In this document: positions 1-64,000 of the stretch, in pieces | Position numbering within the stretch: position 1 is the stretch's first letter | Layout of the letters: each line of letters begins with the position of its first letter | From: Proteus terrae | Lineage (GTDB): Bacteria; Pseudomonadota; Gammaproteobacteria; Enterobacterales; Enterobacteriaceae | Assembly: GCF_003144325.1 (NCBI RefSeq) | Contig: NZ_PENS01000007.1 | Location: forward strand, 186,001-250,000 | DNA length: 64,000 nucleotides | Direction: 5' to 3' | The notes under the pieces: model-generated | Databases searched by the model: none | Told to the model about the DNA's origin: nothing | What the model saw: only the letters and a program-made list of their open reading frames with translations | Program-made: the position numbers and the translations under genes

Positions 1-193
1 GAGTCTTGAGTAATGGGAATTATTCATTAAAAACATAAGCAATTGACCTTATTTATCGTCTTTTTGACGCTTTTTTATTGGCATTTGTCATACTTATTTT
101 CACAACATCGCAACACAGGCATATAATTATAAACAGGCACAAAACTGCCTAGCCTTATAAATATCAATATATATGTGTTCAGAGAGGTATTAA

Positions 194-1642
194 GTGAAGA
201 TAACGACGAATCCCTATTTCCGCGAACAAGGCTATATTGATGGTCTTTGGTGTAATGCTAAAAATAACGAAACTGTTGATGTTGTCGATCCTGCCACGGG
301 TATTTTACTTGGTACTGTACCCAATATGGCAACACAAGAAGCAATAATGGCTGTTGATGCTGCACAAAAAGCATTACCCAAATGGCGTGCACTCACAGCA
401 CATCAGCGCGGAGCATTATTGCAAAATTGGTTTAGATTAATCACTGAAAATAAAAGAAAACTTGCTGAATTAATGACATTTGAGCAAGGTAAACCTGTTG
501 CTGAAGCTGAAGGTGAAATTGCTTATGCAGCCTCTTTTATTGAATGGTTTGCAGAACAAGGTAAGAGAACCAACGGTGAAATTATTCCCTCACCTTCTGC
601 TGATAAACGCTTGATGGTGATTAAACAAGGTATCGGTGTTTGCGCTGCTATTACACCTTGGAACTTCCCGGCTGCTATGATCACCCGTAAAGCAGCTCCT
701 GCATTAGCGGCAGGTTGTACTATGGTGATTAAACCTGCCAATGAAACACCTTATACCGCATTGGCTTTAGCTGAATTAGCGGCTCAAGCCGGTATTCCCG
801 CTGGTGTTATTAATATTGTAACCGGAGATGCCATTAAAATTGGCGAAGTCTTTACCTCTGACAACCGTGTTCGCAAATTAAGTTTCACAGGCTCTACGGG
901 TGTTGGACGTTTATTAATGCGTCAGTGTTCAGATAGCGTAAAAAAAGTCTCTTTAGAATTAGGTGGCAATGCACCATTTATCGTGTTTAACGATGCCGAT
1001 ATTGATAAAGCGGTTGAAGGTGCTATCGGGGCTAAATTCCGTAATGCAGGACAAACCTGTGTTTGCGCTAACCGTTTTTATATTCATAAAGATATTTATC
1101 AACAATTTAGCGAACGTTTTGTTGCCGCCGTTAAAAAGCTCAAAGTAGGGAATGGTTTTGAAGAAGGTGTCACTATTGGACCTCTTATTAACCGTAAAGC
1201 TGTTGAGAAATCACAATCATTGCTTGCTGATACATTAAAACGCGGTGCAACACTGCTTTGTGGTGGGGATAATGATAAAGCGGGTGAGAACTTCTTCCAA
1301 CCAACCGTTGTTGGCAATGTTCCCGCTGATAGCCATATCCTTGAAGAAGAAATATTTGGCCCTGTTGCACCTTTAGTTATTTTTGAAAATGAAGATGAAG
1401 TGGTGCATTTAGCTAATAACACCATTTATGGCTTAGCTGCTTATTTTTATAGTGGAAACCCACAACGTATTTGGCGTGTTGCTGAAAATTTAGAATACGG
1501 CATGGTGGGGATTAACACCGGTTTAATTTCCAATGAAGTTGCACCATTTGGTGGTATTAAACAATCAGGTTTAGGTCGTGAGGGCTCTGAACACGGCATT
1601 GAAGACTATATGGAGATGAAATATGTCTGCCAAGGGTTATAA
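194..1642 (+). CDS. gabD: NADP-type succinate-semialdehyde dehydrogenase
   Basis: This 482-residue protein has the length and motifs of GabD, which oxidises succinate semialdehyde to succinate in the cytoplasm at the end of GABA breakdown. It shows the aldehyde dehydrogenase signatures: the TPWNFPAAM cofactor region near residue 155, FTGSTGVG near 230, the general base in LELGG (Glu about 255) and the catalytic cysteine in GQTCVCANR (Cys about 289). The ATG at 194 follows a GAGAGGTATT ribosome site. No gabT or gabP lies beside it, so it is a single-gene unit here. The aldehyde dehydrogenase family is certain. The exact substrate is inferred from overall similarity to E. coli GabD. Confidence 0.88.
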   Translation: MKITTNPYFREQGYIDGLWCNAKNNETVDVVDPATGILLGTVPNMATQEAIMAVDAAQKALPKWRALTAHQRGALLQNWFRLITENKRKLAELMTFEQGKPVAEAEGEIAYAASFIEWFAEQGKRTNGEIIPSPSADKRLMVIKQGIGVCAAITPWNFPAAMITRKAAPALAAGCTMVIKPANETPYTALALAELAAQAGIPAGVINIVTGDAIKIGEVFTSDNRVRKLSFTGSTGVGRLLMRQCSDSVKKVSLELGGNAPFIVFNDADIDKAVEGAIGAKFRNAGQTCVCANRFYIHKDIYQQFSERFVAAVKKLKVGNGFEEGVTIGPLINRKAVEKSQSLLADTLKRGATLLCGGDNDKAGENFFQPTVVGNVPADSHILEEEIFGPVAPLVIFENEDEVVHLANNTIYGLAAYFYSGNPQRIWRVAENLEYGMVGINTGLISNEVAPFGGIKQSGLGREGSEHGIEDYMEMKYVCQGL

Positions 1643-1796
1643 ATAACCTTTAACCCAATTTATAAAAGTAAGTCAGCATGGATGCTACTGCTTTTTTCTG
1701 GCTTTTTTATTAAAAGGGAAAGGAAATATTTAATATGCTATATCAAAGGAGATATGTAACTAATATTCCTTTATTTTTTAAGCTAACTTTTTATGA

Positions 1797-1830
1797 AAAA
1801 TCCTTAGCATTCCTTTGCTAAAGATTTTTA
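1797..1830 (+). terminator. possible gabD terminator
   Basis: An imperfect stem (CTTAGCA against TTGCTAAAG) is followed by a T-rich run. It lies about 155 bases after gabD, between convergent gabD and zinT, so it could serve either gene. The stem is short and bulged, so the call is weak. Confidence 0.35.
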
Positions 1831-1860
1831 TTATTTTATTTTCTCTTTATTTTACTTAAA

Positions 1861-2508
1861 TCAGTGATAAAGCATTTCGTGAACAATATCATCTGCTTTC
1901 ATTGAATAAGGGTAATATGTTGGCCAATTACTTAATTCTTTGAGTAACTTATCTTGTGATGTATTGCCCATATATAAATGGAAGTGCCCTGCTTTCTCTG
2001 GTGCAATTATGTGGTCGCTAAATTGAATAAACTTAGGTGCTTGGCTTTTGGCATCATCACAGCGGAAAAGATAGCGTACCCCTTTTTTACCAGACTCATA
2101 ATGTAGAATACGATAACCATCATAATGATATTCACAGCTATCGACTTTCTCTCCACGATGGAACTCGATAATATTGTTTTCAATACCAATCATATCCACA
2201 TCAGTTTTATAGCCTTGTGTATAGTAAGTTCGGTACTCTTCAACCGTTTTATCTTTTTTTGTTTCCGCTTTCTTTTGTAAAACCTCATCTAACTCACCAC
2301 TAAGAAGATAAGGCTCTACAGATTGCCATACACCATCCCAATCACTGAGTTGGCGATCAAGAACATCCTTATCTTCAAAAATTCCATTAGCGGCATCTCG
2401 TTGAGCTTGTGTTTGTACTTTTTCATGATGGTGACCATGTGCTAAAACAGACATAGCACTACCCAATAGTCCCATAATAAAAATACAAGAAAGGACTGGC
2501 TTTTGCAT
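1861..2508 (-). CDS. zinT: periplasmic zinc-binding protein ZinT
   Basis: A 215-residue protein with an N-terminal signal peptide whose cleavage after VLA would expose a mature end starting HGHHHEK, the His-rich zinc-binding start typical of ZinT (formerly YodA). The rest has the lipocalin-like ZinT fold: WDGVWQSVEPYL near the start of the mature domain, HRGEKVDSCEYHYDGYR in the middle, and HFHLYMGN then WPTYYPY near the end. ZinT binds Zn (and Cd) in the periplasm and helps pass zinc to the ZnuABC importer. It begins only 4 bases after the rpmJ2 stop, so it is the third gene of a unit under a Zur-like operator at 2919-2937. In E. coli zinT is also a Zur target but stands alone. Confidence 0.93.
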   Translation of the reverse strand: MQKPVLSCIFIMGLLGSAMSVLAHGHHHEKVQTQAQRDAANGIFEDKDVLDRQLSDWDGVWQSVEPYLLSGELDEVLQKKAETKKDKTVEEYRTYYTQGYKTDVDMIGIENNIIEFHRGEKVDSCEYHYDGYRILHYESGKKGVRYLFRCDDAKSQAPKFIQFSDHIIAPEKAGHFHLYMGNTSQDKLLKELSNWPTYYPYSMKADDIVHEMLYH

Positions 2509-2512
2509 AATC

Positions 2513-2638
2513 TTACCCCTGAACGGCTTTAAAACGTGGGTTTGACTTACAAATCACGTAAAGGCGACCACGGCGACGCACCACTTTGCAATCTGGATGG
2601 CGTTGTTTAGCGCTTTTTAATGAACTTAATACCTGCAT
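2513..2638 (-). CDS. rpmJ2: 50S ribosomal protein L36, type B (zinc-independent)
   Basis: The 41-residue product starts [14 protein letters not shown] and contains [19 protein letters not shown], the signature of the alternative L36 called YkgO in E. coli. It has only two cysteines and lacks the four-ligand zinc ribbon of ordinary L36. Such paralogues replace the zinc-bearing form when zinc is scarce. The ATG at 2638 was chosen by length and alignment; a longer in-frame reading starts inside rpmE2. The gene lies 10 bases downstream of rpmE2 and 4 bases upstream of zinT, within one Zur-type operon. Confidence 0.92.
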
Positions 2639-2648
2639 TATCTCTTCC

Positions 2649-2897
2649 TTACTTAATAAATTGACCAAAACGTTTATTAAAACGTGCCACATTACCTTCT
2701 TGAGAATGTGTCTTTTGCTTACCGGTATAAAATGGGTGTGATTGAGAGGAGACATCTAATGTCACATAAGGGTATGTTTGCCCTTCATACTCTATCGTTT
2801 TTTCCGTTTGGATGGTTGAACCCACTTTAAAATAAGCATCTGCACTGGTGTCATGGAAAATCACTGTTCGATATTGAGGATGAATACCTAGTTTCAT
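2649..2897 (-). CDS. rpmE2: 50S ribosomal protein L31, type B (zinc-independent)
   Basis: An 82-residue protein starting [16 protein letters not shown] and ending with HPFYTGKQ then FNKRFG, the standard pattern of type B L31 (YkgM in E. coli). It lacks the CxxC zinc ligands of the housekeeping L31. Under zinc starvation this form displaces zinc-bound L31 from ribosomes and frees zinc. The ATG at 2897 is the conserved start; an upstream ATG at 2936 lies inside the operator and would add 13 unrelated residues. It is first in the operon rpmE2-rpmJ2-zinT. Confidence 0.93.
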
Positions 2898-2918
2898 AAT
2901 AAACCCTATTTTATTTGT

Positions 2919-2937
2919 AATGTTATAATGTAACATT
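2919..2937. promoter_or_regulatory. Zur operator upstream of rpmE2
   Basis: The 19-base sequence AATGTTATAATGTAACATT has inverted arms AATGTTA and TAACATT around a 5-base centre. It closely matches the E. coli Zur consensus, whose core is ATGTTATAATATAACAT. It ends 22 bases before the rpmE2 start, where a repressor would block transcription. Repression by zinc-loaded Zur and release under zinc starvation is inferred from the site and from the three known types of Zur target downstream. Confidence 0.85.
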
Positions 2938-3134
2938 TTATAGTTGAATTAATGTAACGCTTTTTAATTTTATTGACCAGTTTTTTTTTGATTTGTTTTT
3001 CTATCTCAAGAGAGGAAGTATGTTTGGGATAAGTCTCTTTTAAGTGATATAAGTGGATTTTCTGGCTTTTTTTGTCCAGCTTTCCTATTTTCCGCTAAAG
3101 TTATACTAAGACGGCAAAACAAATAGGATTTATT

Positions 3135-4829
3135 ATGACTAATTGGCGCGATAAGCTTTTCAGTAAGTCACCTCTGTCTATCGACCTTACAATAGACTTT
3201 CCTAACGTTTGTCCTTCTTCTGTTCCTTCAATTCTTTCGCTGTTAGCACCTTATGAAATAGGTGATACACCTTTACCTGATGAATTAAATCTATTGTCAG
3301 ACGCTCACTTAAAAACAAAACCTAATGATGATTCAATACCTTTTAGTTGGTCGGCTGGCGCTCGTGAAGGTATTATTTTGCACCAACGAATAGGTCGAGC
3401 AATTGAACAACAGCCTTCTCAAAAGGCATGTGAAGAATTTGCGCTATCCCTCTACCATGCAATAAAGCATGTCGTTCTTTTACCGGATAAAGGACATATC
3501 GCTTCTTTTTATTCACTTGCCTGCCAAGATAAACTCGCTCCTATTACCTATCTTTCTTATTTGATAGATAAAATAGAACAAGATGAAACACTGATTAATC
3601 ATGAGATCTATTTTCAATTGATCTTATGGATCTTAAAGTTAAGTCCTGATAAGAATCCTATCAAAATAGCTTTAAGGCTATTAGGATCATTTAATGATAG
3701 TGCCTCTCAGCGTTTACTCTTATTGTTCGCCCTGCATCCTGAATTTACCCTTTATGCTATTCGTTCGCTAAAACAGCGCCTTTCTTGTGAAGAGTTTGAG
3801 CCTTTTTTACACTCCCTAGGCCAACGAACTAAAGGCTGGGGACGCATTCAGTTTATCGAGCATTTGCCTTCAACACTGTCTGTTAATAATCGCTATTGGC
3901 TACTGACTGAAGGGTATAAAAATAATGTAATGACAGAGTACGTCGCCTATGACTGTGTCACAAAAGGGACACTATTAGAGATGCTGAATACGCATCCTTT
4001 AGATAATGAACTATTACTTGGTTGTAGCGATCTTTTACGTGCACTGCTTAATGGCGGTCCCGCAAAAGATATTTATGATTATGTAGAGGGCCCGCAAGCA
4101 TGCAATGCTTTTATTTCACAAGTTGATACTTTGCCTCCAAAAGAATTAAAGCTCCTCTATTGTGTCTGTGAAATTACTGACTTTGTGCAAAATAGTGGTG
4201 AAGATTGGTTATTACTTGAGTCTCTCGGCTGGAACGATCATTGCCAACAACAAATTATTTCTGCTTCGCAAAATATTATTCAAAAACCAGAATGGTCGAC
4301 ACTTATTATTGAAGCATTACAAAACCCTTCTCGCTCAAAAAATTACCAAGCGAGTCTTGTTGCTAAATCTCTTCGCCTTGATATCTGGGAGTTACTCTTC
4401 TCACTACAAAAAGATAATCCCAATGCAGATTGGTGGCACCAATTAATGCAAACGGATGCCTCTCACAAAATAGAAAGAGTAGTTAAACTTGCAGAACAAC
4501 AAATTGAATTAACAGCATTAGATAGCACAGATGATCCATTAATAACTACCCACTCTGAATATCAGCCCCATCATGCCGTTGAATATATTATGCAAGATCT
4601 TGGTGGTTTTCCCGGTATCGGCTGGTCACTTATCAAAAGGCAGTTACGTAGTCCGACATTGCGTGATAGAAATATGGCGCTGAATGTTCTTTCAACATGG
4701 TCTGACACATTATTGCCTCATGATCTTTATGGTGAATTAGCGCAGGCTTTAACCATAGAAACTGATAAAAATGTGAATCAACGCATGAAACTATTTTTAG
4801 TTAACCATCAAGGAAATAAAGAACATTAA
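3135..4829 (+). CDS. uncharacterised 564-residue alpha-helical protein
   Basis: I do not recognise this gene. The product has no signal peptide or membrane segment, so it should be cytoplasmic. It is almost wholly predicted helix: amphipathic leucine-rich stretches such as IYFQLILWILKLS (about residue 158) and SQRLLLLFALHPEF (about 190) recur and suggest a HEAT/ARM-like solenoid. The last 70 residues contain LGGFPGIGWSLIKRQLRSP followed by RDRNMALNVLSTWS, which looks like a final HEAT-type helix pair. There is no nucleotide-binding or obvious catalytic motif. The ATG at 3135 follows ATAGGATTT. The gene stands 53 bases before ytfB on the same strand, which could mean cotranscription. Codon use resembles the neighbours. 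A scaffold or interaction role is only a guess. Confidence 0.85.
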   Translation: MTNWRDKLFSKSPLSIDLTIDFPNVCPSSVPSILSLLAPYEIGDTPLPDELNLLSDAHLKTKPNDDSIPFSWSAGAREGIILHQRIGRAIEQQPSQKACEEFALSLYHAIKHVVLLPDKGHIASFYSLACQDKLAPITYLSYLIDKIEQDETLINHEIYFQLILWILKLSPDKNPIKIALRLLGSFNDSASQRLLLLFALHPEFTLYAIRSLKQRLSCEEFEPFLHSLGQRTKGWGRIQFIEHLPSTLSVNNRYWLLTEGYKNNVMTEYVAYDCVTKGTLLEMLNTHPLDNELLLGCSDLLRALLNGGPAKDIYDYVEGPQACNAFISQVDTLPPKELKLLYCVCEITDFVQNSGEDWLLLESLGWNDHCQQQIISASQNIIQKPEWSTLIIEALQNPSRSKNYQASLVAKSLRLDIWELLFSLQKDNPNADWWHQLMQTDASHKIERVVKLAEQQIELTALDSTDDPLITTHSEYQPHHAVEYIMQDLGGFPGIGWSLIKRQLRSPTLRDRNMALNVLSTWSDTLLPHDLYGELAQALTIETDKNVNQRMKLFLVNHQGNKEH

Positions 4830-4882
4830 CGGTTAGAGCGAATAGATAATTCTGAAAAGAATTCAGGGAGCAGGTTAGGATC

Positions 4883-5551
4883 ATGGTTCGTGCTAGTATG
4901 GCTACAAGGAATAAAAAAGATGTTACAGCAATTCATAATACTGATTCACAGATCAATAATGAGGTGAATATGGGCAAATTCCCTGGCTTACATCGTCGGG
5001 CAATACTGGTTATTGCTGTTGTTTTATTGGTCATATTTTTTTGGCCAACAAGTGAAAATAATGGTGAACCACCTCAACCGTCATCATCGACGCATGACCT
5101 TCCTGTGCCTATTTCACCATCAGTATCAACAAATGATCCAACTTATCAAACCTCGATCCCTCAAGCGCAAGATAGCTTAAATGCCGATCCCGAAGCTTCT
5201 CCATCAATAGAGGAGCCAACGGCAAATGATCCAGAAGGAAATGTTGTTCAAACAACACCACAACAAGATACTCAATCAACACCAGCGCAAACATGGCAAA
5301 CTTATACCATTAAAGAGGGACAAACCTTAGCGCAACTGTTTAGAGACAATCAACTTCCTGTCAATGATGCATTCTCTATGGCGAAATCAGAAGACCAACA
5401 GAAGTCATTAAGTCAATTACGCACAGGGCAAACTATTCGTTTACAGCGTAACCCACAAGGTGATGTCAGTATGCTAGAAGTGACAAATACCGCCGGTACT
5501 GTTATCACTTACACTCGTTTGAGTGATGGAAGTTATTACCGTACTCCATAG
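4883..5551 (+). CDS. ytfB: OapA-family cell-division protein YtfB
   Basis: A 222-residue bitopic membrane protein. About 36 cytosolic residues precede one membrane span (AILVIAVVLLVIFFW, about 38-52), then a Pro/Ser/Gln-rich periplasmic linker (about 55-135) and a C-terminal OapA/LysM-like domain starting WQTYTIKEGQTLAQLFRDNQL. YtfB of E. coli binds peptidoglycan through this domain and localises to the septum. The gene order next to rplI is as in E. coli. The start is open: ATG at 4883 gives an N-terminal tail like E. coli YtfB, but ATG at 4970 has a stronger ribosome site (GAGGTGAAT) and would give 193 residues. Confidence 0.85.
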   Translation: MVRASMATRNKKDVTAIHNTDSQINNEVNMGKFPGLHRRAILVIAVVLLVIFFWPTSENNGEPPQPSSSTHDLPVPISPSVSTNDPTYQTSIPQAQDSLNADPEASPSIEEPTANDPEGNVVQTTPQQDTQSTPAQTWQTYTIKEGQTLAQLFRDNQLPVNDAFSMAKSEDQQKSLSQLRTGQTIRLQRNPQGDVSMLEVTNTAGTVITYTRLSDGSYYRTP

Positions 5552-5573
5552 TAAGAAGAGATTTAATTTATCC

Positions 5574-5603
5574 AAAAAAAACGCCAGCTTAGCTGGCGTT
5601 TTT
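5574..5603. terminator. bidirectional terminator between ytfB and rplI
   Basis: A perfect stem ACGCCAGC/GCTGGCGT with a 3-base loop is flanked by A8 on one side and T5 on the other. It can end both ytfB (plus) and the rpsF-rplI operon (minus). Confidence 0.9.
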
Positions 5604-5633
5604 CTTTATCAACATTAACTGTTTAATCAGAGA

Positions 5634-6083
5634 TTATTCAGCAACGATAATAACATTCAGTTCAGCGAATACGTCACTGTGAACTTGGAAGTGAACTTCG
5701 TGGTCACCAGTAGTACGCAGAACGCCATTTGGCAGGCGAACTTCGCTCTTACACATTTCAACGCCAGCTGCAGTTACTGCATCAGCGATGTCACGAGTAC
5801 CGATTGAACCAAACAGTTTACCTTCGTCACCCGCTTTAGAGCTGATAGTGACAGAACCCAGTGCATTGATCTTCGCTGCACGAGCTTCAGCTGCTGCTAA
5901 AGTTTCAGCTAATTTAGCTTCTAACTCAGCACGACGCGCTTCGAAAAACTCGATGTTTTTCTTAGTCGCAGAAACAGCTTTACCCTGTGGGATTAAATAG
6001 TTACGAGCATAGCCCGATTTTACGTTAACCTGATCACCCAGGCTACCCAGATTCGCTACTTTATCAAGCAGAATAATTTGCAT
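5634..6083 (-). CDS. rplI: 50S ribosomal protein L9
   Basis: A 149-residue protein starting [28 protein letters not shown], the classic L9 N-terminal domain signature including the GYARNYLIP motif. A long central helix (about 40-75, rich in Ala/Glu) and a C-terminal domain with [12 protein letters not shown] follow. L9 binds 23S rRNA domain V at the base of the L1 stalk and helps keep frame and tRNA spacing. It is the last gene of rpsF-priB-rpsR-rplI, 40 bases after rpsR, and ends before a strong hairpin. Confidence 0.97.
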
Positions 6084-6123
6084 TACCTTATCCTCTACAA
6101 GTCATTAATGGACTATATACCTA

Positions 6124-6676
<553 letters not shown>

Positions 6677-6684
6677 AGCACTAA

Positions 6685-7104
<420 letters not shown>

Positions 7105-7111
7105 TTATCAG

Positions 7112-7144
7112 CCTCCTGTCAGGGTCAGTCACCACCCATGGAGG
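7112..7144 (-). promoter_or_regulatory. structured rpsF leader, candidate S6:S18 autoregulatory element
   Basis: In the rpsF 5' leader an outer stem (CCTCC/GGAGG) and an inner stem (GGGT/ACCC) enclose an asymmetric internal loop. They are followed by ATCCG just before the AAGGAG ribosome site. Bacterial rpsF leaders carry a conserved RNA bound by the S6:S18 dimer, which represses the operon. This hairpin is in the right place, but I have not compared it with the published covariance model. Confidence 0.45.
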
Positions 7145-7186
7145 CAAGGAACTTGTTTAAGTTGTGACTGAAAAAATTGACGCGTA

Positions 7187-7215
7187 ACTATACCCCCGCG
7201 GCCAATAAAACTCAA
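7187..7215 (-). promoter_or_regulatory. sigma-70 promoter for rpsF operon
   Basis: Read on the minus strand, TTGAGT (7210-7215) and TATAGT (7187-7192) are separated by 17 bases. They lie about 105 bases upstream of the rpsF start, which leaves room for the structured leader. Confidence 0.65.
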
Positions 7216-7246
7216 GGGAGTATAGATAATAAAATAAACTAAGCGA

Positions 7247-7990
7247 TTATTTCACCATTATACGCTGGCGCATCGCTTCAAATAAGCAAACGCCGGTTGC
7301 CACAGAAACGTTAAGTGATGATACCGTACCCGCCATTGGGATACTAATCAGCTCATCACAATGCTCTCGCGTTAAGCGACGCATACCTTCACCTTCAGCA
7401 CCCATTACTAATGCCATTGGGCCTGTTAGTTTACTTTGATATAAAGTGTGGTCTGCTTCACCTGCTGTGCCAACAATCCAAATATTCTCTTCTTGCAGAA
7501 AACGTAGTGTACGAGCAAGGTTAGTCACTTTAATTAAAGGAACACTTTCTGCTGCACCACAAGCCACTTTTTTGGCTGTTGCATTTAATTGTGCGGAGCG
7601 ATCTTTCGGAACGATAACAGCATGCACACCGGCTGCATCTGCGCTACGTAAACAAGCCCCTAAATTATGGGGATCCGTCACGCCATCGAGTACTAATAAA
7701 AAAGGTGTACCGACTTTAGCTAATAAGTCTGGTAAATCTTGTTCTTGATACTGACGACCTGGTTTTACTTTAGCAATAATACCTTGGTGAACAGCACCTT
7801 CAGTTTGGCTATCTAACCATTGGCGATTAGCGATTTGAACCAGAATACCTTGTGCTTCTAATTCATGAATAACCGGTGTTAAACGGCGATCTTCACGCCC
7901 TTTTAATACATAAACTTCTTTAAAACGTGCAGGATCACGCTCAAGTAATGCGGTTACTGCGTGAATACCATAAATAATTTCTTCGCTCAT
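7247..7990 (-). CDS. rlmB: 23S rRNA (guanosine-2251-2'-O)-methyltransferase RlmB
   Basis: A 247-residue SPOUT-family methyltransferase. The N-terminal RNA-binding domain starts [20 protein letters not shown]. The C-terminal SpoU domain carries the three motifs [20 protein letters not shown] (about 98-117), [12 protein letters not shown] (about 195) and [18 protein letters not shown] (about 216-233), which form the knotted SAM site. It methylates G2251 of the 23S P-loop. It follows rnr on the same strand across a 90-base gap with a terminator-like hairpin, as in the E. coli rnr-rlmB order. Confidence 0.96.
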
Positions 7991-8032
7991 AGCGGTGCTT
8001 ACTCATTAAAAAATAAAAGGCACAAAACAGAT

Positions 8033-8055
8033 AAAAGGCGGAGTCTCCGCCTTTT
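8033..8055. terminator. hairpin between rnr and rlmB
   Basis: The palindrome AAAAGGCGGA-GTC-TCCGCCTTTT lies 26 bases past the rnr stop, with T-rich flanks in both directions. It could end or attenuate transcription from rnr into rlmB. Confidence 0.75.
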
Positions 8056-8080
8056 AAAAAAGAATCAGAAGAATAAAACG

Positions 8081-10573
8081 TTATGCGTTATCGCGTTTGG
8101 CTGCGCGTTTAGCTTTAAGTTTTGCCTCTATCTTTTTGGTTTGTGATGATGCTTTCTTACGTTTGCTACTTGCTTTATCTTTCGCAACTTGGTCTTTTAC
8201 GGCTTTGTCTTTGCTCGCATTACCTCGACCTGATGATTTACCTTTTTTAAAGGCACTATCTGGCTCAAAGTTTTTATCTTTGCTTGCATCACGACAGCGA
8301 GACTTACTCGAACTTGCGTTTTTCTTGTCTTTTTCACCTTTTAAACCACGAACACGGGCTGTTTTACCCGGATTACGCGCGGTGCGTGTTGTTGAAATTA
8401 AAGAGAAGTCGATAGTACGTTCATCCATACTAACTGCTTCAACTTTCACTTCAACTTCATCACCAAGGCGATAGACTTGTCCTGAAGACTCACCAATTAA
8501 GCGTTGCCCTACATTATCATACTGATAGTAATCATTATTTAATGTAGAAACATGCACCAGACCATCAATAAACAGATCATTTAAGCGAACAAAGAAACCA
8601 AAGCCCGTTACGCTGGTGATAATACCCGTAAATTGTTGACCAATTTGGTCCAACATAAAGTCACATTTCAGCCAATCAGCAACATCTCGTGTTGCTTCAT
8701 CAGCACGACGCTCAGTTAAAGAACAGTGCTCGCCTAATTGCAACATGGTGTCCATATCACTATGGTAGCCACCCGTTGGTGTCCAACGTTGTGAGCCGTG
8801 ACCTTCTTCCTTCGCAATCTGATATTTAATTGCACGATGCAAGGCTAAATCAGGGTAACGACGAATTGGTGAAGTAAAGTGTGCGTAAGATTTTAATGCT
8901 AAACCAAAGTGCCCACGATTTTCAGGATCGTAAATCGCCTGTTTCATTGAGCGCAAAATCATGGTTTGTAGCATTTCACGATCTGGTCTGTCTTCAACCT
9001 CTTTCATGACACGCGCATAATCTGCTGGCTCTGGTGTTAAGCCGCCAGGCAGCGTTAAACCTAATTCATTAAAGACAGAGCGTAGATTCAATACGCTGTC
9101 TTCTTTTGGTTTATCATGAATACGGTAAAGTGCAGGTTCTTCATTTTTCTCAACAAAACGAGCGGCTGCGATATTAGCAAGGATCATGCACTCTTCAATC
9201 AATTTATGTGCATCGTTACGAACAACTGGCTCGATACGCTCAATACGACGCTCGGCATTAAAGATAAACTTCGCTTCTTCTGATTCAAAACCAATTGCGC
9301 CGCGCTGTTCGCGCGCTTTATCTAATGCTTGGTATAACTCATACAGATGCTCAATATCTTTAACGATAGGCTTATAGTGCTCACGCAATTCTTCATCACC
9401 TTGAATGATTTTCCACACTTTGGTGTAGGTCATTCGAGCATGAGAACTCATCACTGCTTCATAGAATCTGTAAGAAGAAAGACGCCCTTGCTCAGAAACG
9501 GTCATCTCACAAACCATACATAAACGGTCAACTTGTGGATTTAATGAGCACAATCCATTAGACAGAACTTCTGGCAACATCGGCACAACTTGAGAAGGGA
9601 AATAAACAGAGTTTCCTCGGCTACGTGCTTCTGTATCTAGTGCTGTTTGTGGGCGTACATAATAACTAACATCTGCAATCGCAACCCATAAACGCCAACC
9701 GCCACCTTTTTTACGTTGACAATAAACGGCGTCATCAAAGTCTCGCGCATCTTCACCGTCAATAGTAATTAAAGGTAAATTACGTAAATCAACTCGCCCT
9801 TCTTTAGCGGATTCAGGCACATCTTCTTTTAAATCCGCAACTTCTTTTGTCACTTTTGCAGGCCATGTATACGGGATCTCATGAGTACGTAATGCGATTT
9901 CTACCGCAATACCTGTTCCCATGGTTTCACCTAAGATCTCAACAATTCGACCTACTGCTTGCGTGCGTCGAGTTGGTCTTGTTGTGATCTCAACCACCAC
10001 CACATTTCCCATACGCGCGCCCATGATATCCTCTTTAGGAATAAGAATATCAAAGCTTAAACGGCTATCATCAGGTACAACAAATCCCATACCTGACTCA
10101 ATAAAATAGCGACCTACAATTTGGTTATTTCTCGGTTCAATAACACGAACAACACGACCTTCACGACGACCTTTTCTATCCATACCTAAAGGTTGGGCAA
10201 GGATAACATCGCCATGCATGGTTTTTTTCATTTCATCTTGTGAAAGATAGAGGTCATCTTTTTGGCCTTCTGCGCGTAAAAAGCCATAACCATCACGGTG
10301 ACCGATTACCTTGCCTTTCCATAAATCAAGGCGTTCAGGTAATGCGTAGCACTGGCGACGGGTAAAAACTAATTGACCATCACGCTCCATCGCTCTTAAA
10401 CGGCGACGTAACGCTTCTAAGTCTTCTTCACCTGAAATTTTTAACGCCTGCGCTAAATCTTCACGGCTCATTGGTGCCGTGCGTTTTTTCATTTCTTCTA
10501 AAATATATTCACGACTAGCAATTGGAGAGGCGTATTTTTCTGCTTCTCTATCCTGAAAAGGATCTTTTGACAT
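8081..10573 (-). CDS. rnr: ribonuclease R
   Basis: An 830-residue 3'-5' exoribonuclease that degrades structured RNA. Domains in order: a winged-helix N-terminus (about 20-90), two cold-shock OB domains (about 90-240), the RNB catalytic core with the acidic cluster [16 protein letters not shown] (about 270-285), an S1 domain ([22 protein letters not shown], about 650-675) and a long Lys/Ser-rich tail (about 740-830). The start is ATG 10573 ([14 protein letters not shown]), because GGAGG sits 5 bases upstream; the longer reading from 10585 would place that ribosome site inside the gene. It lies 39 bases after nsrR, in the conserved nsrR-rnr-rlmB order. Confidence 0.97.
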
Positions 10574-10612
10574 TATGACCTCCAAGCTATCAGATTTGAT
10601 GAAATAGTAGAC

Positions 10613-11041
10613 TCAAACATCTTCTAATAACAATTTATATAAGGAGCTATTATTTTCAACTAGCTCTGCGAGTGTGTGACGGTCTAACTCTTTCAAAAAC
10701 TGCTCAATTGCCTGATTCAACACCAGTTTCAGTCGACAAGCTGGGGTAATGTGGCAAAACTCAGCACTACAGTTTACTAATGAAAGTGGCTCTAAAGCAC
10801 GAACAACCTCACCCACAATGATATCTGTTGCAGGCTTGCCTAAACGGATCCCTCCATTTTTACCACGAATAGCCTCAACAAAACCTAAATGGCTAAGTTG
10901 ATTAATAATTTTCACCATATGGTTACGTGAGACGCCATAGACTTGTGTCACTTCAGTGATACTTGTCATTTTGCCTTCTGGCAATGAAGCCATATATATC
11001 AATGCCCGCAATCCATAATCTGTAAAACTGGTTAATTGCAC
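10613..11041 (-). CDS. nsrR: nitric-oxide-sensing repressor NsrR
   Basis: A 142-residue Rrf2-family regulator. The winged helix (about 1-80) contains [23 protein letters not shown] and [29 protein letters not shown]. Three cysteines in [15 protein letters not shown] (about 90-105) hold the [2Fe-2S] cluster that reacts with NO. NsrR represses NO-detoxification genes such as hmp. The start is GTG (MQLTSF), as in E. coli, and follows AGAGGTCCTT. It heads the nsrR-rnr unit. Confidence 0.95.
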
Positions 11042-11230
11042 AAGGACCTCTGAAAAGTGGTTTTCCCTATTAAAGTCGTTAAGGGATAAGTAATTATTAA
11101 TGAGAATATCATTTTATTAAGCAATATTATGTTTAATTTTTGGACATTTAGCAAAGATATGCTCAAAAGTGGGTTATTTCCATCTCTCACTTGACTATTA
11201 GCAAAATAATAGCGACATCGCAGGCAAAGA

Positions 11231-11266
11231 AAAAGCGATACTGTCGATTTTCAACAGATCGCTTTT
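11231..11266. terminator. second hairpin between purA and nsrR
   Basis: AAAAGCGAT pairs with ATCGCTTTT and an inner CTGT pairs with ACAG, with a one-base bulge and a loop of about 9 bases. A and T runs flank it, so it could stop transcripts in either direction. It lies about 145 bases beyond the purA terminator, so it must serve another transcript or act as a backup. Confidence 0.6.
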
Positions 11267-11410
11267 CTATTTCTGACTCTACAACAATAACATTGTCTTA
11301 TTGTTTTTTACGCGTTACTGATAAAACAGAAGCAAAACCGAGTGTAAAGCTGTCTTATCTTATGTGTGTAATGCGTATTTCTATCTCAACTTAACCAACA
11401 AACAGATACG

Positions 11411-11446
11411 AAAAAATCGCCCCTGTCATTTTCAGGGACGATTTTC
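11411..11446 (-). terminator. purA terminator
   Basis: On the minus strand AAAATCGTCCCTGA pairs with a near-complementary CAGGGGCGATTTT and is followed by T6. It starts about 25 bases after the purA stop. Confidence 0.85.
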
Positions 11447-11469
11447 ACATCAAACCAATTTAATGCGAA

Positions 11470-13223
<1,754 letters not shown>

Positions 13224-14228
13224 TTACTCTTCAATCGCTCGCGCTTTTGTTGGTGCTTTCATATAGCGTAAGAAGTCGCTATCTGGGCTTAACACCATGA
13301 CGTCATTGCCGTCTTGGTTAAAGCTCTTCTCATAAGCACGTAAGCTACGGATGAAGGCATAGAAGTCTGGATCTTGGTTAAATGCATCAGCAAACAGTTT
13401 AGTTGCTTGTGCATCACCTTCACCGCGAAGACGTAATGATTCACGCTCAGACTCAGCCAGTGTCTCTGTTACAGTCTTATCAGCAGCTGCACGAATTTTC
13501 ACCGCTTGCTCTTGACCTTGTGAACGGTGACGACGAGCAACAGCTTCACGCTCTGCACGCATACGCTGGTAAATTGCTTCAGAAACTTCCATAGGTAAGT
13601 TGATTTGTTTGATTCGAACGTCAATTACTTCAATACCTAAAGCCGCCATACTGTTCATGTTGATAGCAGGAGCTTGGCCTTTAGTTTCTTCAGCCACTTT
13701 TTTAGCTGCAATCGCAATTGCATCATCAGCAGCGCTTGAATCACGAGAAGGAGTACCTTCATTCAGTGCATTACGAACATCAATGGTTAAACGACCACGA
13801 GAATCCGTAATAATTTGGTTTACGCTCATACGACCAATCTCAGAACGTAAACGGTCACTGAATTTACGACGCAGTAAAGTTTCAGCTTGCATTGTGTTAC
13901 CACCACCTGTTGCCAGATAGTAGGTGCTGAAATCACTGATACGCCATTTCAGATAAGAATCGACTAATAAGTCTTTATTCTCACCTGATAAGAAACGGTC
14001 TTGCTGGATATTCATAGTTTGAATACGCGCATCCAGTTTTTTCACATTCTCAATAAATGGAATTTTAAAGTGAAGACCAGGTTCATAAACAACGGGTTTA
14101 TTTTCAGCATCACGTACAACTTTCGCAAAGCGTAAAATAATGCCACGCTCGTATTGTTGAACGACAAACACAGAAGAGTATAACAACGCTAAAATAATAA
14201 CTGCAACAACAGCGATAACTTTACGCAT
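13224..14228 (-). CDS. hflC: FtsH protease modulator HflC
   Basis: A 334-residue SPFH/band-7 protein. A single N-terminal membrane anchor (VIAVVAVIILALLYSSVFVV, about 4-23) is followed by the periplasmic SPFH domain (QQYERGIILRFAKVVRD... to about 220) and an Ala/Glu-rich helical segment (ERESLRLRGEGDAQATKLFADAF, about 262-285). HflC assembles with HflK into a large cage around the FtsH protease and limits its access to membrane substrates. It starts 2 bases after hflK, so the pair is translationally coupled. Confidence 0.96.
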   Translation of the reverse strand: MRKVIAVVAVIILALLYSSVFVVQQYERGIILRFAKVVRDAENKPVVYEPGLHFKIPFIENVKKLDARIQTMNIQQDRFLSGENKDLLVDSYLKWRISDFSTYYLATGGGNTMQAETLLRRKFSDRLRSEIGRMSVNQIITDSRGRLTIDVRNALNEGTPSRDSSAADDAIAIAAKKVAEETKGQAPAINMNSMAALGIEVIDVRIKQINLPMEVSEAIYQRMRAEREAVARRHRSQGQEQAVKIRAAADKTVTETLAESERESLRLRGEGDAQATKLFADAFNQDPDFYAFIRSLRAYEKSFNQDGNDVMVLSPDSDFLRYMKAPTKARAIEE

Positions 14229-14230
14229 GA

Positions 14231-15505
14231 TTATTGTCCTCCTTGATTATTGCCGTAAGGCTGACCATAACCGCCATTATTACTACCATATCCACCATTA
14301 CCATAAGTCGTTGTTGCTGGTTTTTGTGCCGGTGCTGGATTTACAGTTGGAGCGGGTGTGTTGATACGAGCAGGAGCCTCAAATGTATTTGATGGTGCAG
14401 ATTGAGATTGCTGACGTAACATTTGCTCTAAAGGCAGCACTAACATGCTATTACCTTTATCATTAGCGATGACTTTACGTGTTTTTGATAACACTTTTTC
14501 CATCGTTTCAATGTAAAGACGCTCACGAGTAATTTCAGGAGCAGCACGATATTCAGGTAAGATTTTAGCAAAGCTAGCTACCTCACCTTCTGCTTTCATC
14601 ACCACACTGGTTTTATAAGCGGTTGCTTCTTCAATCATACGTTGTGCGTTACCTTTTGCTAACGGTAACACTTCGTTTTTATAAGCTTCAGCTTGACGGA
14701 TTGTTTTTTGTTCTTCTTCACGCGCAGCAATTACGTCATCGAATGCCGCTTTTACCGCTTCTGGTGGGCGAGCCACTTGGAAGTTGACGTCCACAATCGA
14801 GATACCCATGTTATAAGGACGGATAGTCTCTTCTAATTCTTGACGTGTTTGGTCACGAATTTCTGAACGGTTAGAGGTCAGAATTTTTTCCATTTCTGAA
14901 CGACCAATAACGCCACGTACTGCGCTGTCAGTTGCCTGACCTAAGCTGTTAATTGGTGTTGTCAGATTAAATAGGAATGTTTCTGGATCAGAGACAACAT
15001 ACTGCACGTTTATCTCGACTTGAACCATGTTTTCATCTGACGTTAACATCATGCCACCCGTGGTTAAATCACGGATAGTTTTTACGTTAACAGGCTGAAC
15101 TTCATCAATGAAAGTCGGTTTCCAGTTCAGACCAGGTTCAACGATTTGGTAAAATTTACCAAAACGAGTCACAACGCCTTGTTCTGCCTCTTTGATGGTA
15201 TAAAAACCACTTGCAGCCCAAACCACGACAACCGCACCTAATGCAAGAGAAATCAAAAGATTTCCAGCATTGCTACGAGGACCGCCATTTTGCCCAGAAG
15301 AGGAATTTCCACCTTTTTTACCGCCGAAACCACCAAGCTTTTCACTCAGTTTACGGAACATATCATCGAGATCTGATGCTCCACGATTCCGACCTCCTTG
15401 ATTGCCGTTGGAGTTACCGTTGCCATCGCCATTATTATTGCCGCTGTTTCGGTTACCCCACGGGTCGCGGTCTTGTCCGTTGTTACCGGGCTGATTCCAC
15501 GCCAT
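14231..15505 (-). CDS. hflK: FtsH protease modulator HflK
   Basis: A 424-residue partner of HflC. The cytosolic N-terminus (1-80) is rich in Asn/Gly (NNNGDGNGNSNGN). A membrane span (LLISLALGAVVVVWAASGFY, about 82-102) precedes the SPFH domain starting IKEAEQGVVTRFGKFYQIVEPGL. A long helical part follows, and the tail is low-complexity Gly/Asn/Tyr (from about 398). The tail and N-terminus are typical for HflK but vary between species. It sits between hflX and hflC in the conserved hfq superoperon. Confidence 0.96.
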   Translation of the reverse strand: MAWNQPGNNGQDRDPWGNRNSGNNNGDGNGNSNGNQGGRNRGASDLDDMFRKLSEKLGGFGGKKGGNSSSGQNGGPRSNAGNLLISLALGAVVVVWAASGFYTIKEAEQGVVTRFGKFYQIVEPGLNWKPTFIDEVQPVNVKTIRDLTTGGMMLTSDENMVQVEINVQYVVSDPETFLFNLTTPINSLGQATDSAVRGVIGRSEMEKILTSNRSEIRDQTRQELEETIRPYNMGISIVDVNFQVARPPEAVKAAFDDVIAAREEEQKTIRQAEAYKNEVLPLAKGNAQRMIEEATAYKTSVVMKAEGEVASFAKILPEYRAAPEITRERLYIETMEKVLSKTRKVIANDKGNSMLVLPLEQMLRQQSQSAPSNTFEAPARINTPAPTVNPAPAQKPATTTYGNGGYGSNNGGYGQPYGNNQGGQ

Positions 15506-15597
15506 GTTCTAGCTCCATTATTATGATTAGATTTATCAGGCTTAAGAGCCGATTTCGTCGCCAGCTCTCAGTTAATGTTCATTATTATGGCCGAATA

Positions 15598-16881
15598 TCA
15601 GACCACGTAATCCAATAAATTTGGTTCCTGCTTGCAAAGGCGGCGCCAGTCTACCATAGGCATACGTATGATTAGCCCAACTTTACCGTCTTTTTCAATC
15701 CATTCACGTTCTATTGATTGTAATTGATAAAAACGACTACGTAAGCGCCCTGTATTTTCTGGCGGTAAACGTAATTCAAAGTGTGCGATCTCACCTGAAA
15801 GACGTTCTGTCAACGCCTGATACAACAGAGGAATACCTTCGCCTGTTTGTGCAGAAACCCAAACCCTAACGGGTAAGTTTTCTTCATTTCGATCAATTCT
15901 TGGAGTGAAGTCTTCAAGAAGATCAATTTTGTTCATAACATGCAGTGTTGGTATCTCTTGAGCATCAATCTCTTCTAATACACTTTCAACTGCATGAATA
16001 TTTTCCTCAAAACGACTATCTGCTGCATCAATCACATGAAGAAGTAAGGTAGCTTCTCGTGTTTCTTGCAAAGTGGCTTTAAAAGCAGCAACAAGATCAT
16101 GAGGTAAATGTCGAATAAATCCAACTGTATCGGCTAAGACAACGGTTCCCACATCATCGACCTGAATACGTCTTAATGTCGGATCTAGCGTTGCAAAGAG
16201 CTGATCTGCTGCATACACATCAGAACAGGTAATATGATTAAATAAACTCGATTTCCCTGCATTTGTGTAACCAACAAGGGATAATGTTGGAATATCAGCT
16301 TTACTCCGCGCTTGCCGTCCTTGTTCGCGCTGACGCTCAACCCTACCCAATCGCATTAGAATTTGACTAATTTTACCTCGGAGTAAGCGGCGGTCTGTTT
16401 CTAGCTGCGTTTCACCTGGTCCTCGTAACCCAATCCCCCCTTTTTGTCTTTCAAGGTGAGTCCACCCTCTGACTAAACGAGTTGATAAGTGACGTAACTG
16501 GGCGAGTTCTACCTGTAGCTTTCCTTCATGGGTTCTTGCTCTTTGAGCAAAAATATCAAGGATAACTCCCGTGCGATCAACCACACGGCATTCACAAAGT
16601 CTTTCCAGATTTCGTTCTTGTGCAGGTGTTAGTGCATGATTAAATAAAACAACATCTGCACCACTTGCTTTTACAGCTTCGGCAATTTCTTCTGCCTTAC
16701 CTTCACCCACATAATATTTAGGATGAGGCGCTTTGCGATTTCCTGTAATAATCTGAACTGGTTTAACACCCGCAGATGTCACCAAAGATTCAAATTCTTG
16801 CAAATCATCAACGTCCTTTTCTTGAGAAAAGAAGACGTGCACTAAAACGGCTAATTCGCCACCTTCATAACGATCAAACAA
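15598..16881 (-). CDS. hflX: ribosome-associated GTPase HflX
   Basis: A 427-residue GTPase that binds the 50S subunit and can split stalled or heat-damaged ribosomes. It has the N-terminal HflX domain (about 15-185, with GQTQ-like [16 protein letters not shown] near 160-175) and a G domain with the P-loop [12 protein letters not shown] (about 203), [10 protein letters not shown] (about 250) and NKID (about 313). The start at 16881 gives [18 protein letters not shown], as in E. coli. It follows hfq after a terminator-like hairpin. Confidence 0.96.
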
Positions 16882-16914
16882 AGGCGAAACCTCTTGGACT
16901 TTATAAAAACAGGA

Positions 16915-16949
16915 AAAAACATAGGTAAAGTCTCCCTACCTATGTTTTT
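16915..16949 (-). terminator. hfq terminator/attenuator before hflX
   Basis: On the minus strand AAACATAGGTA pairs with TACCTATGTTT across an 11-base loop, and T6 follows. Partial read-through would lower hflX-hflK-hflC expression relative to hfq. Confidence 0.85.
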
Positions 16950-16975
16950 CTTATATCAAGAATAATATTGGATTA

Positions 16976-17263
16976 TTATTCTGCAACATCATCCTGCTGA
17001 GCAGCGCCACCATTGTAGCCTGTACCAGTTTGGTTCGTGCCTGTGTTGCTATGATGAGAAACAGGACGCGAAGGTACCACGGTAGAGATAGCATGTTTGT
17101 ATACCATCTGACTTACTGTGTTTTTCAGCAAAATAACAAATTGGTCAAAAGATTCGATCTGACCCTGCAATTTAATGCCGTTTACCAAATAGATAGAAAC
17201 GGGAACCCTTTCACGACGTAATGCGTTCAGGAAAGGATCTTGCAAAGATTGCCCCTTAGCCAT
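16976..17263 (-). CDS. hfq: RNA chaperone Hfq
   Basis: A 95-residue Sm-like protein. The N-terminal core [34 protein letters not shown] and the Sm2 motif [15 protein letters not shown] are identical in type to E. coli Hfq. It forms a hexameric ring that pairs small RNAs with mRNAs. The C-terminal tail (about 72-95) is short, Asn/Thr/Gly-rich and ends acidic (QQDDVAE). The gene follows miaA. The sRNA GlmZ, a likely client, is encoded elsewhere in this window (59404-59607). Confidence 0.98.
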
Positions 17264-17372
17264 TCTATGTTTTCCTTATTTTGTTGTTTTATATTAGAAC
17301 CCAATTGGTTCGAAAAATGAACTACTCAAAAATTGCGCTTTGGCAACTATCAATTTTACACAAACCTACCAT

Positions 17373-18314
17373 CTATGCACTAACTACCTGCAAAACAGTG
17401 TCAAGAGATTGTTTTGGATCTTCACTATCAAGCCAGTGAATGTCATTCCAACCTCTTAACCAGGTGATTTGTCGCTTCGCTAATTGCCGGGTAGCACAGA
17501 TCCCTCGATAAACCATCTCATCATAATCTATTTCGCCTGATAAATATGACCACATCTGGCGATAACCGACACAACGTACAGAAGGTAGATCTTCATGCAG
17601 ATCGCCCCGTTCATATAATGATTTTACTTCATCTTCAAATCCACACGTTAACATCTGTTTAAAACGGGCTTCAATGCGTTGGTGAAGAACATTTCTATCT
17701 TTCGGAGCAATCGCAAACTGATAAACATCATAGGGCAAAGACTCGCCTGATATTTTTGTCAATTCCGTCATTGTCTTACCTGAAATCAGGTAAACTTCTA
17801 GCGCACGAGAAAGTCGTTGAGGATCATTAGGGTGGATCCGTTGTGCTGCTACGGGATCAACCAATGCTAACTCTTTATGTATTGCCTCCCACCCTTGCTC
17901 TGCTGCTTTTTTTTCTATTTCAGCACGAACATCCGAATTGGCACTGGGTAAAGGCGATAGACCTTCAAGTAACGCTTTAAAATATAGCATAGTCCCACCC
18001 ACTAATAGTGGAATTCGCCCAGCCGCAGTAATTTCTTCCATTGCATTTAATGCATCACGTCGAAAATCCGCAGCGGAATAGGGAAATGCGGGATCTAGAA
18101 TATCAATTAATCGATGTGGAGCAAGCGATTGCTCATTCGCATCCGGCTTCGCTGTGCCGATATCCATACCACGATAGATAAGAGCTGAATCCACGCTAAT
18201 AATATCTACAGGTAGTTTCTGTCTCAGTGCAATTGCTAATGCTGTTTTACCTGACGCTGTAGGTCCCATTAGGAAAATTGCTTTAGGTTTTATTTGCGTG
18301 TTCACATCGCTCAT
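17373..18314 (-). CDS. miaA: tRNA dimethylallyltransferase MiaA
   Basis: A 313-residue enzyme that adds dimethylallyl to A37 of tRNAs reading UNN codons. It has the P-loop [11 protein letters not shown] (about 17-27), [19 protein letters not shown] (about 38-56) and the tRNA-binding motif [10 protein letters not shown] (about 240). Its first 32 bases overlap the end of mutL in another frame, as in the E. coli operon. The start at [11 protein letters not shown] fits the family. Confidence 0.96.
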
Positions 18315-20292
18315 TATTTAATGCCACTACCACTGGTTGTAAATCAATTAATTGTAATAAGTTTTTTGCTGGCTGTCTGACATATTGAGGGCAGAGTCTT
18401 TCAATATCAGCCAATAATCCTACTGCTTGAGCTTGCGACCATTGCGCCTGCTCTGCTCCTAATTGTTTTGCAAACCATTGTCCAAGTTGTTGCTCGGTAC
18501 AAGATTGTTCTGCTGACAAATAGGCTAATAATGCGGTCAGCAACACAGGTAAATTTTGCTGGCGCAAAGGTAACGACACTGCATGTATTGTTGCTTTACC
18601 GTGAGAAATTTCGATAACGATCCCGAAATGACTAATTAGCGATTGAAACTGATTGAAGACACTAATTTCTTCTTTGCTCAATACCAATTTTAAAGGCACT
18701 AACAGAGGTTGTGGCTTCAATGTTTCATCTTTAGGCAGTAATTGCGCACATTTTAACAGAAAATCAGCTTCTTCCAATGATAACAGCCCAAGACCTTGTG
18801 AAGATTCTATTAACGCATATTTGTGCTGATAAATTGCCAATACTCGCCCAAAAGTATAATCAGTTTGTCCATCTTTCGCATTGACGGAACGAGGCATCAC
18901 CGAAATAACATTTTCTTCAATATTATTAGTTGTATGAACGATTTCACCTAAATTCAATGGGGCACGGTCAGGAAATAGTGGTATTTTTTCTTTATCTTTT
19001 GATGTGGATACACTTTCTTGCATCATTTTTTGATAAAGCGCACCTTGTGTCCGTTGGTAGCTATCACCAAACTGACGATGCCCTCCAGATTGAGAGGCTT
19101 GCTTTTGATGAGAACTATTGTTGTGCTCTCGTTCACTGGAGTGGTGTGATGATGTATTTGGTGAAGTTTGAGCCTCTGGTGATTGATAAGGCTGAGAAAA
19201 TACGTTTTCACCTGCAACTTGACGGTTTTCAGGAAAATTTAACGCAATTTCGTGTTCTTCTTCGTCATCTGAAGTCAGTGATAAAGGCTCTTGCGTTGCT
19301 TGTCGTAAAACACTCAACACACCTTGATAAATAAAATCATGAACCAAACGAGATTCATGAAAACGAACTTCGTGTTTCGCAGGATGTACGTTTACATCGA
19401 CTTGATGAGGATCAACACTTAAGTACAAGATGTAAGAAGGTTGCTGATCTCCTTGCAAATATCCTTCGTAAGCTTGGCGAATCGCATGATTAATCAACCT
19501 ATCACGCATCATTCGTCCATTCACATAGCAATACTGAATTTCACTACTTTGCACTGGTGATAAAGGGTGTTCTACCCAACCTTTTATTGCTAAATCACCA
19601 TGTTCCCACGATAAATGCATTGATTGGTTGACAAAATTATTACCACAAATCGCACTCAAACGGCGATTTTGCTGACTTTCATCTTTCACTGCACGGTATT
19701 GCCGAACACGCTTACCGTTATGGGTAAGATTTATAGAGATATCAAAACGCGATAATGCAATGCGGCGTACCACTTCATCAATATGTGCAAACTCTGTTTT
19801 TTCAGTACGTAAGAATTTACGTCTTGCTGGCGTGTTATAAAAGAGATCAAGCACTTCAACTGTACTTCCGACAGGATGAGCGGCAGGTTTAACAGTCACC
19901 GCCATATCTCTGCCTTCAGCGTAAGCTTGCCATGCTTCTTCTTGATCTTGAGTACGTGATGTCAGTGTTAAACGGGAAACTGAGCTAATACTCGCTAATG
20001 CTTCCCCACGAAAACCCATACTCATTATGGCTTCGAGATCGTCAAGACTTGATATTTTGCTGGTTGCATGGCGAGCAAGTGCTAACTTCAAATCATCACG
20101 ATTGATACCACATCCATTATCACGAATACGAATAAGCTTGGCACCACCTTTATCGATATCAATATCAATTGAGGTCGCGCCTGCGTCTAAACTATTTTCC
20201 AGCAACTCTTTAACAACAGAGGCTGGTCTTTCAACAACTTCCCCTGCGGCAATTTGGTTTGCAAGCTGAGGAGGTAATAAATTTATCGCCAT
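18283..20292 (-). CDS. mutL: DNA mismatch repair protein MutL
   Basis: A 669-residue GHKL ATPase. The N-terminal ATPase half carries [16 protein letters not shown] (about 29-45), RIRDNGCGI (about 54) and [17 protein letters not shown] (about 91-107), with [12 protein letters not shown] near 310. A low-complexity linker rich in Ser/Gln/His (about 350-450) leads to the C-terminal dimerisation domain. The linker makes it some 50 residues longer than E. coli MutL. I see no DQHA(X)2E endonuclease motif, as expected where MutH does the nicking. It lies between amiB and miaA. Confidence 0.96.
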
Positions 20293-20315
20293 TACCTTTA
20301 TTCCATTTTACTCAA

Positions 20316-21641
20316 TCAATTAGGCGCGTTTTGTAAAGGATGAGCCAGAAAATAATTTCTTAAACCCGCATGAATAGATACCGCGAGTTTCTCTTGATAA
20401 GCATCAGAAATCAGTAATTGCTCTTCTGACGCGTGGCTGATAAAGCCTGTTTCAACTAAAATTGAAGGGATATCAGGTGAACGTAACACACCTAAGCTCG
20501 CATGTTCTGGTGTTTTCTTATGTAGTGAACCCACTTTTCTTAGTTCAGACAATACAGCAACAGCAACGTCATAACCTACTCGCTGCGAATTACCAAACTG
20601 CAAATCAAGTACTGTTTGACTTAAATAAGGATCAGCACCATCCAATGCATCACCAGCACCACCGAGTAATTCAGACTGTTTTTCGCTTTGTTCAAGCCAC
20701 TTACCTAATTCACTGTTTGCACGACGATTAGAAAGCACCCACACAGAAGCGCCTCTTGCGCTGCGATTTGGCGCTGAGTCTGCATGAATAGACACTAACA
20801 TATTCGCACTTTGCTTACGGGCAACTTCAGAGCGCCCGGCAACTGAGATAAAATAATCGCCACTACGTGTTAGAACAGGTTTAAACATAGGATCATTGCG
20901 TAAGCGCGCTTCCAACTTCCTTGCCACACTTAGCGTTACGTCTTTTTCACGATTACCTTTCTGACCAATCGCTCCCGGATCTTGCCCACCATGACCCGCG
21001 TCTATCGCAATAATAATTTGGCGAGAGCCTGCTTGTGGTTTTGATGGTGTATTACGTGGCTTTACAATAGGAACAACAGGTGTAACTTCTGCTATCGGCT
21101 TGGTCATTAAAGGCGCCATTTCCCTATTTGTATTTACAGTTGATGTAGTTGTGGTTGCTATCGGTGATAACGTAACAACACTTACTGTCGATTGAGCATT
21201 GCTATTTTGTCGACTATTTATAGCTTTGATAGTAAGCACTAACTTATAGCCACCACTTACTTTCATTAAACTCTCAGTTACGACAACAGGCTGAGCAAGC
21301 TCCAGTACTATACTTTGGTATTGGCTATCTTTTGATTGCGTTGTACGAATTTTATGAACTAATAGGCCGTTACCTAATGTTGCAGGTAATCCTGTAATTT
21401 TTGTGCTCTGTTTAAAATCCATCACCAAACGGTCAGGACTTTTTAATGAATAATATCGATAACTAGGCTTCCCATCACGAAAAGAGAATGTGAGAGTTGT
21501 TGCTGAAATACCGTTTTCTGATTTTACTTCTGTCACAGTAGCGGCTTGTGCTATTTGCACAAAAAATAAAGACAAAACAACCAACAGAAAGGCAACAACA
21601 TAGCGCTGACTTTGACTCACAATGGTGATGAGACTCGACAT
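20316..21641 (-). CDS. amiB: N-acetylmuramoyl-L-alanine amidase AmiB
   Basis: A 441-residue periplasmic zinc amidase that splits septal peptidoglycan during daughter-cell separation. A signal peptide (FLLVVLSLFFVQIAQA) is followed by an AMIN domain (about 33-140), a Pro/Thr/Val-rich linker (about 150-210) and an Amidase_3 domain with zinc ligands in IAIDAGHGGQDPGA, VSIHADSAP and the catalytic VETGFISH. No LysM repeat is present, which fits AmiB. The start at 21641 has AAGGA about 9 bases upstream. The longer reading from 21731 would overlap tsaE by 77 bases and hide the signal peptide, so I reject it. Confidence 0.94.
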   Translation of the reverse strand: MSSLITIVSQSQRYVVAFLLVVLSLFFVQIAQAATVTEVKSENGISATTLTFSFRDGKPSYRYYSLKSPDRLVMDFKQSTKITGLPATLGNGLLVHKIRTTQSKDSQYQSIVLELAQPVVVTESLMKVSGGYKLVLTIKAINSRQNSNAQSTVSVVTLSPIATTTTSTVNTNREMAPLMTKPIAEVTPVVPIVKPRNTPSKPQAGSRQIIIAIDAGHGGQDPGAIGQKGNREKDVTLSVARKLEARLRNDPMFKPVLTRSGDYFISVAGRSEVARKQSANMLVSIHADSAPNRSARGASVWVLSNRRANSELGKWLEQSEKQSELLGGAGDALDGADPYLSQTVLDLQFGNSQRVGYDVAVAVLSELRKVGSLHKKTPEHASLGVLRSPDIPSILVETGFISHASEEQLLISDAYQEKLAVSIHAGLRNYFLAHPLQNAPN

Positions 21642-21654
21642 AATCAATATTCCT

Positions 21655-22122
21655 TTATGCAGACTGAATACGGGATAAAACAGTATTCCCTCTTTGTGAA
21701 AGGGCAACAAAACGCGCTTTTCGACCTTCATCTTCGTAATTTAAATGAAGTTCTAAATCAGCGTTAGGTAAAAAGCCTTCGCCTTGCGATGGCCACTCAA
21801 TAAGGCATAACGCGTCTTGTTCAAAATAGTCGCGTATTCCCATAAATTCCAACTCTTCAGCAGAAGCTAAACGATAAAGATCAAAATGATATACAGGATT
21901 TGGCGAAAGCATATAGGGCTCAACTAATGTATATGTTGGGCTTTTAACATGCCCTTGATGACCAAGCGCTTGTAAAAAGCCTCGGCTAAAGGTTGTTTTT
22001 CCAGCACCAAGATCGCCATATAAATAAATGATCAATCCGCTATGATTAGTCGCCATTGCAACAGCACGCCCGAGTTCAACTGTCGCCGCTTCATCTTCTA
22101 ATGTAACAACCCATTCTTTCAT
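21655..22122 (-). CDS. tsaE: tRNA threonylcarbamoyladenosine synthesis ATPase TsaE
   Basis: A 155-residue small P-loop ATPase (YjeE family). It has [21 protein letters not shown] (about 34-54), the switch-like [12 protein letters not shown] (about 59-70) and the YHFDLYRL motif (about 78). With TsaB, TsaC and TsaD it makes t6A37 on ANN-decoding tRNAs. It heads the minus-strand run tsaE-amiB-mutL-miaA. In E. coli nnr lies immediately upstream; here the divergent queG follows after 225 bases with no nnr. Confidence 0.95.
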
Positions 22123-22347
22123 ATTTAATATAATCTATTGTTAAGTTATAACGGCTTAATAAAGAGAGATCGTTGGAGAACATCAAATACTAAGCTTTAT
22201 ATATTTTCTTAAGGCAAATAGTTATCGAAATCACTATCAAATAACCATACCATAAATCTATTTATTGCGAGGATTTTTCCTACTGCCTCACTATGATACA
22301 CTGCGCGCTCTTAGGACTCACCTCTTACCTATTGATTCGGTTTATTC

Positions 22348-23502
22348 ATGTCATCACTCGATCTTAATCTTCTCGCTCAAAACATTAAATTATGGGGTTC
22401 TGAGCTAGGTTTTCAACAAACAGGGATATGTGATACTGACTTATCACTTGAAGAACCTCGCCTGCAAGCGTGGTTAGATAAGCAATATCACGGTGAAATG
22501 GCGTGGATGGAAAAATATGGAATGACACGAGCCAGGCCTCATGAACTGGTTCCGGGTACATTACGCGTTATCAGTGTGAGAATGAATTATCTTCCTACGG
22601 ATGCAGCTTTTGCACGAACCTTAAATAATCCAGAACAAGGTTATATCAGCCGTTATGCACTTGGTCGGGATTATCACAAAGTATTAAGACAACGTCTTAA
22701 AAAACTCGGCGAAAGAATTTCACAATATTGTCAGCAATTCGAATATCAAGGGGTAGTCAACTTTCGTCCTTTCGTTGATTCAGCACCTATTATGGAGAGA
22801 CCATTAGCCGTTAAAGCAGGACTTGGTTGGGTTGGTAAACACTCACTTGTTATTAACAATCAAGCAGGCTCTTGGTTTTTCCTTGGTGAATTACTGATTG
22901 ATTTACCCTTGCCTACCGATAGCCCAGTTGAAGAGCAATGCGGTAAATGTGTCGCCTGTATGACAACCTGTCCAACAGGTGCCATTGTTGAACCTTATAC
23001 TATTGATGCTCGTCGCTGTATTTCTTATCTCACTATCGAACTCGATGGTGCTATTCCTGAAGAATTTCGTCCTCTGATGGGTAATCGTATTTATGGCTGT
23101 GATGATTGCCAGCTTATCTGCCCTTGGAATCGTTTTTCATCACTGACTGACGAAGAAGATTTCTCTCCTAGAAGAGCACTTCATACCCCAGAATTACTCG
23201 ATCTTTTTCAATGGAATGAAGATAAATTTCTGCGTATTACTGAGGGGTCACCGATCCGTCGTATTGGCTATTTACGTTGGCTTAGAAATATTAGCGTGGC
23301 GTTAGGAAATGCACCTTATCAAGATAAAATTATACTTGCTTTGCAAGAACGCTTTGGATTGAGTGATGTTTTAGATGAACATTTAAACTGGGCGATTGCA
23401 CAACAGACAGCGAAGAGAAATGAAAAAGAAGTAAAAATACAGACTTCACAACAAAAACGCTTAGTAAGGGCGATAACCAAGGGCTTACCTCGTGACGCTT
23501 AA
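22348..23502 (+). CDS. queG: epoxyqueuosine reductase QueG
   Basis: A 384-residue cobalamin- and Fe-S-dependent enzyme that makes queuosine from epoxyqueuosine in tRNA. The N-terminal cobalamin-binding part includes ALGRDYHKVLR (about 108-118) and FVDSAPIMERPLAVKAGLGWVGKHS (about 143-167). Two 4Fe-4S motifs follow: CGKCVACMTTCPTGA (about 198-212) and the CDDCQLICPW set (about 251-260). A C-terminal HEAT-like helix pair ends the protein. It is transcribed away from tsaE and towards the tRNA-Gly genes. Confidence 0.96.
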   Translation: MSSLDLNLLAQNIKLWGSELGFQQTGICDTDLSLEEPRLQAWLDKQYHGEMAWMEKYGMTRARPHELVPGTLRVISVRMNYLPTDAAFARTLNNPEQGYISRYALGRDYHKVLRQRLKKLGERISQYCQQFEYQGVVNFRPFVDSAPIMERPLAVKAGLGWVGKHSLVINNQAGSWFFLGELLIDLPLPTDSPVEEQCGKCVACMTTCPTGAIVEPYTIDARRCISYLTIELDGAIPEEFRPLMGNRIYGCDDCQLICPWNRFSSLTDEEDFSPRRALHTPELLDLFQWNEDKFLRITEGSPIRRIGYLRWLRNISVALGNAPYQDKIILALQERFGLSDVLDEHLNWAIAQQTAKRNEKEVKIQTSQQKRLVRAITKGLPRDA

Positions 23503-23546
23503 TTTTTAACAGAATAAACGCATTACGAGTAACCATTAATTTCCTC

Positions 23547-23555
23547 TGTGAATAA
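23547..23555 (-). promoter_or_regulatory. DnaA box 1
   Basis: TGTGAATAA on the plus strand is TTATTCACA on the minus strand, a full match to TTATNCACA. It is the box nearest queG. Confidence 0.65.
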
Positions 23556-23660
23556 AATAAAAATCCCTTGCCTATCAACATGAACAAAAAATTCAAGCGA
23601 ACTAAGACTCAAAATTAAAAAAATTAAAATAAACTTAGTTATCAATTAGATATAAAATCC

Positions 23661-23673
23661 AATCAATTTATTG
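23661..23673 (+). promoter_or_regulatory. IHF consensus site
   Basis: AATCAATTTATTG fits WATCAANNNNTTR at every defined position. It lies in very AT-rich DNA between DnaA boxes 1 and 2. Confidence 0.6.
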
Positions 23674-23710
23674 AAGAGCATAATATTCTTATCACTTAAT
23701 GATGCGTGCT

Positions 23711-23719
23711 TGTGGATAA
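23711..23719 (-). promoter_or_regulatory. DnaA box 2
   Basis: TGTGGATAA reads as the highest-affinity box TTATCCACA on the minus strand. A 7-of-9 match (TGTGCAGTA) lies 4 bases further on. Confidence 0.7.
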
Positions 23720-23775
23720 CTCTGTGCAGTAAAAAAATAAATAGTGCTTAGATGCGATGGTTATTAGCATCTCAC

Positions 23776-23784
23776 TGTGGATAA
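23776..23784 (-). promoter_or_regulatory. DnaA box 3
   Basis: A second exact TTATCCACA (minus strand), 65 bases from box 2 start to start and in the same orientation. Confidence 0.7.
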
Positions 23785-24220
23785 ATCGATTTGGGAAGAT
23801 TTAAAGAATAGTAGAATATATATCACGTTTTTTTAAAGAAAAGCCTGAAAAACTCTTTTCTTTTTCTAAAATACTATTCAATGCATGTTTAACAGAATAA
23901 AGGCCTAAATCCTAAAAAATGATCGTACCTCTCGTTTCCCTCTAAATGAGGAAAGGCGCACATTCTAGTGCTGTCAAAATAGAAATGCAAGCAAAGATCA
24001 AAGATAGATCACAAAAAAATAGCTTGATCTTACATGCAGTAATGACATTTTCTTTTTTGATCAGAAATCCTACACACTCTCTTTGCGCGTATTAAGTAAA
24101 ATTCCTTAACCTGCACCCTAAAACAGTGTAGTCGATATTTAAAAAAGCGAGAGAAAAAACTTAAAATTTTCTTTATGGGGATTAAAAAATGAGATTTGAT
24201 GAAATAGAAGAGAAAAAACT

Positions 24221-24296
<76 letters not shown>

Positions 24297-24331
24297 ATTT
24301 GGTAAGTTTTGACAATTATAAGTGAAAGATT

Positions 24332-24407
<76 letters not shown>

Positions 24408-24443
24408 GTCGTATAATACTACTAATAATTGTCTAAGAAAGAT

Positions 24444-24519
<76 letters not shown>

Positions 24520-24569
24520 GTCTTTCTTACACCCGTACAAACAAAATTCTTCATCGGTACGGGAAGCGC

Positions 24570-24597
24570 ATTATACGAGAAAAATGCTTAACCGCAA
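24570..24597 (-). promoter_or_regulatory. tRNA-Gly operon promoter
   Basis: Read on the minus strand, TTGCGG (24592-24597) and a consensus TATAAT (24570-24575) are spaced by 16 bases. A GC-rich discriminator (GCGCTTCCCG) follows, typical of growth-rate-controlled tRNA promoters. Confidence 0.8.
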
Positions 24598-24685
24598 GCC
24601 CTTATCAACAAAAAAATACGTTTTTTTGATTACATGTCGATAAAATCATCATAATGATGCAATATCAATCATTAATGCACGCTTT

Positions 24686-25231
24686 TTACTCTTTAATAAA
24701 GGTTTTACGATAATAAGCAAGCTCTGCAATAGATTCACGAATATCATCCAATGCCTGATGCGTATTTTTTTTCTCAAAACCTTCTAAAATTTCAGGTTTC
24801 CAACGGCGAGCTAATTCTTTTAATGTGCTCACATCGAGATAGCGGTAGTGAAAATATTGCTCTAGCTCTGGCATATAACGGTATAGAAAACGTCTATCTT
24901 GCCCCACACTATTACCACAAATAGGTGATACTCCTTTTGGTACCCATTTTTCTAGGAATTCAATTGTCTCTTTTTGTGCTGAATTATCATCATATGAACT
25001 GGCTTTTACGCGCTCAACTAAGCCGCTACCTGTGTGGGTGCGTGTGTTCCATTCATCCATTAAACTTAATTGTTCATCTGATTGATGTACTGCAATTACA
25101 GGGCCTTCGGCTAAAATATTAAGTTGAGGATCTGTCACGATAGTGGCAATTTCGATGATACGGTCACATTCAGGATCAAGACCGGTCATTTCCAGATCTA
25201 TCCAGATCAGATTATTCTCGCTTTTTGACAT
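24686..25231 (-). CDS. orn: oligoribonuclease
   Basis: The 181-residue product is full-length Orn, a DEDDh 3'-5' exonuclease that turns 2-5 nt RNA fragments (including pGpG) into mononucleotides. Catalytic acids lie in [14 protein letters not shown] (about 9-22), [10 protein letters not shown] (about 110-120) and [10 protein letters not shown] (about 158-167). It is divergent from rsgA, as in E. coli. Confidence 0.97.
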
Positions 25232-25346
25232 AATATATCCTAGCTGTTTCTAAGTGTGAGACATGATATTTTAGCGTTTATCATAGCGCGTTTACTCAAT
25301 AAGCACGACAGAAGAACATCTAACCGAATAATACAAGTGAGGATCG

Positions 25347-26405
25347 GTGACAAAACGTAAATTATCTAAAGGCCAGCAACGCCGAGTACAAGAAAATCAT
25401 AAAAAGCGTTTGCAGAGCAAAGAGAAAAAAAACCACGTTGAATTAGACGATACGCAATTAGGCGAAGCGACCGAAGGTTTAGTGATCAGCCGTTTTGGTC
25501 AACATGCAGATATTGAAGCTGCTGACGGCACAATTACACGATGCAATATTCGACGCACAATTTCATCACTGGTCACAGGTGATAAAGTTGTTTGGCGTCC
25601 TGCGCTACAAACACAGGAAAATGTCCGCGTAAATGGTATTGTAGAAGCTGTGCACGAACGAACTTCCGTGCTTACTCGTCCTGACTATTATGATGGTATT
25701 AAGCCTATTGCCGCTAATATTGATCAAATTATTATCGTTTCGGCCATTTTGCCTGAACTTTCTTTAAATATTATCGATCGTTACCTTGTAGCATGTGAAA
25801 CCTTAAATGTTGAGCCTCTAATTGTGCTCAATAAAATCGATATGTTAGATGGAGAAAGCCGTAAGACAGTTAGTGAGTGGATGCAGACTTATAAAGATAT
25901 TGGTTATCGTGTCCTTGAAGTCTCTAGCTATACCAAAGAAGGGTTAGAAGCACTAACTCAAGAGCTAATCGGTCGTATCTCTATTTTTGCAGGTCAATCC
26001 GGTGTCGGTAAATCAAGCTTACTTAACACGCTGTTACCCCCAATGGAAGAAAGCATTGTTGTTAATCAAGTCTCTGACAATTCAGGTTTAGGCCAACATA
26101 CCACAACCGCATCACGGCTTTACCATTTCCCACAAGGCGGAGATGTGATTGACTCTCCAGGGGTACGTGAATTTGGTTTATGGCACTTAACGCCAGAGCA
26201 AGTAACAAAAGGTTTTGTTGAATTCAGACCATACCTTGGTGGTTGTAAATTCCGTGATTGTAAGCACTTAGATGATCCGGGTTGCTTAATTAGTGAAGCG
26301 GTAAGAAACAACGAAATCGCAGAAACGCGATTTGAAAACTACCATCGAATTTTAGAAAGTATGAGTCAGGTGAAAGTTCGTAAGAACATTAATTTAGACT
26401 CTTAA
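25347..26405 (+). CDS. rsgA: ribosome small-subunit-dependent GTPase RsgA
   Basis: A 352-residue circularly permuted GTPase that helps 30S maturation near the decoding site. Order: a basic N-terminus ([20 protein letters not shown]), an OB fold (about 35-105), the G domain in permuted order with NKID (about 161), [12 protein letters not shown] (about 217) and [11 protein letters not shown] (about 266), then a zinc module with Cys/His in [15 protein letters not shown] (about 298-312). The start is GTG, with GTGAGGATC upstream. psd follows on the same strand after 87 bases. Confidence 0.96.
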
Positions 26406-26492
26406 TAATTGATTCACTGACAACCCTATTAAGGGTGGGTACAATAGACCCCTTTTGTCTATTTTTATCGTTTAATCCCAGAGGTTGCCATT

Positions 26493-27389
26493 TTGGACAA
26501 GCTAAAAATTAAACTACAGTATTTATTGCCTAAATTATGGCTAACACAGTTAGCAGGTTGGTTCGCAAATAAAAAAGCAGGTGCCATCACCCAGTTTGTT
26601 ATCAAGGCTTTTGCGAAAGCGTATAAAGTTGATATGAATGAAGCAAAAGATAGCCAGTTCCAAGCTTATTCTACATTCAATGACTTTTTTATTCGTGCTT
26701 TAAAAGACGGTGTTCGCCCTATCGTTGAAGGTGATGACAAACTAGCATTACCAGCTGATGGTGCAGTAAGCCAACTTGGTCTAATTCAAGATGATCAAAT
26801 CTTGCAAGCCAAAGGGCATCACTACACCCTTGAAGCATTACTTGCTGGTAATTTTATGTTGGCAGATCAGTTCCGTAATGGTCAGTTTATTACGACATAT
26901 CTTTCTCCTCGTGATTACCACCGTGTTCATATGCCTTGCGATGGTTTATTAAAAGAGATGATTTATGTTCCGGGCGATCTCTTCTCTGTTAATCCATTAA
27001 CGGCGGCCAATGTTCCTAATCTATTTGCACGTAATGAACGTATTATCTGCCTCTTTGAAACTCAATTTGGCCCAATGATACAAATTCTGGTTGGTGCAAC
27101 AATTGTCGGTAGTATTGAAACGGTTTGGTGTGGCATGGTAACACCACCTCGTGAAGGTATTATCAAACGTTGGACATATCCTCAAGCGGATAAAGCAGGA
27201 GCAATATTCTTGAAAAAAGGTGAAGAAATGGGCCGATTTAAGTTAGGCTCAACAGTCATCAACCTTTTCCCAGAAAATGCTGTTCAATTGAATAAAGATC
27301 TTATGAATGGCTCCGTTACATTAATGGGGGAACAACTGGGTTCCATCATCAATGTCGCTGGTAATGACAATAATGCCATCAGTGAATAA
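26493..27389 (+). CDS. psd: phosphatidylserine decarboxylase proenzyme
   Basis: A 298-residue inner-membrane-associated enzyme that converts phosphatidylserine to phosphatidylethanolamine. The self-cleavage motif FKLGST is present; cleavage between Gly252 and Ser253 would yield the beta chain and the pyruvoyl alpha chain. [18 protein letters not shown] (about 151) and [13 protein letters not shown] (about 190) are family signatures. It starts with TTG after AGAGG, which may lower its expression. It is shorter than E. coli Psd because the acidic C-terminal extension is missing. mscM follows after 21 bases, so the two probably form one operon. Confidence 0.96.
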
Positions 27390-27410
27390 CACGTAATTCG
27401 GAGTAACTTT

Positions 27411-30400
27411 GTGCGCCTGATAATTAGCCTTTTCTTCTCGCTCTTTTTGATGCTTTCGTTAAACACATCCGCAATATCAGCGGATGTGGAGAAATTACGT
27501 CAAGACATTAAACAACTTGAAGGAAGCACCAATCCTCAAGATATTGAGGCAGTTCAGGCGCTACAAGGTACTATCAACTGGATTAATGATGGTGAAAAAG
27601 CGCAAATAAACGCAGATAACTATCAAAAAACCATTGATGATTACCCTCAAATTACGCAAGAGTTAAGAACCAAGCTTCTTGAAGAAAGCCACGCTGTTCC
27701 TACTATTCCTGAAAAAATTAGCATCCCTGATTTAGAACAGAAAATTATTCAAATCAGCAGCCAATTAATGGAACAAGCAAGGCTTCAACAACAAGAGCAA
27801 GATAAAAGCCGTGAAATTAGCGAGTCTTTAAATTTATTACCCCAACAGCTTTCTGAAGCACGCCGTTTACTCAGTGATGCAACAGCAAGACTTGCCTCTA
27901 TCAGTGCATCAACAACACCGTTAACAGAAGCACAAAATAAGCTCACACAAGCAGAAGTCACCGCACGTAAAGCGATGGTTAATGAGCTTGAAATGGCACA
28001 GCTTTCCGCTAATAACCGCCAAGAAATCGCTCGCCTTCGCTTAGAATTGTTTAAAAAACGCTATCAGCGTCTTGATGTACAACTACAACAATTACGTAGC
28101 TTATTAAACATAAAGCGCCAAGAAGTCGCTGATCTTGCGTTAGAAAAAACAGAAATGTTGGCCGAACAAGGTGGCGAATTACCCGAGTTTCTGACAAAAC
28201 AGATCCAAACTAACCGCGAACTCTCTCAGATCCTGAATAAACAAACTCAAGAAATGAGCGAGCTATCAGAAAAACAGCGCATTACTACACAACAGACACA
28301 ACAAGTTCGTCAAACCCTCACCACTATACGAGAACAAGCACAGTGGCTAAGTGGTTCTACTGCATTAGGTGAAGCATTAAGAACACAGCTTTCTCGCTTA
28401 CCGGAAATGCCTCGTTCACAAGAGCTTGATAGAGATATCATTCAGTTACGTGTTGAGCGTTTAGGTTATGAGGATATGCTGGAAAACCTAAGTAAGATCC
28501 AGCCACCAGAAACTGCCGATGGCTCTAAATTGCCTGAAGCTCAGCAATATATTTTTGATTCTCTTATCCAAGCACGCCATGAATTATTGAATTCGTTGCT
28601 ATCCGGTTATGATTCTCAAATTCTTGAATTAACAAAACTAAAAGTTGCAACAACACAATTAGCGGATGCTTTAAAAGAAACAAAAGATGCAACAAACCGT
28701 TATATGTTCTGGGTTGCTGATATCAGCCCTATCAAATTTAATTATCCAGTTTTATTAGTCAAAGATATCACTCGACTGCTTTCGCTAGATACCTTTTCAC
28801 AATTAGGTCATGCAGCAGTCAGCATGCTTAAAAATCAGGATACGTTCCTATTCTTATTTGTCACTTTATCGATTGTGGGCTTTAGTCTGCGTACTCGAAA
28901 ACATTACAACGCATTTCTTGAAAGAGTCAGTAACCGTATTGGTAAAGTCACACAAGATCACTTTTCACTGACGATACGCACTGTCTTTTGGTCTATTTTA
29001 ATTGCGTTACCATTACCTCTGTTATGGTCTGCTGTAGGTTATGGCTTACAAAGTGTTGAATGGCGTTATCCAATGGCAGGAGCGATTGGATATGGGGTAA
29101 CAGCTGCGGCTCCAGTGCTGTGGTTATTTATGATCAGTGCAACCTTTGCACGTCATAACGGTCTATTTATTGCTCAATTTAAATGGAAAGAAAGCCGTGT
29201 TAAAAAAGCGATGCGCTTTTACCAGCTTTCTATCTTTGTCATCGTTCCACTAATGATGTCATTAGTCACTTTCGAATATTATAGCGATAGAGAATTTGCA
29301 CCGACAGTTGGTCGCTTCTGCTTCTTATTGCTCTGTATCGCCCTAAGCTTTATTACGTCTAGCCTTAAAAAAGCCCACGTTCCGCTTTATCTTGATAAAC
29401 ATGGATCTGGCGATAACCTGATCAACACCATTTTATGGTGGTTCTTGCTGATTGCTCCGGTTGTTGCAGGTTTAGCCGCAGTATTAGGTTACCTTTCGAC
29501 CTCGATTGTCTTACTTGGTCGTTTAGAAATGTCTGTCGCCATTTGGTTTGCCCTACTGATTATTTATCACATTATTCAGCGATGGATGCTTATTCAGCGC
29601 CGGAAATTAGCCTTTGAACGTGCTAAACAAAAACGTGCAGAAATTCTCGCTCAGCGTGCAAAAGGTGAAGATGAAAATACGATTGTTGGGAGCAGTGGTG
29701 AAAGTACTGTAGGACTTGAAATTGAAGCACAAGAAATAGACCTTGATGCTATCAGTGCGCAATCTATTGGTTTAGTTCGCTCTATTCTAACGATGATTGC
29801 ATTAGTTTCGATGATCTTATTGTGGTCTGAGTTAAACACGGCGTTCTCTTTCGTCGATAATATTCGCCTTTGGGATGTTACCTCTTCGGTGAACGGCGTT
29901 AACACGGTACAACCTATCACGATGGGCTCTATTTTAGTGGCGATCCTCGTCATTATCATCACAACCCAATTAGTTCGAAACCTTCCTGCTTTACTTGAGT
30001 TAGCTATTTTACAGCATCTTGATTTAACACCGGGTACAGGTTACGCCATTACTACCATGACCAAATACACCATAACTTTAATTGGTAGTATTGTGGGCTT
30101 CTCTTTATTAGGGATTGAATGGTCAAAATTACAATGGCTAGTAGCAGCTATGGGGGTTGGGTTAGGTTTTGGTTTACAAGAAATTTTTGCCAACATCATT
30201 TCTGGTTTAATGATCTTATTTGAAAAACCAATCCGTATTGGCGATACCGTTACCATTCGTAATTTGACCGGAAATATTTCTAAGATCAACACACGGGCAA
30301 CTACGTTGACTGACTGGGATAGAAAAGAAATTATCGTACCGAATAAAGCCTTTATTACAGAGCAATTTATTAACTGGTCACTATCAGATTCCGTCACCCG

Positions 30401-30746
30401 TATCGTAATGACAATCCCTGCACCAGCAGACTGCAACAGCGAGCAAGTGACAAATGTGTTATTAGAAGCCTCAAAACGCTCTACGATGATTTTAGAAAAC
30501 CCAGCACCTGAAGTTTATCTGGTCGATTTACAGCAAGGTATTCAGATTTTCGAATTACGTGTTTATGCCGCAGAGATGGGACATAGAATGCCAGCAAGAC
30601 ACGAGATCCACCAAAATATTCTCTTAGCCTTTGCAGAGCACGGAATCCCATTACCGTTCCCACCATTCCAAGCAAGAGTAGATATGATGGGTAATACAAT
30701 TCGTAGTTCAATGCGAGCAACACCAAGAGAAGTGGGCGGATTATAA
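27411..30746 (+). CDS. mscM: miniconductance mechanosensitive channel MscM
   Basis: A 1111-residue MscS-type channel of the large YjeP class. A signal peptide (IISLFFSLFLMLSLNTSAISA) leads into a long periplasmic region rich in Gln/Glu/Leu coiled coil (about 25-440). Multiple membrane spans follow (about 475-920), then the MscS core with the pore-helix motif GVGLGFGLQEIFANIISGLMI (about 915) and beta domain IRIGDTVTIRNLTGNISKI. The gene starts with GTG after CGGAG. The psd-mscM pairing is conserved in enterobacteria. It should release solutes during hypo-osmotic shock. Confidence 0.94.
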   Translation: MRLIISLFFSLFLMLSLNTSAISADVEKLRQDIKQLEGSTNPQDIEAVQALQGTINWINDGEKAQINADNYQKTIDDYPQITQELRTKLLEESHAVPTIPEKISIPDLEQKIIQISSQLMEQARLQQQEQDKSREISESLNLLPQQLSEARRLLSDATARLASISASTTPLTEAQNKLTQAEVTARKAMVNELEMAQLSANNRQEIARLRLELFKKRYQRLDVQLQQLRSLLNIKRQEVADLALEKTEMLAEQGGELPEFLTKQIQTNRELSQILNKQTQEMSELSEKQRITTQQTQQVRQTLTTIREQAQWLSGSTALGEALRTQLSRLPEMPRSQELDRDIIQLRVERLGYEDMLENLSKIQPPETADGSKLPEAQQYIFDSLIQARHELLNSLLSGYDSQILELTKLKVATTQLADALKETKDATNRYMFWVADISPIKFNYPVLLVKDITRLLSLDTFSQLGHAAVSMLKNQDTFLFLFVTLSIVGFSLRTRKHYNAFLERVSNRIGKVTQDHFSLTIRTVFWSILIALPLPLLWSAVGYGLQSVEWRYPMAGAIGYGVTAAAPVLWLFMISATFARHNGLFIAQFKWKESRVKKAMRFYQLSIFVIVPLMMSLVTFEYYSDREFAPTVGRFCFLLLCIALSFITSSLKKAHVPLYLDKHGSGDNLINTILWWFLLIAPVVAGLAAVLGYLSTSIVLLGRLEMSVAIWFALLIIYHIIQRWMLIQRRKLAFERAKQKRAEILAQRAKGEDENTIVGSSGESTVGLEIEAQEIDLDAISAQSIGLVRSILTMIALVSMILLWSELNTAFSFVDNIRLWDVTSSVNGVNTVQPITMGSILVAILVIIITTQLVRNLPALLELAILQHLDLTPGTGYAITTMTKYTITLIGSIVGFSLLGIEWSKLQWLVAAMGVGLGFGLQEIFANIISGLMILFEKPIRIGDTVTIRNLTGNISKINTRATTLTDWDRKEIIVPNKAFITEQFINWSLSDSVTRIVMTIPAPADCNSEQVTNVLLEASKRSTMILENPAPEVYLVDLQQGIQIFELRVYAAEMGHRMPARHEIHQNILLAFAEHGIPLPFPPFQARVDMMGNTIRSSMRATPREVGGL

Positions 30747-32041
30747 ATACCATTTCAATTAATTTGATGAAAAGTCATTATTTTTTCGAAAAAAATGAAA
30801 GATAATGGCTTGATTCTTTTTTCACATTTTTACCCCTCCCTACACTATGTATCTCTTTCTCTTATAGCTTGTTGATTGTATAAAATATATCCATATTTTC
30901 GTCCTAATTTTTTATTTCTAGAAAAAAGGAAGATTATTTTTTGATTTTTTGATTTTTTGATTAATAAAACTGATAAATAATAACACATAGAAACTATCTA
31001 TCACTCGACAACAATATAAAGATAATAAAATGAGCATCATAAAAAGATTGCCATTTTTCGGATAAATAATTTTAAAGCAGTATATTTTTCTAACAAAACG
31101 CCTATTTAACAAAAGAAAAAAATACCATTTTGGATAAAGCGTTTCATTCACCTTAAGATACAATCTATTTTGTCTTACCTTTATTACTTTGCTTCACTAT
31201 TACGAGTAGCGGATGCTTAACCAAAATCGACCTACAATTATTTAATTAGATCATATTTTTACGTTTTTATACTTAACTTCACTCTCTATATGAGTGATGA
31301 TGACTGTTCTATTGGTGTTTAAATTTTAATTTGATGTCTATAATAGCACTTACTTCTTCCTTAAATTAAAATATGCTAAGTCATTTATAGAGCACTGGAC
31401 TTAATATTCTAATTTTAAACATCAATAGTTTTACATAGCAGGATTCAATCTCATCTCAAAATTTAACACTACACACAGTCTAATTTAGATTACTAGGTAG
31501 TATTTACCATCAAAAACTATTTTCTTTATTTTAGTATAATTATCTAAGCTAAATACGGAATATTTTATTTTTTTAACTTTATACTAAAAAAAGAATAAGA
31601 ATAAATTAAAGATAAATAGAAAAAAAATGATAAAGATAAAAACAAGATAATTATAAAAATATTAACTTTAGAAAAATATCACTTAAATCTTATAATTCAA
31701 TAAAAACAAAAAAAGAAATAAAAAAAATAAAAATATAAAATTCTCACTTATTATAATAACCAACATTTTTTATGTTATATAAATTAAATCAATAAGAAAG
31801 AGTAAAAAAGATTTATCACAATCGTATAAAATAAAATCCAGAGAATAACAAAAATAAGAATTAATAAATATTTTCCCTAATGACTGAACTACTTATTAAT
31901 TAATAGCATTACAGATTATAATGTTAATATTTTTTAAACTTGCTTAAAAAATGAGTATTACTACCTATTAACAATGCTAAGATATATTGCTAGCTTCATT
32001 TTGAATGAGTATTAAATAAACAATAATAAGAAGGTTCCATT
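30747..32041. other. 1.3-kb very AT-rich gene-free region
   Basis: No gene is supported. Long A and T tracts dominate, above all at 31500-31990, and stop codons are dense in all frames. The only sizeable frame (30918-31163, minus) is Phe/Lys/Ile-rich, has no ribosome site and looks like chance in AT-rich DNA. Three direct copies of TTTTTTGA lie at 30937-30960. The stretch separates mscM from the LysR-fimbrial block and is a likely target for H-NS-type silencing, which is inference from composition. Confidence 0.7.
30937..30960. repeat. three tandem TTTTTTGA units
   Basis: Three exact 8-base copies in a row, in AT-rich DNA 190 bases after mscM. No function is evident. Confidence 0.7.
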
Positions 32042-32917
32042 ATGGAAAAATCCCGAACGACTCTCGATCAGTGGATTACCTTACAAGCCGTCGTTGATTA
32101 TGGTGGTTTTGCTCAGGCAGCAGATGCCTTACATAGAACACAATCATCAATTAGCTATACAATTAATAAATTAGAACAAACATTGGGCATTGAAATTCTC
32201 TCTTTAGAGAAAAGACGAGCAGTACTTACGCATGAAGGTAAGCTCTTACTCGATTTATCGAGAGAATTAACTGAAAAAGCCATTTCACTGGAGAAAGAAG
32301 CAAAAAAATTAATACTTAACAATAAGTTAAAAATAAATATAATTATTGATCCTTTATATATTTCAGACTTGTTTTTAGATAAAGTCTCGCAATTTATTAA
32401 AGAGAATAAACATTATGATATTAATATTCATAAAATTTCACTCAGCCAGTCGGACGTATTATCTCAAAAAAATCAGGATTTAGTAATAACACACCACAAT
32501 ATAAAATCATTACAACCTATTGATTTAGAAAGTATTAAAACGGTGTTAGTGACACACCCTGAAAGTGCATTACAACAGCTCCCAAATAGTGATTTATGTA
32601 AGGAGTTACAAAAACATACATATATTTCATTATTTCGCAATAATACTGACATCGATCATAATAACCAAGTAATTCATGTTGGCTCAGTGGAAACCGCAAT
32701 AAGCCTTGTTAAACATGGTCTTGGCTATTCTCGACTCCCCTTAGCTGTCATTCAGGAAGAATTGAATAAAAATTCGATTAAACAATTAAATACGCACAAC
32801 AATGATAAAGAATATAATTTTTATCTTTATTTGAATAAAAATTCATTCCCTATAGAGGATATAGAGAAACTATTATTAGCAATAAACAGTTCACCTCGTG
32901 ATTTAATTAATGACTAA
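32042..32917 (+). CDS. LysR-family regulator beside fimbrial operon
   Basis: A 291-residue LysR-type regulator. The N-terminal winged helix is clear: LDQWITLQAVVDYGGFAQAADALHRTQSSISYTINKLEQTLG (about 8-49). The effector domain (about 95-290) is diverged and rich in Asn, Ile and Lys, with SVETAISLVKHGLGYSRLPLAVIQEEL (about 218-244) resembling the usual effector-domain turn. AAGAAGGTTCC precedes the ATG. It reads in the same direction as the fimbrial genes, 204 bases ahead of them, so control of that operon is a natural guess but unproven. Base composition is more AT-rich than in the flanking core genes, which suggests acquisition together with the fimbriae. Confidence 0.85.
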   Translation: MEKSRTTLDQWITLQAVVDYGGFAQAADALHRTQSSISYTINKLEQTLGIEILSLEKRRAVLTHEGKLLLDLSRELTEKAISLEKEAKKLILNNKLKINIIIDPLYISDLFLDKVSQFIKENKHYDINIHKISLSQSDVLSQKNQDLVITHHNIKSLQPIDLESIKTVLVTHPESALQQLPNSDLCKELQKHTYISLFRNNTDIDHNNQVIHVGSVETAISLVKHGLGYSRLPLAVIQEELNKNSIKQLNTHNNDKEYNFYLYLNKNSFPIEDIEKLLLAINSSPRDLIND

Positions 32918-33048
32918 TTAAACATTATTCTTAATTAAAAAAACAAACATTAAACATTTTGATATTAAGACAAAAAAACTCATGTAAATCTTCATTAACT
33001 TAAATTTTTTGTAATGCTATATTTTATTGGCATATCTCCTATGCGAAT

Positions 33049-33072
33049 AAATCTATACTTAAATCTATACTT
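33049..33072. repeat. 12-base tandem duplication in fimbrial promoter region
   Basis: AAATCTATACTT occurs twice in a row, 49 bases before the subunit start codon. Each copy contains TATACT, a -10-like hexamer. It may duplicate a promoter element or a regulator site. Confidence 0.7.
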
Positions 33073-33121
33073 ATAAATAAATTAAAAAGTAAAATTAATT
33101 ACTTTTTATACAGGACTGATC

Positions 33122-33643
33122 ATGAGCAAATTAAATAAATCACTCTATTTATTAGGGATGAGTTTCTCTCTACTTTCTGCACCTGCAGCTTTTGCATCGG
33201 GCACGATTAATTTTACTGGAGAAATAACAGACCAAGCTTGCACCGTAGATAGCTCTTCTAAAAATCTGACTGTAGATTTAGGAAAAGTATCTTCAAAAAG
33301 CTTAACCACTAAAGGTGAAATCGCGGGCCTTAAAGATTTCACAATTAAACTAATTGATTGCCCTATTGATACCACTGTTGCCGTACGCTTTGGCGGTACT
33401 CGTGATGCAATTGATAGCGATATTCTAGCTATTGACCAGGTTTCTGGTGGTGCAACAAATGTCGGTATTGCATTATTTGAGAAAGATGCCGTATCTCAAA
33501 TTAATCTCTATGACGACTCTAAAGAGATCGAAATTAATGGTACTGAAATTAACTTAGATTATGTTGCTCGTTATAAAGCAACAGCACAAGCAACACCAGG
33601 CCCAGCTAACGGCTCAGCCGTCTATAGCATCCAATACAAATAA
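33122..33643 (+). CDS. major fimbrial subunit (type 1 family pilin)
   Basis: A 173-residue pilin of the chaperone-usher pathway. A signal peptide ending APAAFA precedes a mature protein starting SGTINFTGEITDQACTVDSSS. Two cysteines (ACTVD near residue 37, LIDCPIDT near 78) form the standard pilin disulfide. The C-terminal beta zipper (SAVYSIQYK) with a penultimate Tyr is present. It follows an ACAGGACTGATC ribosome site. A hairpin after the gene probably makes it the most abundant product of the operon. Confidence 0.93.
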   Translation: MSKLNKSLYLLGMSFSLLSAPAAFASGTINFTGEITDQACTVDSSSKNLTVDLGKVSSKSLTTKGEIAGLKDFTIKLIDCPIDTTVAVRFGGTRDAIDSDILAIDQVSGGATNVGIALFEKDAVSQINLYDDSKEIEINGTEINLDYVARYKATAQATPGPANGSAVYSIQYK

Positions 33644-33651
33644 TAAAAAAT

Positions 33652-33675
33652 GAGGGTAATACTTATTACCCTCTT
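33652..33675 (+). terminator. intercistronic hairpin after the pilin gene
   Basis: A perfect 10-base stem GAGGGTAATA/TATTACCCTC with a 2-base loop is followed by a short T-rich run. It sits between subunit and chaperone genes, where partial termination or mRNA stabilisation commonly raises the subunit-to-assembly ratio. Confidence 0.8.
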
Positions 33676-33702
33676 ATTTCTTCTTAACTTTATAGCACCA
33701 AT

Positions 33703-34362
33703 ATGAAAAAGAATATTTTTCTCACATTATTTTTTTACTTTTCTCTCATAACGGTATGCCATGCAGCAGGGATAAGTGTGGGTGGAACACGGTTTGTTTA
33801 TAACGATAATGCTCGTGAAATCAGCATCCCAGTTCTAAATACCGATAAAGAAAAACCTTATTTGATCCAAAGTTGGGTTTCAGCTTTTCAAGGTAATGAC
33901 AAAACACCTTTTATTGCAACTCCCCCTCTTTTTCGTATTGAGCCAGATAGCACTGGTACGGCACGTATTTCTTATACAGGAGCACCCTTAAACTCAAATA
34001 CCGAAGTTGTCTATTGGCTTAATATAAAATCTATTCCTCCCGTTGAAAAAAGTCCTGAAAATCAACTTCAGTTGGTGATTAATTCTCAATTTAAGCTCTT
34101 TTTACGTGCTCATGATATCGAGCCACTTAATTTTAATAACGTCGAACTATCAAAACAAAATCAAGGCTTAGTGCTTAAGAACAACACACCTTATCACTTA
34201 ACCATTAAACATATTTTTATTGATGATAAACGCCACCCTTACGATCCTTTAATTCAGCCACATCAAGAAGTTGTATTACTAAAAGAAACAACTACTTCTC
34301 AGAAAGTTACAGTGCAGTTTATTAATGACTACGGTGCAACTGTAGATAAAGTATTAAACTAA
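33703..34362 (+). CDS. periplasmic fimbrial chaperone
   Basis: A 219-residue PapD-like chaperone with signal peptide MKKNIFLTLFFYFSLITVCHA. The mature part begins GISVGGTRFVYNDNAREISIPVLN, with the conserved basic and F/V positions of the G1/F1 region. VYWLNIKSIPP (about 107) is the family signature. LQLVINSQFKLFLR (about 125) includes the Lys used to anchor the subunit C-terminus. It should cap pilin subunits by donor-strand complementation and hand them to the usher encoded 6 bases downstream. Confidence 0.94.
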   Translation: MKKNIFLTLFFYFSLITVCHAAGISVGGTRFVYNDNAREISIPVLNTDKEKPYLIQSWVSAFQGNDKTPFIATPPLFRIEPDSTGTARISYTGAPLNSNTEVVYWLNIKSIPPVEKSPENQLQLVINSQFKLFLRAHDIEPLNFNNVELSKQNQGLVLKNNTPYHLTIKHIFIDDKRHPYDPLIQPHQEVVLLKETTTSQKVTVQFINDYGATVDKVLN

Positions 34363-34368
34363 GAGCGT

Positions 34369-36900
34369 ATGGCGATGACTTTATCCATAATAGCGTTATC
34401 AACAAAACGATTATTCGTATTTTCTACCAATAATCTCAATCGCCACGGTTTGCTGACCATGGCGATCGCCACTATTTTATATCCTTATCAGGTAACGGCT
34501 GAAGAGCAATTTAACCCTGATGCACTCAATTTAGGAATAGAAAATCAAGTTGCGGATATTAATAGCCTTGATTATTTTTCTTATGCCGGAGGTCAACTTC
34601 CTGGCGTCTATTCTGTTGATATTTATCTCAATAATAAATTAATTGATAACCGCCAAGTACGTTTTATTTTTAACGAAGAAAAAAAGACACTTACACCAGA
34701 GATAACTAAACAAGACTTATTAAATTGGGGCGTCAAAGAGTCTGTAATACCACCATCTAATCAACAAATTAAAAATGAAACGATCACTGATATTGCTCGA
34801 GTTATTCCAAATGCAACATATCAGTATGATTTTTCACGAGCACGCCTGTCATTTTCTATACCACAAATTGCTTTATATAATTATGGGCAAGGCTATATCC
34901 CCCCCACACAATGGAATGATGGCATTAATGCGGCTTTTGTGAATTACACCTATCGACAAAATAAGTATTGGTATCATGATCAACATAATAGCGACTCTCT
35001 TTTTTTAGGGTTACGCAGTGGTGTTAATGTCGGTGCTTGGCGTTTGCGTAATCACAGTAACTATAATAAAAACAGTGATAACTCTTCGCAGTGGAAGAGT
35101 TTGCAAACTTATATTGAGAGAGATATTCGTAGTTTAAAAAGCCGTTTAACCCTCGGCGAAACTGCCTCTGATAATGATGTATTAGAGAGTATTCCATATC
35201 GTGGTATTAAACTTGCTTCTGATGAAAGTATGTTGCCACAAAGCCAACGAGGATTTGCCCCCGTTGTGAGAGGAATTGCTCAAAGCAATGCCGTGGTTAC
35301 TGTTCGTCAAAATAACAGTGTGATTTACCAAACATCCGTTCCACCGGGTGAATTTGCTATTTCAGATTTATATCCCACCTCTTACAGTGGTGATTTACAA
35401 GTCACGATTGAAGAAGCGGATGGAACAACTCGTACTTTTTCACAACCCTTTTCAGCTGTTCCCATGATGCAACGTGCAGGTAGCTTAAAATACAGTGTAG
35501 ATATCGGTAAGTATCATGCTGATACAGCTGCGAGAAAGCCTAATTTTTTTCAAACCTCTGCTATTTATGGGCTCCCTTATAATTTATCCATTTATGGTGG
35601 CACATTAATCTCTGCAGATTACCAAGCTTATGCATTAGGTACTGGGGTTAATCTTGGCTATTTAGGTGCCGTTTCTGCCGATATTACTCACGCGAAAACA
35701 ACCTTAATAAATGATGATGAAGCTCAAGGACAATCTTATCGTATTCAATATTCTAAATATTTACCTGACACCCAAACAGGTTTTTCACTGGCGTCTTATC
35801 GCTATTCAACAAAAAATTATTATGATTTCTCGGCTGCTAATGAGCGTTTTTCTCATCTTTACCGTAAGAAAAAACAGTTTCAGTTATCTGTATCACAATC
35901 TTTAGGTGATATGGGTTATCTCTCATTAAATGGTTATCAACAATATTATTGGTATCAAGACAGAGTCGATCGTAATGTCAATCTCAGTTTTAACTCTAAC
36001 TACCGTGCTTTAAGTTATAGCGTCTCTTATGCGTATAACAAGCGCCAGGAAAGTGGGCTAACCGATCAGATTTTATCCATTAATTTAAGTCTACCGTTTA
36101 ATTTTACTCAAAATAATAATTGGTTAAGTTATCGCTACAACACCAGCCGACAAGGTGATTCGATTAGCTCAGTGAGTGTCAGTGGAACACAGCTAGAAGA
36201 CAACAATCTGCAATATGATGTATCACAAAATTATAATCATACTCGCCAAGAATATAGTGGGTCAGTCAATGGTAATTACAGTGCATCCGGTGGCGAAGTA
36301 AATGCAGGTTACAGTTATGATAAACGTTATCAATCAATGAATTGGGGAGTAAATGGTGCGCTCTTAATTCATCAAGGTGGTATAACACCATCTCGTACAA
36401 TCTATGATTCTGCAATTTTAATTAAAGCGGAAGATGTTGGTAACTTAAAAGTCAGTAGTGCGCAGAGCCTTTATACCAATAACCAAGGCTATGCAGTTAT
36501 TCCTAATGTTTCACGTTATGAACGCAATAAAGTCACCGTCGATCCTGCCTCTTTAACGGGTAATAACGATGTTGAATTAACATCAACGACGGTTATACCG
36601 ACCAAAGGAGCAATTGTTTTAGCTGATTTCAAAGCAAGAAAAGGGGCTCGTGTGCTTGCAAACTTACACTACAATGGAACACCATTGCCATTTGGTACTC
36701 AAGTTGAGATTTATCAACATGGACAAGTGCTTTCAAGTGGGATTGTTGCCAATGATGGTGAAGTTTTCTTAAATGGTGTACCTGAGCAGAGCCAGTTACG
36801 TGCTAAATGGGGTAACAGCGCCGTTGAACAATGCAAAACATTTTTAAATGCGGATCTCTCGTTAGAAAAGATCCAGTTTTTACAACTTGATTGCAGATAG
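34369..36900 (+). CDS. outer-membrane fimbrial usher
   Basis: An 843-residue usher. After an extended signal region (to about residue 44) the N-terminal substrate-binding domain starts FNPDALNLGIENQVADINSLDYFSYAGGQLPGVYSVDIYLN. The beta-barrel region (about 150-660) is rich in Tyr/Asn/Ser and includes the plug motif VVRGIAQSNAVVTVRQN (about 300). Two C-terminal domains end with the Cys pair in EQCKTFLNADLSLEKIQFLQLDC. The protein assembles and secretes the fimbria. The gene overlaps neither neighbour: it starts 6 bases after the chaperone and ends 9 bases before the adhesin ATG. Confidence 0.95.
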   Translation: MAMTLSIIALSTKRLFVFSTNNLNRHGLLTMAIATILYPYQVTAEEQFNPDALNLGIENQVADINSLDYFSYAGGQLPGVYSVDIYLNNKLIDNRQVRFIFNEEKKTLTPEITKQDLLNWGVKESVIPPSNQQIKNETITDIARVIPNATYQYDFSRARLSFSIPQIALYNYGQGYIPPTQWNDGINAAFVNYTYRQNKYWYHDQHNSDSLFLGLRSGVNVGAWRLRNHSNYNKNSDNSSQWKSLQTYIERDIRSLKSRLTLGETASDNDVLESIPYRGIKLASDESMLPQSQRGFAPVVRGIAQSNAVVTVRQNNSVIYQTSVPPGEFAISDLYPTSYSGDLQVTIEEADGTTRTFSQPFSAVPMMQRAGSLKYSVDIGKYHADTAARKPNFFQTSAIYGLPYNLSIYGGTLISADYQAYALGTGVNLGYLGAVSADITHAKTTLINDDEAQGQSYRIQYSKYLPDTQTGFSLASYRYSTKNYYDFSAANERFSHLYRKKKQFQLSVSQSLGDMGYLSLNGYQQYYWYQDRVDRNVNLSFNSNYRALSYSVSYAYNKRQESGLTDQILSINLSLPFNFTQNNNWLSYRYNTSRQGDSISSVSVSGTQLEDNNLQYDVSQNYNHTRQEYSGSVNGNYSASGGEVNAGYSYDKRYQSMNWGVNGALLIHQGGITPSRTIYDSAILIKAEDVGNLKVSSAQSLYTNNQGYAVIPNVSRYERNKVTVDPASLTGNNDVELTSTTVIPTKGAIVLADFKARKGARVLANLHYNGTPLPFGTQVEIYQHGQVLSSGIVANDGEVFLNGVPEQSQLRAKWGNSAVEQCKTFLNADLSLEKIQFLQLDCR

Positions 36901-36909
36901 GTGATAACA

Positions 36910-37932
36910 ATGAATAAATATATAACACTAGGTTGTCTGTCTGCTTTTTTGTATACATCAACCACTATGGCTGAATTTAGGGCAGAGCTCACTACTAAGA
37001 CAGTAACTTATTCAGCACCTATTTACGTATCGCGTTCAGCACCAATTTTAACAGAAGTCGCCACAATCCCGTTAGGAACAATGAATGCATGGACATGGTG
37101 GAACCTTTCTGGAGGCGAAGTTAGACCAGGGATTTATTTACCTGGTTCGTTTAATGCTTCCAGTCCTAGAGTGAATGGGGCTTATGTCAAAGAACTTAAC
37201 AACAGTGGTATTGGCTATACGTTACATGGCACGATTAGCGGAAGTTGTAGTGGGTCTGCTTATGTCGATGGTCAGCAAAATATTGATGGTAACTATAGCA
37301 ACAGGCTTATTTGTTCATCCAACGCCACCAGTGGTAATTACTCCGTTACATTAGAAATGAAGCTGTATAAGCTACGTGATAATGTGAAATCACAAACCAT
37401 TCCAGGTATATGGGCTGCGATGTTAATCGTCTATAACAATGGTTTTATCACCAGTGACTATACAGGAAAAACAGAACCACGAATTAATCTTTCACCATTG
37501 ACCATTATTTCTAGTGGTTGTGATGTCATAAATAACAATATTAATGTACCGCTTGAAGCTGTCCCTAAATCCAGTTTTAATGGTGTTGGATCTGTAAGTC
37601 CTGAGAGTATTAAAGATTTCAATATTGATTTGAGTTGTGATCCTGTTTCACCGATAAAAATTCGCTTCGATGGTGTTGCCGATAGCCAACAAACCGCAGG
37701 CACCATTGGCTTAAGTAACCCAACAGACAGTAATACAGCCAAAGGTTATGGTATACAGATTAAGTATCAAAACCAGCCAATAAAGCTGGGACAATTAATT
37801 ACAGTAAGTGAAAAAAACAGCAGTTCCGGAAGTTATTCTATTCCTTTGGAAGCGGGTTATATTCAAACATCCGATACGACAAGTGCGGGAAAAGCAAACG
37901 GTACATTGCAATTTACAATGCAATATCACTAA
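36910..37932 (+). CDS. two-domain fimbrial tip adhesin
   Basis: A 340-residue protein with signal peptide (YITLGCLSAFLYTSTTMA). An N-terminal lectin-like domain (about 20-190) has a Trp/Tyr-rich stretch and the Cys pair GSCSGS/LICSSN. A C-terminal pilin domain starts near SSGCDVINNNINVPLEAV and ends GTLQFTMQYH. The layout matches FimH/MrpH-type tip adhesins, but I cannot name its receptor. The ATG at 36910 has AGGTGA six bases upstream; an in-frame GTG at 36901 directly after the usher stop is less likely. It closes the operon before a strong terminator. Confidence 0.88.
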   Translation: MNKYITLGCLSAFLYTSTTMAEFRAELTTKTVTYSAPIYVSRSAPILTEVATIPLGTMNAWTWWNLSGGEVRPGIYLPGSFNASSPRVNGAYVKELNNSGIGYTLHGTISGSCSGSAYVDGQQNIDGNYSNRLICSSNATSGNYSVTLEMKLYKLRDNVKSQTIPGIWAAMLIVYNNGFITSDYTGKTEPRINLSPLTIISSGCDVINNNINVPLEAVPKSSFNGVGSVSPESIKDFNIDLSCDPVSPIKIRFDGVADSQQTAGTIGLSNPTDSNTAKGYGIQIKYQNQPIKLGQLITVSEKNSSSGSYSIPLEAGYIQTSDTTSAGKANGTLQFTMQYH

Positions 37933-37958
37933 CGAAATTTAGGCTGATTTAAAAAGAT

Positions 37959-37994
37959 AAAAAAAGGCGAACAACATTTTGTTCGCCTTTTTTC
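37959..37994. terminator. bidirectional terminator between adhesin and yigL
   Basis: AAAAAAGGCGAACAA pairs with TTGTTCGCCTTTTTT around a 4-base loop. It serves the fimbrial operon on the plus strand and yigL on the minus strand. Confidence 0.92.
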
Positions 37995-38005
37995 TTTAGA
38001 TAGGA

Positions 38006-38806
38006 TCACACTTGATATAATTTACGTAAATAATGGGGCACAGCTTCATCGGCATTAGCTCCAATCACTTCCATATTGGGGAGAAGATCTTTTAATGCTT
38101 GATGGGCATTTTCCATAATGCAACCTTTACCCGCCATTTGTAGCATCTCTTTATCATTCATACCATCGCCAAATGCGATAGCATCTTTTGCAGAGTGTTG
38201 CATCAGTTCAGCCACTTTCTCTAGGGCCTCACCTTTAGATACACCCCCTGCCATCACCTCTAAGCAATTACGCAGTGAGAAACTTACATTGACCTTATCA
38301 CCCCAGCGCTGATTAATTTCATTCTCTAGCTTCAGTAATAGTTCATGATCATCAGAGGTGAAGAAGACCTTACACACATTAGTAGTTGGAAATCCTGTTT
38401 TGCAATATAGCTCATAGCCAAAGTCTGACTCTCGAAAAAACTCACAAGCCCCTGGCATCTCTTTATTAACATACCAATAATCACCAGCATAAATATTAGT
38501 TTCAATTTCAGGGTGATCAAAAACCATAAGAGCCAAGTCATAAGCAATTTCAGGTTCAAGATCTTGGCTAAAAATAAGGTCACCATGCGTGTTATGCACT
38601 CGCGCACCATTAGAGGTTATCATATAAGCGTTAATGCCTAATCCATCGCGGATCTGTGCGACATCAACATGATGACGACCTGTTGCAAATACAAAATGCA
38701 CACCTTTATTAATAAGTAGGTGCAGGGTTTCTTGCGTATAGGGAGTTAATACATGATTAGGTGATAACAGTGTGCCATCAAGATCTGAAGCGACTATCGA
38801 ATACAT
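38006..38806 (-). CDS. yigL: HAD-superfamily phosphatase YigL
   Basis: A 266-residue Cof-type HAD phosphatase, the same length as E. coli YigL, which acts on pyridoxal phosphate and sugar phosphates. Motifs: ASDLDGTLL (about 6-14) with the catalytic Asp pair, FATGRHH, SNGARVH, the C2-type cap (about 80-180), GGVSKGEAL and FGDGMNDKEML. The start at 38806 (MYSIVASD) has AGGA six bases upstream; the ATG two codons earlier overlaps that site's spacing. pldB ends upstream on the same strand, 12 bases away, as in E. coli. Confidence 0.94.
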   Translation of the reverse strand: MYSIVASDLDGTLLSPNHVLTPYTQETLHLLINKGVHFVFATGRHHVDVAQIRDGLGINAYMITSNGARVHNTHGDLIFSQDLEPEIAYDLALMVFDHPEIETNIYAGDYWYVNKEMPGACEFFRESDFGYELYCKTGFPTTNVCKVFFTSDDHELLLKLENEINQRWGDKVNVSFSLRNCLEVMAGGVSKGEALEKVAELMQHSAKDAIAFGDGMNDKEMLQMAGKGCIMENAHQALKDLLPNMEVIGANADEAVPHYLRKLYQV

Positions 38807-38818
38807 ACACATTCCTGA

Positions 38819-39823
38819 TTAAAATAAATGCTTATCATAAAACTCACAGATTTCATTTAATGCTTGTGAGCGTAGCTTATCTATTTCGAACAAGATTTCA
38901 TGATGCGCACCCTCAATCACCAGTGGCAGTTTTTGCTTTTCTTCTCTTGTTCTGGACTGACTATAACGTTCACAGAAAGCCCTTAGCTCTTGATTATCTA
39001 CCACTTTATCAAGCTCTGCTTCGAGCACTAATAGAGGGGTATTAATCTCTCCCGCATGTTCAATTAACCAATCTCCCATTTTTAGACTTTCTCCCATCCA
39101 ATGATAAGTAGGCCCGCCTAATCGTAGTTCTGGAAAATCAGCATAATAACGTAAATACCGACGATATCGCTCATGGCTATGTGTTAATACATTAAGGATA
39201 AATGGCAGTGGAAACCATTTACCTGTTGATACCGCGTAGTTATTTCTTTCAGATTGACTTTGTTCTGCTCGGTTAACTAAAAAATTAGCTACCCAGCGAG
39301 GTATGGGTAATTTAATACCAAACATCGGCGCACTTAATGCTGCTGCTTTAAAAACATGAGTTTGCTTTAGAAGATATCCCGCTAAGATAGCACCGCCCAT
39401 TGAATGAGCTAACGCAAAATAATGTGGGTATTGAAAAGGCAACACTATCGTATCAACGAATGTCGAGAAATCATCGATATAATCACTGAATTTCTCTACA
39501 TGCCCTTTTTGCGTATCTTCTAATAGTCTGTCAGAAAGCCCTTGTCCTCGATGGTCAAGAAGAAAAATATCATAGCCTGAGTGAAAGAAATCGAATGCAA
39601 CTTCAGGGTACTTTACATAGCTTTCGCTACGGCCTGAAGCAATAACCAGTGCTTTATTATGCGATGGTGAGCGCCAATGAACATAGCGAATTTTTGCACC
39701 ATCAACACCAACAAATTCACCTTCTTCGCGTTGCCCCCAAAAATCCAATAAGACGCCGTTCGTAAATGCAGAAAACTGCTTTTCACGCGATAACCACGAA
39801 TATTTTAACAGAGTGGTTGTCAT
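38819..39823 (-). CDS. pldB: lysophospholipase L2
   Basis: A 334-residue alpha/beta hydrolase on the inner membrane side that hydrolyses lysophospholipids. The nucleophile elbow is AHSMGGAI (about 138-145), and FLLDHRGQGLSDRL (about 92-105) is the oxyanion-hole region. VLEAELDKVVDN (about 263) and EGAHHEILFE (about 305) supply the Asp and His. The order recQ-pldB-yigL is that of E. coli minus rhtB and rhtC, which normally lie between recQ and pldB. Confidence 0.93.
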   Translation of the reverse strand: MTTTLLKYSWLSREKQFSAFTNGVLLDFWGQREEGEFVGVDGAKIRYVHWRSPSHNKALVIASGRSESYVKYPEVAFDFFHSGYDIFLLDHRGQGLSDRLLEDTQKGHVEKFSDYIDDFSTFVDTIVLPFQYPHYFALAHSMGGAILAGYLLKQTHVFKAAALSAPMFGIKLPIPRWVANFLVNRAEQSQSERNNYAVSTGKWFPLPFILNVLTHSHERYRRYLRYYADFPELRLGGPTYHWMGESLKMGDWLIEHAGEINTPLLVLEAELDKVVDNQELRAFCERYSQSRTREEKQKLPLVIEGAHHEILFEIDKLRSQALNEICEFYDKHLF

Positions 39824-39841
39824 TGGCTCTCCTTATTGGCG

Positions 39842-41671
39842 TTATTCAAAGCCTTCAATATGGTCACGAATGAGTGTCATAAAAGCGGGTCCAAATCGTT
39901 CTAATTTTCGTTGTCCAACACCGTTTATTAATAACAGTTCATCTGGATAAACGGGGCACTGCTCTGCCATTTCAATCAATGTGACATCATTAAAGACGAC
40001 AAATGGCGGAATGTTTTCTTCATCAGCAATAGATTTACGTAATTTACGTAGTTTCGCAAATAATTTTCTATCGTACTGTCTATGGGCATTTTTTGTTTGT
40101 TGATTACGGCTTTTTGTTGGGCTTAATAATCTTGGTACAGCTAATTGTAATGGTACTTCACCACGTAAGATTGGCCTTGCCATCTCTGTCAGTTGTAATG
40201 CTGAGCGATGAACAATATTTTGTGTCACCATACCTAGGTGAATAAGCTGACGAATAACACTCACCCAATGCTCATGACTTTGCGCTTTACCAATACCATA
40301 AACAGGTAATGTATCGTGTCCTGAATCTCGAATACGCTGATTATTCGCGCCTCTTAAAATTTCAACAATATAACCAATACCAAAGTGCTGACCAGTACGA
40401 TAAATACAAGACAATGCCTTTTGCGCATCCACTAAACCATCATATTGCTTAGGAGGGTCAAGGCAAATATCACAGTTACCACAAGCATTTTGTCGATGTT
40501 CATCGAAGTAATTTAGTAACACTAAGCGTCGGCATGTTTGAGCTTCAGCAAATGCTCCCATTGCATTAAGCTTATGCATTTCAATGGCTTTTTGATCACT
40601 TTCTGGCTTTTCATCTAAACAACGACGCAACCACACCATATCGGCAGGATCGTAAAATAATACGGCTTCTGCAGGTAACCCATCTCGCCCTGCACGCCCT
40701 GTTTCTTGATAATAAGATTCAATATTTCGCGGAATATCAAAGTGAACTACAAATCGGACATTGGGCTTGTTTATCCCCATACCAAACGCGACAGTAGCTA
40801 CCACAATTTGTAAGTCATCACGCTGAAAAGCTTCTTGTACTTTCGCACGTTGTGCAATTTCCATTCCGGCATGATAACCCGCGATGCTTAATCCTCGTTT
40901 ACTCAGGCGTTCTGCTGTTTCTTCAACTTTATTGCGACTATTACAGTAAATAATGCCTGACTTTCCTTTCTGGCCACGAATAAATAACCAAAGCTGATCA
41001 AGTGGTTTGTATTTCTCTACTAAAGTGTAGCGGATATTCGGCCTATCGAAACTACTGATATGGATTAACGGATCACGCAACACTAGCTGATTAATAATAT
41101 CGTAACGTGTTGTATTATCTGCCGTTGCCGTCAACGCAATAATGGGAACATCAGGAAGATATTGCCTTAATAACCCTATGCCGCGATATTCAGGACGAAA
41201 ATCATGTCCCCATTGTGAAATACAGTGTGCTTCATCAACAGCGAGTAATACGGGTTTCCATTGCACTAATTGATGAAGAAAACTCTCCATCATCAAACGC
41301 TCAGGGGCAATATACAGCAGTTTTATTTCACCCTTTTGACAACGTATTTGAACATCAAACTGCTCTTCACGCGTTTGGGTTGAATTTAAATAAGTAGCTT
41401 CAATACCATGAAGGCAAAGTTGATCAACCTGATCTTTCATCAGTGAGATAAGTGGCGAAACAACCACAGTCAACCCATCGAGTAATAATGCGGGAATTTG
41501 ATAACAAAGGGATTTACCACCCCCTGTCGGCATCACAACTAGGCAATCTCTCCCAGTTGTAATGGTATGGATGATTTCTTGCTGACCAGGACGAAATTGC
41601 TGATAACCAAAGGTTTCTCGCAAAATAGCCTGTGCTGATGGCATTGAATTAAGAACTTCTGCTGTGGACAC
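39842..41671 (-). CDS. recQ: ATP-dependent DNA helicase RecQ
   Basis: A 609-residue 3'-5' helicase. Domains: helicase core with Walker A MPTGGGKSLCYQ (about 48-59), the DEAH box in AVDEAHCISQWGHDFRPEY (about 144-162) and motif VI QETGRAGRDGLP (about 320-331). A RecQ-C-terminal zinc module has Cys at CRRLVLLNYF and CGNCDIC (about 380-403), followed by a winged helix and an HRDC domain (about 525-605). It works in RecF-pathway repair and restart of blocked forks. pldB lies 18 bases downstream. Confidence 0.96.
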   Translation of the reverse strand: MSTAEVLNSMPSAQAILRETFGYQQFRPGQQEIIHTITTGRDCLVVMPTGGGKSLCYQIPALLLDGLTVVVSPLISLMKDQVDQLCLHGIEATYLNSTQTREEQFDVQIRCQKGEIKLLYIAPERLMMESFLHQLVQWKPVLLAVDEAHCISQWGHDFRPEYRGIGLLRQYLPDVPIIALTATADNTTRYDIINQLVLRDPLIHISSFDRPNIRYTLVEKYKPLDQLWLFIRGQKGKSGIIYCNSRNKVEETAERLSKRGLSIAGYHAGMEIAQRAKVQEAFQRDDLQIVVATVAFGMGINKPNVRFVVHFDIPRNIESYYQETGRAGRDGLPAEAVLFYDPADMVWLRRCLDEKPESDQKAIEMHKLNAMGAFAEAQTCRRLVLLNYFDEHRQNACGNCDICLDPPKQYDGLVDAQKALSCIYRTGQHFGIGYIVEILRGANNQRIRDSGHDTLPVYGIGKAQSHEHWVSVIRQLIHLGMVTQNIVHRSALQLTEMARPILRGEVPLQLAVPRLLSPTKSRNQQTKNAHRQYDRKLFAKLRKLRKSIADEENIPPFVVFNDVTLIEMAEQCPVYPDELLLINGVGQRKLERFGPAFMTLIRDHIEGFE

Positions 41672-41785
41672 ACCGTTCCTCTGAAAAGCTGCTGATAAAA
41701 ACTATGATGAGGAGTAAAAGAAAAGGCACCAATGTGAAGGTGCCATCATCATTTATAGCGCTATGCTAACCCAGAACGGGGAAAA

Positions 41786-42661
41786 TTACAGCATATCATT
41801 AAGCATCACGCCAACACCGATTCGTGTTTGACGAAAGTTATAATCAATCATTGATTCGCCATAACCACTAAATACTTGGGTATAAAAGCGTACATGCTTA
41901 GTAATTGGGTAGCTCCAACCCAATTCAGCCGCCCCATAACCACTGTTCCAGTTATAACGTCCAGTCGCAGTGATCACACTTTCGCCTAATCGATAGCCTG
42001 CTTTTAATCGGTAATAACCCATATAACGATTAATCTCTGGATTATCATCACGTTGAGCACTTTCACTAAAGCGATACCAAGGCTTTAGATCAAGTTGTAA
42101 ATTACCTTTTTGTACCATAAAACGTGCATAAGCACGGTTCCAACTACGAGATGTAGGATCAGAACGTCCATTCGATTCGTGGTTAAAACCTGTTTCTATT
42201 TCACGAAGTGTCCAACCTGCAAATTTATAGTCTGTTGCCCAACCTAGAAAAAGTTGCGGTTCATAGTTTGTCTCACGAAAAGGGGCTGATTCTTTTTTAT
42301 TACTGAGTTGCCACCAAGAACGTTGAGTATAAGATGCCGCTAAAACAGAGTTTTCACCCGCAATACCTCGCCATAAAGGGAAGGCCAAACTAAGCTGAAA
42401 TTTCACCTCATCTTTTTTAGCCTTATTGCTCCAATCATAACTTTGAATAGCCTCTTTATTCATATCAGAGGTATCAGTGTAAATAATATAATTGGATTCA
42501 TAAGGATAAAGAACAAAAGGTGAATCGTATTCTTGTAATAAACCAGAAATGATACTGCCCTGAACAAGCGGTGCAGGAGATGATGATGCTTGTATTTCGG
42601 ATGCAAATCCCCATGCTGGATAGAATAAAGTCACCGCAAGTAAAGAACGGATGTAACGCAT
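41786..42661 (-). CDS. pldA: outer-membrane phospholipase A
   Basis: A 291-residue OMPLA with signal peptide MRYIRSLLAVTLFYPAWGFA. The catalytic motif FNHESNGRSDPTSRSWNRAYARF (about 160-182) provides the His and Ser on the barrel wall, with the Asn further on in the RYNWNSGYG strand. It forms a 12-strand barrel that dimerises with calcium and removes misplaced phospholipids from the outer leaflet. Lysolipids it makes can be handled by PldB, encoded in the same cluster. recQ lies downstream after 114 bases. Confidence 0.95.
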   Translation of the reverse strand: MRYIRSLLAVTLFYPAWGFASEIQASSSPAPLVQGSIISGLLQEYDSPFVLYPYESNYIIYTDTSDMNKEAIQSYDWSNKAKKDEVKFQLSLAFPLWRGIAGENSVLAASYTQRSWWQLSNKKESAPFRETNYEPQLFLGWATDYKFAGWTLREIETGFNHESNGRSDPTSRSWNRAYARFMVQKGNLQLDLKPWYRFSESAQRDDNPEINRYMGYYRLKAGYRLGESVITATGRYNWNSGYGAAELGWSYPITKHVRFYTQVFSGYGESMIDYNFRQTRIGVGVMLNDML

Positions 42662-42893
42662 AGTTAATTATCCTGTTTCATTATTGAATAATATAGAAGT
42701 TAGTGCTTACTTTAGAATTAGTTCTTATATATGTGCTTTATTACACTTTAGTGCCCATATTTTACACGTAATCGCCATTAAATCTCGTATATTTTTACAC
42801 CATTATATTTATAGCACGAATGTGCAATTACGATTTCGTCATGTATCATTAACATAACATTAACTTAATGACGTGATATCAGGGGTTCTAAAA

Positions 42894-43361
42894 ATGGAAA
42901 AACAGTTAACATTAGAAGAGGCTCAAACACTAATTGGTCATGTTTTTGTTTATAAGATGCCCTTTAATCAATTAATCGGCTTAGAACTAGTTCGCTTTGA
43001 ACAAGACTACGCTGAAATTCAATTTCGGTATCAAGATAAACTTGTTGGCAATATTGCTCAACGTATCTTACATGGTGGGCTCATTGCTTCTGTACTTGAT
43101 GTCAGTGCAGGACTAGTTTGTGTCGGTAACGCATTAACACGTTTGGCACCAATATCCCAAGAGCAACTCGAACAAAAACTCGCTAATATGGGCACAATCG
43201 ACTTACGTGTTGATTATTTAAGACCAGGACGTGGAGAATGTTTTACAGCAAGTAGTCATATTTTACGCAGTGGCAATAAAGTGTCTGTTGCTCGTGTTGA
43301 ATTACATAATGAAAAACAAGTTCATATTGCCAGTGGAACAGCAACCTATATTGTTGGTTAA
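42894..43361 (+). CDS. yigI: hotdog-fold thioesterase family protein YigI
   Basis: A 155-residue PaaI/YigI-type hotdog protein, the same length as E. coli YigI, which has medium/long-chain acyl-CoA thioesterase activity. It has [26 protein letters not shown] (about 57-82) with the HGG motif and active-site helix, then [24 protein letters not shown]. The ATG at 42894 follows AGGGG with an 8-base spacer; an in-frame GTG 7 codons earlier lacks a ribosome site. It is divergent from pldA, as in E. coli. Confidence 0.9.
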
Positions 43362-43506
43362 GCCTTTGTTAAAAATCATTGCGCACGATGATGCTTGGAT
43401 TAGTATTAATTACTTGTAAAAATACATGCCTAATGACACAGTAGATAATGTCATTGGGTATGATAACCCCGTCACACATTTCCTTTCCATCAATTCCAGA
43501 GATAGC

Positions 43507-44400
43507 ATGAGCCAGAAAAACACGATGAAAGGCGTTTTATGTGCCTTAGGCGCCTATTTGATCTGGGGTATTGCCCCTGTCTATTTTAAAAGCATTCAAG
43601 AAGTGCCTGCAGAAGAGATCTTAACACACCGTATTTTATGGTCGTTCTTTTTTATGTTGATTTTAATGACGATTAGCCGTCATTGGCCTTATTTACGCCA
43701 ATTAATACGCCAACCTAAAAAGATTCTTCTTTTAGCACTGACTGCCGTCATTATCGCAACTAACTGGCTTACCTATATATGGGCGGTTAACCACGGCTAT
43801 ATGCTAGAAGCCAGTCTTGGTTACTTTATTAACCCACTGGTTAACGTACTGTTTGGCATGCTTTTCTTAAGCGAGCGTTTCCGTCGTATGCAATGGGTAG
43901 CAGTAGGTTTAGCATTTACTGGTGTATTTATTCAACTCTGGCACTTTGGTTCAGTACCTGTGATTGGATTAAGCCTCGCCGTGACTTTTGGTCTTTATGG
44001 CTTACTGCGTAAAAAATTGGGTGTTGATGCACAAACAGGCATGCTGGTAGAAACATTATGGCTATTCCCTGTCGCATTAGTTTATATCTTATTTTTCACA
44101 CATTCACCGACTAGCAATATGCTTGAAAATAGCTGGTCATTAAATACCTTGTTAATTGCCGCCGGTATTATTACTACTGTACCGTTATTGCTCTTTACAG
44201 AAGCAGCGCACCATCTGCGTTTATCAACCTTGGGCTTTTTCCAATACATTGGCCCAACCTTGATGTTTATTCTCGCGACAATGGTATATGGCGAACAAAT
44301 TGATGCAGAACGATTAGTCACCTTTGGCTTTATTTGGGTTGCGCTGATCCTCTTTACACTTGATGCACTCTATACACAACGCCATTTAAGACGTAGTTAG
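43507..44400 (+). CDS. rarD: EamA-family transporter RarD
   Basis: A 297-residue membrane protein with about ten spans, in two EamA halves. MKGVLCALGAYLIWGIAPVYFK, EILTHRILWSFFF and MLEASLGYFINPLVNVLFGMLFLSERFRRMQW closely match E. coli RarD, historically linked to chloramphenicol sensitivity. The substrate is unknown. The ATG at 43507 gives the family length; an upstream ATG at 43426 would add 27 polar residues not seen in relatives. yigI lies 145 bases upstream on the same strand. Confidence 0.93.
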   Translation: MSQKNTMKGVLCALGAYLIWGIAPVYFKSIQEVPAEEILTHRILWSFFFMLILMTISRHWPYLRQLIRQPKKILLLALTAVIIATNWLTYIWAVNHGYMLEASLGYFINPLVNVLFGMLFLSERFRRMQWVAVGLAFTGVFIQLWHFGSVPVIGLSLAVTFGLYGLLRKKLGVDAQTGMLVETLWLFPVALVYILFFTHSPTSNMLENSWSLNTLLIAAGIITTVPLLLFTEAAHHLRLSTLGFFQYIGPTLMFILATMVYGEQIDAERLVTFGFIWVALILFTLDALYTQRHLRRS

Positions 44401-44810
44401 CCTTCTAAAACTCGCTCTTCCGCTAAATTACTGATTTGTGTAAAAGCGGAAGAGAGTTTTTTCTTCTTATTCTTCTGTAATGAATGCGCACTCTTTGACA
44501 TCTCCTCTACATAGCGATATGAACGTCTAAATAACGTTGATATTACGTTATTAATCAATTGAATATGATTAATAACGACACTGAAATAGAGATTGACACG
44601 AGGAACAAAATCACGCTGATGTCTCAATAACTTACAGTACAAATCTTCTTCAAATTCATTGATGGGTTTACTGGGATGATAAGTATCACAAAGGACTTCC
44701 TCAGTATTTTCGATCAACAATTCATTACTAGAAAAAGAGACAGGTAAAGTTCGCGAGCAAGGTGCGACAAAAGAGTAGGTATGAAAGAAGACACTAGAGA
44801 GCTTCATCAA
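44397..44810 (-). CDS. hypothetical protein of 137 residues
   Basis: I do not recognise this protein. Its stop codon overlaps the end of rarD by 4 bases tail to tail. It is mixed in character, with a basic C-terminal half (KSAHSLQKNKKKKLSS), a middle segment of possible helix (YFSVVINHIQLINNVISTLFRRSYRYVEEM) and no clear membrane span or signal peptide. A GGGATTAATTG ribosome-site-like sequence precedes the ATG. It occupies the place where E. coli has yigF and corA, but resembles neither. It could be a Proteus-specific gene or a chance frame. Confidence 0.5.
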   Translation of the reverse strand: MMKLSSVFFHTYSFVAPCSRTLPVSFSSNELLIENTEEVLCDTYHPSKPINEFEEDLYCKLLRHQRDFVPRVNLYFSVVINHIQLINNVISTLFRRSYRYVEEMSKSAHSLQKNKKKKLSSAFTQISNLAEERVLEG

Positions 44811-44871
44811 TTAATCCCATTAAGCAAGAATAGATAATGAGATTATTAAGTAACCAACTCGAACTTCCCTT

Positions 44872-44919
44872 AAAAAAACACCCCAACTTATCTACCAAAT
44901 AAGTAAGGGTGTTTTTTTA
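44872..44919 (-). terminator. uvrD terminator
   Basis: On the minus strand a stem of about 14 pairs (ACACCCTTACTTAT against ATAAGTTGGGGTGT, one mismatch or wobble) has a 7-base loop and is followed by T7. It lies about 36 bases after the uvrD stop. Confidence 0.88.
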
Positions 44920-44954
44920 TATTGGGATAATGCTAACTCACTTCAAATCGAAGC

Positions 44955-47111
44955 TTATTCCAATCGAGCAAATGCGGCCACCAGCCATTTAATCCCTTCA
45001 CCATTAAAAGCGATTTGTAATCGGCAATGTTCACCGCTACCTTCAATATTGATAATGGTGCCATCACCAAATTTAGGGTGCTTCACACGTTGTCCAAGTG
45101 AATAGCCACTGTCATTGCTGATAATTGGAGTGCCTAAACGGCTATGATTAACAGGACGTGAAACTGTCGCACGTAAACGGACTTCTTCGACACACTCTTT
45201 AGGTAACTCACCAATAAAACGAGAAGGCCGATGACTGACTTCTTTTCCATATAGACGGCGATTTTCAGCGTAAGTGAGTGTTAACTTTTTCATTGCTCGC
45301 GTGACACCGACATAAGCCAAGCGACGCTCTTCTTCCAAACGCCCCCCCTCATCTAGCGACATTTGACTTGGGAACATCCCTTCTTCGACACCCACAATAA
45401 AGACTTGTGAAAATTCGAGTCCTTTAGCAGAGTGAAGTGTCATTAACTGCACGGCATCTTGATATGCATCCGCTTGGCTTTCGCCCGATTCTAATGCGGC
45501 ATGCGAAAGAAACGCTTGCAGGGGCATTAAATCTTCGTCTTCATCTTGATAGCTAAATTGGCGTGTCGCGGTGACTAACTCTTCTAAGTTTTCAATACGA
45601 GCTTGTGCTTTTTCACCTTTTTCTTGCTCATACATCGCTTTTAAACCTGAATCACGAATAATTCGGTCTGTTTGCACATGTAATGGCATATCTGCTGTTT
45701 CAGAGGCGAGTGTTTCAATCAGTTCTAAGAATCGTTGAATTGCAGCGGTTGCACGTCCTGCCAACATTTTATGTTCGATAACCTGTAATGCGCTTTCCCA
45801 TAAGGTAATTTGGTTATCTCTCGCAACTTGGCGAACAATATCTAATGTTCTATCACCAATACCCCGTGTTGGTGTATTCACAACACGTTCAAAAGAAGCA
45901 TCATCATGGCGATTAGCTGTTAATCGCATATAAGAGAGTGCATCTTTAATTTCTTGACGCTCGAAGAAACGCTGACCACCATAGATACGATATGGCATAG
46001 CGGCTTGTAATAACGCCTCTTCCATTATACGAGATTGAGCATTGCTACGATAAAGAATGGCACAGTCTGTTAACGCACCGCCTTCTTCTTGCCAGCGCTT
46101 AATTCGGCCGACAACATAACGCGCTTCATCTAAATCATTAAAAGCGCAATACAGCGAAATAGGCTCGCCTTCTGCACCTTCAGTCCACAAGTTTTTACCT
46201 AATCTGTCACTGTTATTGGCAATTAGCGCATTCGCGGCTTTTAAAATGTTGCTTGTAGAACGATAATTTTGCTCTAACCGGATAGTCTCTGCGCCAGGAA
46301 ACTCATTTAAGAAGTTTTGAATATTTTCAACTTGCGCACCACGCCAGCCATAAATAGATTGATCGTCATCGCCAACAATCATCACTTTACCCGTTTGACC
46401 TGCAAGCATTCTTATCCATGCATATTGAATACGGTTAGTATCTTGGAATTCATCAACCAAGATATTGGTAAAGCGATTTTGGTAATGCTCTAAAATTTGA
46501 GGTTTATTAAGCCAAAGTTCATGAGCGCGTAATAAAAGCTCAGCAAAGTCCACCAGCCCTGCGCGATCACAAGCTTCTTGATATGCCTGATATACTTTCA
46601 ACCACGTTGTTTCAACAGGATTACCATAAGTTTGAATATGTTGTGGTCGCAAACCTTCATCTTTTTTACCGTTGATATACCACATACCTTGACGTGCAGG
46701 CCATTGTTTATCATCAAGATTCATTGATTTAACAATACGGCGAATAAGGCGATATTGATCATCACTGTCAATAATTTGGAAGTCTTGTGGCAAATTTGCA
46801 TCAAGATAGTGTGCGCGTAATAAGCGATGAGCAAGGCTATGGAAAGTGCCAATCCACATACCGCCTTGACTTGTACCAATTAAGTCTTCAATACGATGGC
46901 GCATCTCTGCGGCGGCTTTATTGGTAAACGTCACAGCCATAATCGAAAAAGGAGAAGCTTGTTCAACAGATAATAACCAAGCGATACGATGTACCAATAC
47001 CCGTGTTTTACCACTACCTGCACCAGCTAACACCAACATATTAATACGAGATGCGGCTACTGCTTCGCGCTGTTTATCATTAAGGCCTTCTAGCAGATAT
47101 GAGACGTCCAT
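44955..47111 (-). CDS. uvrD: DNA helicase II (UvrD)
   Basis: A 718-residue SF1A 3'-5' helicase. Walker A is LAGAGSGKTRVLVHRIAWL (about 27-45). Further motifs: TFTNKAAAEMRHRI, FAELLLRAHELW, NILVDEFQDTNRIQYAW (about 213), GDDDQSIYGWRGA (about 245), LEQNYRSTSNIL and the late LMTLHSAKGLEF. The C-terminus has the Tudor-like SLGQRVKHPKFGDGTI motif that contacts UvrB/RNA polymerase. It acts in nucleotide excision and methyl-directed mismatch repair, the latter with MutL, encoded at 18283-20292. The ATG at 47111 (MDVSYLL) matches the family; the TTG three codons upstream is less likely. A LexA box lies just upstream. Confidence 0.97.
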   Translation of the reverse strand: MDVSYLLEGLNDKQREAVAASRINMLVLAGAGSGKTRVLVHRIAWLLSVEQASPFSIMAVTFTNKAAAEMRHRIEDLIGTSQGGMWIGTFHSLAHRLLRAHYLDANLPQDFQIIDSDDQYRLIRRIVKSMNLDDKQWPARQGMWYINGKKDEGLRPQHIQTYGNPVETTWLKVYQAYQEACDRAGLVDFAELLLRAHELWLNKPQILEHYQNRFTNILVDEFQDTNRIQYAWIRMLAGQTGKVMIVGDDDQSIYGWRGAQVENIQNFLNEFPGAETIRLEQNYRSTSNILKAANALIANNSDRLGKNLWTEGAEGEPISLYCAFNDLDEARYVVGRIKRWQEEGGALTDCAILYRSNAQSRIMEEALLQAAMPYRIYGGQRFFERQEIKDALSYMRLTANRHDDASFERVVNTPTRGIGDRTLDIVRQVARDNQITLWESALQVIEHKMLAGRATAAIQRFLELIETLASETADMPLHVQTDRIIRDSGLKAMYEQEKGEKAQARIENLEELVTATRQFSYQDEDEDLMPLQAFLSHAALESGESQADAYQDAVQLMTLHSAKGLEFSQVFIVGVEEGMFPSQMSLDEGGRLEEERRLAYVGVTRAMKKLTLTYAENRRLYGKEVSHRPSRFIGELPKECVEEVRLRATVSRPVNHSRLGTPIISNDSGYSLGQRVKHPKFGDGTIINIEGSGEHCRLQIAFNGEGIKWLVAAFARLE

Positions 47112-47139
47112 AATTACCAATCATTTAGTGAAGAAAATA

Positions 47140-47155
47140 CTGTGGATATATACAG
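47140..47155. promoter_or_regulatory. LexA (SOS) box upstream of uvrD
   Basis: On the minus strand CTGTATATATCCACAG fits CTGT-N8-ACAG with an alternating AT core. It lies 28 bases before the uvrD start. E. coli uvrD is SOS-inducible through a site of the same form. Confidence 0.85.
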
Positions 47156-47255
47156 AAATAGAGAGTAAGCAACAAACTAACAGGAATTCACGCGCTATGC
47201 AAAATAAAGCCTTTTTTAGCCGCATGTATCTGTACCATTCTTACCGAATATCACA

Positions 47256-47972
47256 TTAAACGAGTTCTATCAGTTTGCTTAAATCTGTAATTTCAATATG
47301 TGGCATTACTCTGGTCTCACCTTCTTCAAACAAACTACGGTTATCAAGGTTAATCCAGCACGCTTGTAATCCACTATTAACGGCGCCCTCGACATCTGTT
47401 ATAAGGTGATCACCCACATGTAGGATTTTCTCATGTGGAATATTTAACAGTGAAGCGGCTTTATCAAACATATCAGGATAAGGCTTAGAGCGACCATCAG
47501 GGCCGGCTTTTAAAATATGTAAAAAATACTGCCCTAGACCACAACTTAATGGGTTTGCATTACCATTTGTAATCGCAATTAATGGGATTCTCTGCGCCAA
47601 CTCTGTAAGAACTTGGTGGGTATTTTTAGGTACATTAATACGACTACGCCAATAAGCAAAGTGCGCCATAATTTCATCAGCACCTTGTTGTGCTTTGGCT
47701 TCACTGTAGTTGTAATCTAACAGCATATTTCTCGCTGCAAGCCAACGCCACTGCGTAATATCATGAAAAATATCAGGATTGTTTTCTATAAGTGGCTTTT
47801 TATAGGCATTCACATCTTTTTCTGTGAAATGATTAAAACGCAGATCATATTGACGAATAAAATCCATCGTCTCTTTTTCAGTTCTGTCCATTACTGGCAC
47901 ATTGTCATACAGTGTGTCGTCTAAATCAAAAGTCATCGCAGCAATTGGCGTCAGAGTTCTGTAAAAGCGCAT
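47256..47972 (-). CDS. yigB: HAD phosphatase YigB (riboflavin pathway)
   Basis: A 238-residue HAD hydrolase. FDLDDTLYDNVPVM (about 15-28) holds the catalytic Asp pair, ITNGNAN (about 134) is motif II and KPYPDMF...VGDHLITDVEGAVNSG (about 163-198) is motifs III-IV. In E. coli YigB dephosphorylates 5-amino-6-(5-phospho-D-ribitylamino)uracil in riboflavin synthesis. It shares its first base with the last base of the xerC stop, so translation is coupled. The order dapF-yigA-xerC-yigB-uvrD is conserved. Confidence 0.94.
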   Translation of the reverse strand: MRFYRTLTPIAAMTFDLDDTLYDNVPVMDRTEKETMDFIRQYDLRFNHFTEKDVNAYKKPLIENNPDIFHDITQWRWLAARNMLLDYNYSEAKAQQGADEIMAHFAYWRSRINVPKNTHQVLTELAQRIPLIAITNGNANPLSCGLGQYFLHILKAGPDGRSKPYPDMFDKAASLLNIPHEKILHVGDHLITDVEGAVNSGLQACWINLDNRSLFEEGETRVMPHIEITDLSKLIELV

Positions 47973-48895
47973 TATGATTTTTCTCTCTTAGCTCTCGGGT
48001 GAGCAGCATCATAGACTTTAGCTAAATGCTGAAAATCTAAGTGGGTATAGACTTGCGTGGTCGATAAATTAGCGTGCCCTAATAACTCTTGTACAGCACG
48101 TAAATCACCACTCGATTCCAATAAATGCGTAGCAAACGAGTGACGTAATTTATGAGGATTTACATGACTACTTAGTCCTTGTTTAATACCCCAAAGTTCA
48201 AACCGTTTTTGTACACTGCGCACAGATAAACGCTTACCGCTTTGGGTTGAGATAAAGACAGCTTTATCCTCAGGAGTATAGAGCTCTCGCATCGGAAACC
48301 AATTCTGTAACCACTCTATCGCTTTTCTTCCTAACGGTACTTTTCGTTCTTTACTTCCTTTACCTAAAACACGAACTTCACCTTCATTCATGTCGATATC
48401 GCTCATGTTTAAGTTAGTCAATTCTGATAGACGCAATCCTGCACCATACATCACTTCCAGCATGGTTCTATCTCTAACAGAAAGGGGATCTTTTAAGTCG
48501 ATATTCATCAATTGGCTAACTTCATCGACATCCATATTTTTAGGAAGATGACGACCAGATTTAGGTGTGCGAATACCTTTTGCTGGATTAACCTCTAACA
48601 TTCCCTGTGCCACTTGCCAATCAAGAAAGCTACGTAACGCCGAAAAGCGCAAAGCAAGGCTAGTCGGTTGTAACCCACTACGATGACTTTTCGCTAGTAA
48701 CATTCGTACATGTTGGCTTTCAAGTGATATCCATTGTGTGATTTTCATCGCCATCATCATTTGCGCTAATGCAGTTAGTTGACGATGATAATTTTCTACG
48801 GTGACAGGACTTAATCGGCGTTCAACTTGAATATAACGCAGGAATTGTTCGATAGAGACAGAGAGTGTTTCTGGAATGTCTATTGGCTGGTTCAT
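47972..48895 (-). CDS. xerC: site-specific tyrosine recombinase XerC
   Basis: A 307-residue recombinase that with XerD resolves chromosome dimers at dif. The N-terminal SAM-like core-binding domain starts [23 protein letters not shown]. The catalytic domain holds the Arg in [14 protein letters not shown] (about 161), the Lys in [26 protein letters not shown] (about 249-260), [16 protein letters not shown] and the nucleophile Tyr in that last motif. ATG 48895 overlaps the end of yigA by 4 bases; a TTG five codons upstream is possible but unneeded. Confidence 0.95.
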
Positions 48896-49602
48896 TGCCT
48901 TGCAACCCAACGAAGTAACAATTCCGGTAAAATATGGGCGAGCTTATCAAGCATCACTGTTCCCATCCCTTCCTGAAAGTGTTGATTATCTCGGCTATTA
49001 AAAATAATCACCCCCAAATCACCATAATGCCCTAGCAATGAGAGCGCAACAGAACCTGAGCGTCGTACATTAGGCATCAATAACATGATCTCTTGCCCGT
49101 TTAATGTACCTAAATAGTGATTATCATCGCCCATACGCTGAATGCGAAAATGTTCAAATGCTTGGCGAGATAATGGTAGATCTTGTGCATCTAAAGGTGG
49201 CTGTAATTGCCAGCGATCGGTAAATAGGCGTAATTGAACTGAATAAAGCCCTAATCCCTTAGCCCAAAGGTTTAAACGTTCTAGCATTTCGTGAAGAGAA
49301 GCACTGTTAGATAGTTCAGAAATTAATAATAAGAGTTGGCTAAACAGTGCTTCATTTTCAGAGGCTTGCTCTATCAACAAACGCATATCTTCTTCAAGAT
49401 AATGGATACGGTTACGCTGGCGCGACATTATCCATTCGACTAAAGAAACGGTTCCTCTGACGGGATGAGGAACTTGCATTTGCTCAATATAACTTGCATT
49501 ACGGATAAAAAAGCCAGGATGCTCCCTGAGGTAACGGATCACTTGTTGATCATTAAGTTCGTTTGTTTCAGGACAACAAAACTGCTCATTTTTATCCGTC
49601 AT
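48892..49602 (-). CDS. yigA: DUF484 protein YigA
   Basis: A 236-residue DUF484 family member, close to E. coli YigA in length. The N-terminus has [43 protein letters not shown] (about 20-62), the family hallmark, then a short coiled coil. A GAF-like C-terminal domain follows (about 95-225), with [22 protein letters not shown]. Its biochemical role is unknown. It is sandwiched between dapF and xerC, 25 bases after the former and overlapping the latter. Confidence 0.93.
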
Positions 49603-49627
49603 ACAGATAGCCTCTCAAAAAATAATA

Positions 49628-50452
49628 TTATAGCTGAATGATCCCATCATAAATATGCGTCGCAGGCCCAGTCATATAAAGAGAGTGCCCCTCTCCTTTC
49701 CATTCAATAAGCAACGATCCACCCGGTAAAGTCACTTTCACTCGTTTATCTAATAACCCTTGTGAAATACCAATTGCGACTGCTGCACAAGCCCCACTAC
49801 CACAGGCTTTCGTTTCGCCAGCACCACGTTCAAACACCCGTAAATGAAGGTTACTTCTGTCTACGATTTGCATAAAACCAATATTAGCACGTTCAGGGAA
49901 ACGTTCGTGTTGCTCTAACACAGGCCCTAACAACTCAACTTCTGCTGTTTTAATGTCTTCAACCTGAATAACACAATGAGGATTTCCCATTGAAACCACA
50001 CCGCACAATACAGTGCGTTCCATTGCCCTGATAATATAGGTCTTTTCTGCCTTTTGTGCACGGAAAGGGACTTTTTGAGGTTCGAACTCAGGTTCGCCCA
50101 TATTGACGCACACATCGTCATTGTCCATAACATTCAAAGTCATTCTGCCAGACTGTGTACTGACTTTTATCTCTCTTTTGTTTGTAAGACCTTTTAATCT
50201 CACAAATCGAGCAAAGCAACGAGCACCATTACCACACTGTGCAACCTCGCTTCCATCTGCATTAAAAATACGATAATGGAAATCGAGTTCGGGATCATAA
50301 GGTGCTTCAACCACCAACAATTGATCAAACCCAACACCAGTATGGCGATTCGCTAATCGACATATTAATTCTGGTGAAAAATAAACATTTTGAGTCACAG
50401 CATCGACCACCATAAAGTCATTGCCAAGACCATGCATTTTTGAAAATTGCAT
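49628..50452 (-). CDS. dapF: diaminopimelate epimerase
   Basis: A 274-residue enzyme that converts LL- to meso-diaminopimelate for lysine and peptidoglycan. The two active-site cysteines lie in [14 protein letters not shown] (about 71-84) and [16 protein letters not shown] (about 212-227). The start [17 protein letters not shown] is the classic N-terminus. lptM lies 41 bases upstream in the same direction. Confidence 0.97.
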
Positions 50453-50493
50453 CTTGCCCCTGCCTGAAACGAAGTTACCGTTTCTAAGATTGA

Positions 50494-50661
50494 CTAATTG
50501 GTCTGAGTTGAGGCGCTCTCAACTTGCTGGGTTGGCTGGGATGACTGTGTCATTTTTGCCTGAGTATCTTCAGGAGGGAAATAAAGAGGGCCTTTCAAGC
50601 CACAACCAGAAAGAGAAATCAGTGTTATTATAGCAAGAGTGCAACGTAAATACGTTTTCAT
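50494..50661 (-). CDS. lptM: LPS translocon lipoprotein LptM (YifL)
   Basis: A 55-residue small lipoprotein. The lipobox LSGC places the lipidated Cys near residue 20, and the next residues [12 protein letters not shown] are the invariant YifL motif. The remainder is Gln/Ser/Thr-rich. In E. coli LptM binds LptD/LptE and helps the LPS translocon mature. The ATG at 50661 (MKTYLRCTL) fits relatives; an ATG six codons upstream would lengthen the signal peptide. It lies between cyaY (divergent) and dapF, as in E. coli. Confidence 0.9.
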
Positions 50662-50740
50662 TCGAAATCTGCCTGTCATTTATTTGGTTAATATCCTCTA
50701 TAATCGCAGTTAGATCTCGAAAAGCAAATAGGAAATGAAG

Positions 50741-51058
50741 ATGAACGACAGTGAATTTCACCAATTAGCTGACGAACTCTTGTCAGAAATAGAACAAACT
50801 ATTGATAATTATGAAGGTGACGCAGATATTGATTGTGAAATCAATGGCGGTGTAATGACATTAACCTTTGAAAATAATAGCAAAATTATTATTAATCGTC
50901 AGGAAGCGTTTCATCAAGTTTGGTTGGCGACACGCTCTGGTGGCTATCACTTTGATTGGAAAGATGAACAATGGATTTGTGATAGAAGTGGCGGTGAATT
51001 TTTAACCATGCTAGCACAAGCGATAACAGAACAAAGTGGGGAAGCGTTTTCTTTCTAA
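50741..51058 (+). CDS. cyaY: frataxin-like iron-sulfur protein CyaY
   Basis: A 105-residue bacterial frataxin. It starts [45 protein letters not shown], with the acidic helix that binds iron and Isc[24 protein letters not shown] is the conserved sheet. It modulates Fe-S cluster assembly. ATG 50741 has AGGA eight bases upstream; the ATG six bases earlier is too close to that site. It is convergent with cyaA and divergent from lptM. Confidence 0.96.
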
Positions 51059-51139
51059 AAAACGCAGTTAGCCACAACAGTTAACTACAATAATGGGAGC
51101 TATCAAGGCTCCCATTTGTATTAACTGGCTTGTACTCAA

Positions 51140-53734
51140 TTAAGAATGTTGCACCGCTTTATAATCTGTAAATCCGTGGGGAACAACATTCATCTCAGGT
51201 TGGGCTTCTTTGCTTCCCAGATCGGATAATTTACCAAAAGATCCACCAGCAAAAGGTAACACTTGTGTTAATCCTTCCACTTTCACAATTTGATAAAACT
51301 GTGGCAAGTTAAAATTAATAAAGCTTGAGCCATATGTGAATCGGTCATGAGATGAAGAGTAGAAACGGCTAACATCTTTTACTAACTCTTCTTTACTTCC
51401 CTCACAATGGGAATAAATTTCAACGCGATTTGCTTCATCTAAGATATAGATATTAAAGACATTATTATCTTCTGTGGTTTCAAAGAAAAATTGAATAATC
51501 CCTTCGCAAGCAAAACCATCAATCACCGCAGGTAAATAGCGAGCATCTTTATCTAATTTAACCGGCAATCCATGAAGTTTGTTATATGAAATTGCACCAT
51601 AAAACTCGATCGCATTTTCTAATTTTTGTACCGACACATTGAGGCGTTCAAAGAACAATCCCCACGTTTGCCCAGCAATACGTAAAGCTTTAAAACGTCC
51701 TGGCTCCAAACGATTTGTTGATAACCGCAATTCAATACATTCCGAGACTAACTGCTGAACACGAGTACGAATTAAACCCCGCAAATGTTGGCTATAACAA
51801 AATACTTCAACAGAAGCAGGTGGAGCCGCATCTTGGTGCATTTTACCTAAAATCGTTTTTAGCGATTCCAACATAGATTGTGTACCACTGAAATGAAGGG
51901 TTCTGACCTCATTCCAAGAGTTACGATACAACAAATCAATACTACCAATAAGACACTGCTCTTTTTCACCGAAACTAAAGACATCGAGTTTTCTAAAATC
52001 AAAGTGAACCACTTGATCAGAAAAACTCTCTGTTGGGTCAGTTTCCAAATTAACAATAATCGCGAGGTGTCGAATTTCACAAGGGCTATACAGTGCTTTC
52101 GGTGTTGGTGCAGGTAAACGAATTGGGAAATGGCTCGACATATCCCTAACTAATTCATGCAGTTTTATTTCATCACAAGAGGATTCCCCTTGATGAATAT
52201 AAACTCGAGACTCTTTAGTTAACAACCCATTAAAGTAAGACCATGCCACTAATTTATTTAAATAGCGGTTATATTCTAATGGTTGATGTCCAACGATATT
52301 TTCAAAATCAGGGGCACGATTATATAAATACCATCCGCTACGATTTGCTCGGCCTTGTGGTACATAAATAAAGGTTAAATGTGACTCTGACAAATCAGGT
52401 GATATCTGTGGATTAACCAGTGTAACTTTACCGGGTAATGCCTCAAATGCAGCGTAAAGTTTGCGAGTTAAGACACCAATATCTTGCGGGCTTGCACTAA
52501 CACTTAAATTATTACGACGCGCAAAACGAATAAGATTTCGATAGCTTTGCATCATCGTATCTAATAATTCATTGTGTGCATCGCGCACTCGCTCGATTTT
52601 CCAACTATCACGCGTATCAAGTATGGTTAAGCGTTCATTATCCCATTGCCATTGAGTGACCAATTGCGATAAGACTTGTCGTCTCCAACCTTCTGACTCA
52701 TTTTGTGTTTTTTCGTTAGATAATTTTTCACACACTTTCAGGTAGAAGCAGCGACGGATAAGATCAAGGCGAGTTAAATCATTGATAGAAACCAAATAGC
52801 GAGTGACACGCTCAAGCATCATACAATAAGCATCTAAACCGTAGTTGACGATTTCGCCACGATGTAGATGTTGTTTCATTTCTAATGCCAGCAATTTCCC
52901 ATTAGGATAGTCCGCTGAATAGGCTTCTAATAAAATACTTTTTAGTACCGCTTTATAAGGTGAATCGACACTTTTATAGAGTTGCCATAAACTTGCGCCA
53001 AAATACTCTTCAGCAGAAAGTTCACCTAAACCCCCTAGATCTAGCCATTCATTTGGCGTTAATACACCTTGGGCATAAAGGGAGTTAACATATTCGTCAT
53101 AATGATTCTCTTCTTCAATAGGCACCATCGCCCATAGCAAGCGCTTACCTGCTAGACGTACCGCTGTACGATAAAACTCATCAAGTAAAAGAATATGTTG
53201 GGTAGAGCCACAATCTTCTCCACCTAAGCTACCGCTTGCATGATGACGAAATCTATTTTCATCAATTAAAAAAAACGTAACATCAATACCAAGTTCGCCA
53301 GCCCATTGTTCAATCAATTGGCATTTGCGTTGTAAAAGTGCACGTTCACCTTGATCCAGCCATGATTGATGGCAGACCCAAATATCAATATCGGAGCAGT
53401 GACTTTGACCAATAGAAGAAGTACTCCCCATTGAATAGATGCCAGTAATTGGCAACTCTCCATTGGCGTATCCATCCATCGGATTATCACATAATGCGTT
53501 AACCAGCTTATTCGCCCATTGACGTTGCATGTCATCAGGTTCAAAGAAACATGTACCGTGAGGAACATTTCCTTGTATGTAGCCGGGCAACTCAGGATGG
53601 TGGTAATGTAATAAAACAGGAATTAAACCATAGACCTGTTTAAAAACATCACACATCGATGCAAATGCTCGTTCCAGTCTGAGTTGATTAATCGCATCCA
53701 GCCGTTGCTTCAGTGTTTCAATATAAAGATACAA
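51140..53734 (-). CDS. cyaA: class I adenylate cyclase CyaA
   Basis: An 864-residue enzyme that makes cAMP from ATP and is controlled by glucose-PTS IIA. The N-terminal catalytic half has the nucleotidyl-transferase motif [20 protein letters not shown] (about 102-121). The C-terminal half is the regulatory domain. The start is the TTG at 53734 (reads [18 protein letters not shown] after the initiator), with AGGCG upstream. The E. coli gene also starts at UUG at this very residue, which keeps translation low. The upstream reading from 53791 adds unrelated residues. A CRP-type site lies about 110 bases upstream. Confidence 0.96.
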
Positions 53735-53840
53735 GAGTTTCGCCTGAACAATACTAAGAAGATAGTAGAATCTGAATTTATAAGTGACCAAGGTTGAGTT
53801 AGGTATATTAATAGATAAAACTTTACTAACAAAATCTCGG

Positions 53841-53862
53841 AAACGTGATCAATTTAACACCT
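53841..53862 (-). promoter_or_regulatory. CRP binding site in cyaA promoter region
   Basis: The plus strand reads AAACGTGATCAATTTAACAC plus CT. The GTGATC half-site is perfect and the other half (TAACAC) partial. The minus-strand text GTGTTAAATTGATCACGTTT is, from memory, the same as the CRP site of E. coli cyaA promoter P2, where cAMP-CRP represses. Confidence 0.78.
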
Positions 53863-53876
53863 TGAGCGCAAGGTGT
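53857..53876. promoter_or_regulatory. inverted repeat overlapping the cyaA CRP site
   Basis: ACACCTTG-AGCG-CAAGGTGT is a perfect 8-base inverted repeat with a 4-base centre. Its left arm shares 6 bases with the CRP site. It could be an operator or a small hairpin. Confidence 0.6.
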
Positions 53877-54730
53877 AAAGAGGAACTCAAAATATAGCAC
53901 CAAGATCTAAAAGTGATATTTAAGCGCTTAATCGTGTAAAGCCATTGAGTAAACACCTTTATAATCATAAAGATAAGCTATTTCACTTATAAAAAAAATG
54001 ATAAAAAAAATCTCTCAATCCTCCCTTTACCCCACAAAAACCCCTGTTTACTTGAGGATGAAACTAAAAATAAATTTTGACAAAACATAAAAAATAGATA
54101 AAAAACAAAAAATAGAAATAACTTATTGATAGTAATGGATTATTCTTATTTTTTGATTATTTTCTATATTTCCAATTAAAATAAGAATTCTATTTTTAAT
54201 ATTTAGATAATAATATTTAAAATAATATTTAATTTTTATTAATTATTTATTTAATTTAAGATTAAATTCTTTCCTTTATTTTAATTATTTCTCCTTCTTT
54301 TATTTAATAATAATTTTGTTAAAATTTATCGTATTTTTATATATTAAAAAATAATAAGGAAGATAAGCGAATTTAAAATAATGGTTGTTTTATCAATATG
54401 TTCAGATTAAATATGATATTTACATCATCTTCCATTTGCTGAATGTTAAATAAATTAGCTTGATGTTTCTTTTTTGTAAATAACCACACTTTTTATATAG
54501 CTATAAGAAGAATAAATTTCTAAAAATAACTAAACTCAATAGTGTTCATTAATAATTTACTTATTTTCTATTTCCTTTTTCTTTTTTTCTTTTTCGATGA
54601 TGACCTCATTTCTTTCGTTATGATCATGACACAAAGCACCTTAACTGGAAAATTGGGGCTTAAAGTGTTAAAACAATGCCTTATTTCTAAACAAAAATAT
54701 CGCTAATCGCTCGGAAGAGATAATACTATT

Positions 54731-55672
54731 ATGTCAAAAAGTACCATCCGTATTGCTACCCGCCAAAGCCCTCTTGCTATGTGGCAGGCACTTTATGTGA
54801 AAGAACAACTACAACTTACTCATCCAGGTTTAGTCGTCGAATTAGTACCGATGGTCACTAAAGGTGACATCATTCTAGATACACCTTTAGCTAAAGTAGG
54901 TGGCAAAGGGCTATTCGTAAAAGAATTAGAACTTGCTCTACTTGAATCACGGGCAGATATTGCCGTTCACTCTATGAAAGATGTTCCAATTGATTTCCCA
55001 GAAGGTTTAGGATTAGTTACTATTTGTGAACGCGAAGATCCCCGTGATGCTTTTGTCTCTAATCATTATGATTCTTTAGAAGAACTGCCAGCAGGCAGCA
55101 TTGTAGGTACATCCAGTTTACGCCGCCAATGCCAATTAAAAGCACAGCGCCCGGATCTAATTATTCGTGATTTGCGGGGCAATGTAGGTACTCGCTTAGG
55201 AAAATTAGATAATGGCGATTACGATGCCATTATTCTTGCTGTTGCTGGCTTAAAGCGCCTAGATCTTAACGAACGTATTCGCACACCATTATCCGCAGAG
55301 CAATCCTTACCCGCGGTTGGACAAGGAGCTGTTGGAATTGAGTGCCGCTTAAATGACAATGAAACTCGCCAGCTATTAAGTGCTCTCAATCACACACGCA
55401 CCGCTGTTTGCGTTAAAGCGGAGCGTGCAATGAATACACGTCTTGAAGGCGGTTGCCAAGTTCCCATTGGAAGCTATGCCATTTGGCAAGATGATAAAAT
55501 TTGGTTACGTGCTTTAGTCGGTTCTCCTGATGGCGAAACAATTTTACGTGGCGAGCGTTTAGTTACTCCAGAAGAGGCCGAAACGGCGGGTATCTCATTG
55601 GCTGAAGAGCTTTTAGATAAAGGTGCTCGAGCTATTTTAACCGCAGTGTATCAAGGCAACACGCCTGCATGA
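54731..55672 (+). CDS. hemC: porphobilinogen deaminase
   Basis: A 313-residue enzyme that polymerises four porphobilinogens to hydroxymethylbilane. The dipyrromethane cofactor cysteine is Cys242 in [13 protein letters not shown], the same number as in E. coli. [15 protein letters not shown] (about 6-20), HSMKDVP (about 80) and [11 protein letters not shown] (about 126-136) are intact. It begins a tight hemC-hemD-hemX-hemY operon and overlaps hemD by 4 bases. Confidence 0.97.
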
Positions 55673-56406
55673 GTATTTTAGTCACTCGCCCCAATCCAGC
55701 AGGAGAGGCATTAACTCAGCGCTTAATTGATGCGGGGAAAACAGCCTTTCAAGCGCCTTTAATCGAGATCACCGCGGGTCGTGAACTCCCTTTATTAGAT
55801 GCTAAACTAAAAGGATTAAGGGCGGGTGATTGTATATTTTTACTTTCCAAAAATGCGGTGTCATACGCAAACTGGCAGCTAAATCAATTACAACAATCAT
55901 GGCCAGATACGCTATCCTATTATGGAATAGGCCAAAGCACAGCGAAAGATTTCCAACATTTAAGCAGTCTTCCAATTTGCTACCCTGAGCAAGGAGAAAC
56001 CAGTGAAGATCTTCTCCAACTTCCTGCACTTAATCAGGTGAAAAACAAACGAATATTACTGCTTAGAGGTAACGGTGGTCGTGACTTACTCGCAACAACA
56101 TTGAGTCAACGAGGTGCGATCGTAGATGAATGTGAATGTTACCAACGCCTATTTATTAATTATTCTCCTGAAGACTTTGCGCTTCAATGGGAAAAAGCAC
56201 AGGTTGATACGCTTGTTGTCACTAGCGGTGAAATGTTACAACAACTCTTTGATCTGGTCGCTGAATCTAAAAAAGCATGGCTGTTAAACTGCCATTTACT
56301 TGTGGTCAGTGAACGATTAGCAACAATAGCAAAAACATTAGGGTGGGAAACAGTCACCGTTGCTGAAAGTGCCAATAATGATGCTTTATTTCATGCATTA
56401 ATATAG
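55669..56406 (+). CDS. hemD: uroporphyrinogen-III synthase
   Basis: A 245-residue enzyme that closes hydroxymethylbilane with inversion of ring D. HemD proteins are poorly conserved. Recognisable parts are [50 protein letters not shown] and [32 protein letters not shown]. Its ATG overlaps the hemC stop (ATGA), so translation is coupled. Confidence 0.94.
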
Positions 56407-56426
56407 AACCTAAATGAGACGCCGAT

Positions 56427-57695
56427 ATGACGGAACAGAAAAATACGAATGATAATGACTTGCCAAAAGGTGCAGCTAAAGCTGATGAGAATGTCCGCTA
56501 TCAGGAAGTCAAACCTGTTAATAACAAGCGCTCAGGTCTAATTGGAAGTGCTGTTGCTATCCTGGTTATTTTGGCAATCGGTGGTAGCCTTTACTATTAC
56601 ACCAATCAACAAGCATCAAAGCTGAGTGTAGAAAATCAATCACTCAAATCTGAGCTTGCCCAATTACAACAACTCCAAAACACTTATCAACAACGCTTTG
56701 ACAATATTGATAGCATGTTTAACTCACAAAAACAGACTATCGATAAATTACAAAATGAGCGCCAAACAACAGAGCGTCAAATTCAAGATCTACAAACACG
56801 ATTTGCCGCTATTTCCAGTGCGGACGTCAAAAGCTGGTTATTAGCTCAAGCCGATTTTATGGTGAAAATGGCTGGTCGTAAGTTATGGAATGATCAAGAT
56901 GTCGTAACCGCTGTAAGTCTACTAAAAGGTGCCGACAGTAGCTTAGCGGAAATGAACGATCCAAGTTTACTTGAGATCCGCCGTGCTATTAATGAAGATA
57001 TCAGCAGTTTAGCCGCGCTCACCAAAATAGATAATGATGGGATCATCTTACAATTAAACCAGTTAGCGAATCAGATTGATAATCTTCGTTTAGCGGGCTT
57101 GGAGCGTAACGGCTCACCAATGGATAAAAACGACGAAACCATTTCAGGTTCACTTTCTGATTGGAAACAAAATCTAAGTAAGAGCTGGAAAAGCTTTATG
57201 GATGATTTTATTACCATTCGTCGCCGTGATACCGCAGCAGTTCCTTTATTAGCACCTAATCAAGATGTCTATTTACGTGAGAATATCCGTTCACGTTTAT
57301 TAATTGCTTCTCAAGCCGTGCCTCGTCACCAAACTGAAACTTATCAGCAATCTCTGGAAGCGGTATCCACTTGGGTACGAGCTTATTTTGATACCTCTGA
57401 TCCAAGTACAACCTCATTTTTAGATATGGTATCTGAATTAGAGAAACAACCTATTACGCTTGCAATGCCATCAGAATTGAAAAGCCCGACACTGCTAGAG
57501 AAACGTGTAGAAAAGCAAATTCGCAATTTACTGGCACAAAATGAGTATGCAGAGCCACAAGTGGCTGAAGCGCAAGCTGTTGAAGCTCAAGATGCCCAAC
57601 CCGTAGAGGCTGAGCATAATGCATCAGAGAACGAGCAAGATGCTGCGGCTGATAGCGCAACGGCTGATACGCCAGTAACACAACAAGGAGAATAA
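56427..57695 (+). CDS. hemX: HemX family inner-membrane protein
   Basis: A 422-residue bitopic protein. About 35 cytosolic residues and a membrane span ([23 protein letters not shown], about 38-60) precede a coiled coil (about 65-130, rich in Gln/Leu) and a periplasmic helical domain. The C-terminal tail (about 375-422) is Ala/Glu/Gln-rich with repeated VEAQ-like units. It is often labelled uroporphyrinogen methyltransferase but has no SAM motif, so the enzymatic claim is doubtful. It lies between hemD and hemY. Confidence 0.93.
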
Positions 57696-57699
57696 GCTT

Positions 57700-58920
57700 A
57701 TGTTAAAAATACTGCTCCTTTTTGTGGTGCTTATTGCCGGCATCATTTTTGGCCCACTCTTGGCAGGCCACCAAGGTTATGTGCTTATACAAACTGATGA
57801 TTGGGATATTGAAACCAGTGTAACCAGCCTTGTCATTATGTTTGTTTTACTGCAATTAGCACTGTTACTCATTGGTTGGAGCTATCGCCGTTTTATTGGT
57901 ACAGGCTCAAAAGCATATAGTTGGTTTTCTTTCCGTAAACGTAATCGTGCACGTAAACAAACCAGCATGGCATTAATGAAATTAGCGGAAGGTGATTTTA
58001 AAGAAGTTGAAAAACTGATGAGCCGTAATGCAGATTATGCAGAACAGCCCGTTGTAAACTACCTGTTAGCCGCTGAAGCCGCACAACAACGTGGTGATGA
58101 ATTCCGAGTTCAGCAACATCTTGAACGTGCTGCAGAACTTGCCGATACCAATCAGCTTCCTGTTGATATCACACGAGTGCGTATTTTATTAGCACAAAAC
58201 GAAAATCATGCAGCACGTACTGGGGTTGATGAATTATTAAATCAAGCACCACGCCATCCAGAGGTGTTACGTCTTGCAGAAGTCGCTTATACACGAACAG
58301 CGGCTTGGCAAGCATTGCTTGATATCATTCCTTCTATGCAAAAAATTGCATTACATACGGATGATGAACTTGAGCAATTACGCCAAAAAGCCTATATCGG
58401 TATTATGGGACAGAAAATGTCCGAAAATGGCTGTGATGGGCTGAAGAATTGGTGGAAAGCGCAACCGCGTAAAGTACATCACGATAATGCATTACGTGTC
58501 GTTTTAGCTGAACACCTTATTGAGTGCAACGATCCAGAGACTGCTCAAACGATCATCTTAGACGGAGTTAAACGTCAGTATGATGAACGATTGATCTTAC
58601 TATTACCTCGTTTAAAAAATACAGATGCCAATGTTATTTTGAAAGTACTCAATTCATTAATTAAACAACATGGGCCAACGCCATTACTCAATAGCACATT
58701 AGGTCAGATTGCAATGCAACAAGGACAATGGGCTCAAGCTGAAGAGGCCTTCCGTAATGCGTTAAAGCAACGTCCTGATGTCCATGACTTTGCGTGGCTT
58801 GCTGATGCATTAGATAAACAGAAAAAATCTGAAGAGTCGGCGAAAGTGCGTAAAGATGCTTTATTAATGACACTGAAAAAAGATTCAGTCATTTTTGAAG
58901 AGCCGAAAAAAAGTAAATAA
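57700..58920 (+). CDS. hemY: HemY TPR membrane protein
   Basis: A 406-residue protein with two N-terminal membrane spans (ILLLFVVLIAGIIFGPLLAG and SLVIMFVLLQLALLLIGWSY). A cytosolic or periplasmic TPR-like helical array follows, ending QGQWAQAEEAFRNALKQRPDVHDFAWLADAL (about 347-378). It belongs to the proteobacterial HemY family, probably a scaffold for late haem synthesis, and is not the protoporphyrinogen oxidase of Gram-positive bacteria that shares the name. It starts 4 bases after hemX. Confidence 0.94.
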   Translation: MLKILLLFVVLIAGIIFGPLLAGHQGYVLIQTDDWDIETSVTSLVIMFVLLQLALLLIGWSYRRFIGTGSKAYSWFSFRKRNRARKQTSMALMKLAEGDFKEVEKLMSRNADYAEQPVVNYLLAAEAAQQRGDEFRVQQHLERAAELADTNQLPVDITRVRILLAQNENHAARTGVDELLNQAPRHPEVLRLAEVAYTRTAAWQALLDIIPSMQKIALHTDDELEQLRQKAYIGIMGQKMSENGCDGLKNWWKAQPRKVHHDNALRVVLAEHLIECNDPETAQTIILDGVKRQYDERLILLLPRLKNTDANVILKVLNSLIKQHGPTPLLNSTLGQIAMQQGQWAQAEEAFRNALKQRPDVHDFAWLADALDKQKKSEESAKVRKDALLMTLKKDSVIFEEPKKSK

Positions 58921-58966
58921 ACTCATTCGATAAGAACGTGATCATAAATTGTTTGATCGACTGATT

Positions 58967-58994
58967 AAAAAACCCTCTTTTTTGAGGGTTTTTT
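58967..58994. terminator. hem operon terminator
   Basis: AAAAAACCCTC pairs with GAGGGTTTTTT around a T6 loop. It lies 46 bases after the hemY stop, and its symmetry also serves the convergent gene at 59002-59319. Confidence 0.9.
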
Positions 58995-59001
58995 ATTTGA
59001 T

Positions 59002-59319
59002 TTAAAAGCCATGTTGAAATAGTAACACCACTTCTACACATAAAGTCAAAAATACATACACCCAAGCAATTCGATAAAAACGAGTGGGTATTCCCTTCCC
59101 ATTTTCTTGCTTAAATGACAGGTAATGTTTTCTCGCATGATAAAACACAACAATATAAATCAGAGCGATCCCCTGACAAAGAAAAGCCATATATTTAGCC
59201 CATGATTTGCCACCAATAATGAGCATGATAAGAGGGATCAAAAAGAATAATAATGGGCCAAACTTCTCTATAAGAAAGAGTTTTTCTTGTGCAAGATATG
59301 CTTTTTGTTTATTTATCAT
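59002..59319 (-). CDS. small membrane protein of unknown function
   Basis: A 105-residue protein I cannot name. Three hydrophobic segments are visible: GPLLFFLIPLIMLIIGG (about 21-37), YMAFLCQGIALIYIVVFY (about 43-60) and IAWVYVFLTLCVEVVLLF (about 84-101). A basic loop (HARKHYLSFKQENGKG) separates the second and third. It lies between hemY (convergent) and the sRNA gene glmZ (same strand, 84 bases upstream). Its own promoter is not obvious, so read-through from glmZ is possible. Confidence 0.7.
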   Translation of the reverse strand: MINKQKAYLAQEKLFLIEKFGPLLFFLIPLIMLIIGGKSWAKYMAFLCQGIALIYIVVFYHARKHYLSFKQENGKGIPTRFYRIAWVYVFLTLCVEVVLLFQHGF

Positions 59320-59403
59320 AATGATGCTATCTCCAATCTACCCTTGCGCTGGATAATAGCGTGATAATGCGATGAATACAAAATGGATGTGTGATTGCTA
59401 TAT

Positions 59404-59607
59404 AAAAAAACGCCTGTATAAAACTATACAGGCGCATAAATATACAATCAGGTCTACAGACGGATGGTGCCTCACTCAACGTTTCGTCCTGTTGATGATG
59501 AATGATGTTCATCGTTAACGTGGACGTAGGCACCGAATAATCGGCTCTGCATCATTCCTAGGTTTATGAAGCCATACACTGTCATAAGGAGTGGAATGAG
59601 CATCTAC
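59404..59607 (-). ncRNA. glmZ: small RNA GlmZ
   Basis: A 204-base sRNA gene recognised by its 5' end (GTAGATGCTCATTCCA), the segment GATGCAGAGCCG, and the conserved 3' part AACGTTGAGTGAGGCACC. It ends with a hairpin and T7. Size and sequence fit enterobacterial GlmZ (SraJ), which with Hfq activates glmS mRNA for glucosamine-6-phosphate synthesis and is cleaved by RNase E with RapZ. E. coli also carries it just beyond hemY. A 68-codon frame inside the region is a chance reading. A sigma-54 promoter lies exactly upstream. Confidence 0.93.
59411..59434 (-). terminator. glmZ terminator
   Basis: CGCCTGTATA and TATACAGGCG form a perfect 10-base stem with a 4-base loop, followed on the minus strand by T7. 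Confidence 0.93.
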
Positions 59608-59618
59608 AAGATAAATAT

Positions 59619-59635
59619 TGCATTAAGCGTGCCAA
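59619..59635 (-). promoter_or_regulatory. sigma-54 promoter of glmZ
   Basis: The minus strand reads TTGGCACGCTTAATGCA. The GG (-24) and GC (-12) elements are exactly 10 bases apart, as sigma-54 requires, and the GC lies about 12 bases before the GlmZ 5' end at 59607. No good -10 hexamer for sigma-70 overlaps it. Confidence 0.85.
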
Positions 59636-59851
59636 TTTTTCATTTTTTATTAAAAATATTCTCTCTCTAAAAAAGCATAAGGTAACTTATTGAATTTTAG
59701 TTTTCCTTTCCGGCTTCACTCATTTTCAATGATAAAAAAGCTATGTCCTGTGCTTTCATCATGCTATTGCTAAATAGAAAAGAAAATATAGGGTCTGATA
59801 TACGTCTCTTTTTCACGACAAGAAAAACACACCAACTATTTAATCACATAG

Positions 59852-59864
59852 AATCAATAGGTTA
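59852..59864 (+). promoter_or_regulatory. IHF site between glmZ promoter and GlrR sites
   Basis: AATCAATAGGTTA matches WATCAANNNNTTR completely. It sits about 220 bases upstream of the sigma-54 promoter, right beside the first GlrR site, where DNA bending would help loop the activator to the promoter. Confidence 0.6.
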
Positions 59865-59866
59865 GG

Positions 59867-59884
59867 TGTCTCCTATTGGAGACA
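59867..59884. promoter_or_regulatory. GlrR activator site 1
   Basis: TGTC-TCCTATTGGA-GACA is a perfect match to the GlrR consensus TGTC-N10-GACA. GlrR is the sigma-54 activator of glmY and, in several enterobacteria, glmZ. Confidence 0.8.
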
Positions 59885-59898
59885 TTAAAAATGACAAG

Positions 59899-59916
59899 TG
59901 TTGGCATTTACCGACA
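59899..59916. promoter_or_regulatory. GlrR activator site 2
   Basis: TGTT-GGCATTTACC-GACA matches TGTC-N10-GACA with one mismatch. It starts 32 bases from site 1, about three helical turns. Confidence 0.65.
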
Positions 59917-60127
59917 GATAAAATAAAAGACTTATATTTCATATGATTATAACCAATTATTTTACGTATTTTACCTATCTTTTTATAAAGATTAAAATTC
60001 AGCAATAAATTAAATTCTTAATAATCCTTAAGTGACAAGGGTGGCATTTTTGTTAAAAACGTCATTTGGGCTTTCTTATCTGGAACACATAACAATAAAT
60101 AAAAAAGATAAAAAGAGTAACGAATTA

Positions 60128-60222
60128 TAGAAGTAGAAGTAGAAGTAGAAGTAGAAGTAGAAGTAGAAGTAGAAGTAGAAGTAGAAGTAGAAGTAGAAGT
60201 AGAAGTAGAAGTAGAAGTAGAA
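60128..60222. repeat. hexanucleotide microsatellite (TAGAAG)15
   Basis: Fifteen exact tandem TAGAAG units (60128-60217) plus a partial TAGAA. The array lies between the glmZ upstream region and the tRNA terminator, outside any supported gene. One frame reads (Glu-Val)n and stays open into the antisense of the tRNAs, but a stop codon lies just before it and no ribosome site is present. Its copy number is likely to vary between strains. Confidence 0.97.
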
Positions 60223-60261
60223 ATGGTGTCACGGCTTTTAAAAAGGCAAATCGTAGATACG

Positions 60262-60290
60262 AAAAAGCCTCGATATAATCGAGGCTTTTT
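60262..60290 (-). terminator. tRNA operon terminator
   Basis: AAAAAGCCTCGAT pairs with ATCGAGGCTTTTT around a 3-base loop, directly after tRNA-Pro on the minus strand. Confidence 0.92.
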
Positions 60291-60295
60291 CTTAT

Positions 60296-60372
60296 TGGTC
60301 GGCGAGAGAGGATTCGAACCTCCGACCCACTGGTCCCAAACCAGTTGCGCTACCAGGCTGCGCTACTCGCCG
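60296..60372 (-). tRNA. proM: tRNA-Pro (UGG)
   Basis: The 77-base minus-strand sequence has acceptor CGGCGAG/CTCGCCG (one wobble-free stem), anticodon TGG in CTGGTTTGGGACCAG, T loop GTTCGAATC and encoded CCA. It is the last tRNA of the argX-hisR-leuT-proM cluster. Confidence 0.97.
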
Positions 60373-60400
60373 TCTGTATCACTGTTCTTATCTTGTTTAT

Positions 60401-60487
60401 TGGTGCGAAGGGGGGGACTTGAACCCCCACGTCCGTTAGGACACTAACACCTGAAGCTAGCGCGTCTACCAATTCCGCCACCCTCGC
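60401..60487 (-). tRNA. leuT: tRNA-Leu (CAG)
   Basis: An 87-base class II tRNA with a long variable arm (GTGTCCTAACGGAC) and anticodon CAG in the loop GCTTCAGGT. CCA is encoded. Third in the cluster, as in E. coli. Confidence 0.97.
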
Positions 60488-60509
60488 ATAAACAATAACT
60501 AAGATAAGA

Positions 60510-60586
60510 TGGGGTGGCTAATGGGACTCGAACCCACGACAACTGGAATCACAATCCAGGGCTCTACCAACTGAGCTATAGCCACC
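60510..60586 (-). tRNA. hisR: tRNA-His (GUG)
   Basis: A 77-base tRNA including the extra 5' G (-1) that marks tRNA-His. The anticodon is GTG in GGATTGTGATTCC, and CCA is encoded. Confidence 0.97.
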
Positions 60587-60649
60587 ATAACAGCTATCTT
60601 ATTACTTCTTACAACAACGTTCTTCACCGTAACTCTTAGCACGCTTTAA

Positions 60650-60726
<77 letters not shown>

Positions 60727-60747
60727 TTCACGCCGTTGCGGGAGAGG

Positions 60748-60776
60748 ATAGTACGGATTTACGCTCTGTCTGTCTA
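60748..60776 (-). promoter_or_regulatory. promoter of the argX-hisR-leuT-proM operon
   Basis: On the minus strand TAGACA (60771-60776) and TACTAT (60748-60753) are 17 bases apart. A GC-rich discriminator (CCTCTCCCGC) follows, as in stringently controlled tRNA promoters. Confidence 0.75.
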
Positions 60777-60952
60777 GTGCTTTTTGAAAAAAAAAGTTTG
60801 TTTGACGATAGTTTGTGCATTTCGTCGATAAATGGAGCGTTTTTACACACTAAACGCCCCGTTAGTATAATAATTAAACAATCAAGATGCTAGATAGAAG
60901 CGTGAATAAATCATTTACTCAGTCATACCTAACAAAAAAAACGCAATCCCTG

Positions 60953-61690
60953 TTACAATTTATTGAAATAGTAGTACCCAACGAATTTTAACAGCTTAAA
61001 TTGACGCTTAATTCGGCTTGGTTGTGATAACAAACGATATAACCACTCTAATCCAAGGTTTTGCCATGCTTTTGGTGCTCTTTTAACATGGCCTGTAAAC
61101 ACGTCATAAGTTCCGCCAACACCCATGTATAAAGCATCAGGGTAAATTTCACGACATGCACGAATAAATAACTCTTGCTTAGGTGATCCCATCGCAATAG
61201 TTACTATCTTCGCACCTGAGGCCTTTATACGCTCAAATAACGCCTCTCTATCTTGTGGTGTGAAGTAACCATTCTGGCTACCCACAATATTTACGTTCCA
61301 TTGCGCTTTAAGCTTATCTTCGGTTTGAGAAAGAATTTCAGGTTTACCACCAACAAGAAAAACAGGTGTTCCCTCTTTGCCTGCTCTTTCCATTAACGCT
61401 TCCCATAAATCCGCACCTGCGATACGAGAAACATTTGCATCAGGATATTTACGACGAATACCTCGCACTACACTAATACCATCCGCATAAAGATAATCAG
61501 CTTCATTGAGTAGCTCATTAAGTGCTGAGTCTGTTTCTGCTGTGAGAATTTTTTCTGCATTAATGGCAATCAGAGAGCCACTTTTTATTTGTGCTCCTTC
61601 ATAGAGATAATCCAGAAAATGAGCCATATCGCGAAATCCCCAGATATTATGTCCGCGGATTGAATACTTCGGAATTGAATTGGATCCCAT
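60953..61690 (-). CDS. wecG: UDP-ManNAcA transferase of ECA synthesis (WecG)
   Basis: A 245-residue WecG/TagA/CpsF glycosyltransferase that adds N-acetyl-mannosaminuronic acid to lipid I, making lipid II of enterobacterial common antigen. Family motifs: [25 protein letters not shown] (about 71-86), [11 protein letters not shown] (about 92) and [16 protein letters not shown] (about 172-187). The start at ATG 61690 is chosen because AAGGA lies 7 bases upstream and the ATG overlaps the wzyE stop by one base; the longer reading lacks such a site. It is the last gene of the cluster. Confidence 0.95.
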
Positions 61691-63057
61691 TACTTTTCCT
61701 TTTTCTCTAAACAACGAGGTTCACTTTGTATTTGACGAGTCACGTAATTACGCACTAACCCCGCGCTTTCAAATAACCAATAAAGCAGTTTGGCAACCAC
61801 CAAACATAAACCAAAAATTAAACAGAAAAACACAACGCGAGAAACAAAAGAATCAACACCTTCTCGTGCCAAAACAATCATATTAAAAATAGCCCCAAAG
61901 CAGAAAGCTTGCAGAATAGCCGATTTATAACGGTTGCTTTCATTGAGCCCTTGCTGATATAGCCAATCAAACCACTTAATAATCAGTCCTACAACAATCG
62001 CACCCAATGGGATGAAGGCAATGCCCCCCATAACAACCAGAGAGCCAATTAAGGTCGGTGAAATAGCAAGACCCGCATGGTAATTAAGTACTTCCCATGT
62101 AAAATAGTTTGCTGAATTCAGCACTACATCTGGGCGTTCTGGCCATACCCAAGAAGGAATAAAGACATAAAAATCACGAATAATCGGTGCAAGTCCTTGG
62201 AACTCAATCTTGTCATAATTATTAAGTAATAAAGCTAGATTTTCCCAAGGAGAGAACGTATCACGAGTGAGGTATAAGAAAGTATAGAATGCCTCTGCAC
62301 CACTCACATCAAGGCCATAGCGTTTTAACGCCAACCAGAACATTCCAATAATACTCATAACCCCAGCGGCAACCAGCATCCATAAGGTAATCCAGCCTCG
62401 AACAATACCGATAAACAAAAACAGCGCAAAAGCGATGATGATATTAGCGCGGGTTCCGCCCACGATAATGTAGGTTAAGATCCCAAAACCCACCGTTGCA
62501 CAGAGGAAGAAAATCCACCGTTGTTGAGTGGGTTTTAAGAAATAAACCACCAGCATTGCGGGGATAAAAAAATAGAAAAAGCGCTTAAGCGCAACACCTG
62601 ATACTTGACTTGAAAAAATTTGGCTATACGTTTTGAGCTTAAAGAGTAAAAAGCCATTTTGTAGAAAGAAAATTCCCACAGTTACAAACGCTATTAATGC
62701 CAATAAAATCCAAGTAAGGTTGGTTTCTACTCTATTCATCGTAAATAGCGACCTAGAAGGGCCGTCAACCGATTTTCTCAGCCTTACCTTATAGGTTACA
62801 TAATAAATGGCATAGAAGCTTGTAGAGGCTAATAGCGCGTATAATAATGAATCAACGGGTACAACTGCGACATCAAATTGGAATACCAACATACAAGTCA
62901 GTGGGAAACCAAAATAAAAGGTCAGCAGATAGAGCATTGAGAAAAAAACATTAAAATTAAAGCGAACTCGACGAAACTCTTGATAAGTCAGCAATAAAAT
63001 AAAACTCAAAGAGATAAAATAAACAAGTGTTAAGCCACCCAGTTCCGCCAATGTCAT
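61690..63057 (-). CDS. wzyE: ECA polymerase WzyE
   Basis: A 455-residue inner-membrane protein with about eleven spans, including [13 protein letters not shown] after span 3 and the WzyE-typical periplasmic segment [62 protein letters not shown] (about 270-330, read in parts). It polymerises ECA trisaccharide repeats in the periplasm. It overlaps wecF by 4 bases and wecG by 1 base, so the three genes are coupled. Confidence 0.95.
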
Positions 63058-64000
63058 TGCGGCTCTCCTGTGCTCATCTCAATTAACTCTTTCCAACCAT
63101 CCGTGAAATTAGGCGCAAAGAAGGCAATATTTTGGCGATCAAGCATCAGCAATTGACGTTTAGCCTCTTCAATCAGCGCAATATCTAATTTGTCCCCAGA
63201 GAAAAAAACAGGAACACTTTGCTCAGTTAAGTCCTGCCAAAATGGATTTTGACGACTAATAACAAAAGGGATCGCAAATTGAATAAGCAGACAAAGCGTG
63301 CCAATACCTTGTTGACGGTGGAAAATAAAATAGCCTAAATCGCATGTTTTTAATAACGCGAGATAATCATCAAATGCCAATTTGTCACGTAATATTTCAA
63401 CCTGATTATAGGGAAGCAATTGGCTAGCTGCTTGGGCTACTTCATTAATATAAACGTGATTATTTTCAGGATATCCCATTGGAATAATCACTTTTGCTCG
63501 CGTTCCATATTGCTCGGCAATTGCCTGTAAAGCTTCAATATGGCGATTCGATCTATCCCCTGAATTACCCACAATAATGGTGAGCTGTTTCTCATCAATA
63601 GGCGCTTTTTCTGTCACCGTAAGCGCAGGATCCATTCTTGTTGGGAAATAGAGCAAACTGGCTGGAATATTAACGTTAAATTGTGCGAAGTAATTCAGAT
63701 CACCTCGTGTACCAAATACTCGGCCCACACGTTTTTGGGCGAGTTTACGAAGAAGATAGAAGAGTTTAAATTTTAGCTGTTTAGAATCCTGATATAAATC
63801 AGCACCCCAAATATGCCACCAAAATTGATGACGTTTGATCTTGCCAGTTAATAATGCCAACCAAATAGGCGCATTAAACTGACCTAAAAAAAGGAATCGT
63901 TGATGGGTATCGGCTTTGGCTAATGTGACCACTCTCTGTGCAACCTGCTTTTTATCAGCTAAACACTCAATATCTAAAGCTGGGTAGCTTTCTTGCAGTG
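63054..64000 (-). CDS. wecF: TDP-Fuc4NAc:lipid II transferase WecF, 5'-truncated by window edge
   Basis: The frame stays open to the window edge, so the first 40-odd codons are missing; the GTG at 63932 is internal. About 315 residues are visible. [74 protein letters not shown] and [20 protein letters not shown] match E. coli WecF segment by segment. The enzyme adds the third sugar of the ECA repeat. The residues encoded upstream of 63932 ([15 protein letters not shown]) also align with WecF. Confidence 0.95.

Follow-up and report, generated by a model that had tools for sequence, protein, structure and literature searches.

A microsatellite of changing unit behind a tRNA operon of Proteus, a candidate Rho-binding tract upstream of glmZ

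Microsatellites and Rho-dependent termination behind tRNA genes are both already known, each on its own. Behind the tyrT tRNA operon of Escherichia coli lie tandem repeats, few in number and about 178 bp long, with a Rho-dependent terminator, and work by Peters et al. from 2009 is reportedly cited in connection with Rho-dependent termination behind tRNA genes. The sites that Rho binds (rut sites) are described, in the parts consulted of two sources (PMC6407284; PMC9160355), as C-rich, G-poor and unstructured stretches of 70-80 nt with regularly spaced C. The Arg-His-Leu-Pro tRNA operon is not named in the sections of the Rho-termination literature that were consulted. Among open-licence papers, judged on titles and the beginnings of abstracts, we found none on the locus treated here, and no description of a microsatellite that would serve Rho as a rut tract and stay in place through exchanges of its unit.

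Here we describe a perfect TAGAAG array between a tRNA operon and the small RNA gene glmZ in Proteus terrae, in a window of 64 kb, by which we mean the whole stretch of DNA that was analysed. Its position, strand and composition, the turnover of its unit between species and the recurrence of such arrays in other genera are direct observations. We propose, at about even chances, that the array serves Rho as a binding (rut) tract behind an intrinsic terminator and has grown by slippage.

The array and its neighbourhood

The features around the array, in the order in which the tRNA operon and glmZ are read, are as follows:

60296-60726, minus strand: tRNA operon Arg(ccg)-His(gtg)-Leu(cag)-Pro(tgg), with the gene order of E. 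coli argX-hisR-leuT-proM
60261-60291, minus strand: tRNA-operon intrinsic terminator with a near-palindromic stem (listed on the plus strand by the terminator scan, placed on the minus strand by its position behind tRNA-Pro)
60128-60222, minus strand: TAGAAG x 15.8 array, proposed rut tract, appearing as CUUCUA repeats in the minus-strand tRNA-operon transcript
59899-59916, strand not given: GlrR-type site, motif match with one mismatch
59867-59884, strand not given: GlrR-type site, TGTC-N10-GACA, exact match
59619-59635, minus strand: sigma-54-type promoter of glmZ, exact motif match
59404-59607, minus strand: glmZ small RNA gene (RF00083, 144.7 bits)

Both GlrR-type sites were assigned with TGTC-N10-GACA, which we take to be the GlrR-site motif, and 59619-59635 with what we take to be the sigma-54 promoter motif; one-mismatch GlrR-type matches are not enriched in the window (16 found, 19.5 expected by chance). 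With the tRNA operon and glmZ both read on the minus strand, the transcript runs from tRNA-Pro through the terminator and, 38 bases further on, into the array; the nearer GlrR-type site follows after 211 bases, then the second such site, the glmZ promoter and glmZ. A tRNA-operon transcript that escapes the terminator must cross the array. A preliminary description had set the array between the glmZ control region and the tRNA operon, which stands, at distances of 40 bases from the terminator and 212 from the GlrR-type site, which do not. Its suggestion that copy number could alter a looping distance fails for this genome, because the GlrR-type sites and the promoter at 59619-59635 all lie on one side of the array, which is thus outside the promoter-enhancer interval. 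It had missed that the array comes after the tRNA terminator in the direction of transcription, that the unit changes from species to species, and that C constantly exceeds G in the transcript.

The array itself was found as described, perfect and at 60128-60222. Tandem Repeats Finder gives it period 6, 15.8 copies, 100% matches and 0 indels, with a score of 190 that is the highest among the 39 rows for the window, and the rarity claimed for it holds there, since a scan for perfect arrays (period 2-15, at least 4 copies, at least 20 bp) returned no other in the 64 kb. A whole-genome pattern search for (TAGAAG)3 gave 13 overlapping matches, all inside the array, and none elsewhere in the genome or on the other strand. 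TAGAAG arrays stand at the same spot in the one-contig genomes G003, G005 and G009, which argues against the assembly artefact that the preliminary description had named as a possible refutation; in G007 one lies at this spot on the 3.9-Mb first contig. In its short, perfectly repeated units the array is a microsatellite or VNTR. It is not placed as a phase-variable contingency locus would be, lying outside the glmZ promoter-enhancer interval with no supported gene across it, and it lacks the folding inverted repeat of REP-like elements.

Turnover of the unit in Proteus and recurrence elsewhere

All 20 Proteus genomes searched, one per species, match the region, and the spot can be read in 19; G002 (apparently P. 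myxofaciens) was left out, its contigs breaking between the GlrR-type sites and tRNA-Pro. At fifteen of the 19 readable loci there is a perfect array with 4 copies or more, starting +75 to +88 after tRNA-Pro, and five units occur:

TAGAAG: 8 Proteus loci, 5.0 to 18.8 copies
TAGAAA: 1 Proteus locus (L017), 14.5 and 16.2 copies around a gap of 54 N
TAGATG: 1 Proteus locus, 4.2 copies
TGGATA: 4 Proteus loci, 4.5 to 5.7 copies
GAGACA: 1 Proteus locus, 7.5 copies

The proposal that copy number varies is thus upheld by a range of 4.2 to 18.8 across these 15 loci, a variation seen between species only; the use as a strain-typing marker that the preliminary description suggested is plausible. No array of at least 4 copies is present in L019, L020, L024 and L026; L019 has TAGATG at 3.0 copies, and L026 (apparently P. 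mirabilis ATCC 29906) only a degenerate stretch. At L016, TAGAAG stretches of 15.0 and 11.3 copies flank a gap of 120 N. Assemblies break or have N gaps in or beside the array at L016 (120 N), L017 (54 N) and L053 and between L028 and L047 (contig ends), so that short-read assemblies may understate the copy number.

In a tree of the tRNA-side flank, the loci of the TAGAAG family form one group of 12 with full support and the other units fall outside it; TGGATA appears in two parts of this otherwise poorly resolved tree. TAGAAG, TAGAAA and TAGATG may come from one ancestral array, and the remaining Proteus units would then be replacements or new arrays.

The full locus set, mostly Enterobacterales, comprised 154 of 165 loci that were read, 138 of them unique by their first 120 nt (19 Proteus, 119 non-Proteus); 149 of 198 genomes matched, and 80 of the 149 were fetched from the top of the list, some already in the set being skipped. 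Related species in the set are not independent data. Within 500 bases behind tRNA-Pro, 5 of the 119 non-Proteus loci have arrays of other units:

TGGCAA: L031, starting at +65 to +70 after tRNA-Pro
AGAAG: L077, Citrobacter sp. JGM124, starting at +65 to +70 after tRNA-Pro
TAAGGA: L135, starting at +65 to +70 after tRNA-Pro
GCGTTG: L057, Yersinia nurmii, starting at +222 after tRNA-Pro
GATGATGGC, a 9-base unit, 7.1 copies: L074:6521-6584, Xenorhabdus innexi, starting at +381 after tRNA-Pro

The first three start near the Proteus range. The X. innexi array lies between a promoter-like, sigma-54-like site and two GlrR-like sites of glmZ, a geometry in which copy number would alter the looping distance, so that the looping idea is not absurd in general. 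Two further repeats, AAGGAC x 15 at a contig end in Serratia plymuthica (L053, a record with no tRNA) and a 9-base unit of 2.8 copies in S. inhibens (L051), are counted among the ten unit types considered below, not among the five array loci.

A scan of 54 named loci around hemY (574 kb) gave 13 perfect arrays; every one falls in the interval from glmZ to the tRNA operon, and one extends to the end of its contig. Five arrays in 58.7 kb of non-Proteus spacer compare with three in 1,088,183 bases of other DNA (p = 1.7e-5), a rough comparison because much of the latter is coding and the species are related. Of the comparison DNA, 400 kb came from four Proteus genomes and 211 kb from E. coli; other tRNA ends contributed 37 kb, and the parts of the named loci beyond the spacer 440 kb, the last from the 43 of the 54 in which both anchors were found.

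Arrays also stand behind two Proteus protein genes. A pyrimidine array lies behind a gene of the Fe-S biosynthesis type (PF01521; L213:6787-6817, orthologues L251-L270), and on the 3' side of this gene arrays occur in 5 of the 20 loci that were fetched, one genome supplying two of the 20, with TCTTC in three, TCTTCTC in one and TCAAAAT in one. Turnover of the unit is therefore not special to the tRNA-glmZ spacer; what is distinctive of the spacer is the persistence of the array. Behind an acid phosphatase gene (PF03767), TTTTCTA x 7.6 (L214:2439-2491) begins directly at the terminator's U-tract and is absent from the 19 other fetched Proteus loci of this gene (1 of 20 positive).

Strand composition behind tRNA-Pro

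In each of the ten unit types, counted as separate, C outnumbers G when the unit is read in the tRNA-operon transcript (10/10, p = 0.002; 9/9 without the 2.8-copy one). Most species without an array share this lean. Over the stretch from +45 to +115 behind tRNA-Pro, the 119 non-Proteus loci have a mean C minus G of +5.3 (89 positive, 29 negative), compared with +2.25 (30 positive, 17 negative) at 48 E. coli protein-gene ends, which were chosen by eye in four 50-kb stretches at gaps of about 115 bases or more (difference p = 0.0025). The lean fades beyond +115, to +1.2, -0.7 and -2.0 in the next three 70-base stretches. In E. coli K-12 the proM terminator is directly followed by a stretch rich in C and poor in G (+16).

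A motif rule identifies tRNA-Pro fragments or REP-like hairpins in this place at 17 of the 119 non-Proteus loci, where C minus G averages -9 with none positive; the other 102 (89 positive, 12 negative) are a post hoc group and were kept out of the p-value. In Serratia and other genomes, partial copies of the tRNA-Pro 3' end and REP-like hairpins, sometimes repeated, stand behind the terminator (L051, L056, L059, L062, L092, L132, L141, L159, L171, L172 and L176), the C-over-G tract being replaced by them.

The lean does not emerge as a rule for all tRNA ends. At 31 other tRNA ends of this genome, a set that omits the end under study (L124) and L098 (cut at a contig end), C minus G is +3.9, a lean in the same direction but short of significance (p = 0.11; 18 positive, 9 negative), and the six ends examined in E. 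coli divide into three positive and three negative. Replication-strand skew is an unlikely cause, because the plus-strand GC skew of the window is -0.057 and the tract runs counter to this regional lean. The array is the strongest C-over-G stretch of 78 nt on either strand of the 64 kb (27, the next having 21), and one stretch of 27 is also present in 400 kb of other Proteus DNA.

A test for rut-like tracts that follows RhoTermPredict in its first step (a span of 78 nt in which C exceeds G and recurs every 11-13 nt) was then applied to both strands. At a C/G of at least 2 the transcript strand was positive at 49 of 137 loci and the other strand at 3 of 137, or 14 of 19 against 0 of 19 in Proteus and 35 of 118 against 3 of 118 outside it; without the C/G threshold the counts are 91 and 42 of 137. 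Five of the 19 Proteus loci gave no tract by this test, two of these five carrying TGGATA arrays. At the P. terrae locus, the array combines an excess of C over G across 78 nt with C every 11-13 nt, and the 136-nt RNA around it is nearly structureless, with a minimum free energy of -1.74 kcal/mol (z -0.42) and a predicted fold that leaves the array unpaired.

A putative backup terminator, its rivals and known systems

On the reading that we favour, at chances no better than even, read-through of the tRNA operon past its intrinsic terminator would yield RNA of CUUCUA repeats, C-rich, G-free and almost unstructured, with C at 12-base spacing; Rho could load on this RNA and halt the polymerase ahead of the GlrR-type sites and the glmZ promoter, so that tRNA-operon transcripts would be kept off the glmZ control region. 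The composition of the tract, not its letters, would be kept by selection and not by mutation bias, and slippage would rebuild the tract with new units and lengths; because Rho needs composition and not sequence, one unit could replace another freely. Rho binding, termination, protection of glmZ, benefit and selection are all conditional parts of this proposal. What speaks for it is that the tract lies behind the terminator on the glmZ strand, that arrays of five units occupy 15 of 19 Proteus loci, that C exceeds G in every unit type, that the lean at +45 to +115 exceeds that of E. coli protein-gene ends, that positives in the rut-like test fall mainly on the transcript strand, and that the strongest 78-nt stretch of the window is predicted to stay unpaired and opposes the window's GC skew. 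Against it count the five Proteus loci without a rut-like tract, the C/G of 2 reached in only 35 of 118 non-Proteus loci, the 17 loci with tRNA-Pro fragments or REP-like hairpins (mean -9), the non-significant lean at other tRNA ends with the even split in E. coli, the unit turnover behind the Fe-S gene, and the X. innexi array, which is on the far side, near the glmZ promoter. As aslB and aslA stand between proM and glmZ in E. coli, shielding of glmZ is not a general purpose of such tracts and would be at most a partial one.

The serious rival is a neutral microsatellite. Under no constraint on spacer length, a pyrimidine-rich tract that slips easily would take its lean from its own history or from mutation bias, and neither array nor copy number would have an effect. 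We consider this possible: ordinary slippage explains the variable copy number, arrays that change unit or length also lie behind the two protein genes, and 4 of 19 Proteus loci, apparently including P. mirabilis, do without an array of 4 copies. Neutrality accounts less readily for persistence at 15 of 19 loci, for recurrence at 5 of 119 others (58.7 kb) when 1.09 Mb holds three arrays (p = 1.7e-5, rough), and for a C excess shared by 10 of 10 units and most array-less species. A variant of the earlier looping idea, that the array acts as DNA by binding a protein or by bending or spacing the region upstream of glmZ, fits its place upstream of the glmZ control region and the X. innexi geometry; we hold it to be very improbable, as in the window the array is outside the promoter-enhancer interval, units that differ by species leave no common sequence for a sequence-specific protein, and E. 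coli retains the C-over-G tract although aslB-aslA separates it from glmZ. Hardly any probability attaches to the array as coding sequence. An open frame of 35 codons (60125-60232, minus strand) does cross it, but it comes from a mechanical frame list with no other support for a gene, and the units, which differ between species, would yield unrelated peptides, for which reasons we reject it.

The proposal of a Rho-binding tract can be carried further, into a version that we think unlikely: period 6 would be kept because two units fit the spacing of about 12 bases at which Rho prefers cytosine, making a near-ideal, self-renewing rut site whose copy number would be a heritable, reversible dial of read-through into the glmZ control region. 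Most units at the spot are hexamers, against periods of 5, 7 and 8 in the three comparison arrays, which favours this version; the period of 5 at the spot in L077, and TGGATA, which fails the spacing test in 2 of 4 species, go against it.

If the Rho-binding reading is true, an RNA tract bound by protein for its composition only would be made and remade by slippage, with function outlasting sequence, and the repeated build-up of different microsatellites in the tRNA-glmZ spacer would be explained. The loci would then offer a natural series of rut tracts, graded in length and unit, for measuring what Rho requires, and copy number at the array might not be a neutral strain marker.

The repeats behind E. 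coli tyrT share with this locus a place just behind a tRNA operon and a link with Rho, here a proposed one; they are few and of about 178 bp, whereas the units here are of 5-9 bp in many copies. REP-like elements are likewise repeated DNA behind the same tRNA operon, in other Enterobacterales (17 of the 119 other loci), but the TAGAAG array lacks an inverted repeat, and its transcript is predicted to stay unfolded. Rho-dependent termination behind tRNA genes, in the part consulted of PMC6797219, has in common with our case the position and a C-rich, G-poor, unstructured transcript; our tract differs in being a perfect microsatellite with a unit that varies from one species to another, in following an intrinsic terminator, and in that the role of Rho is a putative one. 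With bacterial short tandem repeats and VNTR loci, as presented in the portion consulted of PMC12699852, the array shares perfect short units in variable number, presumably through slippage. In contrast to those loci, it lies neither in the frame of a gene nor between promoter elements, and its units are replaced between species while the strand composition stays.
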